The position numbers and the translations under genes are program-made. Under the pieces are notes generated by a model, which worked only from the letters and a program-made list of their open reading frames with translations, had not been told where the DNA came from and did not search any database. From Oidiodendron maius Zn (lineage: Eukaryota > Ascomycota > Leotiomycetes > Myxotrichaceae): a DNA stretch of 64,000 bases. Every line of letters starts with the position of its first letter. The stretch's first letter is position 1. Positions 1 through 64,000 of this stretch are shown here, piece by piece. The stretch covers positions 248,001 to 312,000 of the forward strand of contig KN832875.1 in NCBI GenBank assembly GCA_000827325.1. The letters are read 5' to 3'.

Positions 1-2155
1 AGGATTGGGGAAGGCGGTCGTAGTGGACAGGCATGGTGGGCGCGCGGAGGTAAGGACTGACCTAGGTCGGTGGTGGGTTTGATGTGTGGGCGCGCGGTTT
101 GAGGATATCCGCAATCATCTTATGCTCATGTTTCTCTTGCGCGTGAGGTGTAGAAAGGAGCGAGAGAGCGAGCGGGCAGGCACAGAGACTGTGGAATGAG
201 GGTGGGTGGTGATGCCAAGAGAGGAGGCGTGGAATGAAGGGTTCTCCAGCCTCGAGAGTGGCGCATGGACACCCGGCCAGACGAGGAGACGCGCGGTTGC
301 GAAAGAGAGGATATATGCGTGTCTCTGCTAGCAGGGCGTGAATTCCTCATTGACAGACATGATCGTAGGCACTATACGAAATTGTGAAAGGTCTCACAGT
401 CCGAGGTACACCACCCGCAGTATCTGTATCAGTAACGATACCCCTTAACGTAACTGTTCTCACGTAACCACCCCTGACAGAGGCAAAAATGAAAAACATC
501 GGACCCTCCAACCCCCGATCCCCTGACCCTAACACCGTTACGGACACCACCGCCGACCATGACATCTGGACGCACTGTATCTCCGGCTCCTGACTTGAAG
601 ACGAAGAACAAACCATCATAGCATGACCCCGTGGTTCTTAATCTCTACTCTGTCGCCTTCGCCTCTGGCCGAGAGGAGCAGAACTCGCGAGCGGCGCCTG
701 CCGGATATAACTTATCCAACTTTAAATGCTTTTCTGGGCGCTGGGAGGAGCCATTCGGGTGGCGAAGGTCCCGGATCCGTGAGTTGGAAACTGGGTCGCT
801 ATTATGGACTGGACCCATATCCCTTTACCTAAATGTCTTCTAATTGTATAGATCACTAGAAAGTCCACGAATAGGTCTACATAGTGGCGTCAGAAATTAA
901 TTTTGACTAGTATACCGCCAGCAAGACTTCATCCACAATCAGATTATCCTTACAGGCTCAGAATCTGGTGAGCCAAATGCCAACGTCCTTTGCCTTGAGT
1001 ACAGGACCTTGACTCTGGATAACCCCTGGTCATGTCCGTTTGAGAAGGGCGGATATCTCTTGATACAGCTCACACAACGTGTATGAAACTCTCTGAGCAA
1101 GGACGCTCCAGTCAGCCTACAGTCTCTAGTGGGTATATACCGCCATCTTTGCAAAGGGTTCGTCTGTCCTCCCAATCAGACTGCCTTGTCCGCTCATCGA
1201 CGAGTTCCCCCAACCGTTCGCTCACTATCTTGGAATGCAAGGACACGACTAGCCTTGGGAGCGGCCTCGACCACGGAACCAAATGGTACCATACAAGAGA
1301 CAAAGGCGCTCCAGAGCCCCCCGCGACAATAAAAAGAGAGAAAACACTGCTGAACTACAATGTAGCGTAGAGAGGAAAGGAACCCTATTCCCAACTAAAA
1401 GGGAGAGGAGGACTTTGGAAGTTTGTCATTGTCTACAGACATATATATATCACGGCAAAATGAACAGCTTTTTGATAGGTAGGCGGTGCGCACATTGTGC
1501 TTATATAGTGCAGCTATGCAAGAGGCCTACCGTAGCTACGTAGAACGAGCCAAGATCAGGGAGGGCTGAACTCACTCACTGTACATATATCTAACGACGT
1601 CCCTGCAGAACGGGTAGGGATCAGCATCTATTGACGAATATGTAGTAACACTATCACTACGTTTCACCAGCGAACCTCCAACGAGGTTTCAGCTACTCAG
1701 TATCTCCACAACCACGCCACTTAATGCTTTATATAGTATGCCTATGGATAATCTGAAGTCTAGAAATAGTAGATAGAGACAAAGCTAGAATCTTCGATTA
1801 TGAAATATATAATTGAAAAAATTGCCGCTTTAAGTCCTAAATTTATGTTCTAAATGTCAAAGCTATTTAAAAGCTTTAAACATAGCTTATTAGAGTACTC
1901 AGAAGCATTAAATTTTGGTTTTAATGCTGTTGCTGGTAGCATGCGTTGATAATTTTGGTGTGGAATTAGGCGATAACATAATGATGACGGCTAGTTAAAT
2001 CTCGGCGGACACCTTTCTACGCAGCAGATATCATCACAAGTATCAGTCAACCAGGTTCCCCTCGCCAGTATGGAACCTGAAAGGGAATTAACCAGACCTC
2101 GATTCTCTTAGTTTCTTCTTTATACTAGTTACCGAGCCATTGAGCCCCTCTAGCC
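1..2155. other. Gene-free stretch, partly AT-rich
   Basis: No convincing gene is visible on either strand; the open frames are short and have no recognisable domain. The first 350 bases are GC-rich with purine runs. About 1700-2000 is AT-rich with TTTAAA-type runs and looks like old, mutated repeat DNA, but no element end or domain can be named. The last 100 bases or so are the promoter and leader of the pantothenate synthetase gene. Confidence 0.5.
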
Positions 2156-3307
2156 ATGCTTTTCAGACCCACCAAGATATTTCTGAGCAGCAGTACAGCC
2201 TTGCCTCCGGTGCTTCGGCTGCTACGACTATTCTCGACGCAGCCAACTCTCAAGCAACGCGCTCCTGGAACTACAATTCCCAGTACGTCGATTAAGATCT
2301 TCAGTGAGATCCCCGCTCTGCGACAATGGCGCCGAAAACAACTTTTTGATCACCGAAGCGTTGGACTCGTGCCAACGATGGGAGCTCTGCACGAGGGCCA
2401 TCTCTCCCTGATTCGCATGGCAGCCGCGGAGAATTCTGCGGTCGTCGTCAGTATCTACGTTAATCCTACCCAGTTCGGCGTCCACGAAGATCTCGACAAG
2501 TACCCGAAGACATGGGAGGCGGATTGCCGTATGCTGAGGGACCTCGATCGCGAGCTAGCGTCGGATGGGGGGAATATGGGTAAGATCGCAGCGGTCTTCG
2601 CGCCTACAACTGGGACGATGTATCCTAGCGGAAGGCCGACTCAGGAGGTCAATGGTCATGGGAGCTTTGTAACGATAACCCCGGTAGGATCGCTCTTGGA
2701 GGGAGCCAGCCGGCCTACATTTTTCCGAGGAGTGGCTACGGTCTGCATGAAATTATTCAACATTGTGATGCCAGAGAGGGTATATTTTGGACAGAAGGAT
2801 GTACAACAGACAGTTGTGGTCAAAAAGATGGTAAAGGATTTCTGCATGGATATACAGGTGTGCATTGGAGACACGATTCGGGAGCCAGATGGGCTGGCGA
2901 TGAGCTCAAGAAACGTCTATCTCGGGCAACGGAGGAGACGTGTGGCAACGGTGCTTCGAAAGGCACTGTGCGTGGCAGAGGCAGCGTACACTCGAGGATG
3001 CCGGACGAGAGATGAACTACTAGGGCCAGCGAACGCCATGGCTCGCCTCTTGCTACTGGAACAGCTTCAATTGGGGCACAAGGAACGAGTAGAGTTCGAG
3101 GTGGACTACATCTCTCTCGCGGATCCGGAAACCATGGAGGAGCTAGAAAACGTCGACGCGACTAGAGGGGCCATCCTCAGTGGTGCGGTGAGGATGCTGC
3201 CAATTACTGCCGCAGAGGAGGGCGAGGACCTCGGAGTTTCGGGAGGGCCCATGGTCCGGTTGATAGACAATATCATTCTGAAGCCCGTTGCTGTGTCTGA
3301 CGGCTAG
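2156..3307 (+). CDS. pan6: Pantoate--beta-alanine ligase (pantothenate synthetase)
   Basis: It joins pantoate and beta-alanine using ATP to make pantothenate, the precursor of coenzyme A. The 383-residue frame has no intron. Family signatures are the HxGH nucleotide-binding motif in MGALHEGHLSL, the following VSIYVNPTQFG segment, GQKDVQQ in the ATP site and the KMSKS-like SSRNVYL. The first 50 residues are rich in Arg, Ser and Leu with no acidic residue before about residue 50, which suggests a mitochondrial presequence; location is inferred. Yeast Pan6 is about 309 residues, so the extra length is the leader plus loops around residues 140-175. The start is the first in-frame ATG. The next gene on the same strand is an unrelated hydrolase. 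Confidence 0.95.
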   Translation: MLFRPTKIFLSSSTALPPVLRLLRLFSTQPTLKQRAPGTTIPSTSIKIFSEIPALRQWRRKQLFDHRSVGLVPTMGALHEGHLSLIRMAAAENSAVVVSIYVNPTQFGVHEDLDKYPKTWEADCRMLRDLDRELASDGGNMGKIAAVFAPTTGTMYPSGRPTQEVNGHGSFVTITPVGSLLEGASRPTFFRGVATVCMKLFNIVMPERVYFGQKDVQQTVVVKKMVKDFCMDIQVCIGDTIREPDGLAMSSRNVYLGQRRRRVATVLRKALCVAEAAYTRGCRTRDELLGPANAMARLLLLEQLQLGHKERVEFEVDYISLADPETMEELENVDATRGAILSGAVRMLPITAAEEGEDLGVSGGPMVRLIDNIILKPVAVSDG

Positions 3308-3826
3308 GGCGTAGAGAGAGTGTCATATCGCGCGTCAATTATAAGCCACCCACAATCCAAATCCCGCAACCTGGTATCTTCTCAAGTCTTACGAGGTACT
3401 TGACATTTGACAGATACAGTACGTGAAAGAAACCTTTTAAAAACCGTACCCAACACATGCGGGGTCTTTTAAGCTCACACCATATAGGTACCCATCGAGT
3501 GATTACCCCTTCTTAAATGCAAACAGCAAACTGGCACGAGCAGAGACGAACTACCTCCAGCTACACATCATGTGACAATCATCAGATGTTGATTGAATAA
3601 GACAACATCAAACTTACATTCTCTCCTGATCGCCCCTCTCGTAATACTTTTCGGAGTCCGAGGCGGACGTCCGAAACCACGTGATGATGGGACAACCTCA
3701 AAGGGCACAGCACAGAGATAGCGCTTCCCTTGTGCGTTATGGCATTATATTGTCCAATTTTTTTTCCCGGCTTATCAGAGATCCTCCCCGAGACTCTTTA
3801 TTTCCCAGGAAGTGCGGGGTAGAAAG
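3308..3826. other. Intergenic region with paired CGG..CCG palindromes
   Basis: Spacer between two plus-strand genes. It holds CGG-N3-CCG at 3652-3660, CGG-N4-CCG at 3664-3673 and CACGTG at 3678-3683, about 150-175 bases before the hydrolase start. CGG inverted repeats are typical targets of fungal Zn(II)2Cys6 regulators and CACGTG of bHLH factors; binding here is inferred. Confidence 0.4.
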
Positions 3827-4816
3827 ATGAGGTTTCTTTGTCTTCATGGCAAGGGCACGAGTGCTCGTATCTTCAAGTCACAGACCGGTATATCCCCATT
3901 TTTGACGGCATATACCTTACAACACTTGGAAGTCCTCGTTTGCAGAGACGCAATGGACACATCAAGATAACTTACAATAGCACAGCCACATTCCGAAAAC
4001 TGCTCCCGGAGACCTATCGATTCGACTTTATCGATGGCCCGCATCCTGACGGCCCGGCAGCGGGGATCGACCTGTTTTATCCCCCGCCATATTATAAGCT
4101 ATATGAGCATATGACGTTGGAATCTCTAAGAGAAGGCCACAAATGGCTTCTGCGATACATCAAGGGTGAGTAGATACGCCATATAAACACATCTTTACAA
4201 TACCGGCAACTAGTAACGTCGAAACAAACTCTAATACTGTTTAGAGAACGGCCCCTACGATGCCGTCATGTGCTTCTCTCAGGGCTGCTCCATGGCTGGA
4301 TCGCTCCTCCTCTACAACCAGAGCTTATCACCGGGCGCCCCGCCACTCTTCAAGGCCGCTATATTTATTTGCGGTGGTGTACCTCTCGACGCACTCGCCT
4401 CGCTCGGTGTTGACGTGACGGACGAGGCGCGCGAGCTGGATCAGTCATCCAAGATTGCCCTCCAGCAGCGAGCATCCTCCGAGGCTATTCTACGCGACGG
4501 ATACGATCGCTGGGGCGCGGGCTTCGATCCATTCTCCGCGAATATGGGGACGGACAGTGACGAGAAGAAGATGGTATTTGGCATCGACGTCGCGCGTATC
4601 CCGAGGGAGATGAAGATTCCGATCCCGACGGTGCATGTCTATGGGGCGAAGGACCCTCGGTTTCCAGCGAGCGTGACGCTGGCGCAGTTCTGTGACGGGG
4701 CGGTTAGGAGGACGTTTGATCACGGTGGTGGGCATGAGATCCCGAGAAGTAGGGATGTTTCCGAGACCATTGCGGAGCTCGTGGAGTGGTGTTCGTTGAT
4801 GGCGGAGAGGTGGTGA
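3827..4816 (+). CDS. FSH1-family serine hydrolase
   Basis: An alpha/beta hydrolase of the FSH1 (family of serine hydrolases) group, substrate unknown. The model has three exons: 3827-3887, 3986-4165 and 4245-4816. Introns of 98 and 79 nt have GT..AG ends and keep frame, giving about 270 residues, near the family length. The N-terminus MRFLCLHGKGTSARIF and the FDFIDGPH segment are classic FSH1 features. The nucleophile Ser lies in CFSQG. Asp in VYGAKDPRFP and His in GGGHEIPR complete the triad. Most relatives have Gly before FSQG, so the Cys is a small oddity. Relatives occur both as housekeeping genes and beside secondary-metabolite clusters; no cluster is seen here. Confidence 0.88.
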
Positions 4817-6381
4817 TCGGATATATTAGAGGCTGGGTATTTCACTATGTCACTATGTCACTTTGTCATTATTTCACCAGATATCGTAAATGGATAGAGG
4901 TTTGGATATTAGCATCCCATCCAGTCGTCAAACTGCCCAAACTTCCCGCGGAGAAGCGGCGGAGAAAGCTGGACTGGTGGGGTATGGATTACGTAATAGC
5001 TCCTCTGCGCAAGAAATCGTCGTCCTCGACAGTGCTCACAAAGATGGTAGGGAGAGTGGGCAGGGTGGACATGGCATGGCGGTCTGGCGATGGACGGAAG
5101 AGGGGGATCGAGGGGTTGAGGTTGAGGGTTTCGTTCAGTGGGACCCAGCGAGAGGAAGCGAACCTTCACACAGGTATATGGATGACAGCGAGGAGCAGGC
5201 GGCTCCCCTTGCCCATGGGATGTCAGTCAAAGGTCAGGGTCCAGTGGTCAGTCGGGTCGCCTGCCTGCCTGCCCCGCCAACCTGGCGACGTCCTCTCCTC
5301 TGTCTGCTGTCCGCTCGGCCATCATCGACCCTGATGGCCGAATCCGGGTCGGCTGCCATTGCACGATGTCCCCTGGTGGAGTCGTGCCGGGCCAGAGGGG
5401 TTTCTGTTACCCAACGCGCACGGGCGTGAGTGGCTGGTGTGGTCGACGACGAGTGCTGGCTATAGACTAAGAGGACGAGGGAGCAGCGCGCGGGAGTGGG
5501 AGGAAAGAAAGGCTGCTGGAGAGAGGGCGGGGGAATGAATGATATCCTGCAGTTCACGGGTCTCGACGGCTCGTCTCCTTCTCCTTCTCTCCTTCTCCTT
5601 CTTCTCTCCTTCTCCCTCTCCTTCTCTCTGCCCTTCTCCTTCTCCTTCTCCTTCTCCTTCTCCTTCTCCTTCTCTCTACCTCTCCCTCTCCACCTCCATC
5701 TTGCCTCCTCGGTTGCTGCTATCTCGTGCGCCCCTCCTCCTCCTCACCCATCCCCTCTGAATTGTCTCGCCTGTCGTCGCCATCGCCCCTAAATCCCCAC
5801 CCGTTCGACTCTATCTGCGCACCCCTTCTCTCACCGCCTTCCCATTGGCCTTCGGCACTGTGCGCGTAATTTTTGCCCGCCATCCCACCATCGGGCGCAA
5901 ACTTCCGCTCCCTCCACTACAACACCAGCGACCCTGTCAACGACACACCACCGCCCTGATAACGAGAGAGAAAGTGAGCAGGTGCGCGCGAGAGTGACAG
6001 AGTCGCCATTCTGACGCCCTTCCGACGCGCCGTCACTGGCCCTGAGGATTTGGCTCCCAGACGCACGCGAGGACTCGGATATCAAGTTGCCTGCGATAGC
6101 CTCAATTCGCATCTCTCGAGACGAGGACGACGACGTGAACGAAGCAGCCGCCTTTCGCCACCCGCCCCTCCATGCCCACCGTACTCGCGCGGTCTGCGGT
6201 CCTCCCCATCAGACCTCTCCTCCCCCACGCTCACGACCATAGCGACGCTCTGCCGCCGCGAAGGCTTAAGCACCCGGCCTCGAGCTCCGCTCCCTCTCAA
6301 TCCCCCTTCGCTGCCGGGCCTCGCGCACCGCACTACGCTGCTGCCGCCGACGACCTCGACGAACGCCCGCACAAACGTCCC
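4817..6381. other. Intergenic region and probable long leader of nmrA
   Basis: A spacer of about 1.5 kb without a convincing gene. Overlapping open frames at 4786-5557 read through GC-rich DNA in several frames and have no domains. The distal part holds the pyrimidine tract listed separately and probably the promoter and 5' leader of the NmrA gene. Confidence 0.5.
5573..5698 (+). repeat. Polypyrimidine tract, (CTTCTC)n-like
   Basis: About 125 bases almost purely C and T on the plus strand, with a near-perfect CTTCTC hexamer run at about 5636-5682. Such tracts are common just upstream of transcription starts of strongly expressed fungal genes. It lies about 0.7 kb before the chosen NmrA start. 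Confidence 0.8.
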
Positions 6382-7599
6382 ATGCCCACCCCCAAGGCCA
6401 CCATCGCCGTCGTCAACAGCTCCGGCCGGCAAGCTGCATCCTTCATCCGTGTCGCCTCTGCCGTGGGCTACCATGTCCGCGCGCAGCTGCGTAACCTCGA
6501 CGGCATCGTTGCGACGGAGATCTCATCGCTAGAGAATGTGACTGTGTTGGTGGGCGATCTGTACACGAGACCCAAACCCACGGGTCGCGCGAGCCCGGCA
6601 TCCGCCCCGGCGGACACCCAGGTGAATCACGAGCTGATCAAGGAACTCTTCCATGGTGCGCAGATCGCTTTTATTAATACAACTTTCTGGGGCGACGAGA
6701 TTGCCATTGGCAAGGCCCTGGCCGATGCTGCGGTCGCAGCCAACGTCCAGCACTACATCTACTCGTCCATGCCCAACCACTCGCTGCACGATCCATCATG
6801 GCCCTCGCTCCCTCTCTGGTCGGCCAAGTACGAGGTGGAGACCTACATCCGCTCGCTCCCTGCCCTCGCCACCCGCTCGACCTTCCTCTACACCGGCATC
6901 TACAACAATAACTTCACCTCGCTGCTCTACCCACTTTTCTGCATGGAGCTGCAGCCCGACGGGTCCTTCCTCTGGCAAGCCCCCTTCCATCCGGACGTGA
7001 AGCTCCCCTGGCTCGACGCCGAGCACGATGTTGGCCCGGCCGTGCTCCAACTCGTCAAGGACGGGATCAAGAAGTGGGCGGGCCAGAGGATTGCGCTTGC
7101 CTACGAGATGCTAAGTCCCAAGGAAGCCTGCGAGGTCTTTTCCCGTGGCGTGGGCCGGCCGGTGACGTACCGCCGCGGCGGGATCGAGGTCCGCGTCAAG
7201 ATCCCGAATGGCTACCGTGAGCAGCTCCTCGCACTGGAGGAGATGTACGAGCTAGGGGCCACGGATCCTGCAAAGCAGCCTCCGTACTTCGGCACGGTCA
7301 GTTTTGAAGCGAGCTGTCCCGAGGAGGCCCTTGCCTTGTGGGAAGGTTACCGGGGTCTGGAGGAATACGCCCGCGAAGTCTTCCCCTTGGAGGAGGCCGC
7401 CAATGGCTTGACGTGGATGACCCCCGGGGCGGAAGAAATAGATGACACGCCTGATGAGACTGAGGATGCAGGAGAGGAGGAGGATGAGGCTGATGACGAG
7501 AACGAGCACGAGCACGAGGAAGACGAGGGGAGTGAAGACGATGCTCTTGCTGCTGGCGTAGAGACACCCGCGAGAAGAGAGGAGGGTTGGCTAGCGTGA
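6382..7599 (+). CDS. nmrA: Nitrogen metabolite repression regulator NmrA
   Basis: NmrA is a Rossmann-fold protein related to short-chain dehydrogenases. It binds NAD and the GATA factor AreA and holds AreA inactive when good nitrogen is present. The start is placed at 6382 because MPTPKATIAVVNSSGRQAAS aligns with the usual NmrA N-terminus. The frame is open back to an ATG at 6172, but the extra 70 residues are low complexity. The 405-residue product contains the nucleotide-binding turn at residues 10-20, the conserved FINTT, HYIYSSMPNHSL, YTGIYNNNFTS and LPWLDAEHDVGPA blocks, and EEYAREVFPLEEAANGLTWM, where known NmrA proteins end. After that comes an unusual tail of about 55 residues, mostly Glu and Asp. 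There are no introns. Confidence 0.93.
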   Translation: MPTPKATIAVVNSSGRQAASFIRVASAVGYHVRAQLRNLDGIVATEISSLENVTVLVGDLYTRPKPTGRASPASAPADTQVNHELIKELFHGAQIAFINTTFWGDEIAIGKALADAAVAANVQHYIYSSMPNHSLHDPSWPSLPLWSAKYEVETYIRSLPALATRSTFLYTGIYNNNFTSLLYPLFCMELQPDGSFLWQAPFHPDVKLPWLDAEHDVGPAVLQLVKDGIKKWAGQRIALAYEMLSPKEACEVFSRGVGRPVTYRRGGIEVRVKIPNGYREQLLALEEMYELGATDPAKQPPYFGTVSFEASCPEEALALWEGYRGLEEYAREVFPLEEAANGLTWMTPGAEEIDDTPDETEDAGEEEDEADDENEHEHEEDEGSEDDALAAGVETPARREEGWLA

Positions 7600-8367
7600 G
7601 GGGACAGCATTTGTGTCGAGATTCAAAAAGTCTATTGGCTATGTGCATTGCGTGGTTGGGACACGGGGGCACGCGGCCCCGTTATAGCTCGGCGTTTTAA
7701 TGGTTTGCAAAGCTCGGCTCTTCAGCTCTTCGGCGGGCGGTGGTCTGATTGTTGCAGGAAACAGCGCACTGCATCGCGTTAGCATTGCGTGCGTCGTTCG
7801 ACGGGTTTGGATTTCTTCATGCGGCTCGTCATAAGACATCCCAAGTGGGAGGCGCCCCTGACACTACTTTCTTGAGAGCGATGGTCAGGCACCTTCGGAG
7901 CCTGGTGTCTTATTGATGTGCGTGTTTCCCTTTTCTGATCATAGGTGCATGGCCAGGCGGATACGTATGCATACAAATATATATACAGTCTATATATACA
8001 AAGTCCTATTCATAATCAATGGACGCCATCTCTGAAGGCGGCGAGTGCGGATATTCAATCCCTAATGCTCAATTGTTTTACCATGGGTGACGCGATACTT
8101 CACAATAGAATCTGAGTGACAGATACGACACTGACAGTCCTTTTTTTCGACATTGATCATTATCTTGTATCTTGCGACCTGGCATTTTAGAAATGCCCTT
8201 TCTACGTCTGCAAGCTGAGAAAGCAGCAGCCTTCCCTCCCTCCGTACATTACCCAGGGGAGCAAATCTCCAATTTTATCCCCACGCTGGAGCACAGTCTA
8301 GTAGTATATTCAACAGAAGAGGGAACAATCCCAAAGCGCTTCATCTCCTATCTGCAACTTCATTATC
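7600..8367. other. Convergent intergenic region
   Basis: 3' flank of the NmrA gene and of the minus-strand histone chaperone gene. It contains TATATA runs near 7976-8000 but no coding or RNA feature that I can support. Confidence 0.5.
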
Positions 8368-9498
8368 TCACGAAGGCTTCAGCTTCTTCGCTGGCCGTTC
8401 TGTATCACTGTCGACGTCTGAGCCATCAGGTTCCCCCTGCCCCTCGTCGTCGGATTCGAAATCGACATCAGAGAGGGCATCTTGTTCCTGTGCCTGGGCT
8501 GCGTGGTGTCAGTGCATGATAGTGGTGTTGCAGAAGGCCAACTTACTGAAGTATTTAATCGCGCTGGGCCACAGATCCTCCGTGATAGCGACGGCAAGAT
8601 CATCGCCATCGGGGAAGATCTCCAAACTCATCCCGACGTCCTCCTCGCCCTCCTCGGCCCCATCTTCGTCCTCGTCTTCGGCCGTAGTCTCCAACGCGGG
8701 CTTCTTCCCCTTCATTTCCCTGTCAAGCCTCATGACCTCTGCACTCTCCTCCGCGGTCACCCTTCGCCCAATGAACCCGAACCACGCAAAGAACGACAGG
8801 CCGCCCATCCCGGTATTATCAATCTTCTTCTTCAACGCCCTCTGCTCCTCCCACATACCTCTCCTCCCCTCCTCTCCCCCCTTCCCCGCCTCCTTCTTCT
8901 CTCTCTCCCACACCGCGCACACCATTCTCAGCAACCCGCCTGTGAGGTCCCGATCCTTCTTCCACTCGATCGGCACGGGCTCACTCACGAGACCCGCCCA
9001 GCCGTCCCGCGCCCGGCGGTACCAGAACCGCTTCTCCAGCGTGGCGTCAGTAAAGTACTCGTTGGGTGCGAAGCCGAAGCGGATGGCCACGGAGCGCGGG
9101 TCGCCGCCCTCGGCGCGGATCTCGAAGTGCTCGACTTCGACGGAGGTTAGCGAGGAGAGCAGCAGCGCCGAGTCGGACGGCTGGATGTACTGGTCAATGT
9201 CGGGCGGCGCCTGCTCCAGGACAAGCGGCCAGAAGTTCGGGATCTGAGAGGTGATATGCGCGCGTCGCTCGTAGAGGGGTTGAGTGAGGGCGACTTGTTG
9301 CCGGACTGTGATGATGAGGGGAATTCGTTAGCCGTAATGCCACCGTCTCTTTGTTTGTGATCGATGTGCCGAGATTAAAGGGAGGATATATGGAGAAGAT
9401 ATGTACTCACTGATCTCCGTCTCGGCATCATCGAACTCGCGCTCGATGTCCGCAAGGTCCTCGTAGGAGACCGGTGTGTCCTCCAATGCTGCGGCCAT
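8368..9498 (-). CDS. vps75: NAP/SET-family histone chaperone, Vps75-like
   Basis: Vps75 proteins bind histones H3-H4 and stimulate the acetyltransferase Rtt109 in the nucleus. Exons are 9498-9411, 9305-8547 and 8498-8368, with introns of 105 and 48 nt, giving 325 residues. The N-terminal helix is followed by YERRAHITSQIPNFWPLVL, then the NAP core with VEVEHFEIRAEGGDPRSVAI, FGFAPNEYFTD and the end signature LEIFPDGDDLAVAITEDLWPSAIKYF. An acidic linker precedes that signature. The last exon adds an acidic tail ending in a basic KKLKPS stretch, a plausible nuclear signal. NAP1 itself is longer, so the Vps75/SET branch is favoured. An in-frame Met 11 codons upstream is an alternative start. Confidence 0.87.
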
Positions 9499-9986
9499 GG
9501 CTGCAGTAGTGAAGGCGAACTTCTGGTGCATCAGTACGCGCACACTCGTCTGCGTATTAGTGTATGACAGTATAAAATCGCTCAATCGATCTGTCAATAC
9601 ACCAGTAAATTGGAGATGTTGTTTCTGAGAGTCAGTCGTGAGATTGAGGGGTTTATGTATTGTTTCTGCGCAGAGAATGTCACTGCTGTACATTTAACGG
9701 AGACGCGACGATTGCAGTCGTACCAGGGGTGTCGGGCGTCTATCATGACTAAGCGCGTGTGCGCCACGCAATTAAATTCCCCAGGAAACGTCGCCGACAG
9801 ACGCCACCTGCGTGTTGGCATGTTGTGGGGAATGTAGACGTGGGAATGCACATCGCAGGACATATAATTAGATTGGCATTTTTATCTATCTGTATACGAT
9901 ACCAATACCACTACCTCTGCGTCATCTCTACTAATGGCGTGTGCTAATTCCTCGGGGTGCTTAATTACCCTCATGACATGGCCATT
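9499..9986. other. Intergenic region, promoter side of vps75
   Basis: Spacer between two minus-strand genes; it should contain the vps75 promoter and the 3' end of the next gene. No gene or clear motif is visible. Confidence 0.5.
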
Positions 9987-12696
9987 CTAGCTCACTGTCC
10001 ACACTGGCGCCTTGGCCAGCATCTGCCTTCCCCGGACCTCTACCCCTAGGAATCCAGCGAAGCGAACCTTCTGAGCTCCGTCCTCGGATTGTTTGCCCTT
10101 GGCCTCACTGGGCGTATCTGGCGTGTTCTGAGCGCTCTTCTTTGAGCCGGGTTGCAGCATCCCGCCCTTGTTGGGCCTCTCTTTCCTGAGCTTCCCGCCA
10201 TCGGATTTCTCCCCCTCCTTGCCAGTATCGTCCTTGTCTCCACTGGCCGTGCTGCTGCCATCGGCGTCGCCCGTGGCATCCGCCCCCGGGTTTTCTAGCG
10301 GTGGCATACCCCCGCCAGATTCAACCTTCATGAAGGAGGGTTGTAGCAGATCGCCGGGTAGGGGATATATGATGGCGATATCTCGACTCTCTAGGGGCAA
10401 GTTGCACGCGATATTGACCGCCAGCTCGATGATCATGTGAGCGCTGTCTGCGATGCCATTAGGTATCGGATCCGATAAGAAGTTGACCAAACTCGCCGTC
10501 AGGGTCGAGGTGGCAACCTGGGCGAATTGCTTTTGGTACTCTTGGCTCTCTGCCGACTGCAAGACTTCCCTCAGGCCATCGAGCGTAGCCAGCCTCCACT
10601 GCACGACCTTGGCTGTCAGGGCATCCGACTCCTCTTGGTTGTTCAGCGCGGGTGCGAACCGGCGAATGTTCTGCTCGATGAGCTTCAGCTGACTACTGAA
10701 GTCATTCTTGAGGCCGGGGTGGAAAGTCTTGTTGAAGACCTCTTCGATGAGGAACCGCGAGATGAATGCCCTGCCTACTGCCGTCATCTCCTGCTTCCCC
10801 ACCTGCAACGCATCCTGGTTTACCGAAGGGGCAAGCCAGTTAGGAATAGATCGCCAGTTTTTCCGTATGTTGAAGGCAAGGTTGGTCGTCGCCCCATCGA
10901 GCCGCTGAAACCTCGTCATGTACTCGTTATCATCGAGGGATGTGCGGGACTGCGATAACCGCTGGTGGGCGAGGGAGTTTTGGAGCTGCTCAACCTGGGC
11001 GGTCTTGTCGAAGTACAACCCTTTTACCTTCTTGTATTTTTGTACTAGAGAGAGGGGGATCAGCATGGCATGAAGGGTACTCTTCTTCTAGTCTGCACTC
11101 ACGAATCTCCTTGTATGCATCGTTCACATCTCGTTCTGCCACAGGAGGAGGAGTACTCCTGCCACGCTCCCCACCACTGCCTCCCGCGAACTGCTCCCTC
11201 TGCGGGGGACCTCCTCTATATTCATTCCCTGGGCCGGTGGGAAGGGGGCTTGTAGATGGGACGGTGGTGGGTGTAGAACTGCCCGCGAACGGCTGTCGGT
11301 AGTTGGCGCCATCTCGTGTGTCTGGTTGCGAAGAGTTGGCCTGCATTGCTTGCTTGGGGTCAGCTGTCCGGCGAGGTTGTTGTGACGTGCCACCAGGGGC
11401 CATAGTGTTGTAGGGAGGCGCGTCCCTCTCTCGCTGCCTCTGGGAGGTCGGCGCGGATCGATTGTTGCTGTGCTCCGAACGCAAGGAGTTAGCGTTGCTG
11501 GTCGGGGAGTTGGTATTGGAGTGCTGCTCCGACACGGGGATGTCCTCCCTCTGCTCGGCCGAGGTATCAAAGGAGAGCTGGGAGACGGTCTCGAAGTTCT
11601 GCGAGTAGGGGTCGTGGGAGATGCCCAGCGCGTCCGGGTACGGGCTCAGCTGCTGTCCCTGGGCCAGGCCTGGGTGGTGGTTATTCTGAGGCACCTCCAG
11701 CTGCGGCTGCTGCAGTGCCTGGATCAAGGAAAGGTGCTCGCTAGGGTTATCGTCCTGTGTGGAGTAGCCGGAGGGTTCCTGCTCGAGGTCGCTGGGGACG
11801 GATCGGATCGTGTGTTGCTGGGACTGTTCTTGGTTGGAGCTGCGCGTCTCGGCGCGTTCGAGCTCCTGGACGAGGTACGGGTCAAGATCGTGACGATCCT
11901 CGGCGTGCTCCTGTGGCGAGGGTAGGTAGGACCTGGGGCCTGGGGCGGTCTGCCAGTCGAGGTGCTGGAGCTTGTCTGGCGACGCGGTCGAGCTGGTGCG
12001 GATGGCAGGCGGATTCTGCAGGCGCCGCGACAGGCGGCGGCCGTGCCCCGGGGCGAGGGGGGATCCCTGGGCCGGAGTCGAAGGATTATTCGCGTCAGGC
12101 GTGCGACTGGACGATCGCATGCGATCAAAAAGGCCTCTGCTTTTCTTGGGCTCTACCACCGGGCTCGACGTCTGCGACTTGGGCGGCGACACGAGCTGGG
12201 TCCGGGGCACCGCTAGGGCGAGGTCATCGACCGACCTGCGGTCCGACACAGGCACGAGCTGCGGGAAAGGGCTCGAGTATGTCGACTGCGGGCGTACCAG
12301 CGTGCCTGGATGTGGATAATCGATGGTGGGACTGCCCGTGTCGATGGGCGACGCGGAGGCGATACCGGCGTAGGGCTGGGAGGTGCGTCGCAGAGATGTC
12401 TGCTGCTGGTGCTGCTGATGCTGTGATGGCGGTTGATGTTGGGAATGCGGCTGTTGATGCTGCTGCGGCGGCGCTGGAGGACGCTGTTGCATCAGTGCAA
12501 AGGAAGGATCGGGCTGCGTCGTCGCACGCGCCTCGTCGGTCTTGCCCAGGGCAGAGGCTGGAGAGGCCGGGCTGGAGGGCGTCGTGGTTCTCGTTGTCGT
12601 CGTGGTCGTGGATGTCGTGGAGGTCGTGGCGGTTCCCGCACCGGATTCGTCCAGCGCGTGCTTTGAACGATTCGAGTGCTTGGAGAATAAGGGCAT
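9987..12696 (-). CDS. Large conserved fungal protein of unknown function
   Basis: The two-exon model (12696-11103 and 11044-9987; 58-nt intron, GTGAGT donor, CTAG acceptor) encodes 883 residues. The start is MPLFSKHSNRSKHALDES; upstream codons look like leader. Residues 20-530 are low complexity, rich in Gln, Pro, Ser and Thr, with poly-Thr and poly-Gln/His runs. Residues 530-770 are a compact, probably helical domain containing FQRLDGATTNLAFNIRKNW, GKQEMTAVGRAFISRFLIEE and ADSAHMIIELAVNIACNLPLE, starting with a coiled-coil-like stretch. A charged Gly/Ser/Lys-rich tail follows. The domain resembles a family found only in filamentous fungi; I cannot assign a function. The disordered N-terminus would fit a regulatory or scaffold protein, which is inference. 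Confidence 0.8.
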
Positions 12697-13502
12697 ATTA
12701 TTCGGGGTGCACAAAGTGGGCGGTGCGTCGTGGAGACAGCTGCTGCCAAGGGTTCGTTGGCTCTCTCTGTCTGTCTGCACAGCTGCTGGCCGGCCGGGTC
12801 AGAACATGGCAGGAGCGGGCGGGCACTGGGGGCAATGCCAGGAAGGACGAGAGGGCGGAGGAGGAGGAGGAGGGAGTGTGATGGTCTTGATATGGACAGT
12901 TCGGGGAGGGAGAGCGAGCACCTGGCTTAGAGGAGGCCGCCTGCTCTCGATGCTACGGTGCTGTCAACCAGCGACCCTCATCTAACCCCAGCGGTTCTTC
13001 CGGGGGGTCGAGCCTCAGTGCTGACGGCGGTGGGCATAGGCATCATTGCAGGCAACTCCTCCCGGAGCAGTCAGACTACGAGGCCAGGAGGACATAAAGG
13101 GCGAAATCGCCCTCTCTCTCTCATCTTCCGGGGCCAATTCGTGACCACGCTGCCCCGGAAGCCGCTGTTGATATCCTCAAAACCCCAATCGGTGCCCGGG
13201 GTGCCTTGATGATGTCTTGATGTCTCAGGTATCAATTTCCCACTCGAGTCAAATAGCCGTGTGCTGACTCAGCATGGAGGATTTCCCTGGCGGGCCTGTT
13301 ATTACGTGGGGCTCCAGTTTAATCTGGTCAACTTGGTCACAGATTGCACAAGAGATGGAAATCCTGTAGAAACAGAGAACTATATCTCACAGAGATGGGG
13401 GCAGGTACTACAACGTAGCAAATAACTATATTGGCTATATAGCAGTAGCAATCTTACTTTTATGTCAACGATATGAGATTACTGTGGCCCGTCCTGTCCC
13501 AT
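12697..13502. other. Intergenic region
   Basis: Promoter side of the large minus-strand gene and 3' flank of sodA. It begins GC-rich with a GGA-repeat run near 12850-12880 and becomes AT-richer after 13330. No gene is supported. Confidence 0.5.
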
Positions 13503-14242
13503 CTATGCAGCAATGCCAATAACACCTAGCCAGTTGTAAGTGAGGGGTCATCCATTAACTAAAAGGAAAAATGGGACACGTACCGCAAGCTGGTCGTGGG
13601 CCCGCATTGCCGGTCTTTAGGGACTCATCGTTGCCTCCCTTTCCTAGATCATCAGTTCCGGCGTGGACGACCACGGTTCGCTATGATAAGATCAGTTTCG
13701 CTCGGCAAAAATAACAAGACGATGTTCGACTTACGCCAATAACACTCTGGGGGCCAATTAGCTTGACCAGCTTATCCGTGACACTGCCCTTGCCATTGCC
13801 TTGGGCGTCGGTCTCGAAGTTACCGAGATCACCAACATGGCGGTTCTCGTCGGCAGGAGCCCCGTGTGTCTTGCCGTGTGGGTTGACTGAGGGAGCCTTA
13901 GCAAGTGTCCAAAGCTATACAAAGCAATAGCGTCGAGAGACCAAGGACTGCCTACAATGGGGTCCAGCAGATGTGCATCCATTTGTGTTGTCGCCGAACT
14001 GGTGGACGTGCATGCCACGCTTGGCATTGGGGTCGTGGCCGGTAATGTTCCATGTGATGGTCGTAGGGGCAGACTCGTCGGTCTGCTCGAAGGTGACGGT
14101 ACCGGTAATCTTCGAGTCACCTCGAATAAATGCAACTATCGGAGCCCATGCTATTAGCGGGAGGAAGCTCGGAAGAGCGGGGTACACATAGTAGACTCTA
14201 GGAGCTGTGGTGGCGGCCGTCGGACTTACCTGCCTTGACCAT
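13503..14242 (-). CDS. sodA: Cu/Zn superoxide dismutase
   Basis: It converts superoxide to hydrogen peroxide and oxygen, in the cytosol and mitochondrial intermembrane space. There are five exons: 14242-14230, 14135-13956, 13886-13735, 13680-13584 and 13525-13503. All introns are GT..AG and in frame, and the product is exactly 154 residues, the family length. Metal ligands are visible in [26 protein letters not shown] and VVVHAGTDD. The conserved Cys pair is in NGCTSAGPH and RPACGVIGIA. There is no signal peptide. The first coding exon is only 13 nt (MVKA plus one base) and the last 23 nt, so automated gene calls could easily miss both ends. Confidence 0.96.
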
Positions 14243-14829
14243 CTTGAGCTATGGTAGTGTCAATATTAATAGGATTTGGGTATACGAGCGATACAATGGG
14301 TTTTGTGTTGTTCGAAGGTAAGAGAGAGGAAAAAGAAGAGAGAGGGGGAAGAAGTGTACGGCATTACGCACGAGAAGTGGGGATGTGCGTGCCTGGAGTT
14401 TTGCCGCGGATATCAGGCCGTAACGCCAAATTTATGATCAAGACCTCGGATTGGGGAAGTATTCGTGCAACCTCGCTCTCTACCTCACTTATGCATTTTG
14501 CCCTGGTGCTACACGATATCTCTCGATGGTAGGTACCACTGGTAGGTATTGCTCCCATTTATTTTCTGGCAGCCTGAGGTATCACAGACCCCCCTATCGT
14601 ATCAACCAGCGCTTGCGTTGCGGCCCTGCAAAGGATCCTCGTGCTGATCCTCCCAGCCAAGCACTGGTTGACTTCCACTCCTGAGCAATCATCCATTTCT
14701 CTTCTCTTTCTCTCTCTCTTCTCTCTCTCTCTTCACTCTCTCTCTCCACCACCCTCCTTTGCAATTGACGAGCGTGAATGCTATTAGCGACCAGATCCTC
14801 TTCGTCTCTCCTTTGTCGCTCACTTAACT
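14243..14829. other. Divergent promoter region of sodA and a secreted-protein gene
   Basis: Shared upstream region of two divergent genes. A CT-rich microsatellite (about 14695-14750) lies 80-130 bases before the plus-strand start. No coding feature is seen. Confidence 0.55.
14695..14750 (+). repeat. CT-rich microsatellite
   Basis: Runs of TCTC and TTCTC with few other bases, in the probable core promoter or leader of the secreted-protein gene at 14830. Confidence 0.75.
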
Positions 14830-15523
14830 ATGCGCTTCGTCAAACTGCTTGGCCTCTGTGTGGGTGTAGCTTCGACGGCACTCAATCCTCTCGCTCGACT
14901 TAACCTCAAGCGACCTTCGACTCTCCTCCCGGACGTCTCTCCAGAGCCTCTTCGTACCAGCAACAAGCCCGTACAGCCATTTTCTATTTCCAACCTCTAC
15001 GCACAGTCATTCGTCGACTCCAGTACCACTTGGAACCGTTCGCTCACCTGTATCTACCCCCTTCTGAGCTCTCATTTTGTGACAATAATAAAGCTAACCA
15101 GTCCATTAAGTCGTCTTCGCAGACCCGAATTCAAACACCAGCACCGTCTGCTCCAAGTCCTGGATCGACTCGCACAATGCCTCTGCTGCCCCTACCACGT
15201 ACGTTCTCTGCGACGACACGGGCAACGAGGAGGACTTCCAGTGGCAGTTCACCTCGTATACCAACATCCAGCACTTCACCATTGAGTTCTCTCATGGCTG
15301 GGACGACCTGAAGTATGCCTCATCGTCCCCATCCTCCACCATTCTCAGTCCCCTTCGCTGACCGTTTCAACACAGTGACTTCCCCCCTCCATACAGCTGG
15401 GTCGATATGTTCTCCACGCAAAACTCCTTCAATCTGACCTGCTCCACGAACGCAGCGGGTCTGCAACACTGCTCTGCACTCCAGAACCCGTACCGCGCGG
15501 TCGTCAACGAGATGGCAAACTGA
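14830..15523 (+). CDS. Small secreted protein, Alt a 1-like (AA1-like) fold
   Basis: Exons 14830-15049, 15111-15312 and 15376-15523 (introns 61 and 63 nt) give 189 residues. MRFVKLLGLCVGVASTAL is a signal peptide. A Pro-rich linker leads to a mature domain with four cysteines in the pattern VCSKSW..YVLCDD..NLTCST..HCSAL and several N-glycosylation sites (NRS, NTS, NAS, NLT). Length, Cys spacing and aromatic beta-type segments such as FQWQFTSYTNIQHFTIEF resemble the AA1-like group, small secreted beta-barrel proteins of which Alt a 1 is the type. The fold call is by pattern only. Biological role is unknown; cell-wall or host-facing roles are possible. Confidence 0.75.
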
Positions 15524-16082
15524 TTATCTTTCTCGTGCACTGGAATATAAGAGAACAAGTAATGTAATTTGCTATATCTCGGCGTAGGTAATGCATTGAC
15601 GCATCTTTGTCTTTATAGACTTGGCATTTTGTGGCCTTTTGTAGCATTTTGTGTACATAACTGACCTGGCGGTAATTATAATTCTAAGGCGCATTTTAGA
15701 CCCTCGACGCAGTCTTCGCGGTTTGAACAGACCTAGGCAGTAGTATCTTTCTCATATTGCTTAGCCCTTGAAATTGAGGGTTGGAAATCAGGTTTAGTTA
15801 TAGCTTTGGTAGGAATATATAAAATGCACAAGACAGCAGAACTGAGCCGAGCTGTCGGTTGTTGACACCACGACAAGAGCATCTTGATTAATCCAATTAC
15901 CCAATCAACCATAGATCGCGACTTAATTCTCTAGTACCCAGCTAGAGCAGCAGCAGCAAAAATATCCAGAGCCGCAATCCCCAGCAGTAACCCTCCCTCC
16001 TCGAAAGCAAGGAAAATCATGAGCGCAGCGCACGCATTGATATCAAGGTTAAGAAATAGTCTACATGGGATCCATCCCTCGA
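15524..16082. other. Convergent intergenic region
   Basis: 3' flanks of the secreted-protein gene and the LYAR-like gene. AT-rich in part; no gene seen. Confidence 0.5.
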
Positions 16083-17529
16083 TCACAAGAAGAGCACAAT
16101 CTCACCCCTCTCATTGCGCTTCATTCTCAGACTCCTCCACAGCTCCTTCTCCTCCTCCGCTCGGGCCAGGCCGGTCCCGCTGGCGTGCCGCTCGCGGTGG
16201 TAGCGCTTGAGCGCCTTGTTCATGCTCACCCCTCGTTCACTCTCAGGCCCCTTATTGATGAAGCTCAGTAGGAGCTCGGCGCGGGGTTGAAACACCACCA
16301 TCTGGGTCTCGCCGTCTGCATCACCACGCGCGACTTCGTCGTCCATGGGATGGTACTCAATCATTTTCCGAGCTGGGCGCTCGGACCCCTCGCGATGGTG
16401 ACTCCGGTGGTGCTTCTTGTGGCGCGGGCGGTCCTCAGAGTGCTCGCGCGAGGGCGTGGATGTGATTAAAGACATGATATTATTGCTGATTGTGTCGACG
16501 CGACCGCGCCCACGGTCGCGGTCGCGCTTGGAGTGCTTGGTCTTCTTCAGCGGGCTGCCGGGCGAGGCGTCGAAGTCGCCGCCGGAGTAGTCTGGGGAAG
16601 GAGGAAAGACGGAGGGGCGAGAGAGGAGGCCCTTCAGGCCGCCTGTCAGGCCCGAGTGGAGGATTGGAGGGGCGTCAGTCATTATTTGGTCGCCGCGAGC
16701 TGAGAGGTCGTGAGTGTCGACGTGCAGCCGCTTCCGTTTCTTGTCTGACTTAACCTCTCTGCTGTGCTCGCGGCTTTTCCTCTCCTTCCTCAGATCGCGG
16801 TCACGCTCAGACTTGGGTACCGGTGTCTGGTAGTGCTCTGTGTATATTGGTCCGCTTCCATACTCAACCAGGTCTGTGAGGCTGTCTCCAGCCCGTTCGA
16901 ATCGTACCCGGACGAGCCCCCTCTCATGGTCTTCCTTTGGCGGCTCCTCAATCATCCGCGGCGCTTCTGGGGCCGCGAGCTCGAGCCTGGATCCATTCGG
17001 GGTGTCCGTATCGACGAGGAAGTCGAAGACGTTGACTGGGTCCTGCGGCTTGCTTAACTCGGGTACGGCAGGCGGGGGAGACGGTGCTGAAGGCATGGAT
17101 GACTGGGCCACGTCGCTGTGGGAGCTCTGCTGGTCCTCGTCCGGCACGTCTTCCACATATGCCTTATGCGATATCACGGCCGTAGAGGTGTCGTGCCTCT
17201 TCTTCTCCTTCTCTGGTCGATAGAGGGCACCCTGATACTTCTGCGCTTCGCTGATGCAGCTCTGCAAAAGGAGTCAGATACAGGTTCGGCAGATCTCGCG
17301 CTGAATACATACAGTGTGGGAGCGATATTCCGTCCCTTGGAAGTGTACCATGCAGTCGAGACAAGTGAACGACGCACCGTAGCATTGGTTGCGGTGCGGG
17401 TCCAGTTTCTTCTTCGTGAGGACGTCTCCGCAGCCCTACATCGCCGTTAGAACGACACCTTCTGGGAAACTGGGTGGGTGTTGTTTCAGGGCGCGTCGAC
17501 CAACTTACCTCGCACGAGAAAGACACCAT
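16083..17529 (-). CDS. LYAR-type C2HC zinc-finger nucleolar protein
   Basis: Exons 17529-17509, 17435-17313 and 17261-16083 give 440 residues. The N-terminus starts MVSFSCEGCGD, matching the LYAR family start. Two C2HC fingers are complete: C6-C9-H21-C25 and C32-C35-H47-C50, the second followed by ISEAQKYQGALY, another LYAR hallmark. The remainder is charged and disordered, with many basic clusters such as KKHHRSHHR and KSDKKRKRLH that suit nuclear or nucleolar targeting. Animal LYAR acts in ribosome biogenesis and transcription control; the fungal role is inferred. The first coding exon is only 21 nt, so an automatic model may begin wrongly. Residues near 350-392 form a conserved-looking segment ending KRNERGEIVLFL. 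Confidence 0.88.
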
Positions 17530-18958
17530 GCTCGGGTTTAGTGGGTGCTCGTTGTCGGTGCGGTGCTTGCAATGCGGTTTGAATTGTTCGTGGAGCGCAA
17601 AACAGAAGTCGCAGTGCAGCTTATCACAGGTCGGTTGGTAAGGGATAAGGCGAAGCACGGCCGGTTTGGAGGAGTTCCAGGAGACTGTTTCTGGTCTCGG
17701 AGCGTCTATTTCTGGAAGTGTATTATTGCTGTGTGCCGCACTCCTTGTGTTATGCAGGTTCGCGACGTCGTACTGCATAAACCGATCAGCGACAATGTGC
17801 GCTGTGTGGCCAGTCTCGCGAGGAATGATGCGTCGCTGATCGAGGGCACGAGTTACAATGCAAGGCGGGGGAGGGTGGTCAAGGGCCAGGACAGCAACTC
17901 CTGACCTTCTCTGTGGCTGCGACAATTTCCAGCTCTGACAGGGCTGCGTGATTGGGAATTTCTAGATTGGGACAAATTTTTGTATAGTTAGCACGTGATG
18001 CGCCCCTATATACGGTACTTTGTACTTCATGTGATAAATATCGCTTAAATTTCCTATTGGATGAATTATTAACTAAGCCCCCCTTTTTCCTATTTGAGCA
18101 CATCGAGACCTGATTTCGAGCGCGAAATTCCCAAGTCTCACGAAGAAGATGACCTCCCTGGTCTTTCAGGTTCTCAACAGGTCACCACCAATCCAGCGTC
18201 ATGGCTTCATGACTAGAACTTCACTATTGAGCTCTACAGCATTTTAGAACATGCGATTGACGAATGAATACTACTGCTGTCGCCTAAATACTATCCGTCC
18301 CGTCTCTACAGCTATCCTGTTTACTAGGGAATGCCCTAGTCAAAGTGTAGTTATAGGCAAGGTGATGGAAATGCATGACTAGCTGCCTTAGCGTTTTAAG
18401 GATATTAAGCCAATACCTAAAACTAGGCTAGATGCTACTGTATAGAAGATAAGTTTAGTTTCCAGGCTGCAAATATTACTGCTACACTACTACTTGTGTG
18501 TATGATGCTCTTTATAATAGAGGATGTAATAATAGACTAAAAGTGTGCTATTGCACAAGAGCTTCTTGATAGTTTTGCCAAAGTACCGGTCTTCTTCCTG
18601 AGAGCAATCTCTTCTTCAACTGGTAGGGATCGGCTCCATCCTTGGGTCCGCTATCGAAGGCCCACTCTCTAATCCTTGTACGTACAGGTTAGAGATCAAA
18701 GGGAAGCTTTAAATGGAATGTATAGAATTACAAACTACTCTATAACAACTGAATTATAACTGCTGCTTCTGAATAAATGCCGCTACTTCCTCCACGTTGC
18801 AATCGGCAAAATGTCTGAACCTGGCTAGGCAATAGCCTCCGATTTCTAGCTATAGTAGGATGTAAATGGATAACGATATCGTTCTGTTTCATTCAATCCC
18901 TGTGCCGATCGTGGCAATTCGCTTTCGACAGTTACACTAGTGCAGACGATATAGGGGC
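17530..18958. other. Gene-poor, AT-rich stretch
   Basis: The first 350 bases are the LYAR gene promoter side. From about 18000 on, the sequence is AT-rich with short open frames only. Its position directly before the copia relic suggests more decayed element sequence, but no protein motif can be read between 18100 and 18900. Confidence 0.45.
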
Positions 18959-19271
18959 AGCGATCAAATCGACTATTGAAGCCATATTGCAGATCCGACT
19001 TCCCCTTATCCTTTGCACCGATTCGAAGTCCTTATACGACTGCCTAGTGAAGCTGGGAACCATACAAGAGAAGAGGTTAATGGTGGATTTGATGTGTCTT
19101 CGATAATTATATGAGAGAAGGGAGATCACTGAGGTTAGGTGGATTGAGGGCAATAACAATCCAGCTGACACCATGACGAAGTCAAAGCCCTGCTCTGTAT
19201 TAAAGGACCTAATCGACACTAATACGATCAACATACAGGCTACTGAATGGGTGGAGAGAGTCAAAGAATGA
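18959..19271 (+). mobile_element. Ty1/copia retrotransposon relic (RNase H end of pol)
   Basis: The plus strand encodes the C-terminal part of a copia pol protein. Readable blocks are AIKSTIEAILQIRLPLILCTD, SKSLYDCLVKLGTIQEKRL, YERREITEVRWIEGNNNPAD and TEWVERVKE, the RNase H domain with TDSKSLYD. An in-frame TAA follows MCLR; a CAA-to-TAA change would explain it, as in repeat-induced point mutation. No integrase or reverse transcriptase and no long terminal repeats were found, so this is a truncated inactive fragment. The opposite-strand open frame is a shadow. Confidence 0.85.
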
Positions 19272-22200
19272 GGTTATTTGCAAAAAGAAGAGTTGCCAGT
19301 GTATAACCAAGGCGAATCGGATCGGGTCAACTTATATGGAATGGGTGAACAATACACCGGGAAAGCGAATATATTAATAGCAAGGCAGTAGCCTTACCTT
19401 TAGAACAATAACAACTAATTCAACCAACCTTTTTGACCCTATATTACATATGCAGTATCACCGGAGTGATACAAACATTAACCAAGGGCAAAAAGTCTTT
19501 AGCGAGGAGGACATGGAGGTAGATTTCGACAAGCAGACTTCGCATCTCGAGTTCGCGCGATTCGTAGTCGCGAAGTCCAAGACAAGCCTGGAGCAAATGT
19601 GGACCTGGGCGTCTCGCAGAGGGAAAGGGAAGGCACCTGCACGGTGAGGAGTTCATATCGTGTAACAACTAGCTAGCAAATAGAGGAGACATTAGCCTCC
19701 TAATCATACGAGATTTGCGTCCAAAATCCAAAATCAACTCAGAATGTTTAAAGTATGGCACTGGATTCCCAGTGCACTGTACCAGCTCGTAAGGCCATTT
19801 GTGATTACGTTTCCCAGGGCGATGGAGGGATCGCATTCGGGACGGCGCTTACTCAGGCACACAAGATCTTGGTTGTCGGCTAGTATTCGGAGGGCAGGCA
19901 CCCATGAAACACAATGTTGAAACATGAGACCAAAGAGATGCACACTCACGCACACTTGTCCCTCTCCCGCCGCCCTCCCACAGCACCCCCATTGAGCTCT
20001 GCCGTGCTCCTCGCAACCTGTCGGCCGATCGATTGCGTGATAAGGAGAGCACTGCCTCGATCAGACCGCTGAACCGATATCGCAGCGAAGGGGTGATAAG
20101 TAATCTGTGCAAGCTAAATACAGCATCCTTACAATAACCGTACGCGGGTATCAATGAGTGGATAGTTGTGTAGACGGCGAGGCGCGGTGGGCAAGAGTCA
20201 CACTAGACGCCCTCGTATCTGAGGAGAGATACAGTACTGTACATGTAGGATTTGCACACCAAAATATCTCGGCGCAGGAGGGTTATCCAACGTAACGAGT
20301 AAGCCCGCGGCTAGCAGGCGCGCAATCAAGGTTTTCGCGACGCGAAGGATGGCTGAGGGAAACGTATCTGTACGGGTTCGGTGGCCCCGGGGGACAGACG
20401 TTAGACGGGGATCTTACGTACAGAGGATTGGCTCTGTAGAGGTATTGCCAGTTCCTCTAGTACGAGGGTTGAAAAGATGACATTCATGCTGGCGGGTCCA
20501 CGCGGCGTGGGACAGCGGGGAGGGAAAGGTGACGGACGGAGGGTGGGATCATGGCGTCTTACATGAGGAGAACACCTCCTTAGATTTCTGACGATGACGG
20601 TCCGTCGTACCTTCGTAACGCTGCTGGTGCGGTGGCATATTGTGAGAAGTGATTTGTGAGGAAGAGCTTGCGTATCTGCCGTGGCCTCGGGTTCGTATCA
20701 TCCCCAACCATTTTGATCGGCGGCCATAATTGAATACGGTGCATCCCTTCATCCCATACCGAGTAACCTCGTCGACGGTCCCCACAAACTTCGCCTCGCC
20801 AATGCACGCGCGACCAACTTTTCCTGCACGATCCTTTCGACTCCGCCTGGGTTGGCGACACGGCTCCACCATCGTGGCTCTGGGTCTCAGACACCGCGAC
20901 GAGAAGACGGAAATGGAAGATGGAGAAACAAGCGAGAGGCTCCATGGGGGATCGGCCCACAAACAACAGAGGCAATATCAAGTGCCGACCAGCAGGAAGC
21001 CGGGAAGGCGTCTACGGGCGCATGAGGTGAAGAGATGAAGGGTCGGTCGTATTTCCACCAGCATCAATGCGCCGACGTCAGGGAAGAGGACGGGGAACGC
21101 AGGCGGCGCGATGCGTGGCCCCACGGTTTCACGCCTCGCACCAGCCCAGGCACGCTGGCGCTGCGATTGGCGGTCGGGAGGATCCCCTGGCCTGCAAGGA
21201 GTGATCAGTGGGGGAGCGAAGTACGTGAGGCAAGAAAAGGTGTTGTCCATTCATGGCCAAGTACCTCTACACCGGAAATTGTATGTCGCGGTACTTTCTC
21301 CCTTTCTCCCCAATGGTGCCGCGGCTCCTCCACCAGGCATCGTCGGCCACTCCGCGCCACCGCTCTACAGCTGGTTCTGTACGATGCCACGGTACAGTAC
21401 GAGCGTACGGTCGCTGTCTCCATCAGGACTGGTCGAAGGAAGAAGCGCGTCGGCCGGTCGCACCCAAATCAGATGATTTCCATGTGTAAACGCAGCGTCG
21501 CTCTTTCCACTCTCAGGGAGTATCGCTATGCTGTTGGTCGGGCCCTCTCTAGCTGAAACCACCAGGAGAAGAGATCACCTCCAGGCCGCGATACGCCCCC
21601 CCTGGCGATCGCGCGAGGGAAAACTCAAGCCTAAGACGGAGAGCAGATGGAAACATGGCGGGAGAGAGAAACAGCAGGACCAGTCCGGATGAACGCTCCA
21701 TGGCCTGGTGAGCCCAGCTTGGAGTCAACTCGCCCGCCCCAACTCCAGCCCTCCAGCCTCACCGACTGATGCGAAGGTGATGTCAAAGATCTCGGCGCAT
21801 CAGCCTCTTGAGCCCCAGATGCAATGCGTACAGCCGGGGCCACGTCGTGCTGAGACCCGCGAGTCTGCTTGCAGCCGGTCCTGTTCGTCTTTCAGGCAGC
21901 CGGTCGAGCACATGCTCCACAACGTCCGCCTGGACGGCGTCCAACCACAGCCGCTCGCGGGCTCGCCAGGGATATGAAGCCAGGGGAGAGTAGAAGAAAG
22001 AAGAAGCGGCAGCAGCAAGGGCAGGGCAAAGTCCCAACCCTGCTAGGCACAGGCCTCCTGTACTGTACCGTCCAAACCCACCCGCCGAGAGACACGATCC
22101 CTGGCACACTCGATGCCCCTCGGCCTCAGATATAAGATCTCCTCCCCCCCCCCGTCCGCCTCGAGATCTGTTTCCTCTCCCTTACCCGTTCCAGTCGACG

Positions 22201-22274
22201 ACCAGCCTGCGTCCTTCTCTTTCTCTTTCTTTTCTTTCATCCCGGCCAAGGTCCACGTTCCCTACCGCGCAAAA
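19272..22274. other. 3-kb stretch without a supported gene
   Basis: Flank of the copia relic followed by GC-rich DNA. Many frames of 60-170 codons are open on both strands from 20500 to 22150 but overlap each other and show no domain or plausible start and splice pattern. A C-run lies at about 22144-22154. The end is the promoter and leader of the secreted SLT-like gene, with pyrimidine-rich DNA at 22190-22240. Confidence 0.45.
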
Positions 22275-23704
22275 ATGTTCGCTCTTCGCATTGTGAGTTG
22301 AAGCTTCCCTATCTCTGCCTCCTATCCTCGCTGACCACACCGCTCTCTAGCTTTTGGCTGCTGGCAGCTTCACCCTCATTAACGGAGCCCCGGTCTCCCC
22401 TCTCTCTGACCTGGTGAAAAGAGCTCCCACGTCTTCACACTCCTTGGAATCCCGCAACCCCTCCACCTATGTCCAGATCTTCTCGGGCGATGGCGCCACC
22501 TCCCAGGGATGGCCCTCGATGGACCAGTGGGTGCCTTCTTTCGATGATATGTGAGTGCTCTGAGTCTGCTAGAACTCCCCCGGGCTCTTCTTCTGCACGC
22601 TCGACGGTCTTCTCATGCTTCCCTCGCAGGTTCAATGCCAACCTTGATATCCTGGCCGACTCTTGTTCGCAGTTCGGTGTCGCCAACAACCAAGACTCTG
22701 AGAACGAGAGTATGAGGACTGCCATCAAGAATGTCGGTGCCTCGACTGGCGTCGACCCCCGCTTTATCTTAGCCATCGTCATGCAGGAGAGCAACGGTTG
22801 CGTCCGCGCTCCAACCACCAACTATGGCGTCGAGAACCCGGGCCTCATGCAGAGCCACAACGGCGCCGGGACCTGCAACAGCGGCAGCAACGTCCAGAAC
22901 CCATGCCCCATCGCCGAGATCACCAGTATGATCCAGGATGGCACTAATGGCACCCCCGACGGCCCTGGGCTGAAGCAGCTCATCGCGCAGGCCGGGACTA
23001 GCGACGACAGCAAGTACTACATCGCCGCCCGCATGTATAACTCGGGCTCTGTTGCCGCGGGCGGAAACTTGGGAGCAGGTATCGCCACGCACTGCTATGC
23101 TACCGATGTCGCCAACCGCCTGGTCGGCTGGTCCAGCGGACCCACCAGCTGCAATTCCAACACCATCGGGTCGCTGACTGGAATTGACACCCTCTTTTCC
23201 GGCAGAGTATACAGCAACGACGATTCCACCCCGGCCCCATCTTCGGCTGCTGTCGCGCCCGCTAGCTCTACCACTACTACCTCGGTCGCCACACCGACCC
23301 AAACTCCCGGTGGTGTCTTTATCGAGAGCCCGTCGCCGGTTGCCCCTACCCCTGTGGCCTCTACTTCCACCATCTCCGTCGCCAGCCCGGTCAACACTGG
23401 CAAGACCATCGCAGACGTCGCCCCGCCTGCTCCTGCCGCCCCCGTGACTGGCACCGGCACCGCCATCGCAGCCGGCACAGCCTGCAGCAGCGAGGGCGAG
23501 TGGAATTGCATCAACGCGACCTCCTTCCAGCAGTGTGGCAGCGGCGTTTGGTCTCCCGTGCAGGCGCTTGCCGCAGGCACGGAGTGCAAGTCAGGACAGT
23601 CCGCCACCATCCAGATCACTGAGGCGTCGTCGAAGAAGCGCCACCTCAGCCACCTCTCGCAGGCACACCATCTTCTCAAGCATGCTAGGCATGTGTCGTT
23701 TTAG
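22275..23704 (+). CDS. Secreted lysozyme/transglycosylase-like protein with chitin-binding-like tail
   Basis: Exons 22275-22292, 22351-22550 and 22630-23704 give 430 residues. MFALRILLAAGSFTLINGAP is a signal peptide, followed by a KR processing-type site. Residues 80-245 resemble the SLT/goose-lysozyme fold: a helix with VDPRFILAIVMQESNGC, whose Glu is the likely catalytic acid, then ENPGLMQSHNGAGTC and YYIAARMYNSGSV. A Ser/Thr/Pro/Ala-rich linker, probably O-glycosylated, leads to a Cys-rich module (ACSSEGEWNCINATSFQQCG, then TECKSG) like the CBM19-type modules of fungal chitinases. Likely activity is on peptidoglycan or chitin-like glycans outside the cell; this is inferred. The tail is basic and His-rich. 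Confidence 0.8.
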
Positions 23705-24665
23705 TGATTTTGTTTAAGGGATAAGGATTTCGCTTCTTCTAGTGTATATATTATTAGACTCACACAGGGGATATGAACAATATACAGTTCTGTGCATGGC
23801 AAGTCTTACAAGGATGGCATCAGTGCTATTGGAGTACAGAGTGTGTTCAGACATTACAGGAAATTAAAAAATTTACAGTTCCGGCTGGAATTTCGATACT
23901 ATATCACGTGCACAAGCTACCCCTTTTCCACTTCATGTGCAGCTCGGTAAGCAGCCAATGTGAACAGTGTCCCTACAGAGCGTAACGATCTGTCGATTAC
24001 CACTAAATTTTGTGTTTCTTGCGGTCTTGTACTGCATCTGACTGCTGCTGGTTTTCTTAGACCATTTAATTACGAATTCATGAATTGGCTGCCTGGAAAT
24101 CATCGATTCCGTTTATTTCATCTTCTGAGTATATGACACCCCAATTTGCGTGTCCACCCACTTGAGTTGACCGTAGTGTACAATGCTATCCAAATTACTT
24201 CATGTCCAGTTTGCTCTCTAAAATAATGGACTCTGGACAACTTGATTTCTCCTGATACATCTGACTTAATAAAGAGGAGTTTACTACCGAGTTTGTACGA
24301 TTGATTAATAATAGTTGCTATGTGATAAGTTAACTAACTTAGAGTAAGTCAGAACTTTATTAATCAACTCCCCCGGCCTCGCGAAAACTCCGCCGAGTTC
24401 TGTGAGTAAAATCTGATATTAAGACAGGGAAGTCGATAGCAGTCTATAGACCCCTGAAAGGTGGCATTTCCTTTGCCGCATTATTCAAGTGTTTAAAGTT
24501 CACCGAACCGTGTTCAGTAACAGAGTGGATCAGCCTTGGACATAATTCGGCGAGCCGGATTAAGAAGCTCTATCCGGAGTTAGAATGTTTTAAATAGCCG
24601 CAACATAAGTATACATACATGATTCAAATGTGTGCTCAGATCCATTAAAACAGAACTTGCACAAT
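23705..24665. other. AT-rich intergenic region
   Basis: 3' flank of the secreted gene and promoter of the GNAT gene. It contains CACGTG at about 23905 and several long AT-rich runs. No gene seen. Confidence 0.5.
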
Positions 24666-25454
24666 ATGCCTGTCGCGGATTCAAAAATAATAATTTCACC
24701 AGTGCTTCCAAGGGATTTCTTGACAATCGCCCGCCTGGAAGCTGCCGCCTTCGCAGACGATGATTTCAGTGCTGTAGCCTTCGGTACGCAAAGAACCTCA
24801 GATGACGCTCTGGCTTCACGTGCTGCTAGTTTTGGCGCAGAGTCTAAGCCCGGGGAGAACATACGGAATATGAAAGCCGTGGCTCTAGGATTTGGAGGAG
24901 AGGAGATTGTAGGATTTGCTTCGTGGACATTTCGCATAGGGAGAAGAGGGACTGATGGGGATATGAGGCGGGCGGAGGAAACGAAGGCGGGAGATGAAAA
25001 AGAGAAAGAGGGAGGAAAGAACACACTCGGACCGGGTGCCAATTTGAAGTTTTTTGAGGATTCTATTTTGAAAGGGGATGAGCACATGGAGAGATCTACA
25101 GAAGGCCGTGACTATGCAAGTAAGTAGTTGTCCTTTATATTATTTTTGAGGATATGAATAATAGAGCTGATGCCATTACTAGAATTGGGGGTTCTTATTG
25201 TCTCACCTCAGCATCAGCGAAAAGGCATTGGGGCTCTGTTGCTAGAAGACGGACTACGAGAAGCCGACGTACAAGGATTACAGGTTGTGCTAGGGGCATC
25301 CCCAGAGGGGATTGGACTCTATAGGAAGTACGGATTTGTAGACTTTGAAGTTATGGATCTCAACTTATGGGAGTATGAAGGGGGAGAGGGAATGGGGGTT
25401 GCGAGACATGTTGTTATGCACCGCCCGTCAGTCCTTGTTCCAGAAACTAGATAG
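24666..25454 (+). CDS. GNAT-family N-acetyltransferase
   Basis: Exons 24666-25119 and 25165-25454 (45-nt intron, GTAAGT donor) give 247 residues. The fold is a GNAT acetyltransferase: the N-terminal ISPVLPRDFLTIARLEAAAF, a strand GEEIVGFASWTF, the LELGVLIVSPQHQRKGIGAL acetyl-CoA motif A (Q/RxxGxG/A) and the closing GLYRKYGFVDFEVMDL. A hydrophilic loop of about 50 residues, rich in Glu, Lys and Gly, sits between the GFASWTF strand and motif A; this is a common place for insertions in fungal GNATs. Substrate is unknown. An ATG 12 codons upstream is in frame, but the chosen start gives the more typical N-terminus. Confidence 0.85.
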
Positions 25455-26367
25455 CATTCATGTAGACAGTGCCCGGTTATTTTAATATGATGCTCCAAGG
25501 AGATTCCAAATCGTGAAAATACGAGGTTAATGGACCTGCTTCTACAACATACTATAACTGTCGCTTCCTTGGGCCTCTCGGTATTATGCTCAACGTTCTG
25601 TCCAAGTATTTATTTACTCTTAAAAATCTGCCATCATGTTTGGGCCCGTCGCGCAACCGGGCCTAAGTAGACTGAAAGATTCGATTTGAGCAGACCCTGG
25701 ACCAACGGGATAAAGGTTCTCGACTTGAAAAGTGATCGGAGGCATAAGAGACACAGTTTGAGACCGAACTCGGAAATGCTACCAGCCTAAATGCTCTCAC
25801 TACAATTCATAATGACATGAGAAGCACCAGCCGAAATGGTGAAGGCTGGGGCATACGACAACTGGACTGTGTGAACCAAGGATCTATTCTATGAAAGTGC
25901 CGTTAGGGTTTGTTTCCAGGCCTCGCTTGTCTCCTTGAGCAGAAACTTCCGCTCCATACGGGATGCATGTTGCGCGAGTACTCAGGGGTACTTTAGCGAA
26001 GGAACTTCACTTACCCCGCAGCAGCTGCAATCTCGATATTGCGACATACCGTTAATAGTAGGTGTGTTAATGGTGTAGAACGGATATACCGTACGTATTG
26101 GGTTAACCAATTCTGCGCCAAGCCCCACCTCCTCGCCGCTGTAAGCAGAATCTCACCGGCGTCAGCCACCTCAGCTACTGGCGAGATTGCGACTCGTCAG
26201 ATACCGAAGCTCATATACCCTCCGTAAGCCCTAGAACATCGAAGTTTCTTCGGCACTTTATAATCTATCAGTTTACATATATTCTGGATCTTCTCTGATC
26301 CCGTCCGGCTTTACTGCGACGCCTGTATCACGCGTCTCCCTCTTCCGACGTTCCTAGAACTGCCATA
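25455..26367. other. Intergenic region
   Basis: Spacer between two plus-strand genes, partly AT-rich. No supported gene or RNA; short frames near 26039-26227 lack any domain. Confidence 0.5.
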
Positions 26368-27106
26368 ATGTCGCTGCTGCCACTTGGCGCAGCCTTAGTC
26401 GTACTGATGATCGACTCTGCGATCGAGTTGTCATTGATAAGTAGTATGGTTGGCTATTTGCATCGATCAGGCGCAAATAAATATCCCTTCGACCTCGGCG
26501 ACGGCACTTCTGCCGTAATAAACGCAAAGCCGGTGGGCCTCCTTTTGAATGAAGGCCACACAAGCAATGGAGCCGCGGGCACCGCTCTCGTGTTGATCTG
26601 CTTCGGAGGCTTTCTAGTGCTATGGCACCAGAGACGGCGGGAACGGAAACGGAATGCTGTATTAATATCTTTTACATTGCTAGGAGATGTGACTAACGAA
26701 GCTTCAGAACGCAGCATTGGGGCTATCGCGAGTATTTTTGGCATATACGATCTTTACCATCCTCTCGTTTCTCCTGACTCTCTCTGCTCTTGCCTATACT
26801 TTTGCTGTCTCGAATCAAACGAAAGGACAAACAATCGACAAGACTGTCGCGGCTCAATTCCAGGGTAATGCTTACCCAAAGGACCAATGGACGCCGGGGA
26901 CTTGGACGAAAGCGCTTCTGTCGCTACCAATTACTAGCGACAGGGATGCCGCCTATCTTCGACAATGGCTGAGAGTAATGGAAGGGTGGAAGTGGAATCT
27001 CATACCTTTGTTTCTCATTGGCCTGGTGGTGGCCTCGCTGAGTGTGATGCACTGCCAACAGCAAAGACGGCGGCAAACGAGTACAGCAACAGCTGACGAT
27101 AAGTAA
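26368..27106 (+). CDS. Four-helix membrane protein of unknown function
   Basis: Exons 26368-26658 and 26708-27106, separated by a 49-nt intron with a CTAAC branch site, give 229 residues. Four hydrophobic segments are visible: residues 3-28, AGTALVLICFGGFLVLW, VFLAYTIFTILSFLLTLSAL and WNLIPLFLIGLVVASLSVM. A short basic loop follows the second and a basic tail the fourth. The segment between helices 3 and 4 holds GNAYPKDQWTPGTWTKALLS, which looks like an extracytoplasmic loop. The pattern resembles small fungal plasma-membrane proteins of unknown role; no family name can be given. Confidence 0.75.
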
Positions 27107-28084
27107 CCCGCCAAACACTTACTGCATCTGACTCCTGAAGTGGTATCCTCTCCAGACGAAAAGAGAGGTAAATTTTCAAATAGCCGGCAGCAACTGGGCG
27201 GATCAACCACACAATTTTCGGACTCAACTGAGTAAGCATCTAAGGGAAAGCAGTCGATTTGAACTATAGTGTTCCAGGAGGAGGGGCAAGGATTTCTTTA
27301 CCCACCATTATTTGCTGCTGTCAGACTGGACAGCGAGCGATTTATCAGCAGATCCAGACTTGGGTGTCTATGTGGAATTGCAACAGGACTGAAGCTTGCC
27401 CAGAACTTGATACTACGCCTCTAGTCAGCCGAGCAGTAACGCTGGAACTGTGACGGAAAGAACTGGATATTGAATGGATACTGGCATATCTGCAAGAAAT
27501 TGTTCCAGATCTTCACCGTTTTGTGACTGGATATCGCGTTCAAAGAATAAGGGACGGATAGTCGACAGGTTGGAATTCGCCAGCTGGGGACACAATCTGG
27601 AGATAGCCATATATCTTTATTTCTGGCTTCTAATGCACGCTTCATTACTTGTATTCGGATGACTGAATCCACCAAAGAGACATTTTGGCGTTTTGAAAAG
27701 GAACCTCTCATCAAAAATACCCTGATGTCAGGAGGATTCATTTAGGCACGACTCGAGAGCTGTATGGCGGGGCAGGAGATTATCAATCAATATTAGATTT
27801 AATACATAGCTTATCCAAACGTTAGACGTCACCTACGATCTCAGTCGATTTATTAATTAATGCGGTTTGCCATCTGGTAGGATTTGCCCGACTGATAGTT
27901 TCGCTTCTCCTGACAGGGAACAAATTTACCGAATATTTACCACCGCAAGCGAAATGCCAACTAGTACGAACTGTACATCATTTCACAACCAAAAGACTTC
28001 ATATCGAGGCCACTCCGACATCTCTATTTCAACCCCGAGAGGCAGCGTGCGAACGAGCGAGTAGGAGCGAGAGGAGATGGAGAT
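27107..28084. other. Intergenic region
   Basis: About 1 kb with no supported gene; moderately AT-rich, especially 27780-27860. The end is the ALG8 promoter. Confidence 0.5.
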
Positions 28085-29748
28085 ATGAGCGACCGATATC
28101 CTTCCCTAGCTCAATGCGCCGTCGTGGCCACAGCCTTCAAGACGCTTCTCTTTCCTGCATAGTACGTCTTGTTCCTCGTCTCAACCATTCACCAAAGCTA
28201 ACCCTGATCGCCACGCAGTAAGTCGACGGACTTTGAGGTGCACAGAAACTGGCTAGCTATCACGAACAGCCTCCCCGTGCGAGAATGGTACTACGAGAAT
28301 ACGTCGGAATGGACACTCGACTACCCCCCGTTCTTCGCATACTTCGAATGGATGCTCTCGCAGTTGGCGCGCCTGGCCGACCCGGCCATGCTCAGGGTAT
28401 ACAACTTGGAATATGATAGCTGGCAGACGGTCTACTTTCAGCGCGCATCTGTCATGATCACAGAGCTGGTGCTGATCTACGCGCTACATTTGTGAGCTCT
28501 CCGGCTCAGACTAGAACAGGCCAGTGGTGCTAACATCGTGAAGATACGTGCAGACAGCTCCCATGGCCCAGAAACGCCCTTCCCAAGCTGCGGCTCTTTC
28601 GGTTCTCCTATCGCCTGGTATTTTGATCATTGACCATATCCACTTCCAGTACAATGGCTTTCTGTACGGGATTTTGATCCTTTCATTGGTGCTGGCTAGG
28701 AAGCCGTCAACTACTCTAGCTAGCGGCCTGCTCTTTGCCGCACTACTATGCTTCAAGCACATCTACCTCTATCTTGCGCCGGCCTACTTCGTCTACCTAC
28801 TTCGAGCATACTGCTTAGGCCCGAGGTCAATATTCCACATCCAGTTCGGCAATGCTCTGAAACTAGGTGCTGGTGTTATCACAGTTTTCGCTGCTGCCTT
28901 GGGGCCTTTCATCTATTGGGGACAGATCCCACAGCTGCTAAACAGGCTGTTTCCTTTCTCGCGAGGACTCTGTCATGCTTACTGGGCGCCTAACTTTTGG
29001 GCAATGTATTCTTTTACTGATCGGATCTTGATCTATGGTAGCTCTCTCTGCTGTAAGATATATGGAGTCAATGCTAACGAATACAGTTGCTCCACGACTT
29101 GGACTTTCCATCAACCAGGATGCCGTGAACAGTGTTACCAGGGGTCTCGTCGGCGACACATCCTTTGCTGTTCTGCCTGAGATTACCCCTCGAATGACTT
29201 TCATACTCACCCTCCTCTTCCAAGCCATTCCGCTCGTCAAGCTCTTCTTCGACCCTAGCTGGACCACCTTCATTGGCGCCGTTACACTCTGCGGCTATGC
29301 TTCCTTCCTCTTCGGGTGGCACGTCCACGAGAAGGCCATTCTGCTCATCATAATCCCCTTCTCCCTCATCGCGCTCCAGGACCGTCGCTATCTGGGCGCC
29401 TTCCGACCCCTCGCCGTTGCGGGACACGTATCCCTCTTCCCACTCATATTCACGGCCGCCGAGTTCCCCATCAAGACCGTGTACTCGATATTTTGGCTCG
29501 TGCTTTTCTTGCTAACCTTTGACCGGCTCGCGCCTGCTAGTAGCCGCCCGCGCATTTTCTTGCTGGATCGGTTCAGTTTATTGTATATTGCGTTCAGCAT
29601 CCCGCTGATCCTATACTGCTCACTAATACATGGCGTTGTGTTCGGTGACAAGCTAGAGTTCCTGCCATTGATGTTCACAAGCTCCTACTCAGCAGTGGGC
29701 GTGGTAGGTAGCTGGGTGGGCTTCTTGGTTGTGTATTTTACGAGTTAG
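28085..29748 (+). CDS. alg8: Dolichyl-P-Glc:Glc1Man9GlcNAc2-PP-dolichol glucosyltransferase
   Basis: ALG8 adds the second alpha-1,3-linked glucose to the lipid-linked N-glycan precursor in the ER lumen. Exons 28085-28161, 28219-28491, 28544-29037 and 29087-29748 give 501 residues, and all junctions keep frame. Family marks are [14 protein letters not shown] with the luminal Asp, [56 protein letters not shown] and [12 protein letters not shown]. About 10-12 hydrophobic spans are seen. WAPNFWA and HVHEKA fit the ALG6/ALG8 family, and the WAPNFWALY-type motif favours ALG8. The first exon encodes a short hydrophobic leader. Confidence 0.95.
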
Positions 29749-29970
29749 AGGTACTAATAGACAAAACTCCTCCAGGTTCGCTAGATGAGGGTTATGAGGG
29801 CTATACAAGACAATACCAAAATTCGGTGGTACCCAATACAACTCTCTCCCCTTAGCCTTCCTCCTGTCTGCCATTCCTATATTCAAGGATTCGAAATCTT
29901 TGCTAGATCACTACCCATACTGCAAAATCAACCCCTGGGAACCAATTTTTGTGAGCTAATAATATATACT

Positions 29971-32673
29971 TCAGCTTCTCTTAGAATCGATGTCCAGATC
30001 TTCCCTTTGCGAACTAATTGGCGGATCCGCTTTGCTTAATGACACCTTCCTCTCATCTCCACGTGGCTTCTTGTCGTCACTACTTAGGGCGCCACTCATA
30101 ACCGGCCCACCTTCAATTGGTTTTGACCTTCCCCTGTCTCGGTCCTTGCCAGAGCGATAGTCTTTGCTCTTCTCTGCGTATGAGTCGGAAGTGGTATCAG
30201 ACTCGGAGGCAGCATCTTGGTCTCGACGGTGGTGGCGGTGAGTATGGCCCGAGGAGCGGTGCGCTTCTACTCCGCCTGCTGCACGCTCACGTTTATGTTG
30301 TTCGTGCCTTTCGCGACGTGCTCGGCGACGGGCTGCGCGAGCTTCCTCCTCTTCCGCCTCTTCTCTTGCAGCTACGAGGGAGTTAGTGCTTGACAGGCTA
30401 GAGGAGTAGAGGAGGCGCTAAAAATAATAACATGGCCGTGAATACTTACCTCGTATGCGTTCTGTGACTTCTGCATAAGCCTGCACCTCATCCCTTGATA
30501 GCACTCTGAGAACAATGACGAAGTCCTCTCGAGCTTCGTATCTCTCTTTTCCTGCCTCCAATGCCTCTGGGTTGACTAGCTTTCTACTAATCTTGGTCCA
30601 TCTCGCAGAGGGTGGCACCCCGTCTTTCTTTGCGTCCTTCAGTGGCGCTACGCCCTCTCTGATTGGTGCTGGATCTTCGGGGAACTTTTCTCGAGGGGCA
30701 CGTAATATGCCCTTGACCGGGGCCCTGGCCTCTGTGGCGGCCGGGGCTGGAGTAAGAATGCGAGTGGGTTGGGAGTCGGAGTGTACATCAGAACGTATTT
30801 CTGCCACTGCCCGGGAATCTTTGCTCATCGATTCCGTACGTGCTTTCGGAGGAGTCGTTTGTGTGGAAGTAGCAGGGTCTTTATTCAAGGCCTCTTTCAG
30901 GGCTTTCAGATCGGTCGTATTGCGAGGATTGAAGCCGGGCCCGGATTCCTTACGGGGCCGCGAGCGCCGCTGGGTCTCATCGGAGGCAGAGGATTCAGTT
31001 TCGATGGCTGAGCCGTTCAAAGGGCCATCTGAGGCACGACGGCGAGATTCCGGATCATTATCCCATCCACTACGAGATCCATGACGTTCTTTTGGATCGC
31101 GTGAAGGCGGGTTGACGATGTCTACCGGCGGAGCAGGAGAACGGTCTTTACTGTCACGAGGTGGTGATTCGTCTCTGTGTCTGCGCTCAGTGGCATCCTT
31201 ATCATCGCGGGGATCGCGCCGTCGACGCGGTTCGTCGTCATAATCCCTTCTCCGCTCGTCGTGGGCATCTGCAGATTCTTTAAATGCCTTCACCCCAAGA
31301 GCCGCGCCGGCAAGACTCAGCCCTCCGGCCAAGGCAGCGTCTCGCGCCTTGTGGTCTTTGCCGTCCTTATGATCTTTGTAGTCGTCTTCATGTCTCTTGT
31401 GGTCTTTGTAATCATCTTCATGCCTCTTATGGTCTCTATAATCGTCCTCGTGCCTTTCTTTCTCCGATCTGTGTTCTAATCGCGGCAAATCTCCTCTCTC
31501 ATGACGTTCCGATCGCACGGCTTCCTCCCCTCTGTCAGACCGAACTCCAGACGCCCGCTGCTCAATCATATTCTCCCGTCGATCATGCCGATGTCTTTCC
31601 CCTTTATACCGTGGCTCATCATCCCTTACCTCGTAATAGTCGTCTCGGCCCGATCCCCTCTTCTCACGTTCGTGGTAATAAGTAGCTGGCCTCAGAGACG
31701 CAGAGTCGGTCCTCCGCGGCCCGTCCACTGGCGCCACGGGTCGGACCGGCTCCATCGGCGCTGGTCCGGTCATCCTACTCTCGAGCCTATCTCTATCCCG
31801 ATCGAAGGGTCCCGAAGGGGTGACTCTTGCACTCTGTGGGATCCGATCAAAGCCCCTCGTCGACACGGGCGGTCTGTTGTCTATAGATCTCACGGGGGCA
31901 ATGTCTCCATATCCAGTTATGCTGCTTGGTCGGCCCCGGTCGTAACTCCCATTGCGCCCATGCCGTGACGAAGAGGGAGCATTATTCAGATCCCATTGCA
32001 CCAGATCCCGTGGGGTCGTGTACCCGTATCCATCATCCGTATAGTCGGCTGTCTCCCGCACCACTGGGCCAGAATACACAGGTCGTGATCTGGCATAGGT
32101 ATGGGTGGGGGCGGCAGCACGTAAGTGGTGGGCAGAGTCTCGCTCATTTGATAGACGGTGCATGTCCGCGTTGTCCATTGTCGCGCTGTATCGCTTTGGT
32201 CGATGGTAATGTCCACGCCTTGAGCTGGCTGGGACGGCGTAGTAGTCTTCCTGGCTGCTGCGGTATGGATCTTGTATTGGTGAGGTCGGCCTCGCTGTAC
32301 TAGCATGAACTATTGGTCTGTCTCTTGGTCTGTATGCAGGACTGCTTGTGACAATTGTAGGGATCGCAGGCTTGCTCGCAGGACCATCCAGCGTGGATCT
32401 ACGGGTACGGCTCCCCTCCCGCACACTGCTTGTTCGAGCAAGTGGGTCGGGAGTAATCTTGTATGTAGTCGTCGTGACGGGGCCGCTTGTGATGGTCGGG
32501 TTCGAGCTCCTCGGTCCTGGGATTACCTCTCGGCGGGGGGTCGAGTGTACAAGGTGGTCGCCCCGGACTGGAGACGGCGGGTAGTCATGGTAGACGTCGA
32601 GAGGGAGAGAGGCACGAGCTGGGTTATACAGTGTTGGGGAGCGCGGCCGAGCGTATCTGTACCGGTCTCCCAT
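29971..32673 (-). CDS. DUF8035-type disordered protein
   Basis: Exons 32673-30450 and 30371-29971 (78-nt intron) give 874 residues. The recognisable domain, at about residues 690-750, has GVPPSARWTKISRKLVNPEA and DFVIVLRVLSRDEVQAYAE, the fungal DUF8035 region. The rest is low complexity: an N-terminal half rich in Arg, Ser, Pro, Tyr and Asp, then a charged middle with tandem His-Glu-Asp-Asp-Tyr-Lys-Asp-His-Lys-Arg repeats, a short hydrophobic AALAGGLSLAGAALGVKAF segment, and an Arg/Glu-rich coiled-coil-like C-terminus. Function is unknown; relatives have been annotated only as hypothetical. It converges on ALG8 with 222 bases between stops. Confidence 0.85.
31347..31458 (-). repeat. 30-nt in-frame tandem repeat
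   Basis: About three copies of a 30-base unit coding for a ten-residue charged repeat (HEDDYKDHKR and variants). The copies at 31381-31410 and 31411-31440 differ mainly at third codon positions, so the peptide is kept while the DNA diverges. Confidence 0.8.
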
Positions 32674-33700
32674 CTTGCCAGATGCGAGTTGCCTGGAGAA
32701 TGAGAAAGTGCTGTCAGGCTGCGCAACTCAAGCTGGACTCGGCTTGGTCGTCTTCTGGGAGGAATTTCTGCGGCAAGGTGGATTGTGGCCGAAAGATGGC
32801 TAAACGTCGAGACTGCAACAGTTGATTCGTGCCACAGCTAGGGAAAGGATGACAGGCCAGTCTGACTTGCAAGGCCAGGAAGGCCGGAGCCTTGGTGACA
32901 GGAGCGATAGAAGGTGTTGCTGTGTGAAGAGTGCCAGGCCAACAGAGCAGCCTGCCAGACGGCGCCAGTGATCAACAGACGTCAGTGCAGTGCAAAGGCT
33001 GGGTGGTTGCTTTATCGTGTCTCGAATCGCTCTGTTTGGGCGTCTTTGTCCTGTTTCGTCGCCTGCCTGGACTGGAGGATCGACCCCGCGGAGGTGATTT
33101 TGCGGTGATTGGGTGGCTTGGGCACAAAAGCCCCCGGTAGATTCGAGAGAGCCTGATGATGATGGCAGTCAGGCCGGGAGATAGCGAGGAGAGGCGGAGG
33201 CCCGACCGAGGGTGAAGGGAGGCAGGATAATGCGAGGAGCCGAGGGAGGAGGGACGGAAGCTACTGTATATTTCATGGGGTTTAGCAGTGAGACAAGTCG
33301 TCAGTCCCTCGTCTTTCAGCCCATTGCGAGGGTTGTTGCTTTCTCGCTCGAGACACGGGTCGTGAGAACGCCACACGCACAGCCACAGCCCAATCCGATG
33401 CCGTGGATGCCTGTATCTCGAGCAACTTGGGCGGCGAGAGTGTGAGCTGACAGTCTTCGGCACTTGAGTTGGCATATTCAGGATGTAGGCGGTGTGCCAG
33501 GCAAGGAAGGCCGCAAGATATTGAACGGTATGACAGAGAAGATCTCTTCGGCTTGGCGGATCCCTCCTATCACCGAGTATGTATAGCCAACTGGCATTCC
33601 ACTCGTGCCTTATTTGCTGTACCTATATTACGATGATCGTATAGCATGGTCATGATCTCTCCATCGTCCATCACTTTGTACCTCTCCCACTCCCCCCAGG
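32674..33700. other. Intergenic region
   Basis: Promoter side of the DUF8035 gene and 3' flank of the STRAP-like gene. Open frames are short or domain-free. Confidence 0.5.
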
Positions 33701-34956
33701 TCATGATTCCTGGTCCGCCCGCCACAACCCAAATAGACCCGAGCAGTTCTTCCACATCTTGATGGTCCCGTCTTCACTCCCTGTGGCGTACAACTTTCCA
33801 TCTGGAGAGAAGCTAATACTCCAGATCGGCCCATGGTGGCCTTTATGAACATCTGCGAACATCAGCATGTCTTCTCCCAGGCCCGGGGGCCGTCTACATA
33901 CCGATTTCCTGCTCAGTGTCGTAATCGTATACCTTGGCCCACGTATCCTTCATCCCACCAGTAATAAATTTTCGCTGTGACGGGTGTAATGCAACACTCG
34001 CCACCTCGTACCGTAAGGTTACCGACTTGAGCAGGGTGCTGCTGCTTGGCCCGCCAAAGAAATACACCATATTGCCAGCCGCTATTGTTAAGACAGGCAG
34101 CCCACCTCCAATGTCGCTGGCTTCACCTTGGACATTGGTGAACTCGCAAGATCCAATCTCTCCCTGCACAGCCTGCTCCTGCACCACTGTTCGAGTCTCC
34201 AGATTCCACCACCGAATAACCTTATCGTCTGCTGCAGTGACGAGTATGTTTGGGTCCTGGGTCCAGACAATGGACTTGATAGTCCCCTTGTGTACGCCTG
34301 GCCCTACTTCGAACCCGGTCTCGGCGAGTATGACATTGCCGTCAGATGTGTTGTTCCCAGACGGTGCGGTCCCGTTTGGAGAGGGGTTTGATATAGGTGC
34401 TATCTTGTCCAGGTCGAAGATTCGGAGCTTCTTTTCCATGCCACCAGTGGCAAGGAGACTACTCGAGTTGGGAGGGAATGCGATAGCCCGAACAATATGA
34501 TGGTGTTGGATGGCGTAGATTTCTTCTCCTGTGTGGGTATCCCATACTCTCCTGGCTGCAATTAGTGCCAGTCGGGTTTCCAATAGAATGACCTACGCCG
34601 TAAAATCCGCTGAAGCTGTTGCTGCTGTGGCAGCGTCCGAGGAGAGCCTAGCTTGGTATACTGCTCCCTTGTGCTTAAAGAAAGTACCGATCCTGTTCAA
34701 ATAAGCGTTGTCTTTATTTGTAATCCTTTTTGGCATACCAATCTCCCGTCACACCGTCGCGGAGCATAGGGTTGTTGTCTGTGCTTGTATCAATAGCGAT
34801 CCCTCACTGCTTGCATTTAGACGTACCTTTGCATGCCGAGATCAAATAATATTCTTCCTCAGCGACAAATCCAGAGAAACTGAGATGCGTGACAGGACGT
34901 GAGTGTCCATGGCATGTCAAAGGAACATATTGCTTGGATCCCTCAGGCCCCGCCAT
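33701..34956 (-). CDS. STRAP-like WD40-repeat protein
   Basis: Exons 34956-34827, 34778-34739, 34692-34597, 34551-33902 and 33852-33701 give 355 residues. The start [20 protein letters not shown] and [20 protein letters not shown] match the STRAP (serine/threonine kinase receptor-associated protein, Unrip) family, a seven-bladed WD40 propeller. Blades are readable as [49 protein letters not shown] and [10 protein letters not shown]. The animal protein works with the SMN complex and with eIF4A/Unr; the fungal role is unproved. A long Asn/Ser/Gly loop interrupts blade three to four. The second coding exon is only 40 nt. Confidence 0.88.
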
Positions 34957-35891
34957 AATTTCAGACTGTTACAGACTGTTGTAGGGTTTCGCAGAGCCCG
35001 CAATATCGACAGGGCGCCCACAGATAGATATAATGGAATGAAAATGTTCGAATCCTGAAGTGAATGGCAGAGGTCTTCAACTGGGTCGAAGGCAGGAATA
35101 GCTTCCTGCTTCGTGGGGTTACCCGTTGCGTCGAGAAAAAAGGAGCGTCGTTCTCAAAGTTAATTTGGTCGGTATCCGCAAGGATAGTGGGAAGAGGACT
35201 CGTAAAGGATCGTAAGGTCGTTAGCTGTCTTGGGCTCTTGCCCTTACCCAAGAATTGCCCGGACTGGTTTTCGAGAAGGTGTTGAAATATCAGCCTCTTT
35301 GGTCTGCTTGAGTGGAAGATGCGATCTCTCGCCGAAGTGCTAAACCATTTCCGGTTCACCAGGAACAAAGAGCGGGAGTTCTTTTTTCCGCGATAAGAAA
35401 CTATCTCTATAGCCACACCAGCATCTGTAGTTCGCGCGCACCGATGAGAACGGACAACCAATTCTCCTGGGAGCACAGCGAATTCTCTTACTGGAGAGCC
35501 ATATTTCTCTCCAATCCGGGATCGAGCCAACCGCTATCCATATAATACAGGCTGAGTGCTTTTCAATTCAGCCATATAGTTGCTGCCTGAGGATTAAAAC
35601 TTTCATGACCACGTGATCGTATCAATGTACAGGCCGGCGTTTTGCCGTCCAAGCTGCTTAGGGCCATACGAGTCTCGAGGCTGTCAGCTCGATAATCAAT
35701 CGCGAAGGGACCTGCTCAACTCCAACTGAAAACTGCGGATACTCTACCGCCCTGAGACTTCTCTCTTCCTTCCACAATTGCAAGTTAATTTGCCTGAGTC
35801 TCACAAGGGATTCTACGACGCTTGCGAGACGCATTGACTCGAGCCGTCTTGTGTGAGTGAGGAGAAAGCAGAGCCGCCGCACGGGACTGTC
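34957..35891. other. Divergent promoter region of STRAP-like and kinase genes
   Basis: A 0.9-kb upstream region shared by two divergent genes. CACGTG occurs at about 35612. Open frames here have no domain. Confidence 0.5.
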
Positions 35892-37257
35892 ATGGCCTTC
35901 TCAGCCCCTCAGCATGGCCAAGATAGGCCGCAGGTGCAAGCATGCCGATACAAGACCGGCAAGACGCTAGGGGCAGGTTCATACTCGGTAGTTAAAGAGT
36001 GCGTCCACATCGACACCGGCAGATACTATGCCGCAAAGGTTATCAATAAGAGGCTAATGGCGGGGCGCGAACACATGGTTCGTTTCCTCTGTCACTCTTT
36101 CCACAGAATATCGTAGCTAATTCCTCTCCTAGGTCCGCAATGAAATAGCAGTCCTGAAGACTGTTTCCATGGGCCACCGAAATATCCTAACTCTTGTCGA
36201 CTATTTCGAGACGGCGAATAACCTCTACCTGGTTACAGACCTTGCCTTGGGGGGTGAGCTCTTTGACCGAATCTGTCGCAAGGGTTCGTACTACGAATCT
36301 GATGCTGCAGAGCTCATCCGAGCAACCCTCTCCGCCGTGGCCTACCTCCATGATCATGGCATCGTCCACCGCGATCTCAAGCCTGAAAATCTCTTATTCA
36401 GAACCCCAGAGGACAACGCTGATCTGCTCATTGCAGACTTTGGGCTGTCTAGAATCATGGATGAAGAGCAGTTTCGTGTCCTTACCACAACTTGCGGAAC
36501 ACCAGGCTACATGGCTCCTGAGATCTTTAAGAAGACCGGCCACGGCAAACCAGTGGACATGTGGGCCATCGGTGTTATCACATACTTCTTGCTGTGCGGA
36601 TACACCCCCTTTGACCGAGACTCTAACCTAGAGGAAATGCAAGCGATTCTCGTCGCAGACTATAGCTTCACGCCAATCGAGTACTGGCGGGGGGTCAGCC
36701 TTGATGCCCGAAACTTCATCAAGCGGTGCCTTACGATAAATGCCAAGGAGCGCATTACAGCCTATGAGGCGCTGCAACATCCTTTCGTGAGCGGCGAACC
36801 TTCAGGCAGGGAGGGCGAAGGCAAGGGCAGCGATCTCCTGCCAGTCGTCAAGAAGAACTTCAACGCGCGGCGCACCCTACACGCCGCCATCGACACCGTC
36901 CGTGCCATTAACAAGCTTCGAGAGGGCTACCATGGCATGATGGACGGGGCACCCTCGACAGACCCTGAGCGTGGCGCAAAGCCTCTGGAGAGGCCCGATA
37001 ACGGAGGGCCTGGTGCTGATGGTTTGGGCATAGATGTCGATAGCAGGATGGATATCGACTCAGGCTACGGCACTGCTCCTGGCACAGGAGGCCCTATCTC
37101 GACGGCTCCGGAGTACCAGGCGCACCCTGCAAACGTTGAGAAGCTCTCTGGGCGTGGCCAGTCTGAGGCCCAGATCCAGGCGCAGACGAGAAAGATCGAG
37201 GAGACAGCTAAGGGGCTTTGGAGCGCCACTCAGGCAAAGGTGTCCTCTGCACGATAA
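35892..37257 (+). CDS. cmkB: Calcium/calmodulin-dependent protein kinase
   Basis: Exons 35892-36077 and 36133-37257 (55-nt intron) give 436 residues. The kinase domain carries the Gly loop GAGSYSVV, the catalytic Lys in YYAAKVINK, IVHRDLKPENLLF, IADFGLSRI, GTPGYMAPEIF and DMWAIGVITYFLLCGYTPFDR. After it, KKNFNARRTLHAAIDTVRAI is the autoinhibitory and calmodulin-binding region typical of fungal CaMKs, and an acidic, Gly/Pro-rich tail follows. The kinase likely relays calcium signals in growth and stress. It resembles the Aspergillus CmkB group more than CmkA, but the assignment to B is by memory of the family. An in-frame ATG at 35853 is an alternative start. Confidence 0.9.
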
Positions 37258-37838
37258 GGCGGAGGCATATGTGCCGGAGTTCATTTGCGTTATATAAATA
37301 AAAGCGGTTTCGACAGGAGCATTAGCTTCGGTTCGTCTCACTGGGCTAGAACCGGCGTTCTTCCCGCTTCTCTCTACTAAGGTGTTGCTCATGGTCGTAC
37401 GGTCGAGCGCGGATAGTGATAAGTATGTGGATATGACTATGATATCATGACATGGCAGAAATACCTCTATAGAGATAGGGTACGACAGAATGGATAGTGC
37501 CAATAGGATCTCCATGAACGAGAGGTTGATCACATTTTACGCTATTTTCCTTTTGCTGATTTAGTGATTTACGGCAAGATGTCGCCACTTGTGTAGCAAC
37601 GACTCATCTGTAATAAGTCAACTATCACAATATTATCAGGTCAAAGAAAACAATCTACTCAAGGCCCTAAGAAGGGTTTTGGGGTTACCATCTTCATATT
37701 TAATATTACTGATTTCATATACATCTCTTCGTCATGGCGGCAGATATCTGGCCCCTAGATGTGTTTAATGAAGCTCATGCCAGGCTCTGGTTATTGAAAC
37801 AATACTTTTCATGCCTCCCAGCTGCTACTGGTGATGCG
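37258..37838. other. Convergent intergenic region
   Basis: 3' flanks of the kinase gene and the CYC2-like gene. No gene or RNA seen. Confidence 0.5.
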
Positions 37839-39134
37839 TTACATCTTCCACACTTGCCAGCCCTTTAAGCCCATCTGGCCAAGGACGCCTCCGAGCTCGC
37901 CCTGCTTCTCTTGTCCATCCTCCCATCTCTTCGGACCGGCGAAGAAACTCACAAATCCCTCCGGTCCCGAAACAAAGAGAAGTTTCGAGCTCATATCCCC
38001 TGCGGCCCTCCTTGTAGAGGCAGATATCATTTTTTGATCCAAGAACGTTCTTTCTTCGTCCACGAGGTAATCTACGCTCAGATGCTCGGGGTGCCTGGTT
38101 CTCATGAGCTGTAACTCACGGACCACGCCTTCTGCTAAATGAGGTGTGGATTTGCGCTCGCTGGCTGTTCGAGAAGGAGACGAGCTTAAACCGCCAACAC
38201 AATCAGCCCGTCTCCGGTTCGCCCATATGATGTGTATTTTCGGCTTCTGCCCTTCCGTCCTCTTCTCTAGTAGCGTGTACGCTACCTGCATCGCCGGAGC
38301 AATTCCCGTCCCACCTGCCAAGAACACGATGTCCGTGGCGTCCGTTGGGAGGTCAACTTCTGCCTGTGGGCCTCTTATCTCGATTATCGCATTGGGTGGG
38401 AGATTTGCAAGATAGTTGGAAACTTCCCCGTTTTTCTCGCGGCGTATAAGAAATCGTAGGTCAGGCGAGCTTTGCATATCGAGCTTTGGTGGGAGTGGTG
38501 TATAAGAGCGTGCGATATGTAGTTGTGGTTGTTTGAACTCGACAGACCATGTCCCTTGCTTCCAGCTATCCGCGTATGGCTCGATATCAGGACTCACATC
38601 AGCGTGAGGGTGGAGGGTAAGTATAAAGCTCGTGGGAGACACGTCTTGCTTGTCGATGACGGAGAAAGGGGTGAATCGTGGTGGGTTGAAGATGGCATGG
38701 TTTGCGGATAAGGATCGGTTATAATACTTGTCAGCAGTATATACTAACATAAGAAACCACAGGAGTCTGTAGTTCCATTTTGCGAATGGTATATATCGGG
38801 AACGAGGTACCATCCTGGGAGTGCGAGCCCATTCTGCGCGAGAGCCGAAGGGGAAGATGAGAAATGCTAGCATTTGTGGTGCTGCATATTTTGAAGCGCC
38901 AGCAGCCACATTTCCCTCTCCACCAGCTTGACAGCCTTGCTGCTTCCGATCATGGCTAAGCCATCTTAGACCAAACTTATCTCGGTCATCGAGTCGCGAT
39001 CGTCCGACATACAATTGAAGTAGCGCCCTATGGGGAGGATTATAACAGAGGCTTCGGCCAGCAAGCAGAAGGCATCGTCGCCTGATCGAAGGACCGGACA
39101 GTTGCCGACTCGAGGGCCAACTCACCAAGCGCAT
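37839..39134 (-). CDS. cyc2: CYC2-like mitochondrial FAD/NAD(P)H oxidoreductase
   Basis: This intronless gene encodes a ferredoxin-reductase-type flavoprotein. ARSYTPLP is the FAD-binding RxYTxL motif, the GGTGIAPAMQVAYTLL turn binds NAD(P)H and LLFVSGPEGFVSFFAGPKRW closes the domain. The N-terminus from 39134 (MRLVSWPSSRQLSGPSIRRR) is rich in Arg and Ser without acids, a mitochondrial presequence. WNYRLLWFLMLVYTADKYY is a membrane anchor. This matches yeast Cyc2, which helps reduce haem for cytochrome c maturation. The frame is open to ATG codons at 39188 and 39206, but those residues include acids, so 39134 (431 residues) is preferred. Confidence 0.85.
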   Translation of the reverse strand: MRLVSWPSSRQLSGPSIRRRCLLLAGRSLCYNPPHRALLQLYVGRSRLDDRDKFGLRWLSHDRKQQGCQAGGEGNVAAGASKYAAPQMLAFLIFPFGSRAEWARTPRMVPRSRYIPFAKWNYRLLWFLMLVYTADKYYNRSLSANHAIFNPPRFTPFSVIDKQDVSPTSFILTLHPHADVSPDIEPYADSWKQGTWSVEFKQPQLHIARSYTPLPPKLDMQSSPDLRFLIRREKNGEVSNYLANLPPNAIIEIRGPQAEVDLPTDATDIVFLAGGTGIAPAMQVAYTLLEKRTEGQKPKIHIIWANRRRADCVGGLSSSPSRTASERKSTPHLAEGVVRELQLMRTRHPEHLSVDYLVDEERTFLDQKMISASTRRAAGDMSSKLLFVSGPEGFVSFFAGPKRWEDGQEKQGELGGVLGQMGLKGWQVWKM

Positions 39135-39390
39135 TGAAGGATGTTGCTGCGTGGATTGAGAATCAGGAATTTCGGAACGCGCTTGCATGACGCTGGCATA
39201 AGTCATGTGACCTGAATCCTCGGTGCCCCATCATTTTCGGGGTTGACTTACTCAAATCATATACTCTGCTTCATTTCTATTGCTTCACTGCTGTCTGTTG
39301 TCCCTGGGCCCTATGAAATGCTGCTGCCCTCTCTGCCGCCCTCGTTACGTTTTATAAAAGTTGCTCCTTGATCTCTCTCGTCCCTATCTG

Positions 39391-40806
39391 CTATAGGTGG
39401 CTCTCTTTTTGCTGCTTTCTCTCGCTGAACTCGTGAGACCCAGTTGTATCACTCTCTTCTCCCAGGCCATCTATTTCTGTGGCATGGCCTTCAAGACCCG
39501 TATATTGCTCAATTTCGTGATTGCCGTACCTAAGTACAGTCAAGTCATCCTCTGGCTCGGTTTGCTCGTCCGTCGAGAGGTCACTTCCTTTAAACAGTCT
39601 ACTTAGTTCTGTACACGCCTCCTTGTAGCATAAATCTGCTGATTTGGGAAAAGATATCGGGTTGGGTTTCTTGTCAAACGCGTGCCCAACACCTTTAATC
39701 AATCCCCCATGTACGGTCTTTTGAATTTCTTCTCCTCGAAGTCTGTCGCCAAATAGTATACCTTCTGCGTTCAACATATCATATTCACACGTATAGAGAA
39801 TTATATCTTGCGGATAGGCGGCTCGGAGGACGTCATCAGATGCGGCTGCGGGAGAGAGATAAGGGTCTGCGAGATCGCATGTAGATTGTGATATGTATGA
39901 TCGATCGAAGAGGTCCGTAAGCATGAGAGGGAGGTTCTTGTTTGGTTGTGGGTTGGTCAAGCGTTTTTCATCGCGTGACTGTCGGAAATCGACCGGCGGG
40001 TAGAAGGACACGATGCAAACGATGGTGAAATCGGGAAGCTTCTGGCTCACTTCTAAGGCAGTTGGCTCTAGATCCGTGAGTTTGACGACCGAATTGCTGG
40101 TGCCAAGTGATCGAGCAGAGTGGGGCCGCGGTGGCATAAAAGGGGGTGTCGAAGGATATGACTGGGCAAGGGCGATGGAAGAACTTGACTGAACCAAACG
40201 CGAAGCACTGTTCTGGAGTAGAGGGTTGAATGGTCGTCGGAGAGACTTGGGATAGTCCTGAAAAGTGCGTTTGCCAGCATCAATTCTTAGCTCGTAGAGC
40301 AGCAAGGGTACAGCAAAAGCAAAGTTTCCCCCAGCTGAGAAGCCAGAGATGGCTATCTTATGCGGATCGAGGCTCAATTCTTCAGCATGCGCGGCAAGGT
40401 AGAGGATTGCATCCGCAGCATCTTCGAGCCCCACACTGAAAGGGTATTCAGGTGCAAGTCGGTAACCCACGCTCACCACGACAGCATCAGTCTGATGAAC
40501 CACCGCCGAAGCCCATCGAGCATCGTCTCTCTCTGTGCCAAGGGTAAAGCCTCCTCCGTGGTAGTTGACAACAACAGGAAAGCGGCGATCAGTCTCGCTG
40601 CAGAAGTAGGATGGAGGGACGTAGAAGACGAGCCGGAAGGAGCCACCACTAGTCGACAGTCGAGAGGGGATCGTGATCTCGAAATTGGGCTTCGGGGATT
40701 TGGGTTCAGCGAAATGATGGAGCTTGAAGCCAACGCCCATCAAAGCTCGCCATATTGAAGCATTCATATAGAGATAAGAAAATTCATCCACTATACAGGC
40801 ACTCAT
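39391..40806 (-). CDS. HSL-type alpha/beta-hydrolase (esterase/lipase)
   Basis: An intronless 471-residue protein of the hormone-sensitive-lipase-like group. It has the oxyanion motif VVNYHGGGFTLG, VSVGYRLAPEYPFS, and the nucleophile Ser in KIAISGFSAGGN. The Asp is probably in ILYTCEYDMLNAEG and the His in IKGVGHAFDKKP. Relatives usually read GDSAGG; here Phe replaces the Asp, as in some fungal members. A Ser/Pro-rich insertion of about 60 residues lies after the nucleophile helix, and the C-terminal 60 residues are acidic and disordered. Substrate is unknown; short-chain or aryl esters are possible. No signal peptide is seen. Confidence 0.88.
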   Translation of the reverse strand: MSACIVDEFSYLYMNASIWRALMGVGFKLHHFAEPKSPKPNFEITIPSRLSTSGGSFRLVFYVPPSYFCSETDRRFPVVVNYHGGGFTLGTERDDARWASAVVHQTDAVVVSVGYRLAPEYPFSVGLEDAADAILYLAAHAEELSLDPHKIAISGFSAGGNFAFAVPLLLYELRIDAGKRTFQDYPKSLRRPFNPLLQNSASRLVQSSSSIALAQSYPSTPPFMPPRPHSARSLGTSNSVVKLTDLEPTALEVSQKLPDFTIVCIVSFYPPVDFRQSRDEKRLTNPQPNKNLPLMLTDLFDRSYISQSTCDLADPYLSPAAASDDVLRAAYPQDIILYTCEYDMLNAEGILFGDRLRGEEIQKTVHGGLIKGVGHAFDKKPNPISFPKSADLCYKEACTELSRLFKGSDLSTDEQTEPEDDLTVLRYGNHEIEQYTGLEGHATEIDGLGEESDTTGSHEFSERKQQKESHL

Positions 40807-41377
40807 AGGTCGATTCGAGGCTCGTAGCAGAGGCGGTTGGGGTCGAGGGCATTAGGGAGCGATTGAGTGGAGGGTGGAATATTGTGGTCCCTCCTGCGCT
40901 CTTATCTACCCAGAGAGTCGTCATCCCCGGCGGGAGTCGTCGTACGATCGTCGGCACCTATCGCTTCTACTCCGCCCCTAGATCTGCACAGCCCTTACAT
41001 AACTGGCATACAGTTCGTCGTCCCTGAATATTTGTCTAAGTAGCCTCGGCCCTTACGTGTATATGTGAAAGAAGGCAAAATACAGTCAGGATTAATCTAT
41101 TGATTATCGCGCGGGGCATAATAGCATACTCTCGACAGGCTGATGATCAAGCCACATTTTATGCCTTCGCCAGCATGCAAGAATGGCTTTCTCTTACGAA
41201 AATCTCTGCTCTGCACATTGCCACTCAATACATATCTGTAGATAGTCCTCTTCCCGCTATATGTCCGATGCCATGTCTTATCCCCAACACTCGTTTCCTC
41301 CAACGCCCGCCAATGCAATGCTCTCATAATCATAACATCATAGACATCCTCCCCGCTATGTTCACTTTTCCGGCAAC
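40807..41377. other. Intergenic region
   Basis: Promoter side of the esterase gene and 3' end of the next minus-strand gene. No supported gene. Confidence 0.5.
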
Positions 41378-42262
41378 CTACCTCTTGCCGCCCTTTCTTG
41401 TCCCCGCCCTGTCAATCTTGTCCTTTCCAGGCTGATATGGCGCTGCAAGTTTAAGGTCTTCCCGTCTTTTTTGTCCCTCACCACCGAACGTGAGACTCCC
41501 ATCCGGCTGTATAACTTGTGGCGTCCCTTCTGTGGGCCGAGCTTGCTGATCCTTGTGTAGCTTGTCTAGGCTCTCGCCAACCACTGCGTACTGCGTCCAA
41601 TTTATAGGTGGACAACGGACGATGCTCTGCGCTCTCGGCAACGTCCCCCAATTTTCCTCCTTACTCATTTTCTCCACCCCTTCCTCACCCTCTTCATCAT
41701 CAGAATCCCCTTGCGGCAGCCCTAGTAGAGGATCCGGCTTGCTGCCCACTTCCCCAGCAACCAGCGCCCTCGCAAAGTTTTCGGTATCCGCCACTGCTCT
41801 CTCCTTTATCCGCTGCAGTGTCCGTATGTCTGCGGTGGCATTCCGTGCCTGGAGCTGAAGGATACTGATGGCGGACCTGAGCGCGATCGCATCCGGGTTC
41901 TCGTCGAAGGTGATGGGGACTGGGGGTGGCTGGGGAATGGCAGTCTGTGGAGGCTGAGAGTGAGTATAGGTATCGTGCGGCAGGAAGACATTCTGAGAGG
42001 GAGCTGTTCCTGAGGTGGCAAGCCGCGCGTGCTCGAGAGTGGGTGTAATGGGTGAATAGGGAGGACGAACTGGTGAAGCACTACGGGACTGGGAGCTGAG
42101 CTGCGACTGCGACAGTGAAGTCGAACTTTGAGATGTCATATGTGAGGAGGAAGTATCAACTGTCAGGCCTGGCATGTCGGTGTTGGCCCTTAACTGAGAT
42201 TTGAAGCCAGACTCGGGGGTTGGTTTTGGCTTCGGGGTGCGTTTTGGCTTGCGAGGAGCCAT
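41378..42262 (-). CDS. Conserved basic protein of unknown function
   Basis: Single exon, 294 residues. The N-terminus is strongly basic (MAPRKPKRTPKPKPTPE) and likely a nuclear signal, followed by a Ser/Thr/Gln-rich region. Residues 120-175 form a likely helix or coiled coil (ALRSAISILQLQARNATADI, then LQRIKERAVADTENFARALV). After an acidic stretch, AQSIVRCPPINWTQYAVVGE, then LDKLHKDQQARP, looks conserved, and the tail is basic. The arrangement would fit a small chromatin or kinetochore-type factor, but I do not recognise the family and give no function. Confidence 0.72.
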   Translation of the reverse strand: MAPRKPKRTPKPKPTPESGFKSQLRANTDMPGLTVDTSSSHMTSQSSTSLSQSQLSSQSRSASPVRPPYSPITPTLEHARLATSGTAPSQNVFLPHDTYTHSQPPQTAIPQPPPVPITFDENPDAIALRSAISILQLQARNATADIRTLQRIKERAVADTENFARALVAGEVGSKPDPLLGLPQGDSDDEEGEEGVEKMSKEENWGTLPRAQSIVRCPPINWTQYAVVGESLDKLHKDQQARPTEGTPQVIQPDGSLTFGGEGQKRREDLKLAAPYQPGKDKIDRAGTRKGGKR

Positions 42263-43458
42263 GTTGGTGGAGCAGGTGGCGGGGACGGATTATATTTGAT
42301 CCGACCGCTGTAGAGGGGAAAGACTAGTTGGGATTTGTACTGTTAGAAAGACAATAGGGCGAGTAAGAGAATATGGCCCTTTTGGATGCCAAGAAGCGGA
42401 TTTTACTATATAATTCAGTGAATAGGTAGACGAATGACCTTTTATGTGGCGAAGGCTTTCAGGCAGATACCTAGAAGTTGAGTTCTGGAAATGTCCTGAA
42501 ATTATGGGCACACCCATCTGTCAAATCCACGTAATCTCTTTCAACTCTAATTATTCGCTACTGGTGTAAAATCCAGGAATTATTTTGTACGTAGGTAGAT
42601 AACATCCACGCAATTGACTATATCTCTCACTTCTGCACATTCTTTCTTGGGACATTGGCCTGCCAGATGGTAGTCTGTCAGATATCATTGGCCAGCCTAG
42701 AAGGACTAATTGTATCTACTTTTGCTTTTAGGGTTAATACATTTGGTAATTTTGTGGAGTCAGTATCGACTCTTTATCCTTGCTGTTCGTACTTGTGGGT
42801 CTGCCACGTAGCATATCCTAGAAGTATGAAACTACTGGTTCCATATCGCCTTCACTTTGATCAAGACCTTTCTCGCAGAACCGCACTGTTGAATAAGGTG
42901 TGCTTTCGACGAAGACATTAATGTGGGGCTATCCCGCTAGCATGAATTGTGTCTTGGTCTCTCGGATTTGTGCAACTTTGCTCTGTAGGAGAGAGCAGCT
43001 TGTGGACTGGGGGAGATGGTTTCATCAGAATCTTTGTGGAGGTGGGTGTGCGATGCCACGGCACGAGAAGGGGATCTTGCCGAAGGAGACCACAGCTGGG
43101 ATGGTGCTGTCCGTGTCCGTGTTAGCCTTGATATGGATGTGGCGGGATATAATTATCCTGAGCTGCGGCTACAGAAAGATTACGCCAGTCCCGTGCTCTT
43201 AATGATGATGAAGAGGATGAACTCTGGGTCAAAATTTATGAGCTCGGAACCACCCATGCAGCATCGGATAACACATTCGCCGATCGCTTAAGCCCCTGTA
43301 ATCCCGACTCACTCCAGGGGCAAGATCGCTTCACATCCACTTGTCGAGCTTGGATCTTCGATGCCGAGGGCCAAACTCCCGTGGAAACTAAGGCAACTTT
43401 TAGCATAATACAGCACGTACATCTGTTTGACTTGCCTATCCTCCATCCAGCCTTTAAG
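42263..43458. other. Intergenic region with possible unannotated coding sequence
   Basis: From 42263 to about 42980 nothing is visible. From 42988 to 43458 two frames look partly coding and one joins the DUF2470 frame without a stop (see findings). Confidence 0.45.
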
Positions 43459-44160
43459 ATGGCATCTGACGATGCCGCCAAGGCTCCCATCATCTCCCAC
43501 ATGAACAGCTCGCATGCCGATTCCCTCTCTGCCTACCTCCAGTACTACAACCGCGTCCCACTCCCCGCCGCCTCCAAGCCAACCCTGGTGGACATCTCCC
43601 TCTCCTCCATGACAATCTGCGATGCCAATCAGAAGAGTCACATTGTCCGCTTTTCTCCTCCTATGGCGTCCTTCGCAGACGCCCGGATCCGTACCGTCGC
43701 CATGGATTCCGAGGCACGTCGGGCCCTGGGCGTGCGCATTACTGCCTACGAGCCGCCCACGCGACCACTACACGTCTTGCTCTTCGGGCTGTGCTGTATG
43801 ACTCTTGTGCTATATCTCACCTATAATTGGATCGTACCAGGCACGTTCATGTATGATGTCTTGCTTCCCTATTTCCCTGGGGGACAGAAGTGGTTCTTGT
43901 GGATTGTTCGCATACAGGTGCTGCCTGTGACCTTGATCCACTTGACGGAGACGTTCTTTCTAGACCGCACGAGACTCACTAGGTATGGCGTCACAAGATG
44001 GAGCGCACTGTGGTGGAAGTGGGCGCTGAGCTGTACTATTGAAGGGGTTGGCTGTTTTCACAGAATTGATGCGGAAGTGAAGAGGCAGCAGGCTACCTGG
44101 GATAGGGAGAAAGAGAGACAGAAGGAGCAGGAGGCTGCAGCGAAGGTGGGGCATCACTAA
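43459..44160 (+). CDS. DUF2470 domain membrane protein
   Basis: From the ATG at 43459 the product has 233 residues. It begins MASDDAAKAPIISHMNSSHA, whose HMNxxHADSL pattern is the DUF2470 domain, related to the haem-handling HugZ-type C-terminal domain. It continues through VDISLSSMTI to DARIRTVAMDSEARRALGVR. Two hydrophobic segments follow, PLHVLLFGLCCMTLVLYLTY and a more amphipathic KWFLWIVRIQVLPVTLIHLT, then an interfacial WSALWWKWALSC and a charged coiled-coil-like tail. Fungal members with this membrane extension are conserved and uncharacterised. The frame stays open for 99 more codons upstream without an ATG, so a 5' exon cannot be excluded. Confidence 0.82.
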   Translation: MASDDAAKAPIISHMNSSHADSLSAYLQYYNRVPLPAASKPTLVDISLSSMTICDANQKSHIVRFSPPMASFADARIRTVAMDSEARRALGVRITAYEPPTRPLHVLLFGLCCMTLVLYLTYNWIVPGTFMYDVLLPYFPGGQKWFLWIVRIQVLPVTLIHLTETFFLDRTRLTRYGVTRWSALWWKWALSCTIEGVGCFHRIDAEVKRQQATWDREKERQKEQEAAAKVGHH

Positions 44161-44723
44161 TGGCTTAAGTAAAGGGATCTTAGTAGAAGGTGGTATGTAG
44201 TTGATGAAGTGACGACTTGGTCTAGAAGTTAGGTCTACGGTATATTTATGAGCACAGCAGTCGAGCTACTCGGTCTCCAGATCTTACCTCATCTAGTTTA
44301 GTTCAGCAGCTTTGGACGAATTATTCTGTGAGCGAATTGTAATTACTTACTGTTCAACATGCACTCCAAACATTGAGATAAGGTAGTCCAGGGTAAAAAG
44401 CAATGGCACAGAAAATAGATTAATGCAATTCATAGGTGGTATACGCGAAACTAGTACCGCAACAAAGAGAACTCGCCCTGCCTGCAGTGACATGAAGCCA
44501 GAAGTTTCCGTCCAGCGAGTGTAGCCACAGTTAATTAAAGTGTTAGCAGGCACCATAAAGCCAAAAACGCCTAACAGGTTGTAAATTACCCGCTCGCTCA
44601 GTGTCTGCCCTTTATGCTTGTCATCTCCGGCTCTGAAACCTCCTCATCGCCCAATAATATCCCATGCTACCATATATACTTGTCTATTCGCTACTGAAGG
44701 GTTATTCGGTCCACGAGGCTCAT
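44161..44723. other. Convergent intergenic region
   Basis: 3' flanks of the DUF2470 gene and the next minus-strand gene. No supported gene. Confidence 0.5.
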
Positions 44724-45479
44724 TCATTCATGGTCTTTGGCCGGTGGAGGTGGAGGTACGTCGTCTCCATCTTCCGCAACAGAGTTCAAGTCAGCACTGA
44801 GGTTCATCCTTTGCCTTTCAACGAGCACATATTCGGGTTCGGATTCAGAGAGAGATTCAGATTCACCTTCGCTGGCGCCCGGGGTGGGCGGTAACGCCCC
44901 TGGCAAAGGCGGCGCCTGGCTATAAGACTCAGTTGGTCTGCGCCCAGTGGTGGGCCGGCCGTCCCTAGTCTTGGGCCGGTTTGCCGTCTGCGGCCGGGAG
45001 GGTGCGCTGGTGGACTCTGAGAGGGGAGACGTGGGCTGTTCGCGTTTGGTCTGGGAGAAAGTGTCACCAAGAGGGACCCGTGAGCGTGGGCTAGAGCGTC
45101 CAGATCGGTGGTTGGTAGGAGATGTTTCGCCTGACGCTGCGGCCTTGAGGCGCTCCTCTGTCGCCTTGAGGCGCGCTTCAAGAGCCTCGAGCTCCGATGT
45201 CTGAGATGTGACTTTCATTTTCCTTGGGAAATTAGTACCATGTTCTGCAGGGGACGGGCAATGGTTACTTTTCGCTGACAGCAGCATCGAGGTCTGCGAT
45301 GGAGTTGTCTATCTTGAAGAGGTCATCCAGGGCAAGGGAAAAGGAGCGGGCCATAGTTCTGGGCGCTGTCAGTCTCTTCCGATAGGAGTGAAAGGTGCCG
45401 AAGTATGGGAATAAACAAAAACATACGATTGAGGCCGGTTGCTGGGTTTCCATTCTCGGTCAAGCTCTTCGTCAGACAT
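44724..45479 (-). CDS. Small conserved protein of unknown function
   Basis: Exons 45479-45427, 45358-45269 and 45222-44724 give 213 residues. Introns are 68 and 46 nt; the second has a TACTAAT branch site. The N-terminal 80 residues look ordered: MSDEELDREWKPSNRPQS, then SFSLALDDLFKIDNSIADLD, then a coiled coil ELEALEARLKATEERLKAAA. The rest is Ser/Pro/Arg-rich and disordered, with SRVPLGDTF and an acidic patch near residue 180, ending in a Pro run. No membrane segment or signal peptide is seen. I do not recognise the family; the coiled coil suggests a partner-binding subunit. Confidence 0.75.
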
Positions 45480-46576
45480 GATGGGAGGATTGTAAGACAG
45501 TAGAAAGGGGTGAGTAAGGTCGTAGATATTTCGTCTGTCTGCAGAAGATGATCGAGATATGCAGGTCAGGACCGGGAGAAAAGTGAGAGAGAGCTGTCTC
45601 AGAAGAGCTCCTGTTGTGGTACTCTGTGGACCTCCCGTCTGGGAGCTAAATTGGCAATAGGGGTTGGCGAGCCTAGCGGGTAACAATCTCGCTGGCGATC
45701 GTCACTGTCGGGCTGCCGTGAGATTGCCGATGAGTACACGTTTGACTGTGATGAAAGGGAGCGTGACCGGGTGGAATAGGGCTCATATGAAGTAGATCTG
45801 GGATCAATACTGTGATTGTAGGAGAGGGAAGAGATCTTATATAGCTAGAAGAGCTGTATCAGGCTGCGCTGCAAGGTGTAATGAGACGGTATTGAAGAGA
45901 TGAGACGTAGCTTTGATGCCTTGAAGTTCAGGCATTCGGCGGATTGAAATCGGAGTGAGCCACTGCGAACGAGTTCACCTAGCGCCCAGTCAAGCGCTCG
46001 CAAGGCAAGGATTGCAGTAGTATGTGGAGCACTATGAAAATGAGTAGGTTAATGCAATAGGCAGCAGTACGTCGCAGGAGAATACAAAAGGGGCCCGTCA
46101 GATGATTGCGGGCTTGCAAAGTCAGCCGAATAGACAGAGTGGAATGGGCCAATCTTCAGCAGCGGAGCCAGATAGTCATAAACGGATATCTGCAGTCGAG
46201 AGCTCTTGGGGGAAGATGGTATAGACCAGGTTTAGAAAATCATCTGACAGCTCTCACGTTCAGCACAAAGAGCATATGCTCTACTGCCATTTGGCAAGTT
46301 GGTCTAAGAACACACTGCTTGCTATCTTTCTGCTACAGGGGTCGAGTTATTCGTATACGGAAGAGGTCCTGATCTCTTCTTAATCATGGACAATGTTCCT
46401 AACTATCGTGGCTAATGCTCAACATCCTTTAATGAATCACCAGTAAAGACACTCTGGCTTTAGCCCGCTTCCAAAACTTCCAGAGAGGTATCAAAAGTAA
46501 AAGGATTCCGTCATATAACTCCTTCCATCCTGTCCATCGCTTTATATATTCCAATTTCCATTCATAGTCCTGTTGC
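45480..46576. other. Intergenic region
   Basis: 1.1 kb upstream of the small conserved gene. Short unrelated frames only; no domain. Confidence 0.5.
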
Positions 46577-47233
46577 TTAAACATAACTGCCGCTCCTCCT
46601 GGAGTGCGTACTCCGGTGGCTACGGTGGCTGCCGCTCCGCCTGTGGCCGTGCCTCGAGTAGTGCGTCTCCTCCACAACGACCTCCTTTTGGTTCTTCTTC
46701 TTCCTGCCTATCAAGAATGCAAAGAAGGCTGTTATCAAGAAAAGTATGCAATTCATAATCCCCAGTGCGAAGCTCGCCTTCAGAAGCCCGCACGTCTTCC
46801 CCGGGCTAACAGAATCTGTACCGGTTGCTGTCGGAAAAGAGATGTTCCAGAAGGCATCGGCAGTTGCGTCGCCGCAAGACTGGTGACCGATAAAGCGCAG
46901 TTGATATACAGCGCCGATCAGCGAGCCAATGAAGCACAGGTCGATGAAGGCGACGAATCGGGCGTTGGTGTGCGAGCGGTGGTAGGAGAACAATGTGTAG
47001 ATAGTCCAACCAGCCCCTAGCACAGATACAATAAAGAGCACAAGGATGTATGTGGGTGTAAGGGCGTTATTTCTAATGTACACATGGATCAAAGAAGCCA
47101 GCATACTGAAGATAGGAATCTGTAACGAGGGGCGGAAGTTAGCATCGCCTTTGATAGAAGGATAAAGGAAGGGACGTACGAGGGTCACGAATTCTACAAT
47201 ACGCCAGCAGGCGAAAAAGATCTCGAAAATCAT
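46577..47233 (-). CDS. MARVEL-domain four-helix membrane protein
   Basis: Exons 47233-47180 and 47119-46577 (60-nt intron) give 198 residues. The start MIFEIFFACWRIVEFVTL joins IPIFSMLASLIHVYI in frame. Four hydrophobic segments, at about residues 1-35, 45-65, 78-98 and 130-155, match a MARVEL-type topology. A loop holds HQSCGDATAD and KTCGLLKASF with two likely disulfide cysteines, and the tail is very basic, rich in His, Ser and Arg. Such proteins sit in the plasma membrane of fungi, some in eisosome regions; the role here is unknown. Confidence 0.82.
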   Translation of the reverse strand: MIFEIFFACWRIVEFVTLVRPFLYPSIKGDANFRPSLQIPIFSMLASLIHVYIRNNALTPTYILVLFIVSVLGAGWTIYTLFSYHRSHTNARFVAFIDLCFIGSLIGAVYQLRFIGHQSCGDATADAFWNISFPTATGTDSVSPGKTCGLLKASFALGIMNCILFLITAFFAFLIGRKKKNQKEVVVEETHYSRHGHRRSGSHRSHRSTHSRRSGSYV

Positions 47234-48064
47234 AGTGAGGAATTGTATGGGAATCTAAAGGTCGTGAATGAATGAAGAAAAGTGCGGACGTTCGGACGTT
47301 GCACGAATTGAGCAGACGGTTTAAGCAACTGGCTATCGGATAAGGACGAGGCCGCGAGGCTGAACTCGATGGATAGGCTTGTAGCGGGAGCCGTGGGTGA
47401 GAACCTGACACTCAGGCGACGCCGATGAGAAATTTGTCTTCTCAGCTGATTCCGGACCTCGAGGTGCAGAGAAAGAAGGAAGAATGAAGACGATCAAGGA
47501 TGGGCTGCAGCATTTCGTGTTCTCGTGGCCGAAATAAAAGTGAGGGGTTGGAGGGGAGGCTGGTGGATTAATAATATATTAGTCATATATATATATTGCT
47601 GTGCCGTATTGCAGGACCCGGTCAACAATTTTGGAGGCGATGGAAACGAGCCAGTATTGGAAATTCGATGGCAAAGGAGAGCTCTGCATCATTTCAAGTA
47701 TGACAAGAATAATACAACGAAATGAGCTTCTAGGCGTGGTAACTCCGTCCCAGCCACTAAAGTACTCTTCTGAAGATGTATAGCTACCCATACCCGACAA
47801 TTTGCTAACCGCACGGACACGCCAGATATCACATGCGACAGCTTCCCACCTCACGAAATACTTGACAGGAGCGATCGAGCGATAGAGAGCTCATCGCGAC
47901 GCCCTGGGGCACCTGCAGAGCCTCGCTCCCCCTTGTTCAGGTTTAGAATCTCAATATTCTGCACGCAAAATAGGCGCAGAGCTTGTACGGCTCTGCTTTG
48001 ATGATTTTTATTTCAGCCACGATATTTGAAGACCTCAAGTATCTTGTACTCTCGCTTCTCCACA
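47234..48064. other. Divergent promoter region
   Basis: Upstream regions of the MARVEL gene and the acyltransferase gene. TATATATATATT lies at about 47585-47596. No gene seen. Confidence 0.5.
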
Positions 48065-49138
48065 ATGGAGAAATACTCACAATTTCGTGACAGAGGTGGG
48101 ACCTACCCATATACCCCTAGCAGCTCTAGATCCATGGCTAACCCATCGACTTCAGGATCCGGGATCGCCCCGTTCTTCCCAGTCAAGTCTGAGCCCTCCG
48201 GAGTCTACATCATCCTACATATCTTCCTATTCTTCTTCAAATTGCCGTTTTTCGCCACAGTTTCCATAACATACTTCCTCATCCTCCAATGGTTCCCACT
48301 CGGTTCACTGTTCAAGAAGGCCATCCTTTGGATGATATTAGGGATCCCTGGGGTGTGGTGGATTGATCTACAAATTGATGGAGTAAAGAAGGGTTCTTTG
48401 GCGAAGAAACACGAAGGTCGCGTGCCTGAACCTTCTGACATTATCGCCTCATCCTTTACTTCGCCGCTAGATTCTCTGTATCTCGCAGCGATATTCGATC
48501 CCATCTTCACAGCGTCATATCCTCACACTCGTCAGGTGGAATGTATCTCCCTCTTCAGTGCTATATTCCGCGCATTGTCGCAGCCAAAGGAATATCCGCC
48601 GAAAGATGCGAAGTTGACGAATTTGAGGACTCTACTTGCACAGAACCCACAGCGAATTATTGTGGTATTCCCCGAGTGCACGACTACGAACGGGAAAGGT
48701 ATCCTACCGTTTAGCCCAAGTCTCACTACGAGCCCTTCCAAAACCAGGATCTTCCCCATCAGCCTCCGCTACTCACCCGCTGATATCACAACGCCGGTTC
48801 CGGGGGGGTACATCACGTTCCTTTGGAACCTGCTGTCTCACCCAACGCATTTAATCCGTGTGCGTATCGCCGAAGCTGTCCACAATACCGCAGATAATGC
48901 AGAAACTTTTGAAGACAAGGATATATACTTGGCAAATATCCTAGATAACGTAGTACATGGTGCAACTACGACGAGCGGGGCCGATGCACCATCGAGCATG
49001 AGCAGAAATATATCTGCTGAAGAAAGGAAGACATTAGACAAAGTTGGCGAAGCCCTCGCACGACTTGGGAGGGTGAAAAGAGTAGGACTGACTACTCGGG
49101 ATAAAGTGGACCTTATAGAAGCATTCTCTACGTCGTGA
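48065..49138 (+). CDS. loa1: LOA1/VPS66-like lysophosphatidic acid acyltransferase
   Basis: Single-exon gene; from the ATG at 48065 it gives 357 residues. A hydrophobic region at residues 46-105 anchors it in the membrane. The acyltransferase region has ASSFTSPLDSLYLAAIFDPI, then RIIVVFPECTTTNGKGILPF, then IFPISLRY. The FPExTxxNGKGIL block matches the yeast Loa1 (Vps66) family, which uses oleoyl-CoA on lysophosphatidic acid and affects lipid droplets. At the place of the usual H(X4)D catalytic motif the sequence reads F131-T-S-P-L-D136, so the His is absent. An upstream ATG at 48026 is in frame but adds only a Ser-rich stub. Confidence 0.85.
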   Translation: MEKYSQFRDRGGTYPYTPSSSRSMANPSTSGSGIAPFFPVKSEPSGVYIILHIFLFFFKLPFFATVSITYFLILQWFPLGSLFKKAILWMILGIPGVWWIDLQIDGVKKGSLAKKHEGRVPEPSDIIASSFTSPLDSLYLAAIFDPIFTASYPHTRQVECISLFSAIFRALSQPKEYPPKDAKLTNLRTLLAQNPQRIIVVFPECTTTNGKGILPFSPSLTTSPSKTRIFPISLRYSPADITTPVPGGYITFLWNLLSHPTHLIRVRIAEAVHNTADNAETFEDKDIYLANILDNVVHGATTTSGADAPSSMSRNISAEERKTLDKVGEALARLGRVKRVGLTTRDKVDLIEAFSTS

Positions 49139-49441
49139 AGGCTGGTCCTTTAGAGCCATGATGGGGGCAAATTGTAACGGTACACCTTTGCACAGTATGC
49201 TCTTAGGCACTACTTACATTAGATAGATCTGTCGACAAGACAATAATAGCGTTCTTTTCCAGTTCAGCGGTGCGTTTCTCTTTAAACTGCATCATTTTCA
49301 GAACGGGCTTGAGATATTTTTGGTACCAAGCCAAGAATTAGGATGACAATTTCATTATAGTCGGCTCAAGGTTGCCGTTGTAATAGACGTTTAGGTCACA
49401 TGACGGCTTGAGTAGGCCTGCTGGCTAAGATATTATGGAGA
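49139..49441. other. Convergent intergenic region
   Basis: Short 3' flanks of the acyltransferase and IPK1 genes; nothing else seen. Confidence 0.5.
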
Positions 49442-50704
49442 TTATCTATTGTTTATCTGGGTTTGCGGACTTCTGTTTTGAGCTTTGCCTCTGCTCAGTT
49501 GACATACCAACAGCTGGCGAATCTCCTCGCTCTCCAATCCTTCATACCAGCCCTCATCAATTAGTTCTATTTCCGAACGTCGCCAATATTCCCTTTTCTC
49601 CCTACTCTTCAAATCCAGGTCTCCAAGTCGTGCCTCGACTTCCCCGCTAGTCCCATCCAAAGGTAATTTCACGAAAACGGTACAATCTCGCAGCGTCATG
49701 GCCGCTAGGAAGTTTTCGTCGTCAACATCTCCTTCTAGCACTCCTTTGCGATCTAGTTCCTTCTGATAGAAACGAAGCTGCTTAAGAAGCGTGTTGGTTT
49801 CTAGCCAGTTTGTGAAGTGCCCGACTCTAATTGGACTTCTATTTAGTGACAAGAGCTGGGAAGATACGAGTCTTAGATCGGCTAACGATTCAGAGACAAG
49901 ATCTAAGGGACACCACAGAGCTAATAGCGGCTCGCCGTCGCGAGACCTTTTGGCGTTGACGCGAGCTACATGTGCGCACTGACGACACCGTTTTGAGTTC
50001 ACTGGTGCTGAGAGAGATTGGACGAGCCATTTCGGCTTGAATTCAATAACGCTCGTACCACTCCTTGTACCTATTACCATTAACCTTGATGTTCCTACCG
50101 TGTGAAGATAATCTTACCATGCGTCATGTCCGTGATCAATAACCCATAGTTGTCTTGGGCCAGGTAGACTCCTTGGCGAGACTTGGGCCGACGATCTAAA
50201 GAAAGCGTGGAGTATTTCATGGGACGGGGATGCAACTCCCAATGGCGCAGTTCCACATTTAATCTTGTGATTAGGCCAGCGGGCTGAAGTTTGATCAGTG
50301 ACTGCCCGACGATTTGATCTGGGCGAAAGAGGGGCGCAATGAGGCGTAGCCAGGCAGCATGGCTAACTGCGCATGGAAGGGTGGTGGGGAGATCTTTGCG
50401 TACGCGGAGAAGTTTATCTATAGAGAAGGTCAGCATTGATGCTTCTTCCTCTTAAGAAAGCGCATCGAGACTGGAAAGGGCAGTAGTAATGCCGCGCCCC
50501 AAACGTACTTTCAAATGGGTCTGGCAGTGGTGTTATTATAGAGGCAACATTCGAATTTTGAGATACCTCCATCTGGCCTTGTACTACGCCCTTTGGAGGG
50601 GCTGCGGCCCCAGCAGAGATCTTGTACACTATGTTTGCGGCGCCTTCTGCAAGATAAAAATAGGTCGTATTGTCCGGGAGGGCGAGATGGTCACCAGGAC
50701 TCAT
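49442..50704 (-). CDS. ipk1: Inositol-pentakisphosphate 2-kinase
   Basis: It phosphorylates InsP5 at position 2 to make phytate (InsP6), needed for mRNA export and as a precursor of pyrophosphates. Exons 50704-50509, 50417-50118 and 50070-49442 (introns 91 and 47 nt) give 374 residues. Signatures are YFYLAEGAANIVYKI near the N-terminus, PKSRQGVYLAQDNYGLLITD in the middle, EFKPKWLVQSLSAP and the metal-type RCRQCAHV. The C-terminal part has LRDCTVFVKLPL and a helix-rich end. Another in-frame ATG lies at 50722. The gene is divergent from ATG101 with 520 bases between starts. Confidence 0.92.
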
Positions 50705-51224
50705 CGTCGCACAGAGTACCATGATGATACTTGTATAGTTGCTCCCAGAAATATCCTACACATGCCCCTGAGCCAGTAAGGGAGGTGTCATTAATTGGCA
50801 AATGACGATGGAGTGCGCACTTGTGGTGCGCGCCGCTCCGGTCCAGTGGGGTAACGTGCAGGTCACGTGTGAATGCCTTAAATCAGCCTGCCCTTTCCTT
50901 AAGATACGGGTATAAGGTGCTTTGAGCAGGTAGCCGTGCGTGTAGCCATGCAAATTACTTCCCCTCAAACGCAGTGGTCATGAACCACTATGGCGCCGGC
51001 TTGCGCGACGGTCTCCTTCTCCTCAGGATCAGTCGTCGGCCGAGAAATGATGTCAGTGCTGGGCTGACAAGATGTGGCTGGTACCATTGATTACGCACAC
51101 ACGGCTAAACCCGATTACCATCTTTTACCCCTCCACGCTGCCCACAAACCTCCGAAAAGGACGTATTGCGACCTGGCTAGTCCGTCCAACTCCACGTCGC
51201 AGGATTCCTTCCACGCTCGCGACG
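50705..51224. promoter_or_regulatory. Divergent promoter of ipk1 and atg101
   Basis: 520 bases between the starts of two divergent genes. CACGTG at about 50864 sits near the middle. No open frame with coding character is seen. The region could drive both genes; co-regulation is inference. Confidence 0.55.
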
Positions 51225-51945
51225 ATGGACCAGCGCCGCGCCCCAGAGTACATTATCGAGGTGTTCGCGTCTCCCGAGTTCGTGAAAGACGTCGTCAGAG
51301 GTAGCGTTTGACCCGCCATTATCAGCTCGACCTCCCTCCTTGGCGAGATATGCTCACTCTATAAGCGCAGGGATATTGCACACCATCTTCTTCCACCGAT
51401 TCTTCCCCTCGATCCGGCCGCGGACGCGCGACATCCTGGGCCTGACGCTGCCCTTCGTCGAGGATGTCGAGCTGGAGACCCTAATCGACCAGCGTACGGC
51501 CACGCTGGCGCGACAGTTAGACTCGAGTTCGGATGTGGGCGCGCGGAATAGCGGGGTGAGGGGCCTGATGGCCGTCCAATTCTTCGAGAGGAGGAGGCAG
51601 AAGGCGTGGTTTACGAAGGCGGAGGAAGAGGTGTGCTGGGAGCAATGGACGCTGGACGTCACGCTGGCGACCCCACGGACCGAGAGTGGTATGAAGGAGC
51701 TGAGACGGCTCGCACCCCTCTCGTTTGAAATTGCAGCTGCTAATGCACCCCATTTAGAGAGAGCGAAAGTTAGAAAGGCCATGGAGGCCATGTTACTGAA
51801 AGCCGCTATGAAGATCGTGACGACTGTAAATAGAGAGAAAGACCACATACCACCAATCACCACCAGCGAGTCAAATCCCTTTCCGTACCAGATTGTAATA
51901 AATCCGAAGGCGGATGGATGGGGGACGCGCATAGGCCTGTTCTGA
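51225..51945 (+). CDS. atg101: Autophagy-related protein 101
   Basis: Atg101 is a HORMA-fold subunit that pairs with Atg13 in the Atg1/ULK kinase complex of fungi lacking Atg29/Atg31. Exons 51225-51300 and 51371-51945 give 216 residues, the usual length. The start MDQRRAPEYIIEVFASPEFV runs into KDVVRGILHTIFFHRFFPSI across the intron. WTLDVTLATPR and FPYQIVINPKADGWGTRIGLF at the C-terminus are family hallmarks, with the exposed VCWEQW segment. Presence of Atg101 suggests a mammal-like initiation complex in this fungus. Confidence 0.93.
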
Positions 51946-52711
51946 GGGCGCGAGGAGTATATGTTTATAGAGTTCAAGGCGGGAAAATAGAGTGTGGTAA
52001 TACCGACGAAGAAATGTATTTTGTTGGTCATCTTCGCCGTCTCGCCATACAATCGCTTCTGCAGAGGCTTCCTAGTCTGTGTATTACACTCTTTGAACCA
52101 AAATCTTCTAAATTCTCTTTCCAAATACTGCTTCCGATAAGTATCAAACCAGAAGGTATATGCCCAAGTTCAAAAATACTACAGTTGAACTTCTGCATAC
52201 TAAAGTGTCGCCTCAGTGTTTGCTGTAGAGTACTTCCAATGTGCCATTTTCGTTACCTCATCCCGTCTTAATTCCTATTTACAGTATTTTCTCTGCTAGT
52301 AACTCTTTTGAGTTATATGCCTTCGCGCTGCCTCTGAAAGTCTCTTATGACTCTAAGAGATAGCTTCACGTTTCAGCTTCTTGGTTAGAGCATAGTTCTG
52401 CCAGCTAATGCTATTTCACAATGCTCGGATTATTATCCCTAGCAGTATATATATGTGCCCGCAAGGGACAATGTTTGCATGCTAAAACTCAGGATTGATT
52501 TAGCTACAGAACTCGATATCACAGGCAAGACGTAATATGGTGCTAAGATGTTATGTTTATTCTTCTCTATTAACATGAATATGCAGTAATTCTGTTGTGT
52601 TATCCCCCCTCCCTAATGCTATGTCATCAAGTTTTTTCGCGATACGCCCAACGCCAACCTTAAAATGTAAAATCGTTCACCCATGTCTCAGGGCAGGTCA
52701 GGCGTAATTTA
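51946..52711. other. Convergent, AT-rich intergenic region
   Basis: 3' flanks of atg101 and the PAPS reductase gene, AT-rich from 52200 to 52640. No gene seen. Confidence 0.5.
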
Positions 52712-53617
52712 CTATACCGAGATTCCCTCGTTTCCGTTAAGGTTAACATTCTCCAGCGCTGCTGCAAGCCTCTCCTGCTCTAACAGGAACTGAGCATACT
52801 TGCTCCTCTTATTGTGGATGCCACACTCTGTCTTGGCCTGGCCCTTCCACCGACCGGCCCTCTCGTCCTCGCCCTCTTTCACGGGCTCCGTCGAGTGCCA
52901 ATCGCCGACGCTCTTGTAGCCCTTGTTCAGCAGCTCATTGTATGGGACGTTATTCTCATTGATATAATCTTGCACCTGTTGGAAGCTCCATCCCGCTAAC
53001 GGGTTGATCTTGACAAGACCCGCATCGTCGACCTCGATGATCTCTAGGCTCTCACGTTTGGCACCTTGCGACCGACGACGGCCTGTCAGAACAGCGGCGA
53101 CGGATAGGTCCGAGTACGCCCGCTGAGCGGGCTCGACCTTGGCTACCCAGTCGTACAGGTCGGCGTTGGTCTTCCACAGCTCCTTGCCATGCCTTGCTTC
53201 GAACTCGGCAGTGGTAGAGACACCCTCAGGCTTGTAGATGTACAGGTTCACATTAGGATATCTAGCCTTGGCCTTCTCGACGAGGTCCATCGTCTCCTGG
53301 AAGTGGTACAAGGTGTCGAGGAAGATAGCGTCAATCGATGGGGCGGATGGAGTCTCTGCCTGGAGCTTCGAGAGCATGTCGAGAGTGACGAGGCCGGAAA
53401 GGCCAAAGGCGGTGGTCTGGTAGAGATTGGGGAAAGCGATCTTGCACCAGCGGAGGATGTCCATGGGGGAGAGGTTGTTGAGGGTGCTATTAAGGAACTT
53501 TAGGTGCTCCTTGGTGAGGACGACCTGGGGGAGCGTGCCGGTCGAGGACGAGGATGATGCGCCTGAGGCATAGCCAGACTCCAGACTGGAGGGGGATGAC
53601 TGGTGATGAAGCCCCAT
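52712..53617 (-). CDS. sA: Phosphoadenosine phosphosulfate (PAPS) reductase
   Basis: It reduces PAPS to sulfite with thioredoxin in the sulfate-assimilation pathway (yeast MET16, Aspergillus sA). The intronless gene encodes 301 residues. Motifs are TAFGLSGLVTLDMLSKL near the PAPS-binding site, DAIFLDTLYHFQETMDLVEK, VLTGRRRSQGAKRESL, VKINPLAGWSFQQVQDYINE and the C-terminal catalytic-Cys motif KTECGIHNKRS. No extra cysteine pairs are present near it, so it is the PAPS type without an iron-sulfur cluster. The first 30 residues are Ser/Gly-rich and probably disordered. Cytosolic. Confidence 0.95.
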   Translation of the reverse strand: MGLHHQSSPSSLESGYASGASSSSSTGTLPQVVLTKEHLKFLNSTLNNLSPMDILRWCKIAFPNLYQTTAFGLSGLVTLDMLSKLQAETPSAPSIDAIFLDTLYHFQETMDLVEKAKARYPNVNLYIYKPEGVSTTAEFEARHGKELWKTNADLYDWVAKVEPAQRAYSDLSVAAVLTGRRRSQGAKRESLEIIEVDDAGLVKINPLAGWSFQQVQDYINENNVPYNELLNKGYKSVGDWHSTEPVKEGEDERAGRWKGQAKTECGIHNKRSKYAQFLLEQERLAAALENVNLNGNEGISV

Positions 53618-54507
53618 TGTGTTCTATTCTATCTGGAAAGTTGGGGAAGAAGGAAGACGATCTCGGACGAGGGGCGGGGCGGGTGTTATGTGCCGGTGGA
53701 GGAGTCTTTGGTGGGAGGATGGCCCCGATGGCGTGCTGGGGATAAATTGGCCTCGGCGTCTGGATATATGGGTCTGGATCTGGGTGTCTGCGAACGGGTA
53801 TCAGGCGCTGGGAATAAATTGAGGGTGCACCCGATTCACATACCAGGACAAGAGAGAAAGGCGAGCGCGACGCCGCGCCCTTTTGAATGCCCCGAGTCCC
53901 CCATCTCGAGATTACCAATCCCATGCTCCTCGTCCATCAGCTCTGACGTTCGTCCTCGGGCCATTCTGCGCTCTCCAGCTGTGATTTCATTTGTGTGGTG
54001 GGGAGCCTCTACCGACATCGAGGAATTGCGTGCTCGCCGCTAGTGGAAAAAAATGTCTGCGCCTGATTATAAATACTCATACCTGAGGCTGCAAAAATTC
54101 CCCTCTATGTGCCTGAGGTTCCTGCATATGACATGGTCGCGATCGCCCGGCCAATGCGTGACATCGGTGGGGATGTGATCGTCGACATACCGATGGACGC
54201 ACAAGAGTGTGTCTATGCCTATCTTGCTCTGGGTATGTGATCCAACAAGACGCTACGCATTCCATCGTGGTTGCGCATTCGGCATGCCTTCGGTCCTCTG
54301 ATGATGCTCGACACAAGGTTGGATTGGGCGGCCATTGCCCCGCTGTACGGTTGAAGAGGTGACGAGAAAAGTTTTTCCCTTCTTTAATTTTTCGAGGTTT
54401 GCTGGTCCAGGGTCATTAAAAGCTACAGATAAGGGACGCCCACGTACTGCTAGGACAGGAGAGGCCCTTCATTTCCAACATCGCTGCCGAGGTAGGTATT
54501 CTCCACT
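53618..54507. other. Divergent promoter region
   Basis: Upstream regions of the PAPS reductase and SET-protein genes. I looked for the palindromic MetR target ATGRYRYCAT and did not see a good copy. No gene seen. Confidence 0.5.
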
Positions 54508-56160
54508 ATGGATGGCGACCAGGGCCAACAAACTGCGCTTCTAAAGAAAAGGTTCGTGGTGACTGAGGCACTGCTACAAGTTCCATACGACCCGATCGCA
54601 TATCTCGAACGCGCCTCGGTCCACGCCAATCTGGGGTACCCAGATCTTGCAGCTGGAGATGCCTATCGAGCCCTCCTTTTGACTGACGAGATCAACAATG
54701 AAGGCTTCGAATATCATGAGCAAGCATTGGAGGCTCTGCGATCACGCTGCAAAGGCGGTGTTCCGGTCATCCTTCTCTCTCAGAACCCGGGACATCTCGA
54801 ATCCTCCGGTGGCGTGGAACGGACTGCTGAGTCCGTCGATGAGGACAGGCACCTGTTCGAAGTAAACCGTACAACCTCAATACATTGCTACCAGAGACTA
54901 GCCGCAAGCTTGCTACTTTGCGGATGTCTGAAAAGTGCTCATGATTTCTGCTCGCGAGGACTGGCCGCTTCGCCAGACAACACAGAACTGCTGACCACTC
55001 AAGAACACATCCATGTCGTGGCAAGGAAGAGGCTGAGAGGTGACGATGTGGATATGAATGACTTGCCCGACCAAGGGTTGGTACGGCGCGAGATCTATCC
55101 ATGGAATGAGCACGAGCCCAATCGATTCTCACATGAGACAATCGATTTCCTGAACGCTGAGCTGGTGAAGGTTGCGCCTAAATGTGAAGTAAAGATTGCT
55201 GAACTGCCAACCCTCATCGAAGGTCTCACTTCCACGGAAAGTCATGATATGGCCACAAATAAGCAATTAGGGCTGTTTGCAAAAGAAGACGTGGACCCGG
55301 GGGAGACTCTTCTCGATGAATATTCTATTCTCACAGTCAACAATCGCCTAAAAGAATCATTATGTGACGCGTGCAGCACCGAGCTCCCAAACTTAGGACC
55401 CGGAAGTTCTGTCGTAGGGTGTCCAGACTGCGAGGATACTATGTTTTGCGATAAGGAATGCCTAGCTAGGGCGGAGTCATATCACCCTGCCGTGTGCGAC
55501 AAAGACGTCGATACGATTGCCAAGGACCCAGATCCAAAGGAAACTCCTAATGCTCTTTACCTTCTCCTCCTCGCTCGTGCATTGGCTATGGCTCAAACCC
55601 AACAGTGCCATCCTCTTGAACTGCAGGAGATAAAATACATCTGGGGCGACTTCGTACAAGGTACTCCAAGTACCGTGTCCCTATCACCTCTTGCCCCTTC
55701 GCCGCCCATCTGGACCCTGCCATTCTCCTTCGCTTCGAATATCGCAGGGCCATTGCATATTCTCGAGAAAATGGACGTTGATATCTTCGATTCCCTCGCT
55801 GAAAACGACCTCTGGATATTCAATACCCTGTATGGCAAGTTCCGGGGTACGGCATCGGCGAGAGTGAATAAGAGAGATGGGCGGGTGGAGGTCGCCGCCG
55901 TCCATCCCTTGTGGTGCCTAGCAAACCATTCCTGCGATCCGAATGTCCGGTGGGAGTGGGGAGGGCAGATGAGGTTCTGGTGTCGCGAGAAGAGGATCGA
56001 CGAGGCCCTTGGAGGCATTCAAAAAGGCGAAGAGGTCTTGAGCCATTATTGTGACATCGAGCTGAGTGTCAAAGAGAGAAGAGAATGGGCCCAGGGCAGT
56101 TTAGGTGGCTGGTGCATGTGTGATAGATGTATAAAGGAGTCAGGAGAGGGAAGTGAGTAG
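54508..56160 (+). CDS. SET-domain protein with TPR and MYND-like zinc cluster
   Basis: Single exon, 550 residues. Residues 10-165 are helical with TPR-like periodicity (AYLERASVHANLGYPDLAAG; LLLCGCLKSAHDFCSRGLAA). The SET fold begins around residue 240 (NKQLGLFAKEDVDPGETLLD). It is interrupted by a Cys-rich zinc cluster at about 285-330 (SLCDACSTEL, GCPDCEDTMFCDKECL, HPAVC) and resumes with LANHSCDPNVRWEW, the NHSCxPN substrate and cofactor motif, and GEEVLSHYCDIEL. A post-SET CxCxxC lies in GWCMCDRC. The layout is that of SMYD/Set5-Set6-like fungal proteins; the target lysine is unknown, and it may act outside histones. Confidence 0.87.
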   Translation: MDGDQGQQTALLKKRFVVTEALLQVPYDPIAYLERASVHANLGYPDLAAGDAYRALLLTDEINNEGFEYHEQALEALRSRCKGGVPVILLSQNPGHLESSGGVERTAESVDEDRHLFEVNRTTSIHCYQRLAASLLLCGCLKSAHDFCSRGLAASPDNTELLTTQEHIHVVARKRLRGDDVDMNDLPDQGLVRREIYPWNEHEPNRFSHETIDFLNAELVKVAPKCEVKIAELPTLIEGLTSTESHDMATNKQLGLFAKEDVDPGETLLDEYSILTVNNRLKESLCDACSTELPNLGPGSSVVGCPDCEDTMFCDKECLARAESYHPAVCDKDVDTIAKDPDPKETPNALYLLLLARALAMAQTQQCHPLELQEIKYIWGDFVQGTPSTVSLSPLAPSPPIWTLPFSFASNIAGPLHILEKMDVDIFDSLAENDLWIFNTLYGKFRGTASARVNKRDGRVEVAAVHPLWCLANHSCDPNVRWEWGGQMRFWCREKRIDEALGGIQKGEEVLSHYCDIELSVKERREWAQGSLGGWCMCDRCIKESGEGSE

Positions 56161-56855
56161 GACATAAGGTGGGAGGGCAAGGAACAATAGTGTGATGGAT
56201 TTCGTGGGTGTTCAAGATATTAGAGATGGGGCCATACAAAAGGGTATTTAGAAGGGTTATTCAAATTAAAACCATACATTTCCTGCTCCTGTGACATACC
56301 AGTTTCCAAGACACTGCGAAAACTGGTTTGTGCTTGGATACAAGGCGCTCTTTAGAGACATTTTGTATCCTCAAGCCCATACAGGCCAGATCTTGGCGAA
56401 GTAAGTCTGAATTACCCGATCTGGAAGATCAGGTACCTTGGGATTACCTGTCAAGGATGCATTAACAGATAAACTAGAAGAAGAATAAATAAATATAGCT
56501 TTATATTATAAATCTATTAGACTGTCTGTTTGACAATTATTAGAAGCGACCTGAGTTTTGAGAATTAGTACGATTCCTATTAGGCTGGCCGGACCTTTTG
56601 AAACCTATTTACTTCCTATAAGCTGTACCATTGAGCATTACAAGTACTTATAGAAGATCCTTAATCCCTAGTTTATTATAAAGTCTAAAAATTAATATTC
56701 GCATGGCTGTCGCACAGTAGTAATTGTGTGAGTACTTTTCTACCCGAGGTACTGTAGATAACGAATATTCTAGCCGTTTCAGGAATATTAGTTATAACAT
56801 TCTAAATAAGGGTTTTCTCTTACAAGATACTCAATCGGAACAACCTTATCCCGAT
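56161..56855. other. AT-rich stretch before the tRNA gene
   Basis: No gene; strongly AT-rich from about 56440 to 56820. This zone just 5' of a tRNA gene may be decayed retroelement DNA, but no long terminal repeat ends or protein motifs are readable. Confidence 0.45.
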
Positions 56856-56999
56856 GACCTCGTGGCCTAATGGTTAAGGCGCCAGATTTCGGTCACGAAA
56901 TCAGAAATTCTCTGGAGATTGGGAGTTCGGTATGCGTTTAATAACGGCTTCGATTTTGACTCGTTTACTAATTCCTATAACAGAATCTTCCCGGGGTCG
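56856..56999 (+). tRNA. tRNA-Arg(TCG) with two insertions
   Basis: Folds as a full cloverleaf once two inserts are removed. The acceptor stem 56856-56862 pairs fully with 56992-56998 (one G-U). D stem is GCCT/AGGC. Anticodon stem 56882-56886 pairs with 56911-56915. Anticodon TCG at 56889-56891 reads Arg codons CGA and relatives. The T stem 56921-56925 pairs with 56987-56991. A 17-nt intron (56893-56909) lies after base 37, the normal eukaryotic place. A second insert of 54 nt (56930-56983) splits the T-loop after G57 (listed separately). The A box reads TGGCCTAATGG; the B box is interrupted. G73 is at 56999. Confidence 0.85.
56930..56983 (+). other. 54-nt spliceosomal-intron-like insert in the tRNA T-loop
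   Basis: Begins GTATGC, has a TACTAAT branch-like box at 56966-56972 and ends ACAG, with 11 bases between that box and the end, as in the window's mRNA introns. Removing it restores TTCGAAT followed by C61, a normal T-loop. No published example of such an intron in a nuclear tRNA is known to me; a defective gene is the alternative. Confidence 0.7.
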
Positions 57000-57010
57000 C
57001 TTCACATACC

Positions 57011-57023
57011 TTTTTTTTTTTTT
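57011..57023 (+). terminator. RNA polymerase III terminator (T13)
   Basis: A run of 13 T on the non-template strand, starting 11 bases after the tRNA 3' base at 56999. Its position behind the second tRNA half shows the gene's transcription unit spans the insert. Confidence 0.85.
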
Positions 57024-57325
57024 GTTGCTATTTTCTAGCGAGCCTTCTAACGATAGGCGAGTCGGGCTTCAAAAGTAGACAAGACACCGTTTTCTCCTTT
57101 CATTCATAGGAATATAAAATATATATTGGTACGTGCAGACCAATTGCTATGCAAAAATTCTGCTCCGTCCAATGGTATCAGCTGCAAACCTAATCGTCTA
57201 ATTCTAGCTCGCTCCAAAGCAAATATGTTGATGGGTATGACCTGCACATTTCCAATTTATATACACGTCACCTCAGCGCGCAGAAGGGCCTGTCCCTTTT
57301 CATCTTCATAAGCCGCACACAACTT

Positions 57326-57680
57326 CTATGACCCTACTTTCGCTACCCATGGCGCGACGTGCGGAATATTTAGCTTCTTCTTCTCGTCGGTCTTTCCTCT
57401 TCCTGACTTGGGTTTCTTGTAAACCTGTCTCGGGCGTCAGTTAGGCAATCCAAGTAGGTCATGTCATTCCCCCCTCTTCCCACCGTCCGCCCCGAGTTAT
57501 TCCACGTACCTTATTTGTCACGAAGTGGATGTACCACGCCAGCAGGATGATCAGCATGCAGCTGACGAGCACGATAACGAGCTCTGCGAAGAGGAACGGG
57601 TTGGCCCGGAGCACAGCCGTGGCTTCTGGCGTGAGATTCAGCCAGTTGAAGGCATTGGGTCCGGAGAATGCTTGGCCCAT
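57326..57680 (-). CDS. Small single-pass membrane protein
   Basis: Exons 57680-57510 and 57424-57326 (85-nt intron) give 89 residues. The N-terminus MGQAFSGPNAFNWLNLTPEA is polar, with a candidate N-glycosylation site at NLT. One long hydrophobic helix follows (FLFAELVIVLVSCMLIILLA, then WYIHFV). The C-terminus is basic (VYKKPKSGRGKTDEKKK) and ends HVAPWVAKVGS. The topology could be N-out, C-in by the positive-inside rule. It resembles small ER or secretory-pathway membrane proteins, but I do not recognise the family. Too short for many gene callers. Confidence 0.7.
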
Positions 57681-58406
57681 GGCGATGGGCTGTTAAAAGG
57701 GAGACACGCCGGTGCGTACGGTAGGCCCTGGCCTGGCTACGAGGCTGGATCTCGACAATTTCAAGTTTCTGCAAATAAAACTTTGTACCTAGCTAGGTTC
57801 GGGTATGCAGAAGTGGACGAAGAATGGAGAGAGTAGACTTGAACAAAAGCTGCCTGCACGCCGAGAAAAACACAACAGAAAGTCATTCAGACAGAAGGAG
57901 GCACTTTAGACTTTCGTAGGGTCAATGTTGCATGATTATATTTTATTGCATTTCCGGGTGGGGAGGCCCTTCCGAATCACACGTTTCGGAGTCGCGACGC
58001 TTGCCGCGTTTCAGAGAGTCTGAGCCCTCGGCCCCGAGATCTGAATACAGTAGCCATGGGTGCACTGTTCTAGGCGAGGAATGCGGATGTTTTAAAGTGC
58101 CCGGATCATCGATTTTTCAGGAGCAAGGTGGTTTTAGAGGTGTCAGAGTGACCGTTGGTTTGCGCGGCCTTTGTTTCTTGGAGATAGCTGGGAAGACCCG
58201 CAGCTTATCTCGTGGTCTCAATCGTGGACAACGCGACGGGCCGAAACGTACAGCGACCAATGCCCGGTGGCGGCGGTAGGGCGCCACAAAATGGCACAAC
58301 TTCTATAATCATACCTGTGCGCCCTCTATCTCTAATTCTATGAGGAACCAATCTCATATACCAACGCTTCGCTCCCCCCTACGACAAATGGATGTTCTAA
58401 CACCGT
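57681..58406. other. Intergenic region
   Basis: Between two minus-strand genes. Short domain-free frames only. Confidence 0.5.
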
Positions 58407-59475
58407 TTAACCCTTTAAGTCGCTCAACTTCTCCACATAATATGCCGGTCGTACTGAAGCTCCCTCTGCCTCCCAATCCTCCTTCCGGCTCACGCCCGTC
58501 AATACTGCTAACGTCCCACCGAGCTTTCCCTCTATGCCGAATCTAATATCAGTGTCTAACCTATCGCCCACCATGCACGCCTTCTTTCGATCGAACTGGA
58601 ACTTTCCCTCGATGGCATCCATCATCGCCTGACTTGGTTTTCCCAGAGCTATGGGCTGTTGCTTGGTCATATGTATGAGTGGAATGGAAATTGAACCCGC
58701 TCCAGGGAAGAATGTATGGTTTGAGGGGAGAGTGCTGTCGATATTAGTGGCGAGGAATTTAGCACCTCGTGCAAGGTACTGGTAGGCATGCGAGTATTTC
58801 AGGTAGTTGATGTGAAAATCCAACCCGGCCAGGACTACTCCGATATTCTCATCCAGGAGGGACCCGTCGGCAAGTCCTTTATAGTCTTCGGGTGTGATGT
58901 CCCGTCGATAGGCGGGGTCTGTTCCGCCAATAAATTCGATGCCCTCAGATTTGAGCTCTGTCTCGATGCCATTTTCGCCCAACACAAACACCTTGTTCTT
59001 GGGTGCTGGAAGCCTCAAGATCCGAGAGATGTATATGGCGGAGGAGTATGCGGACGCGAATATCTCATCAACGGTGCTTGGTATACCCAGTGAGGTGAGT
59101 TTCTTCTGGTAATCTGCACGAGATTTTGTCGAATTGTTGGTAACAAAGACGATCTTCTTTCCTATAATGTATTAGATAAGGACTAAGGACATGGGTGGGC
59201 ATATGAACCTCTTGATCTCAAAAGTTCAAGGGTTTCAACTGTTCCAGGGAATAGGTGGTCGCCAGACCAGAGGACGCCTTGAGTAAATTAGCCCCATGAC
59301 AAGTCCAGCGGAGATGAGGGTAGTACCATCGCAGTCAAAGAGGAATATCTGAAGGAAATGTCAGCGGTAGAATAGCCATGTAGTTGTAAAGCGACCGACG
59401 CACATCGAATTGGTCGATAAACTCATTGATTGCAGCAGGATCCCCTGTGAGGTATTTGGGTAGTTGCCCCACCAT
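58407..59475 (-). CDS. pho13: PHO13-type HAD phosphatase (phosphoglycolate/p-nitrophenyl phosphatase)
   Basis: Exons 59475-59404, 59348-59327, 59277-59209 and 59161-58407 give 305 residues, close to yeast Pho13 (312). HAD motif I is IFLFDCDGVLWSGD, motif II is VFVTNNSTKSR, Lys of motif III is in ALGKPSQAMM and motif IV is MVGDRLDTDIRFG. Pho13-type enzymes repair toxic side products such as 2-phosphoglycolate, 4-phosphoerythronate and 2-phospholactate. The second coding exon is only 22 nt and carries the catalytic Asp of motif I; flanking introns are 55 and 49 nt. Cytosolic; no signal peptide. Confidence 0.92.
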
Positions 59476-59846
59476 TGGTGATGATCGCAATGTCTAGAGG
59501 TTGCTGCGTAGGTAGGTGTTTCAGACGGAGCACGATTCCTTCCTAGGAAATTGCGTCGCTGGCACTAGCAATGGATACTGGGACACTCCTTTTTACAAAT
59601 ATTGTGTGTCACCAGCTGCGAGATGAAGATTCGAATATCGGAATGATGATAAGGTACAAAGTTTCTCCAGTTCCGCACTATCCGTGCTGACTAAAGCACA
59701 AATGAGGGGTATTCAGGAGTTAAGCGAGGATTCCAATGTGAAGCTATCGTTCAGTTACACTACAGACAAAGTACCTGCGTTAACGGCTTATTATATACAT
59801 CTTCGCGTGCACACATATATATACTTGTGTGCCCTGTCCTACGACA
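59476..59846. other. Divergent promoter of pho13 and the methyltransferase gene
   Basis: 370 bases between divergent starts. TATATATA at about 59813-59821 lies some 30 bases before the methyltransferase ATG and may be its TATA box. Confidence 0.5.
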
Positions 59847-61196
59847 ATGGATCAACTGCTTCAAGATGTCCAAACGGCCATGGCCAATGCATCGAGCCCC
59901 TCCTGTGACCCCGCGGCTCATGGACAGCTCCTCCAGGCTATCAATAGGCTGACTTTGGCCGTAGAGACACCAACAGAGACGAACATGAGGATTCTTTACC
60001 AGCCAGTCCAGAACGCATGTATTCGAATGGCCATTGGAATGGGTCTGCCCCACGCCGTTGTTGCACGCGATGGGGTATCTGTAACTGCTGCGGAGCTGGG
60101 GGAAGAACTTAAGGCGGATCCGGTGCTAATTGGTATATCTTCATGGACAGGGCACACAGTTCCAAATCAGGTTGAACCTGCTTAAGCTAGCTTACTGACG
60201 CAGCTTCTACCTAGCTAGAGTGATGCGAGTCCTCACGGCAGCAGGGCTATGCAAAGAAGACGGCCCAAACCAATATTCGGCTACTCCAGTTACAAGAAGC
60301 CTGGCTGGGCCCGCGTTTACCGGAGGCTCACGATACATGTGAGCTACCATTCGCGTTGCTCTCATGCAAAGACTTACAATCGGCTCTACCTAGATTTGAT
60401 CTATTCTTTCCTACCGCAGCACAGCTGCCCGAGTACCTGCTACAGACCAATTTTGAGAACCCGCAAGGCAAGTCCGCATTCGAGTTCACGTATCAAACCG
60501 GCCTATGGGAGCATCTCGGCGAGAACCCCGATTTACAGCGCGACTGCGTCGCCTACATGAGAGGGCGCCGGGCAGGCCAGTTGAGATGGTTGGATATATA
60601 CCCTGTAGAAGCCGAGCTTGCTGGGAAGACGGCTGACGATTCGGTGCTGCTGGTCGACATCGGAGGCAACCAAGGACATGATCTAGAGTTGTTCAAAGAA
60701 CGATATCCCAAAGTACCTGGGCGCCTGATCTTGCAGGATCTTCCCGAGGCGATCGAAAGGATATCACCTCCCTTGGAAGGAATTGAAGTGATCCCATATG
60801 ACTTTTTCACTCCCCAGCCCATCGAAAGTATGTTTTACCTTCTATCCCACTCTGGAACGATCATGAGTAACGGTCTCTCTAGGTGCACAACTATACTTCT
60901 TCCGTGGCATCTGCCACGACTGGTCAGACGAGCAATGCCAAAAGTTCCTTTCCAACACGGTCAGAGCGATGAATAAGAATTCCCGACTTCTCGTCAACGA
61001 GTTCGTCCTGCCTAATACGGGCGCCGGCCAGCTCCAGGCCTCGCTTGACATCATGATGATGACGCTGGTGTCTGGGCTTGAGCGGACGGAGATGCAGTGG
61101 CAATCCCTGCTGGAATCTGTCGGGCTGGAGATTGTGAAGATCTGGTCGATTATGCCAGAGATCGAGGCAGTGATCGAGACGAGGCTGAAGGAATAA
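59847..61196 (+). CDS. SAM-dependent O-methyltransferase, fungal secondary-metabolism type
   Basis: Exons 59847-60132, 60215-60338, 60394-60827 and 60883-61196 give 385 residues. The N-terminal dimerisation and winged-helix part runs AELGEELKADPVLIARVMRV, then LTAAGLCKEDGPNQYSATPV. The SAM motif is SVLLVDIGGNQGHDLELF, followed by RLILQDLPEAIERI and VIPYDFFTPQPI. FFRGICHDWSDEQCQKFL carries the catalytic His-Asp-Trp, and LLVNEFVLPNTGAG lies in the C-terminal part. This is the PF00891 family that includes many polyketide and alkaloid methylases. No synthase gene is nearby, so it stands alone; its substrate is unknown. Confidence 0.88.
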
Positions 61197-62054
61197 GGAG
61201 GGTGTCCATTGCACATCGTGCCCGCAGTCTCACTCGGCGCGAATTGACTATAGGGGCAACGTAGAGAAGCTAGCTGTATTGAGACGGGAAGTATGACAAA
61301 ATAGACATCTAATCTTAAAATCCCTTTGGACATGACGAATGTAAGAGCTTCGGCACTGGAAGACTTGCCGAGAATTCATATCACATGCCAAGTACTATAT
61401 TGGTTCGTAGGAGGATTATATTCTGCTGCAGACAAGAAAACGTACAAGCATAGACGGATGCATCATGGGCGTTCTTCCATCCCAAACGCCAGCACAGTAT
61501 GTTCGCGCAACCGTTCAGTTTTAGTCATCACATACAGCCCGGTCATCCAGTCCTTCGGCCCACTCCCGACGCATTAATCGAACAGAATCAGGGACAAACG
61601 TAAAACGATTCATTGCTCTCGGGCGGGAAGGCAAGCCTCAAGTCTGAGAGTATACGCGAAGTACACTGCAATCAGGCGAGTCCTAAGATCCCTGCTAGAT
61701 ATCATCAAATAACTCTGGGCCCAGCGCTACGCTAGGGATAAGTCAGAAGGAAAATAAAAAGAGTCCATCTCGCTTTTGTTCTTGCTTTTCGGGAAAAAAG
61801 TAAAACGGAACTTTTCTCTAGTCATCTTGCATGAACGTGGAAGAGGAAAGAAGTATCAAGGAAAGAGAAGTCTGTAGGAAACAAGCAGGAGGTGTTGTGA
61901 AAGGCCAGGGATGACTATCGAGGTCGATATGTCATGCCGTCCTTTGGCGTATTGTATTAATTTTCGTGGCTAGGATGGCCCACAGGCAAGTCATCATATG
62001 GCCGAGGAGATTGGATCAAACTGGCAGGTGTAAGCCACACATGTTTTCTGCAGA
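61197..62054. other. Convergent intergenic region
   Basis: 3' flanks of the methyltransferase and the last gene; short domain-free frames only. Confidence 0.5.
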
Positions 62055-63716
62055 TTAATTCATGCTCTTGCTCCTCTTGTGACCCCTCTCTTCGCCGCTG
62101 AATTTGCGTTTACTTGAAAGAGAAGCGAGCGGGCTCGAGTCCATAGGTGGGACCTTCTGTTTGCGCAGTGGGGTTATGGCGGTTGCCGCGTGTGCTATCC
62201 GGCCATCCTTGATCCCGCGGAGCGTAGTAGCGGAGTATGGGCCTGCAAAAACGAGAGAATCGACTGTGGCATTGTAACGAGTCATGAGCTTGTGCTTCTG
62301 CTGGTTCTTGCGGAAGGCACCGACGATGCCTGGATTCAAGAGGTTGGAGTGGCCTTGCTCCTCACTCGTAGCTGTCGTCGGGCGAGGCGTTGTTGGGGAC
62401 TCCTCGCCAGTCTCATCCTCGTCGGAGCTCTGATCGCCGAAGTTGATAAAGTCCTCAACATCCCAGAGTTCTTCATCGTCGAGATCCTCTTCATCGAACG
62501 AGGATGGACTATCCTGTACGATTTCGCCATTGGCATTGATGCTGGTGAAAGGGTAGAAGGCCTCTGGGGGCCCAAGAGCTTGGTCGCCGAGATTGTTCAG
62601 ATACGGTCCCAAAGGCGTATACATTGCGCTCAGCATCAGATCACCGGAATTGCTGACCATGGGCGAAGTGCCATCGCCGGGGGTTTCAGCCTCACTCTCT
62701 TGAGCCGAGCTGGTGTGTGGGTGCAAGTCTCCATGGCTGAAGCGACGATTGACTCTCGCTTTGAACATGTACAAGCGATTACCGTCCGAATTGATCACGG
62801 CGAAGGGTCGACTCGCATTATGGATCCAGGAGCCTAACCTTGGACCTCGCATAGCTCGAGGAGGAATGCGGCGATTGATTGGCACCTCTTCCTCGGAACC
62901 AGAATCTGTCGACTGGCGCCGGAGAACTGATCTCGGGGGAAGATACTTCTCCCTCCTGATACTCTCAGGAGGATCCTCCTCCTCGGTTGTGTCACCGGAA
63001 TCGGCTGCAGCATGTTAGCATCATCGACGAATCTTCTCGCTCATATCACACCCACTTTCGTAACCACTTGAGCCCGTGGAGTCGCCGCTTTCACTTTCCT
63101 CGTCTTCGTCATGCGTCGGGAGCCTCTCGGCCCCCTCGAAGTCCCAGTATGATCCATCTTCACTCGAGAGATTCTGCTCGTCTTCGTCATTCTCGATTCT
63201 CTTACGGAATGAAGGGGCAAGGCTGTCCTGGTCCATGAACAGGTCCGGGTAGAGTGTGTCGTCGTTGTCGGAGGCTGTGGACGAGCTGTCGGACAAGTTA
63301 AAGCGAACTCGGCGAGGCTCAGGGCTATCAGAAGTAATATTCCTTGAAGCCCACACAGTAGCCTCTGTATCGTGATCGGGGGCGTGCATTCGTGCCATGT
63401 GATCGTTGAAGAAGTCTAGGTCGTCACCCAGGACATCCTGGGAGGCGTCCACGGAAAAGCCGTCCCAGTTGCTCTGGTCATCTTCGATAGAGGGCCGAGG
63501 AGTGGAGACCGAATCATCGTCATCTTCGTCTTCTGCAGATTCAATGATTGCTTGCTCCTCGGCCACCTCGACATCTGGCTCATCTTCTTCAGAGTCGGAG
63601 ATGAGATCGACCCCGGCATAATCGTCGTCTGAGGAGTTGTCCGATGTCTTGGACGCCCGCTTCACCGATTTCTTGGGCGAGGCCAAATTGGACTTGTGTC
63701 GTATGTTTCGCGACAT
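62055..63716 (-). CDS. Acidic nuclear-type protein of unknown function
   Basis: Exons 63716-63056 and 63004-62055 (51-nt intron, GTGGGT donor, CTAAC branch) give 536 residues. The start MSRNIRHKSNLASPKKSVKR is basic, like a nuclear signal. Residues 25-230 are extremely acidic and Ser-rich. A second part has GPRLGSWIHNASRPFAVINS, then VNRRFSHGD, then SAMYTPLGPYLNNLGDQALG, and EEDLDDEELWDVEDFINFGD, which resembles an acidic activation-type segment. The C-terminal 100 residues are basic with KHKLMTRYNATVDSLVFAGP and KRKFSGEERGHKRSKS. Similar fungal proteins exist but have no known role that I can name; a chromatin or transcription role is a guess. Confidence 0.75.
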
Positions 63717-64000
63717 CTTAGCCCTGCTTGTGTGGTGGTCGTGTGTTGTTCGTGGGTCGCGGTGGGGCTTCGCGGTTCGGGGTTGAATTGGCGGTGAACA
63801 GATCGTCGGGTCGATCTGGAAGGTAAGGAATTTGGGCAACGGGTCTCAGCGTCGAAATAAACTCTCGCTGAAGTGAGAACTCGGTAGTGAGGGATATGGT
63901 GAGATCGGTCGGCCTGTGTGAATGTATAGACGCCGGGATTGAGGTATTCGTGGTGGGGTGGTGTCGGTGGTGGAAGAATATCTCGTGGCGGAAGGAGTGT
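63717..64000. other. Promoter side of the last gene
   Basis: Upstream sequence of the minus-strand gene; no further gene is visible before the window ends. Confidence 0.5.

What the first reader, a model, noticed from the sequence alone, without database searches (positions are those of the whole stretch)
56856..57023. A spliceosomal-type intron inside a tRNA-Arg gene
Seen directly: two tRNA-Arg(TCG) parts pair perfectly in acceptor and T stems once a 54-nt insert (56930-56983) between bases 57 and 58 is removed. The insert starts GTATGC, has TACTAAT 11 bases before its end and ends CAG, like the mRNA introns in this window. A normal 17-nt tRNA intron is also present at 37/38, and a T13 Pol III terminator follows. 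Eukaryotic tRNA introns are known at 37/38 and cut by the tRNA endonuclease; mRNA-type introns in Pol III genes are known mainly for some fungal U6 genes. A spliceosomal-like intron in a nuclear tRNA would need spliceosome access to a Pol III transcript, or dual processing.
Basis: partly seen in the sequence, partly recalled or inferred. Interest (0 to 1): 0.93.

Follow-up and report, generated by a model that had tools for sequence, protein, structure and literature searches.

The report
mRNA-type introns inside fungal tRNA genes
In this fungus about half of the transfer-RNA genes found, including the one in the window, are cut by short insertions that look like messenger-RNA introns, so the messenger-splicing machinery seems to be needed to make tRNAs, which textbooks do not expect.

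Summary
The window lies in Oidiodendron maius Zn. The tRNA-Arg(TCG) gene at 56856-56999 becomes a normal tRNA only when the 54-nt T-loop insert and the 17-nt intron at 37/38 are removed. No second copy was found. The genome holds 17 more tRNA genes cut by 44-56-nt GT...CTRAY...AG inserts: 21 inserts in 18 genes, against 19 uninterrupted loci found. Positions run from 6/7 to 57/58. Lengths match four mRNA introns of the window, 47-55 nt. In a scan that did not ask for splice signals, 10 of 14 loci needing one deletion had a GT..CTRAY..AG solution near the top (0.37 expected). The only complete initiator-Met gene found is interrupted. Best reading: spliceosomal introns in Pol III tRNA genes, removed by the spliceosome. 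RNA proof is missing, the census is incomplete, and the insert breaks the window gene's B box. Ten searches of the held library listed no report of this.

The parts
56805..56810 (+). AATAAG motif upstream, shared with other tRNA genes of the genome (putative upstream Pol III element)
   Evidence: AATAAG within 70 nt upstream in 11 of 18 interrupted and 8 of 19 uninterrupted tRNA genes, 1.15% of 70-nt background segments of the window; the motif was picked as the commonest 6-mer of the same upstream set
56856..56892 (+). tRNA-Arg(TCG) positions 1-37 (acceptor 5' strand, D arm, anticodon arm 5' half)
56893..56909 (+). 17-nt canonical tRNA intron at 37/38
   Evidence: ARAGORN 17-nt intron
56910..56929 (+). 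tRNA positions 38-57 (anticodon stem 3', variable loop, T stem 5', TTCG of T loop)
56930..56983 (+). 54-nt spliceosomal-type intron at 57/58: 5' site GTATGC, branch site TTTACTAAT, 3' site ACAG
56984..56999 (+). tRNA positions 58-73 (rest of T loop and stem, acceptor 3' strand, discriminator G)
57011..57023 (+). T13, probable Pol III terminator

Best explanation
The insert is a U2-type spliceosomal (mRNA-type) intron in a functional nuclear tRNA gene, one of at least 21 such introns in at least 18 tRNA genes of Oidiodendron maius. Proposed course: RNA polymerase III transcribes the gene (upstream element, internal boxes, T-run terminator); the spliceosome recognises GT..CTAAY..AG and joins the tRNA pieces; only then can the cloverleaf form, RNase P and RNase Z trim the ends and the tRNA endonuclease remove the ordinary 37/38 intron. 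Shown by sequence: gene anatomy, splice signals, restoration of the cloverleaf, recurrence. Inferred: which polymerase, removal by the spliceosome, the order of steps, and that the tRNA is used.
For: ARAGORN calls a tRNA in 18 of 18 genes after removal of the GT..AG inserts, 14 of 18 with the expected anticodon; with the canonical introns removed too, 17 of 18. In the intact DNA 11 of 18 give no call and 7 give one: 5 of a wrong type, 2 (Ala-AGC, Ser-CGA) the right anticodon with one long intron. 21 of 21 inserts have CTRAY with 9-13 nt after the branch A, 18 of 21 start GTNNG, length 44-56; letter-shuffled inserts would hold CTRAY near the end in about 2.7 of 21. None of the 14 canonical introns annotated in these genes has CTRAY in its last 30 nt. 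Where structure fixes the place, the structure-defined insert is GT..AG: Leu-TAG 1 of 2465 deletions, Ile-TAT 1 of 2201, Gly-CCC second 1 of 1863, and with a one-base twin Arg-TCG 2 of 2115, iMet 2 of 1620, Gly-GCC 2 of 2115 and 2 of 1946, Arg-CCT second 2 of 1863. Scan of 57 anchors without splice signals: 10 of 14 single-deletion loci against 0.37 expected, nominal P 1.6e-16; of the 28 low scorers only the two-intron genes Arg-CCT and Gly-CCC show such a solution near their top. The two Gly-GCC copies differ at 5 of 71 tRNA positions, all in the acceptor stem with pairing kept, and both keep the intron signals. The only complete initiator-Met gene found has an intron at 8/9 and exactly complementary acceptor halves AGCAATA/TATTGCT. 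Four mRNA introns of PHO13 and CaMK in the window are 47-55 nt.
Against: No RNA data. In the window gene the insert splits the B box (AGTTCG|GTATGC), so TFIIIC binding is doubtful for this copy. For Arg-ACG, Ala-AGC, Ala-CGC (by 2 points), Arg-CCG (by 1) and the first Tyr intron (by 0.5) another deletion scores higher than the GT..AG one; placement in the D loop and variable arm is loose (Ser-CGA: 115 of 2376 deletions reach the same score). The second Tyr insert and the Pro-AGG insert can be read as long anticodon-loop introns (Pro-AGG scores 30.5 uncut, 32.5 cut). L090 needs a deletion but has no GT..CTRAY..AG solution near the top; looser rules gave 15 mutually inconsistent rows there. Several loci were found with searches that themselves demanded GT..AG, the score limits were set after seeing the scores, and the two Gly-GCC loci are not independent. 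Minimum-energy folds of three spliced tRNAs are not clean cloverleafs, Gly-GCC least (z -1.2, -2.1, -2.5). Many expected isoacceptors (Phe, Trp, Asp and others) were not found, so intact copies may exist unseen. Related Gly-GCC sequences without the insert exist, though degenerate (L111, L112).
Confidence: 0.8

Rival explanations
1. The interrupted genes are pseudogenes: insertions hit spare tRNA copies that are no longer used.
For: No RNA evidence; B box of the window gene is split; an iMet fragment (L110/L113) and degenerate Gly-GCC relatives (L111, L112) show that tRNA decay does occur in this genome.
Against: 18 genes whose cloverleafs are restored by the removal; acceptor stems complementary across the intron; compensatory changes between the two Gly-GCC copies; no uninterrupted iMet or Arg-TCG copy found, within the limits of those searches.
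Confidence: 0.08
2. The inserts are tRNA-endonuclease introns at unusual places, cut at bulge-helix-bulge motifs as in archaea and some red algae.
For: Ectopic tRNA introns of that kind are known in archaea and algae (recalled; for PMC4090602 and PMC3978253 the search listing with abstract starts was seen, and passages of the first).
Against: 21 of 21 inserts carry GT, branch site and AG; the BHB test gives a mean of 5.67 of 10 against 6.14 for shuffled inserts and 0 of 21 full motifs. That test is weak: the 14 canonical introns score only 6.43.
Confidence: 0.03
3. The introns are spliceosomal, but these tRNAs are made as parts of Pol II transcripts, which gives the spliceosome its usual access.
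For: Explains splicing without a Pol III exception; the B box is broken in the window gene.
Against: T runs follow the genes (a search condition, but the window gene with T13 and Arg-ACG with a run of about ten T were found without it); the upstream AATAAG motif is shared with uninterrupted tRNA genes (motif chosen on the same data); the window gene lies between convergent genes, not in one.
Confidence: 0.09
4. On origin, not function, and so compatible with the best explanation: recent spread of one mobile introner-like element into tRNA genes.
For: Uniform length and signals; many genes hit.
Against: Intron cores are no more alike than shuffled ones on average (0.473 against 0.469); the Gly-GCC pair is alike because the genes are duplicates, and the next best core pairs (0.67-0.69) barely exceed the best shuffled pair (0.655). 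Old spread is not excluded.
Confidence: 0.1

Closest known systems
mRNA-type intron in the U6 snRNA gene of Schizosaccharomyces pombe (and of some other fungi, recalled)
   Same: Spliceosomal intron in a gene transcribed by RNA polymerase III (PMC8917221, passages seen, citing Tani and Ohshima 1989, 1991).
   Different: Here the hosts are tRNA genes, at least 18 of them, at many positions; the two U6 matches above cut-off in this genome span the whole U6 model (letters not read).
Ectopic spliceosomal introns in nuclear rDNA of lichen-forming ascomycetes
   Same: Spliceosomal introns in a non-mRNA, non-Pol II transcript in ascomycetes (PMC8527467, passages seen, citing Bhattacharya et al. 2000).
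   Different: Pol I rRNA rather than Pol III tRNA; O. maius is not a lichen fungus (recalled).
Canonical eukaryotic tRNA introns at 37/38 removed by the tRNA endonuclease
   Same: Present in the same genes (14 annotated).
   Different: Those are 7-42 nt, without CTRAY near the end; the new inserts lie elsewhere in 20 of 21 cases (Tyr second is next to 37/38).
Ectopic BHB introns of archaea and red algae
   Same: tRNA introns outside 37/38 (recalled).
   Different: No BHB found, with a weak test; mRNA-type signals instead.

Membership tests
U2-type spliceosomal intron | GT at 5' end and AG at 3' end | tested here: met
   21 of 21, though some loci were found with GT..AG as a search condition; structure alone gives GT..AG in the fixed positions
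U2-type spliceosomal intron | fungal branch site near the 3' end | tested here: met
   CTAAY 20 of 21, CTGAC 1; 9-13 nt after the branch A
U2-type spliceosomal intron | length like the mRNA introns of the same genome | tested here: met
   44-56 nt against 47-55 nt in four introns of PHO13 and CaMK; a fourth PHO13 call of 88 nt at the last codon was dropped as spurious
U2-type spliceosomal intron | removal by the spliceosome, lariat | not testable with these tools
   no RNA data
functional nuclear tRNA gene (window gene) | complete cloverleaf with matching anticodon after intron removal | tested here: met
   ARAGORN tRNA-Arg(tcg); the minimum-energy fold is only cloverleaf-like
functional nuclear tRNA gene (window gene) | intact internal B box in the DNA | tested here: not met
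   AGTTCG|GTATGC; the gene is absent from the complete B-box list. Genes with the intron at 53/54 keep a B-box match because the intron ends in AG
functional nuclear tRNA gene (window gene) | T-run terminator after the 3' end | tested here: met
   T13 at 57011-57023
functional nuclear tRNA gene (window gene) | expressed and aminoacylated tRNA | not testable with these tools
   no RNA data
canonical tRNA-endonuclease intron | position 37/38 | tested here: not met
   57/58 in the window gene; 20 of 21 inserts elsewhere
BHB (archaeal-type) intron | bulge-helix-bulge at the exon-intron junctions | tested here: not met
   0 of 21 full motifs, mean below shuffled inserts; the test has low power
introner-like mobile intron | near-identical copies | tested here: not met
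   mean core identity 0.473 against 0.469 shuffled

The most novel reading that the evidence does not exclude
In Oidiodendron maius the spliceosome is an obligatory tRNA-maturation machine: about half of the nuclear tRNA genes, initiator Met among them, carry one or two mRNA-type introns at positions from the acceptor stem to the T loop, so translation depends on splicing of Pol III tRNA precursors, and two splicing systems act on the same molecules.
Probability: 0.75. Interest if true: 0.97.

Novelty: new variant of a known kind. Interest (0 to 1): 0.93.

Why it matters
It would break the rule that eukaryotic nuclear tRNA introns sit at 37/38 and are handled by the tRNA endonuclease, and would make the question of how the spliceosome reaches Pol III transcripts testable on essential genes rather than on U6 alone. 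It would also mean that tRNA finders undercount in such genomes: of the 18 interrupted genes ARAGORN called none correctly as a simple tRNA gene and the Rfam model put 2 above its cut-off (Arg-CCG with a wrong 5' end, iMet in part), which bears on codon-use studies that rely on such counts. It offers a clean system for intron gain, since the empty state of every site is known from the universal tRNA fold.

Tried and rejected
Rejected: a chance resemblance; assembly error (the same signals at loci on ten contigs); ectopic BHB introns (weak test); an introner burst; a general invasion of Pol III genes, since two U6 matches span the full model. Tried and led nowhere: ARAGORN and Rfam gathering search of the window (nothing); pattern for intact TCG tRNAs (3 rows, reversed-pattern control 3; ARAGORN finds no tRNA at them). 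Ten paper searches gave no account of such introns; two searches listed only 20 of 24 and 20 of 136 papers. Dropped before counting: tRNA-derived, SINE-like hits L048, L049, L053; unclear or degenerate loci L088, L090, L093, L110/L113, L111, L112; the fourth PHO13 intron call. STRAP introns were read by eye only and not counted; two of them lack a clear branch site. About 20 distinct 3' ends were judged by eye as not tRNA-like and never fetched. One search gave 29 rows at four loci under looser rules, many of them inconsistent; I kept one reading each at L085 and L097, two at L092, none at L090. The window's T-loop insert holds a TTCGA (56949-56953) that could act as a substitute B-box core; I regard this as speculation.

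Full report
WHAT IS THERE. The window carries a tRNA-Arg(TCG) gene at 56856-56999. With a 17-nt intron at 37/38 and a 54-nt insert between positions 57 and 58 removed, a 73-nt tRNA results that ARAGORN calls tRNA-Arg(tcg); with the insert in place ARAGORN and the Rfam gathering search find nothing in the window, and the Rfam tRNA model reaches 19.8 bits at the gene, below its cut-off of 29. The insert reads GTATGC...TTTACTAAT...ACAG. A T13 follows at 57011-57023. The acceptor and T stems each contain one wobble pair. The gene lies between a forward reading frame ending at 56160 and the convergent PHO13 gene.

ORGANISM. Two window proteins are identical to Oidiodendron maius Zn proteins on a contig of 2,193,815 bases, the length of contig C6 that holds the window. 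It is a Leotiomycete. G000 has 45.9 Mb in 58 contigs.

NOT ALONE. The Rfam tRNA model gave 24 matches at E 10 or better in the whole genome, 63 of 1439 candidates having been scored, so this is a lower bound. Reading the weak matches showed further interrupted genes. A D-arm pattern (26 rows, reversed-pattern control 18) brought Arg-ACG. A B-box plus T-run pattern, independent of introns, listed 92 rows against 74 for its reversed control, so most rows are chance; I read those I had fetched and left about 20 distinct 3' ends unread. In all I annotated 18 interrupted tRNA genes with 21 mRNA-type inserts: Leu-TAG 6/7, Arg-CCG 7/8, iMet 8/9, Tyr-GTA 12/13 and beside 37/38, Ile-TAT 13/14, Arg-CCT 15/16 and 53/54, eMet 16/17, Gly-CCC 16/18 and 49/50, Arg-ACG 19/20, Ala-AGC, Ala-CGC, Thr-AGT and Pro-TGG 21/22, Pro-AGG 33/34, Ser-CGA variable arm, Gly-GCC (two copies) 53/54, Arg-TCG 57/58. 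Nineteen loci are uninterrupted apart from 37/38 introns; ARAGORN calls a tRNA at 19 of 19, with the anticodon that I assign by eye at 10 of 19; I put the other 9 down to misplaced short introns. After removing the mRNA-type inserts ARAGORN calls a tRNA in 18 of 18, with the expected anticodon in 14 (Arg-CCG, Arg-ACG, eMet and Ile-TAT are typed otherwise while their canonical intron is in place); with canonical introns also removed, in 17 of 18. In the 18th (Pro-TGG) I had cut the canonical intron one base too long.

SIGNALS. The 21 inserts begin GT and end AG, 18 of 21 begin GTNNG, 20 of 21 have CTAAY and one CTGAC, 9-13 nt follow the branch A, and the length is 44-56 nt. Letter-shuffled inserts would show CTRAY near the end in 2.7 of 21. 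None of the 14 canonical introns annotated in these genes has CTRAY in its last 30 nt. Four mRNA introns in PHO13 and CaMK in the window are 47-55 nt and hold CTRAY on reading; STRAP introns of similar length were seen by eye and two lack a clear branch site.

CONTROLS. (a) 3258 candidate GT..CTRAY..AG stretches in 640,918 strand-bases were removed one at a time; 27 rows gave a tRNA across the junction, all at loci that I then annotated as tRNA genes, and within the 64-kb window only at this gene. (b) All deletions of 30-80 nt were scored in each gene, other introns having been taken out first. In tightly fixed places the best-scoring deletion is the GT..AG one, alone or with its one-base twin (Leu-TAG, Ile-TAT, Gly-CCC second, Arg-TCG, iMet, both Gly-GCC, Arg-CCT second). 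In five cases another deletion scores higher (Arg-ACG, Ala-AGC, Ala-CGC, Arg-CCG, first Tyr), and D-loop and variable-arm cases are loose. (c) A scan of 57 anchored loci that did not ask for splice signals: 15 score as uninterrupted (one, Pro-AGG, better with its insert removed), 14 need one deletion, 28 score 25 or less, among them the two-intron genes Arg-CCT and Gly-CCC. Of the 14, 10 have a GT..CTRAY..AG solution within 1.5 points of the best, 0.37 expected, nominal P 1.6e-16; Ala-AGC, Arg-ACG and Ala-CGC miss that limit and L090 has none. Among the 15 only Pro-AGG has such a solution near the top, among the 28 only Arg-CCT and Gly-CCC. The score limits were set after seeing the scores. 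Some loci had been fetched with GT..AG in mind, which biases the number of loci but less the within-locus test in (c). (d) Minimum-energy folds of the spliced Arg-TCG, iMet and Gly-GCC are not clean cloverleafs.

FUNCTION. The only complete initiator-Met gene found is interrupted; its second match (C6:1037750) lacks a D arm within about 270 nt upstream, although a GT..CTAAC..AG stretch precedes it. The two neighbouring Gly-GCC copies differ at 5 of 71 tRNA positions, all in the acceptor stem with pairing kept (two compensatory changes and one change to a wobble pair), while their introns differ by substitutions and small gaps and keep all signals. Two degenerate Gly-GCC relatives lack the insert at 53/54 but keep the 7-nt 37/38 intron (L111, L112); they show the empty site, and are either ancestral or derived from a partly spliced precursor. 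An AATAAG motif, chosen as the commonest 6-mer of the same set, lies within 70 nt upstream of 11 of 18 interrupted and 8 of 19 uninterrupted genes, against 1.15% of background segments, which argues for one promoter type. Two U6 matches span the whole U6 model.

MECHANISM. Best reading: Pol III precursor, spliceosomal removal of the mRNA-type intron, then folding, end trimming and removal of the 37/38 intron. Steps after anatomy are inference. The main point against the window gene itself is the split B box.

LITERATURE. No paper on spliceosomal introns in nuclear tRNA genes was listed in the ten searches (with six phrases and 0 papers, 56, 74, 81) of the held open-access library, some lists being cut; most subscription papers are not in it. 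Passages seen: PMC8917221 (U6 intron), PMC8527467 (rDNA spliceosomal introns; yeast removes them from Pol I transcripts), PMC5315462 (tRNAscan-SE used on 45 fungi, O. maius in the table), PMC8069745 (298 tRNAs in the relative Amorphotheca resinae), PMC4090602, PMC6461891, PMC10161547, PMC4494063, PMC8476143.

VERDICT. The finding is confirmed and is larger than first described. Spliceosomal introns in Pol III genes are known for U6, so I file it as a new variant of a known kind, at the far edge of that class, because no tRNA gene with such an intron is known to me.

Noticed in passing
L094 (C8:923120-923430, - strand) and L103 (C19:215890-216215, + strand): Arg-CCT and Gly-CCC each appear to carry two mRNA-type introns plus a canonical 37/38 intron.
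   Followed up: yes
L092 (C8:618360-618660, + strand): Tyr-GTA has a 44-nt GTAACA..AACTAACGATAGCCAG stretch directly beside a 15-nt canonical intron; it could be an intron next to an intron or one 59-nt canonical intron.
   Followed up: partly
L048, L049, L053: tRNA-derived, SINE-like repeats (two nearly identical) scoring as weak tRNA matches.
   Followed up: no
L090 (C7:510248-510550, - strand): tRNA-like ends with good acceptor and T stems but about 120 extra bases in the anticodon region and no GT..CTRAY..AG solution near the top.
   Followed up: partly
L110 and L113 (C6:1037480-1037815, + strand): 3' half of an initiator-Met tRNA with a changed but still paired T stem, preceded by GTAAGC..GGCTAACATAACATAG; no D arm was found upstream, only a lone AGCAATA about 230 nt away.
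   Followed up: partly
L111, L112 (C6:1617395-1617500 and C6:1656925-1657100, - strand): Degenerate Gly-GCC relatives without the 53/54 insert but with the 7-nt 37/38 intron, either ancestral or derived from a partly spliced precursor.
   Followed up: partly
genome G000: Few tRNA genes found for a 46-Mb ascomycete, mostly single copy as far as found (the searches are capped); the relative Amorphotheca resinae is reported with 298 (PMC8069745).
   Followed up: partly
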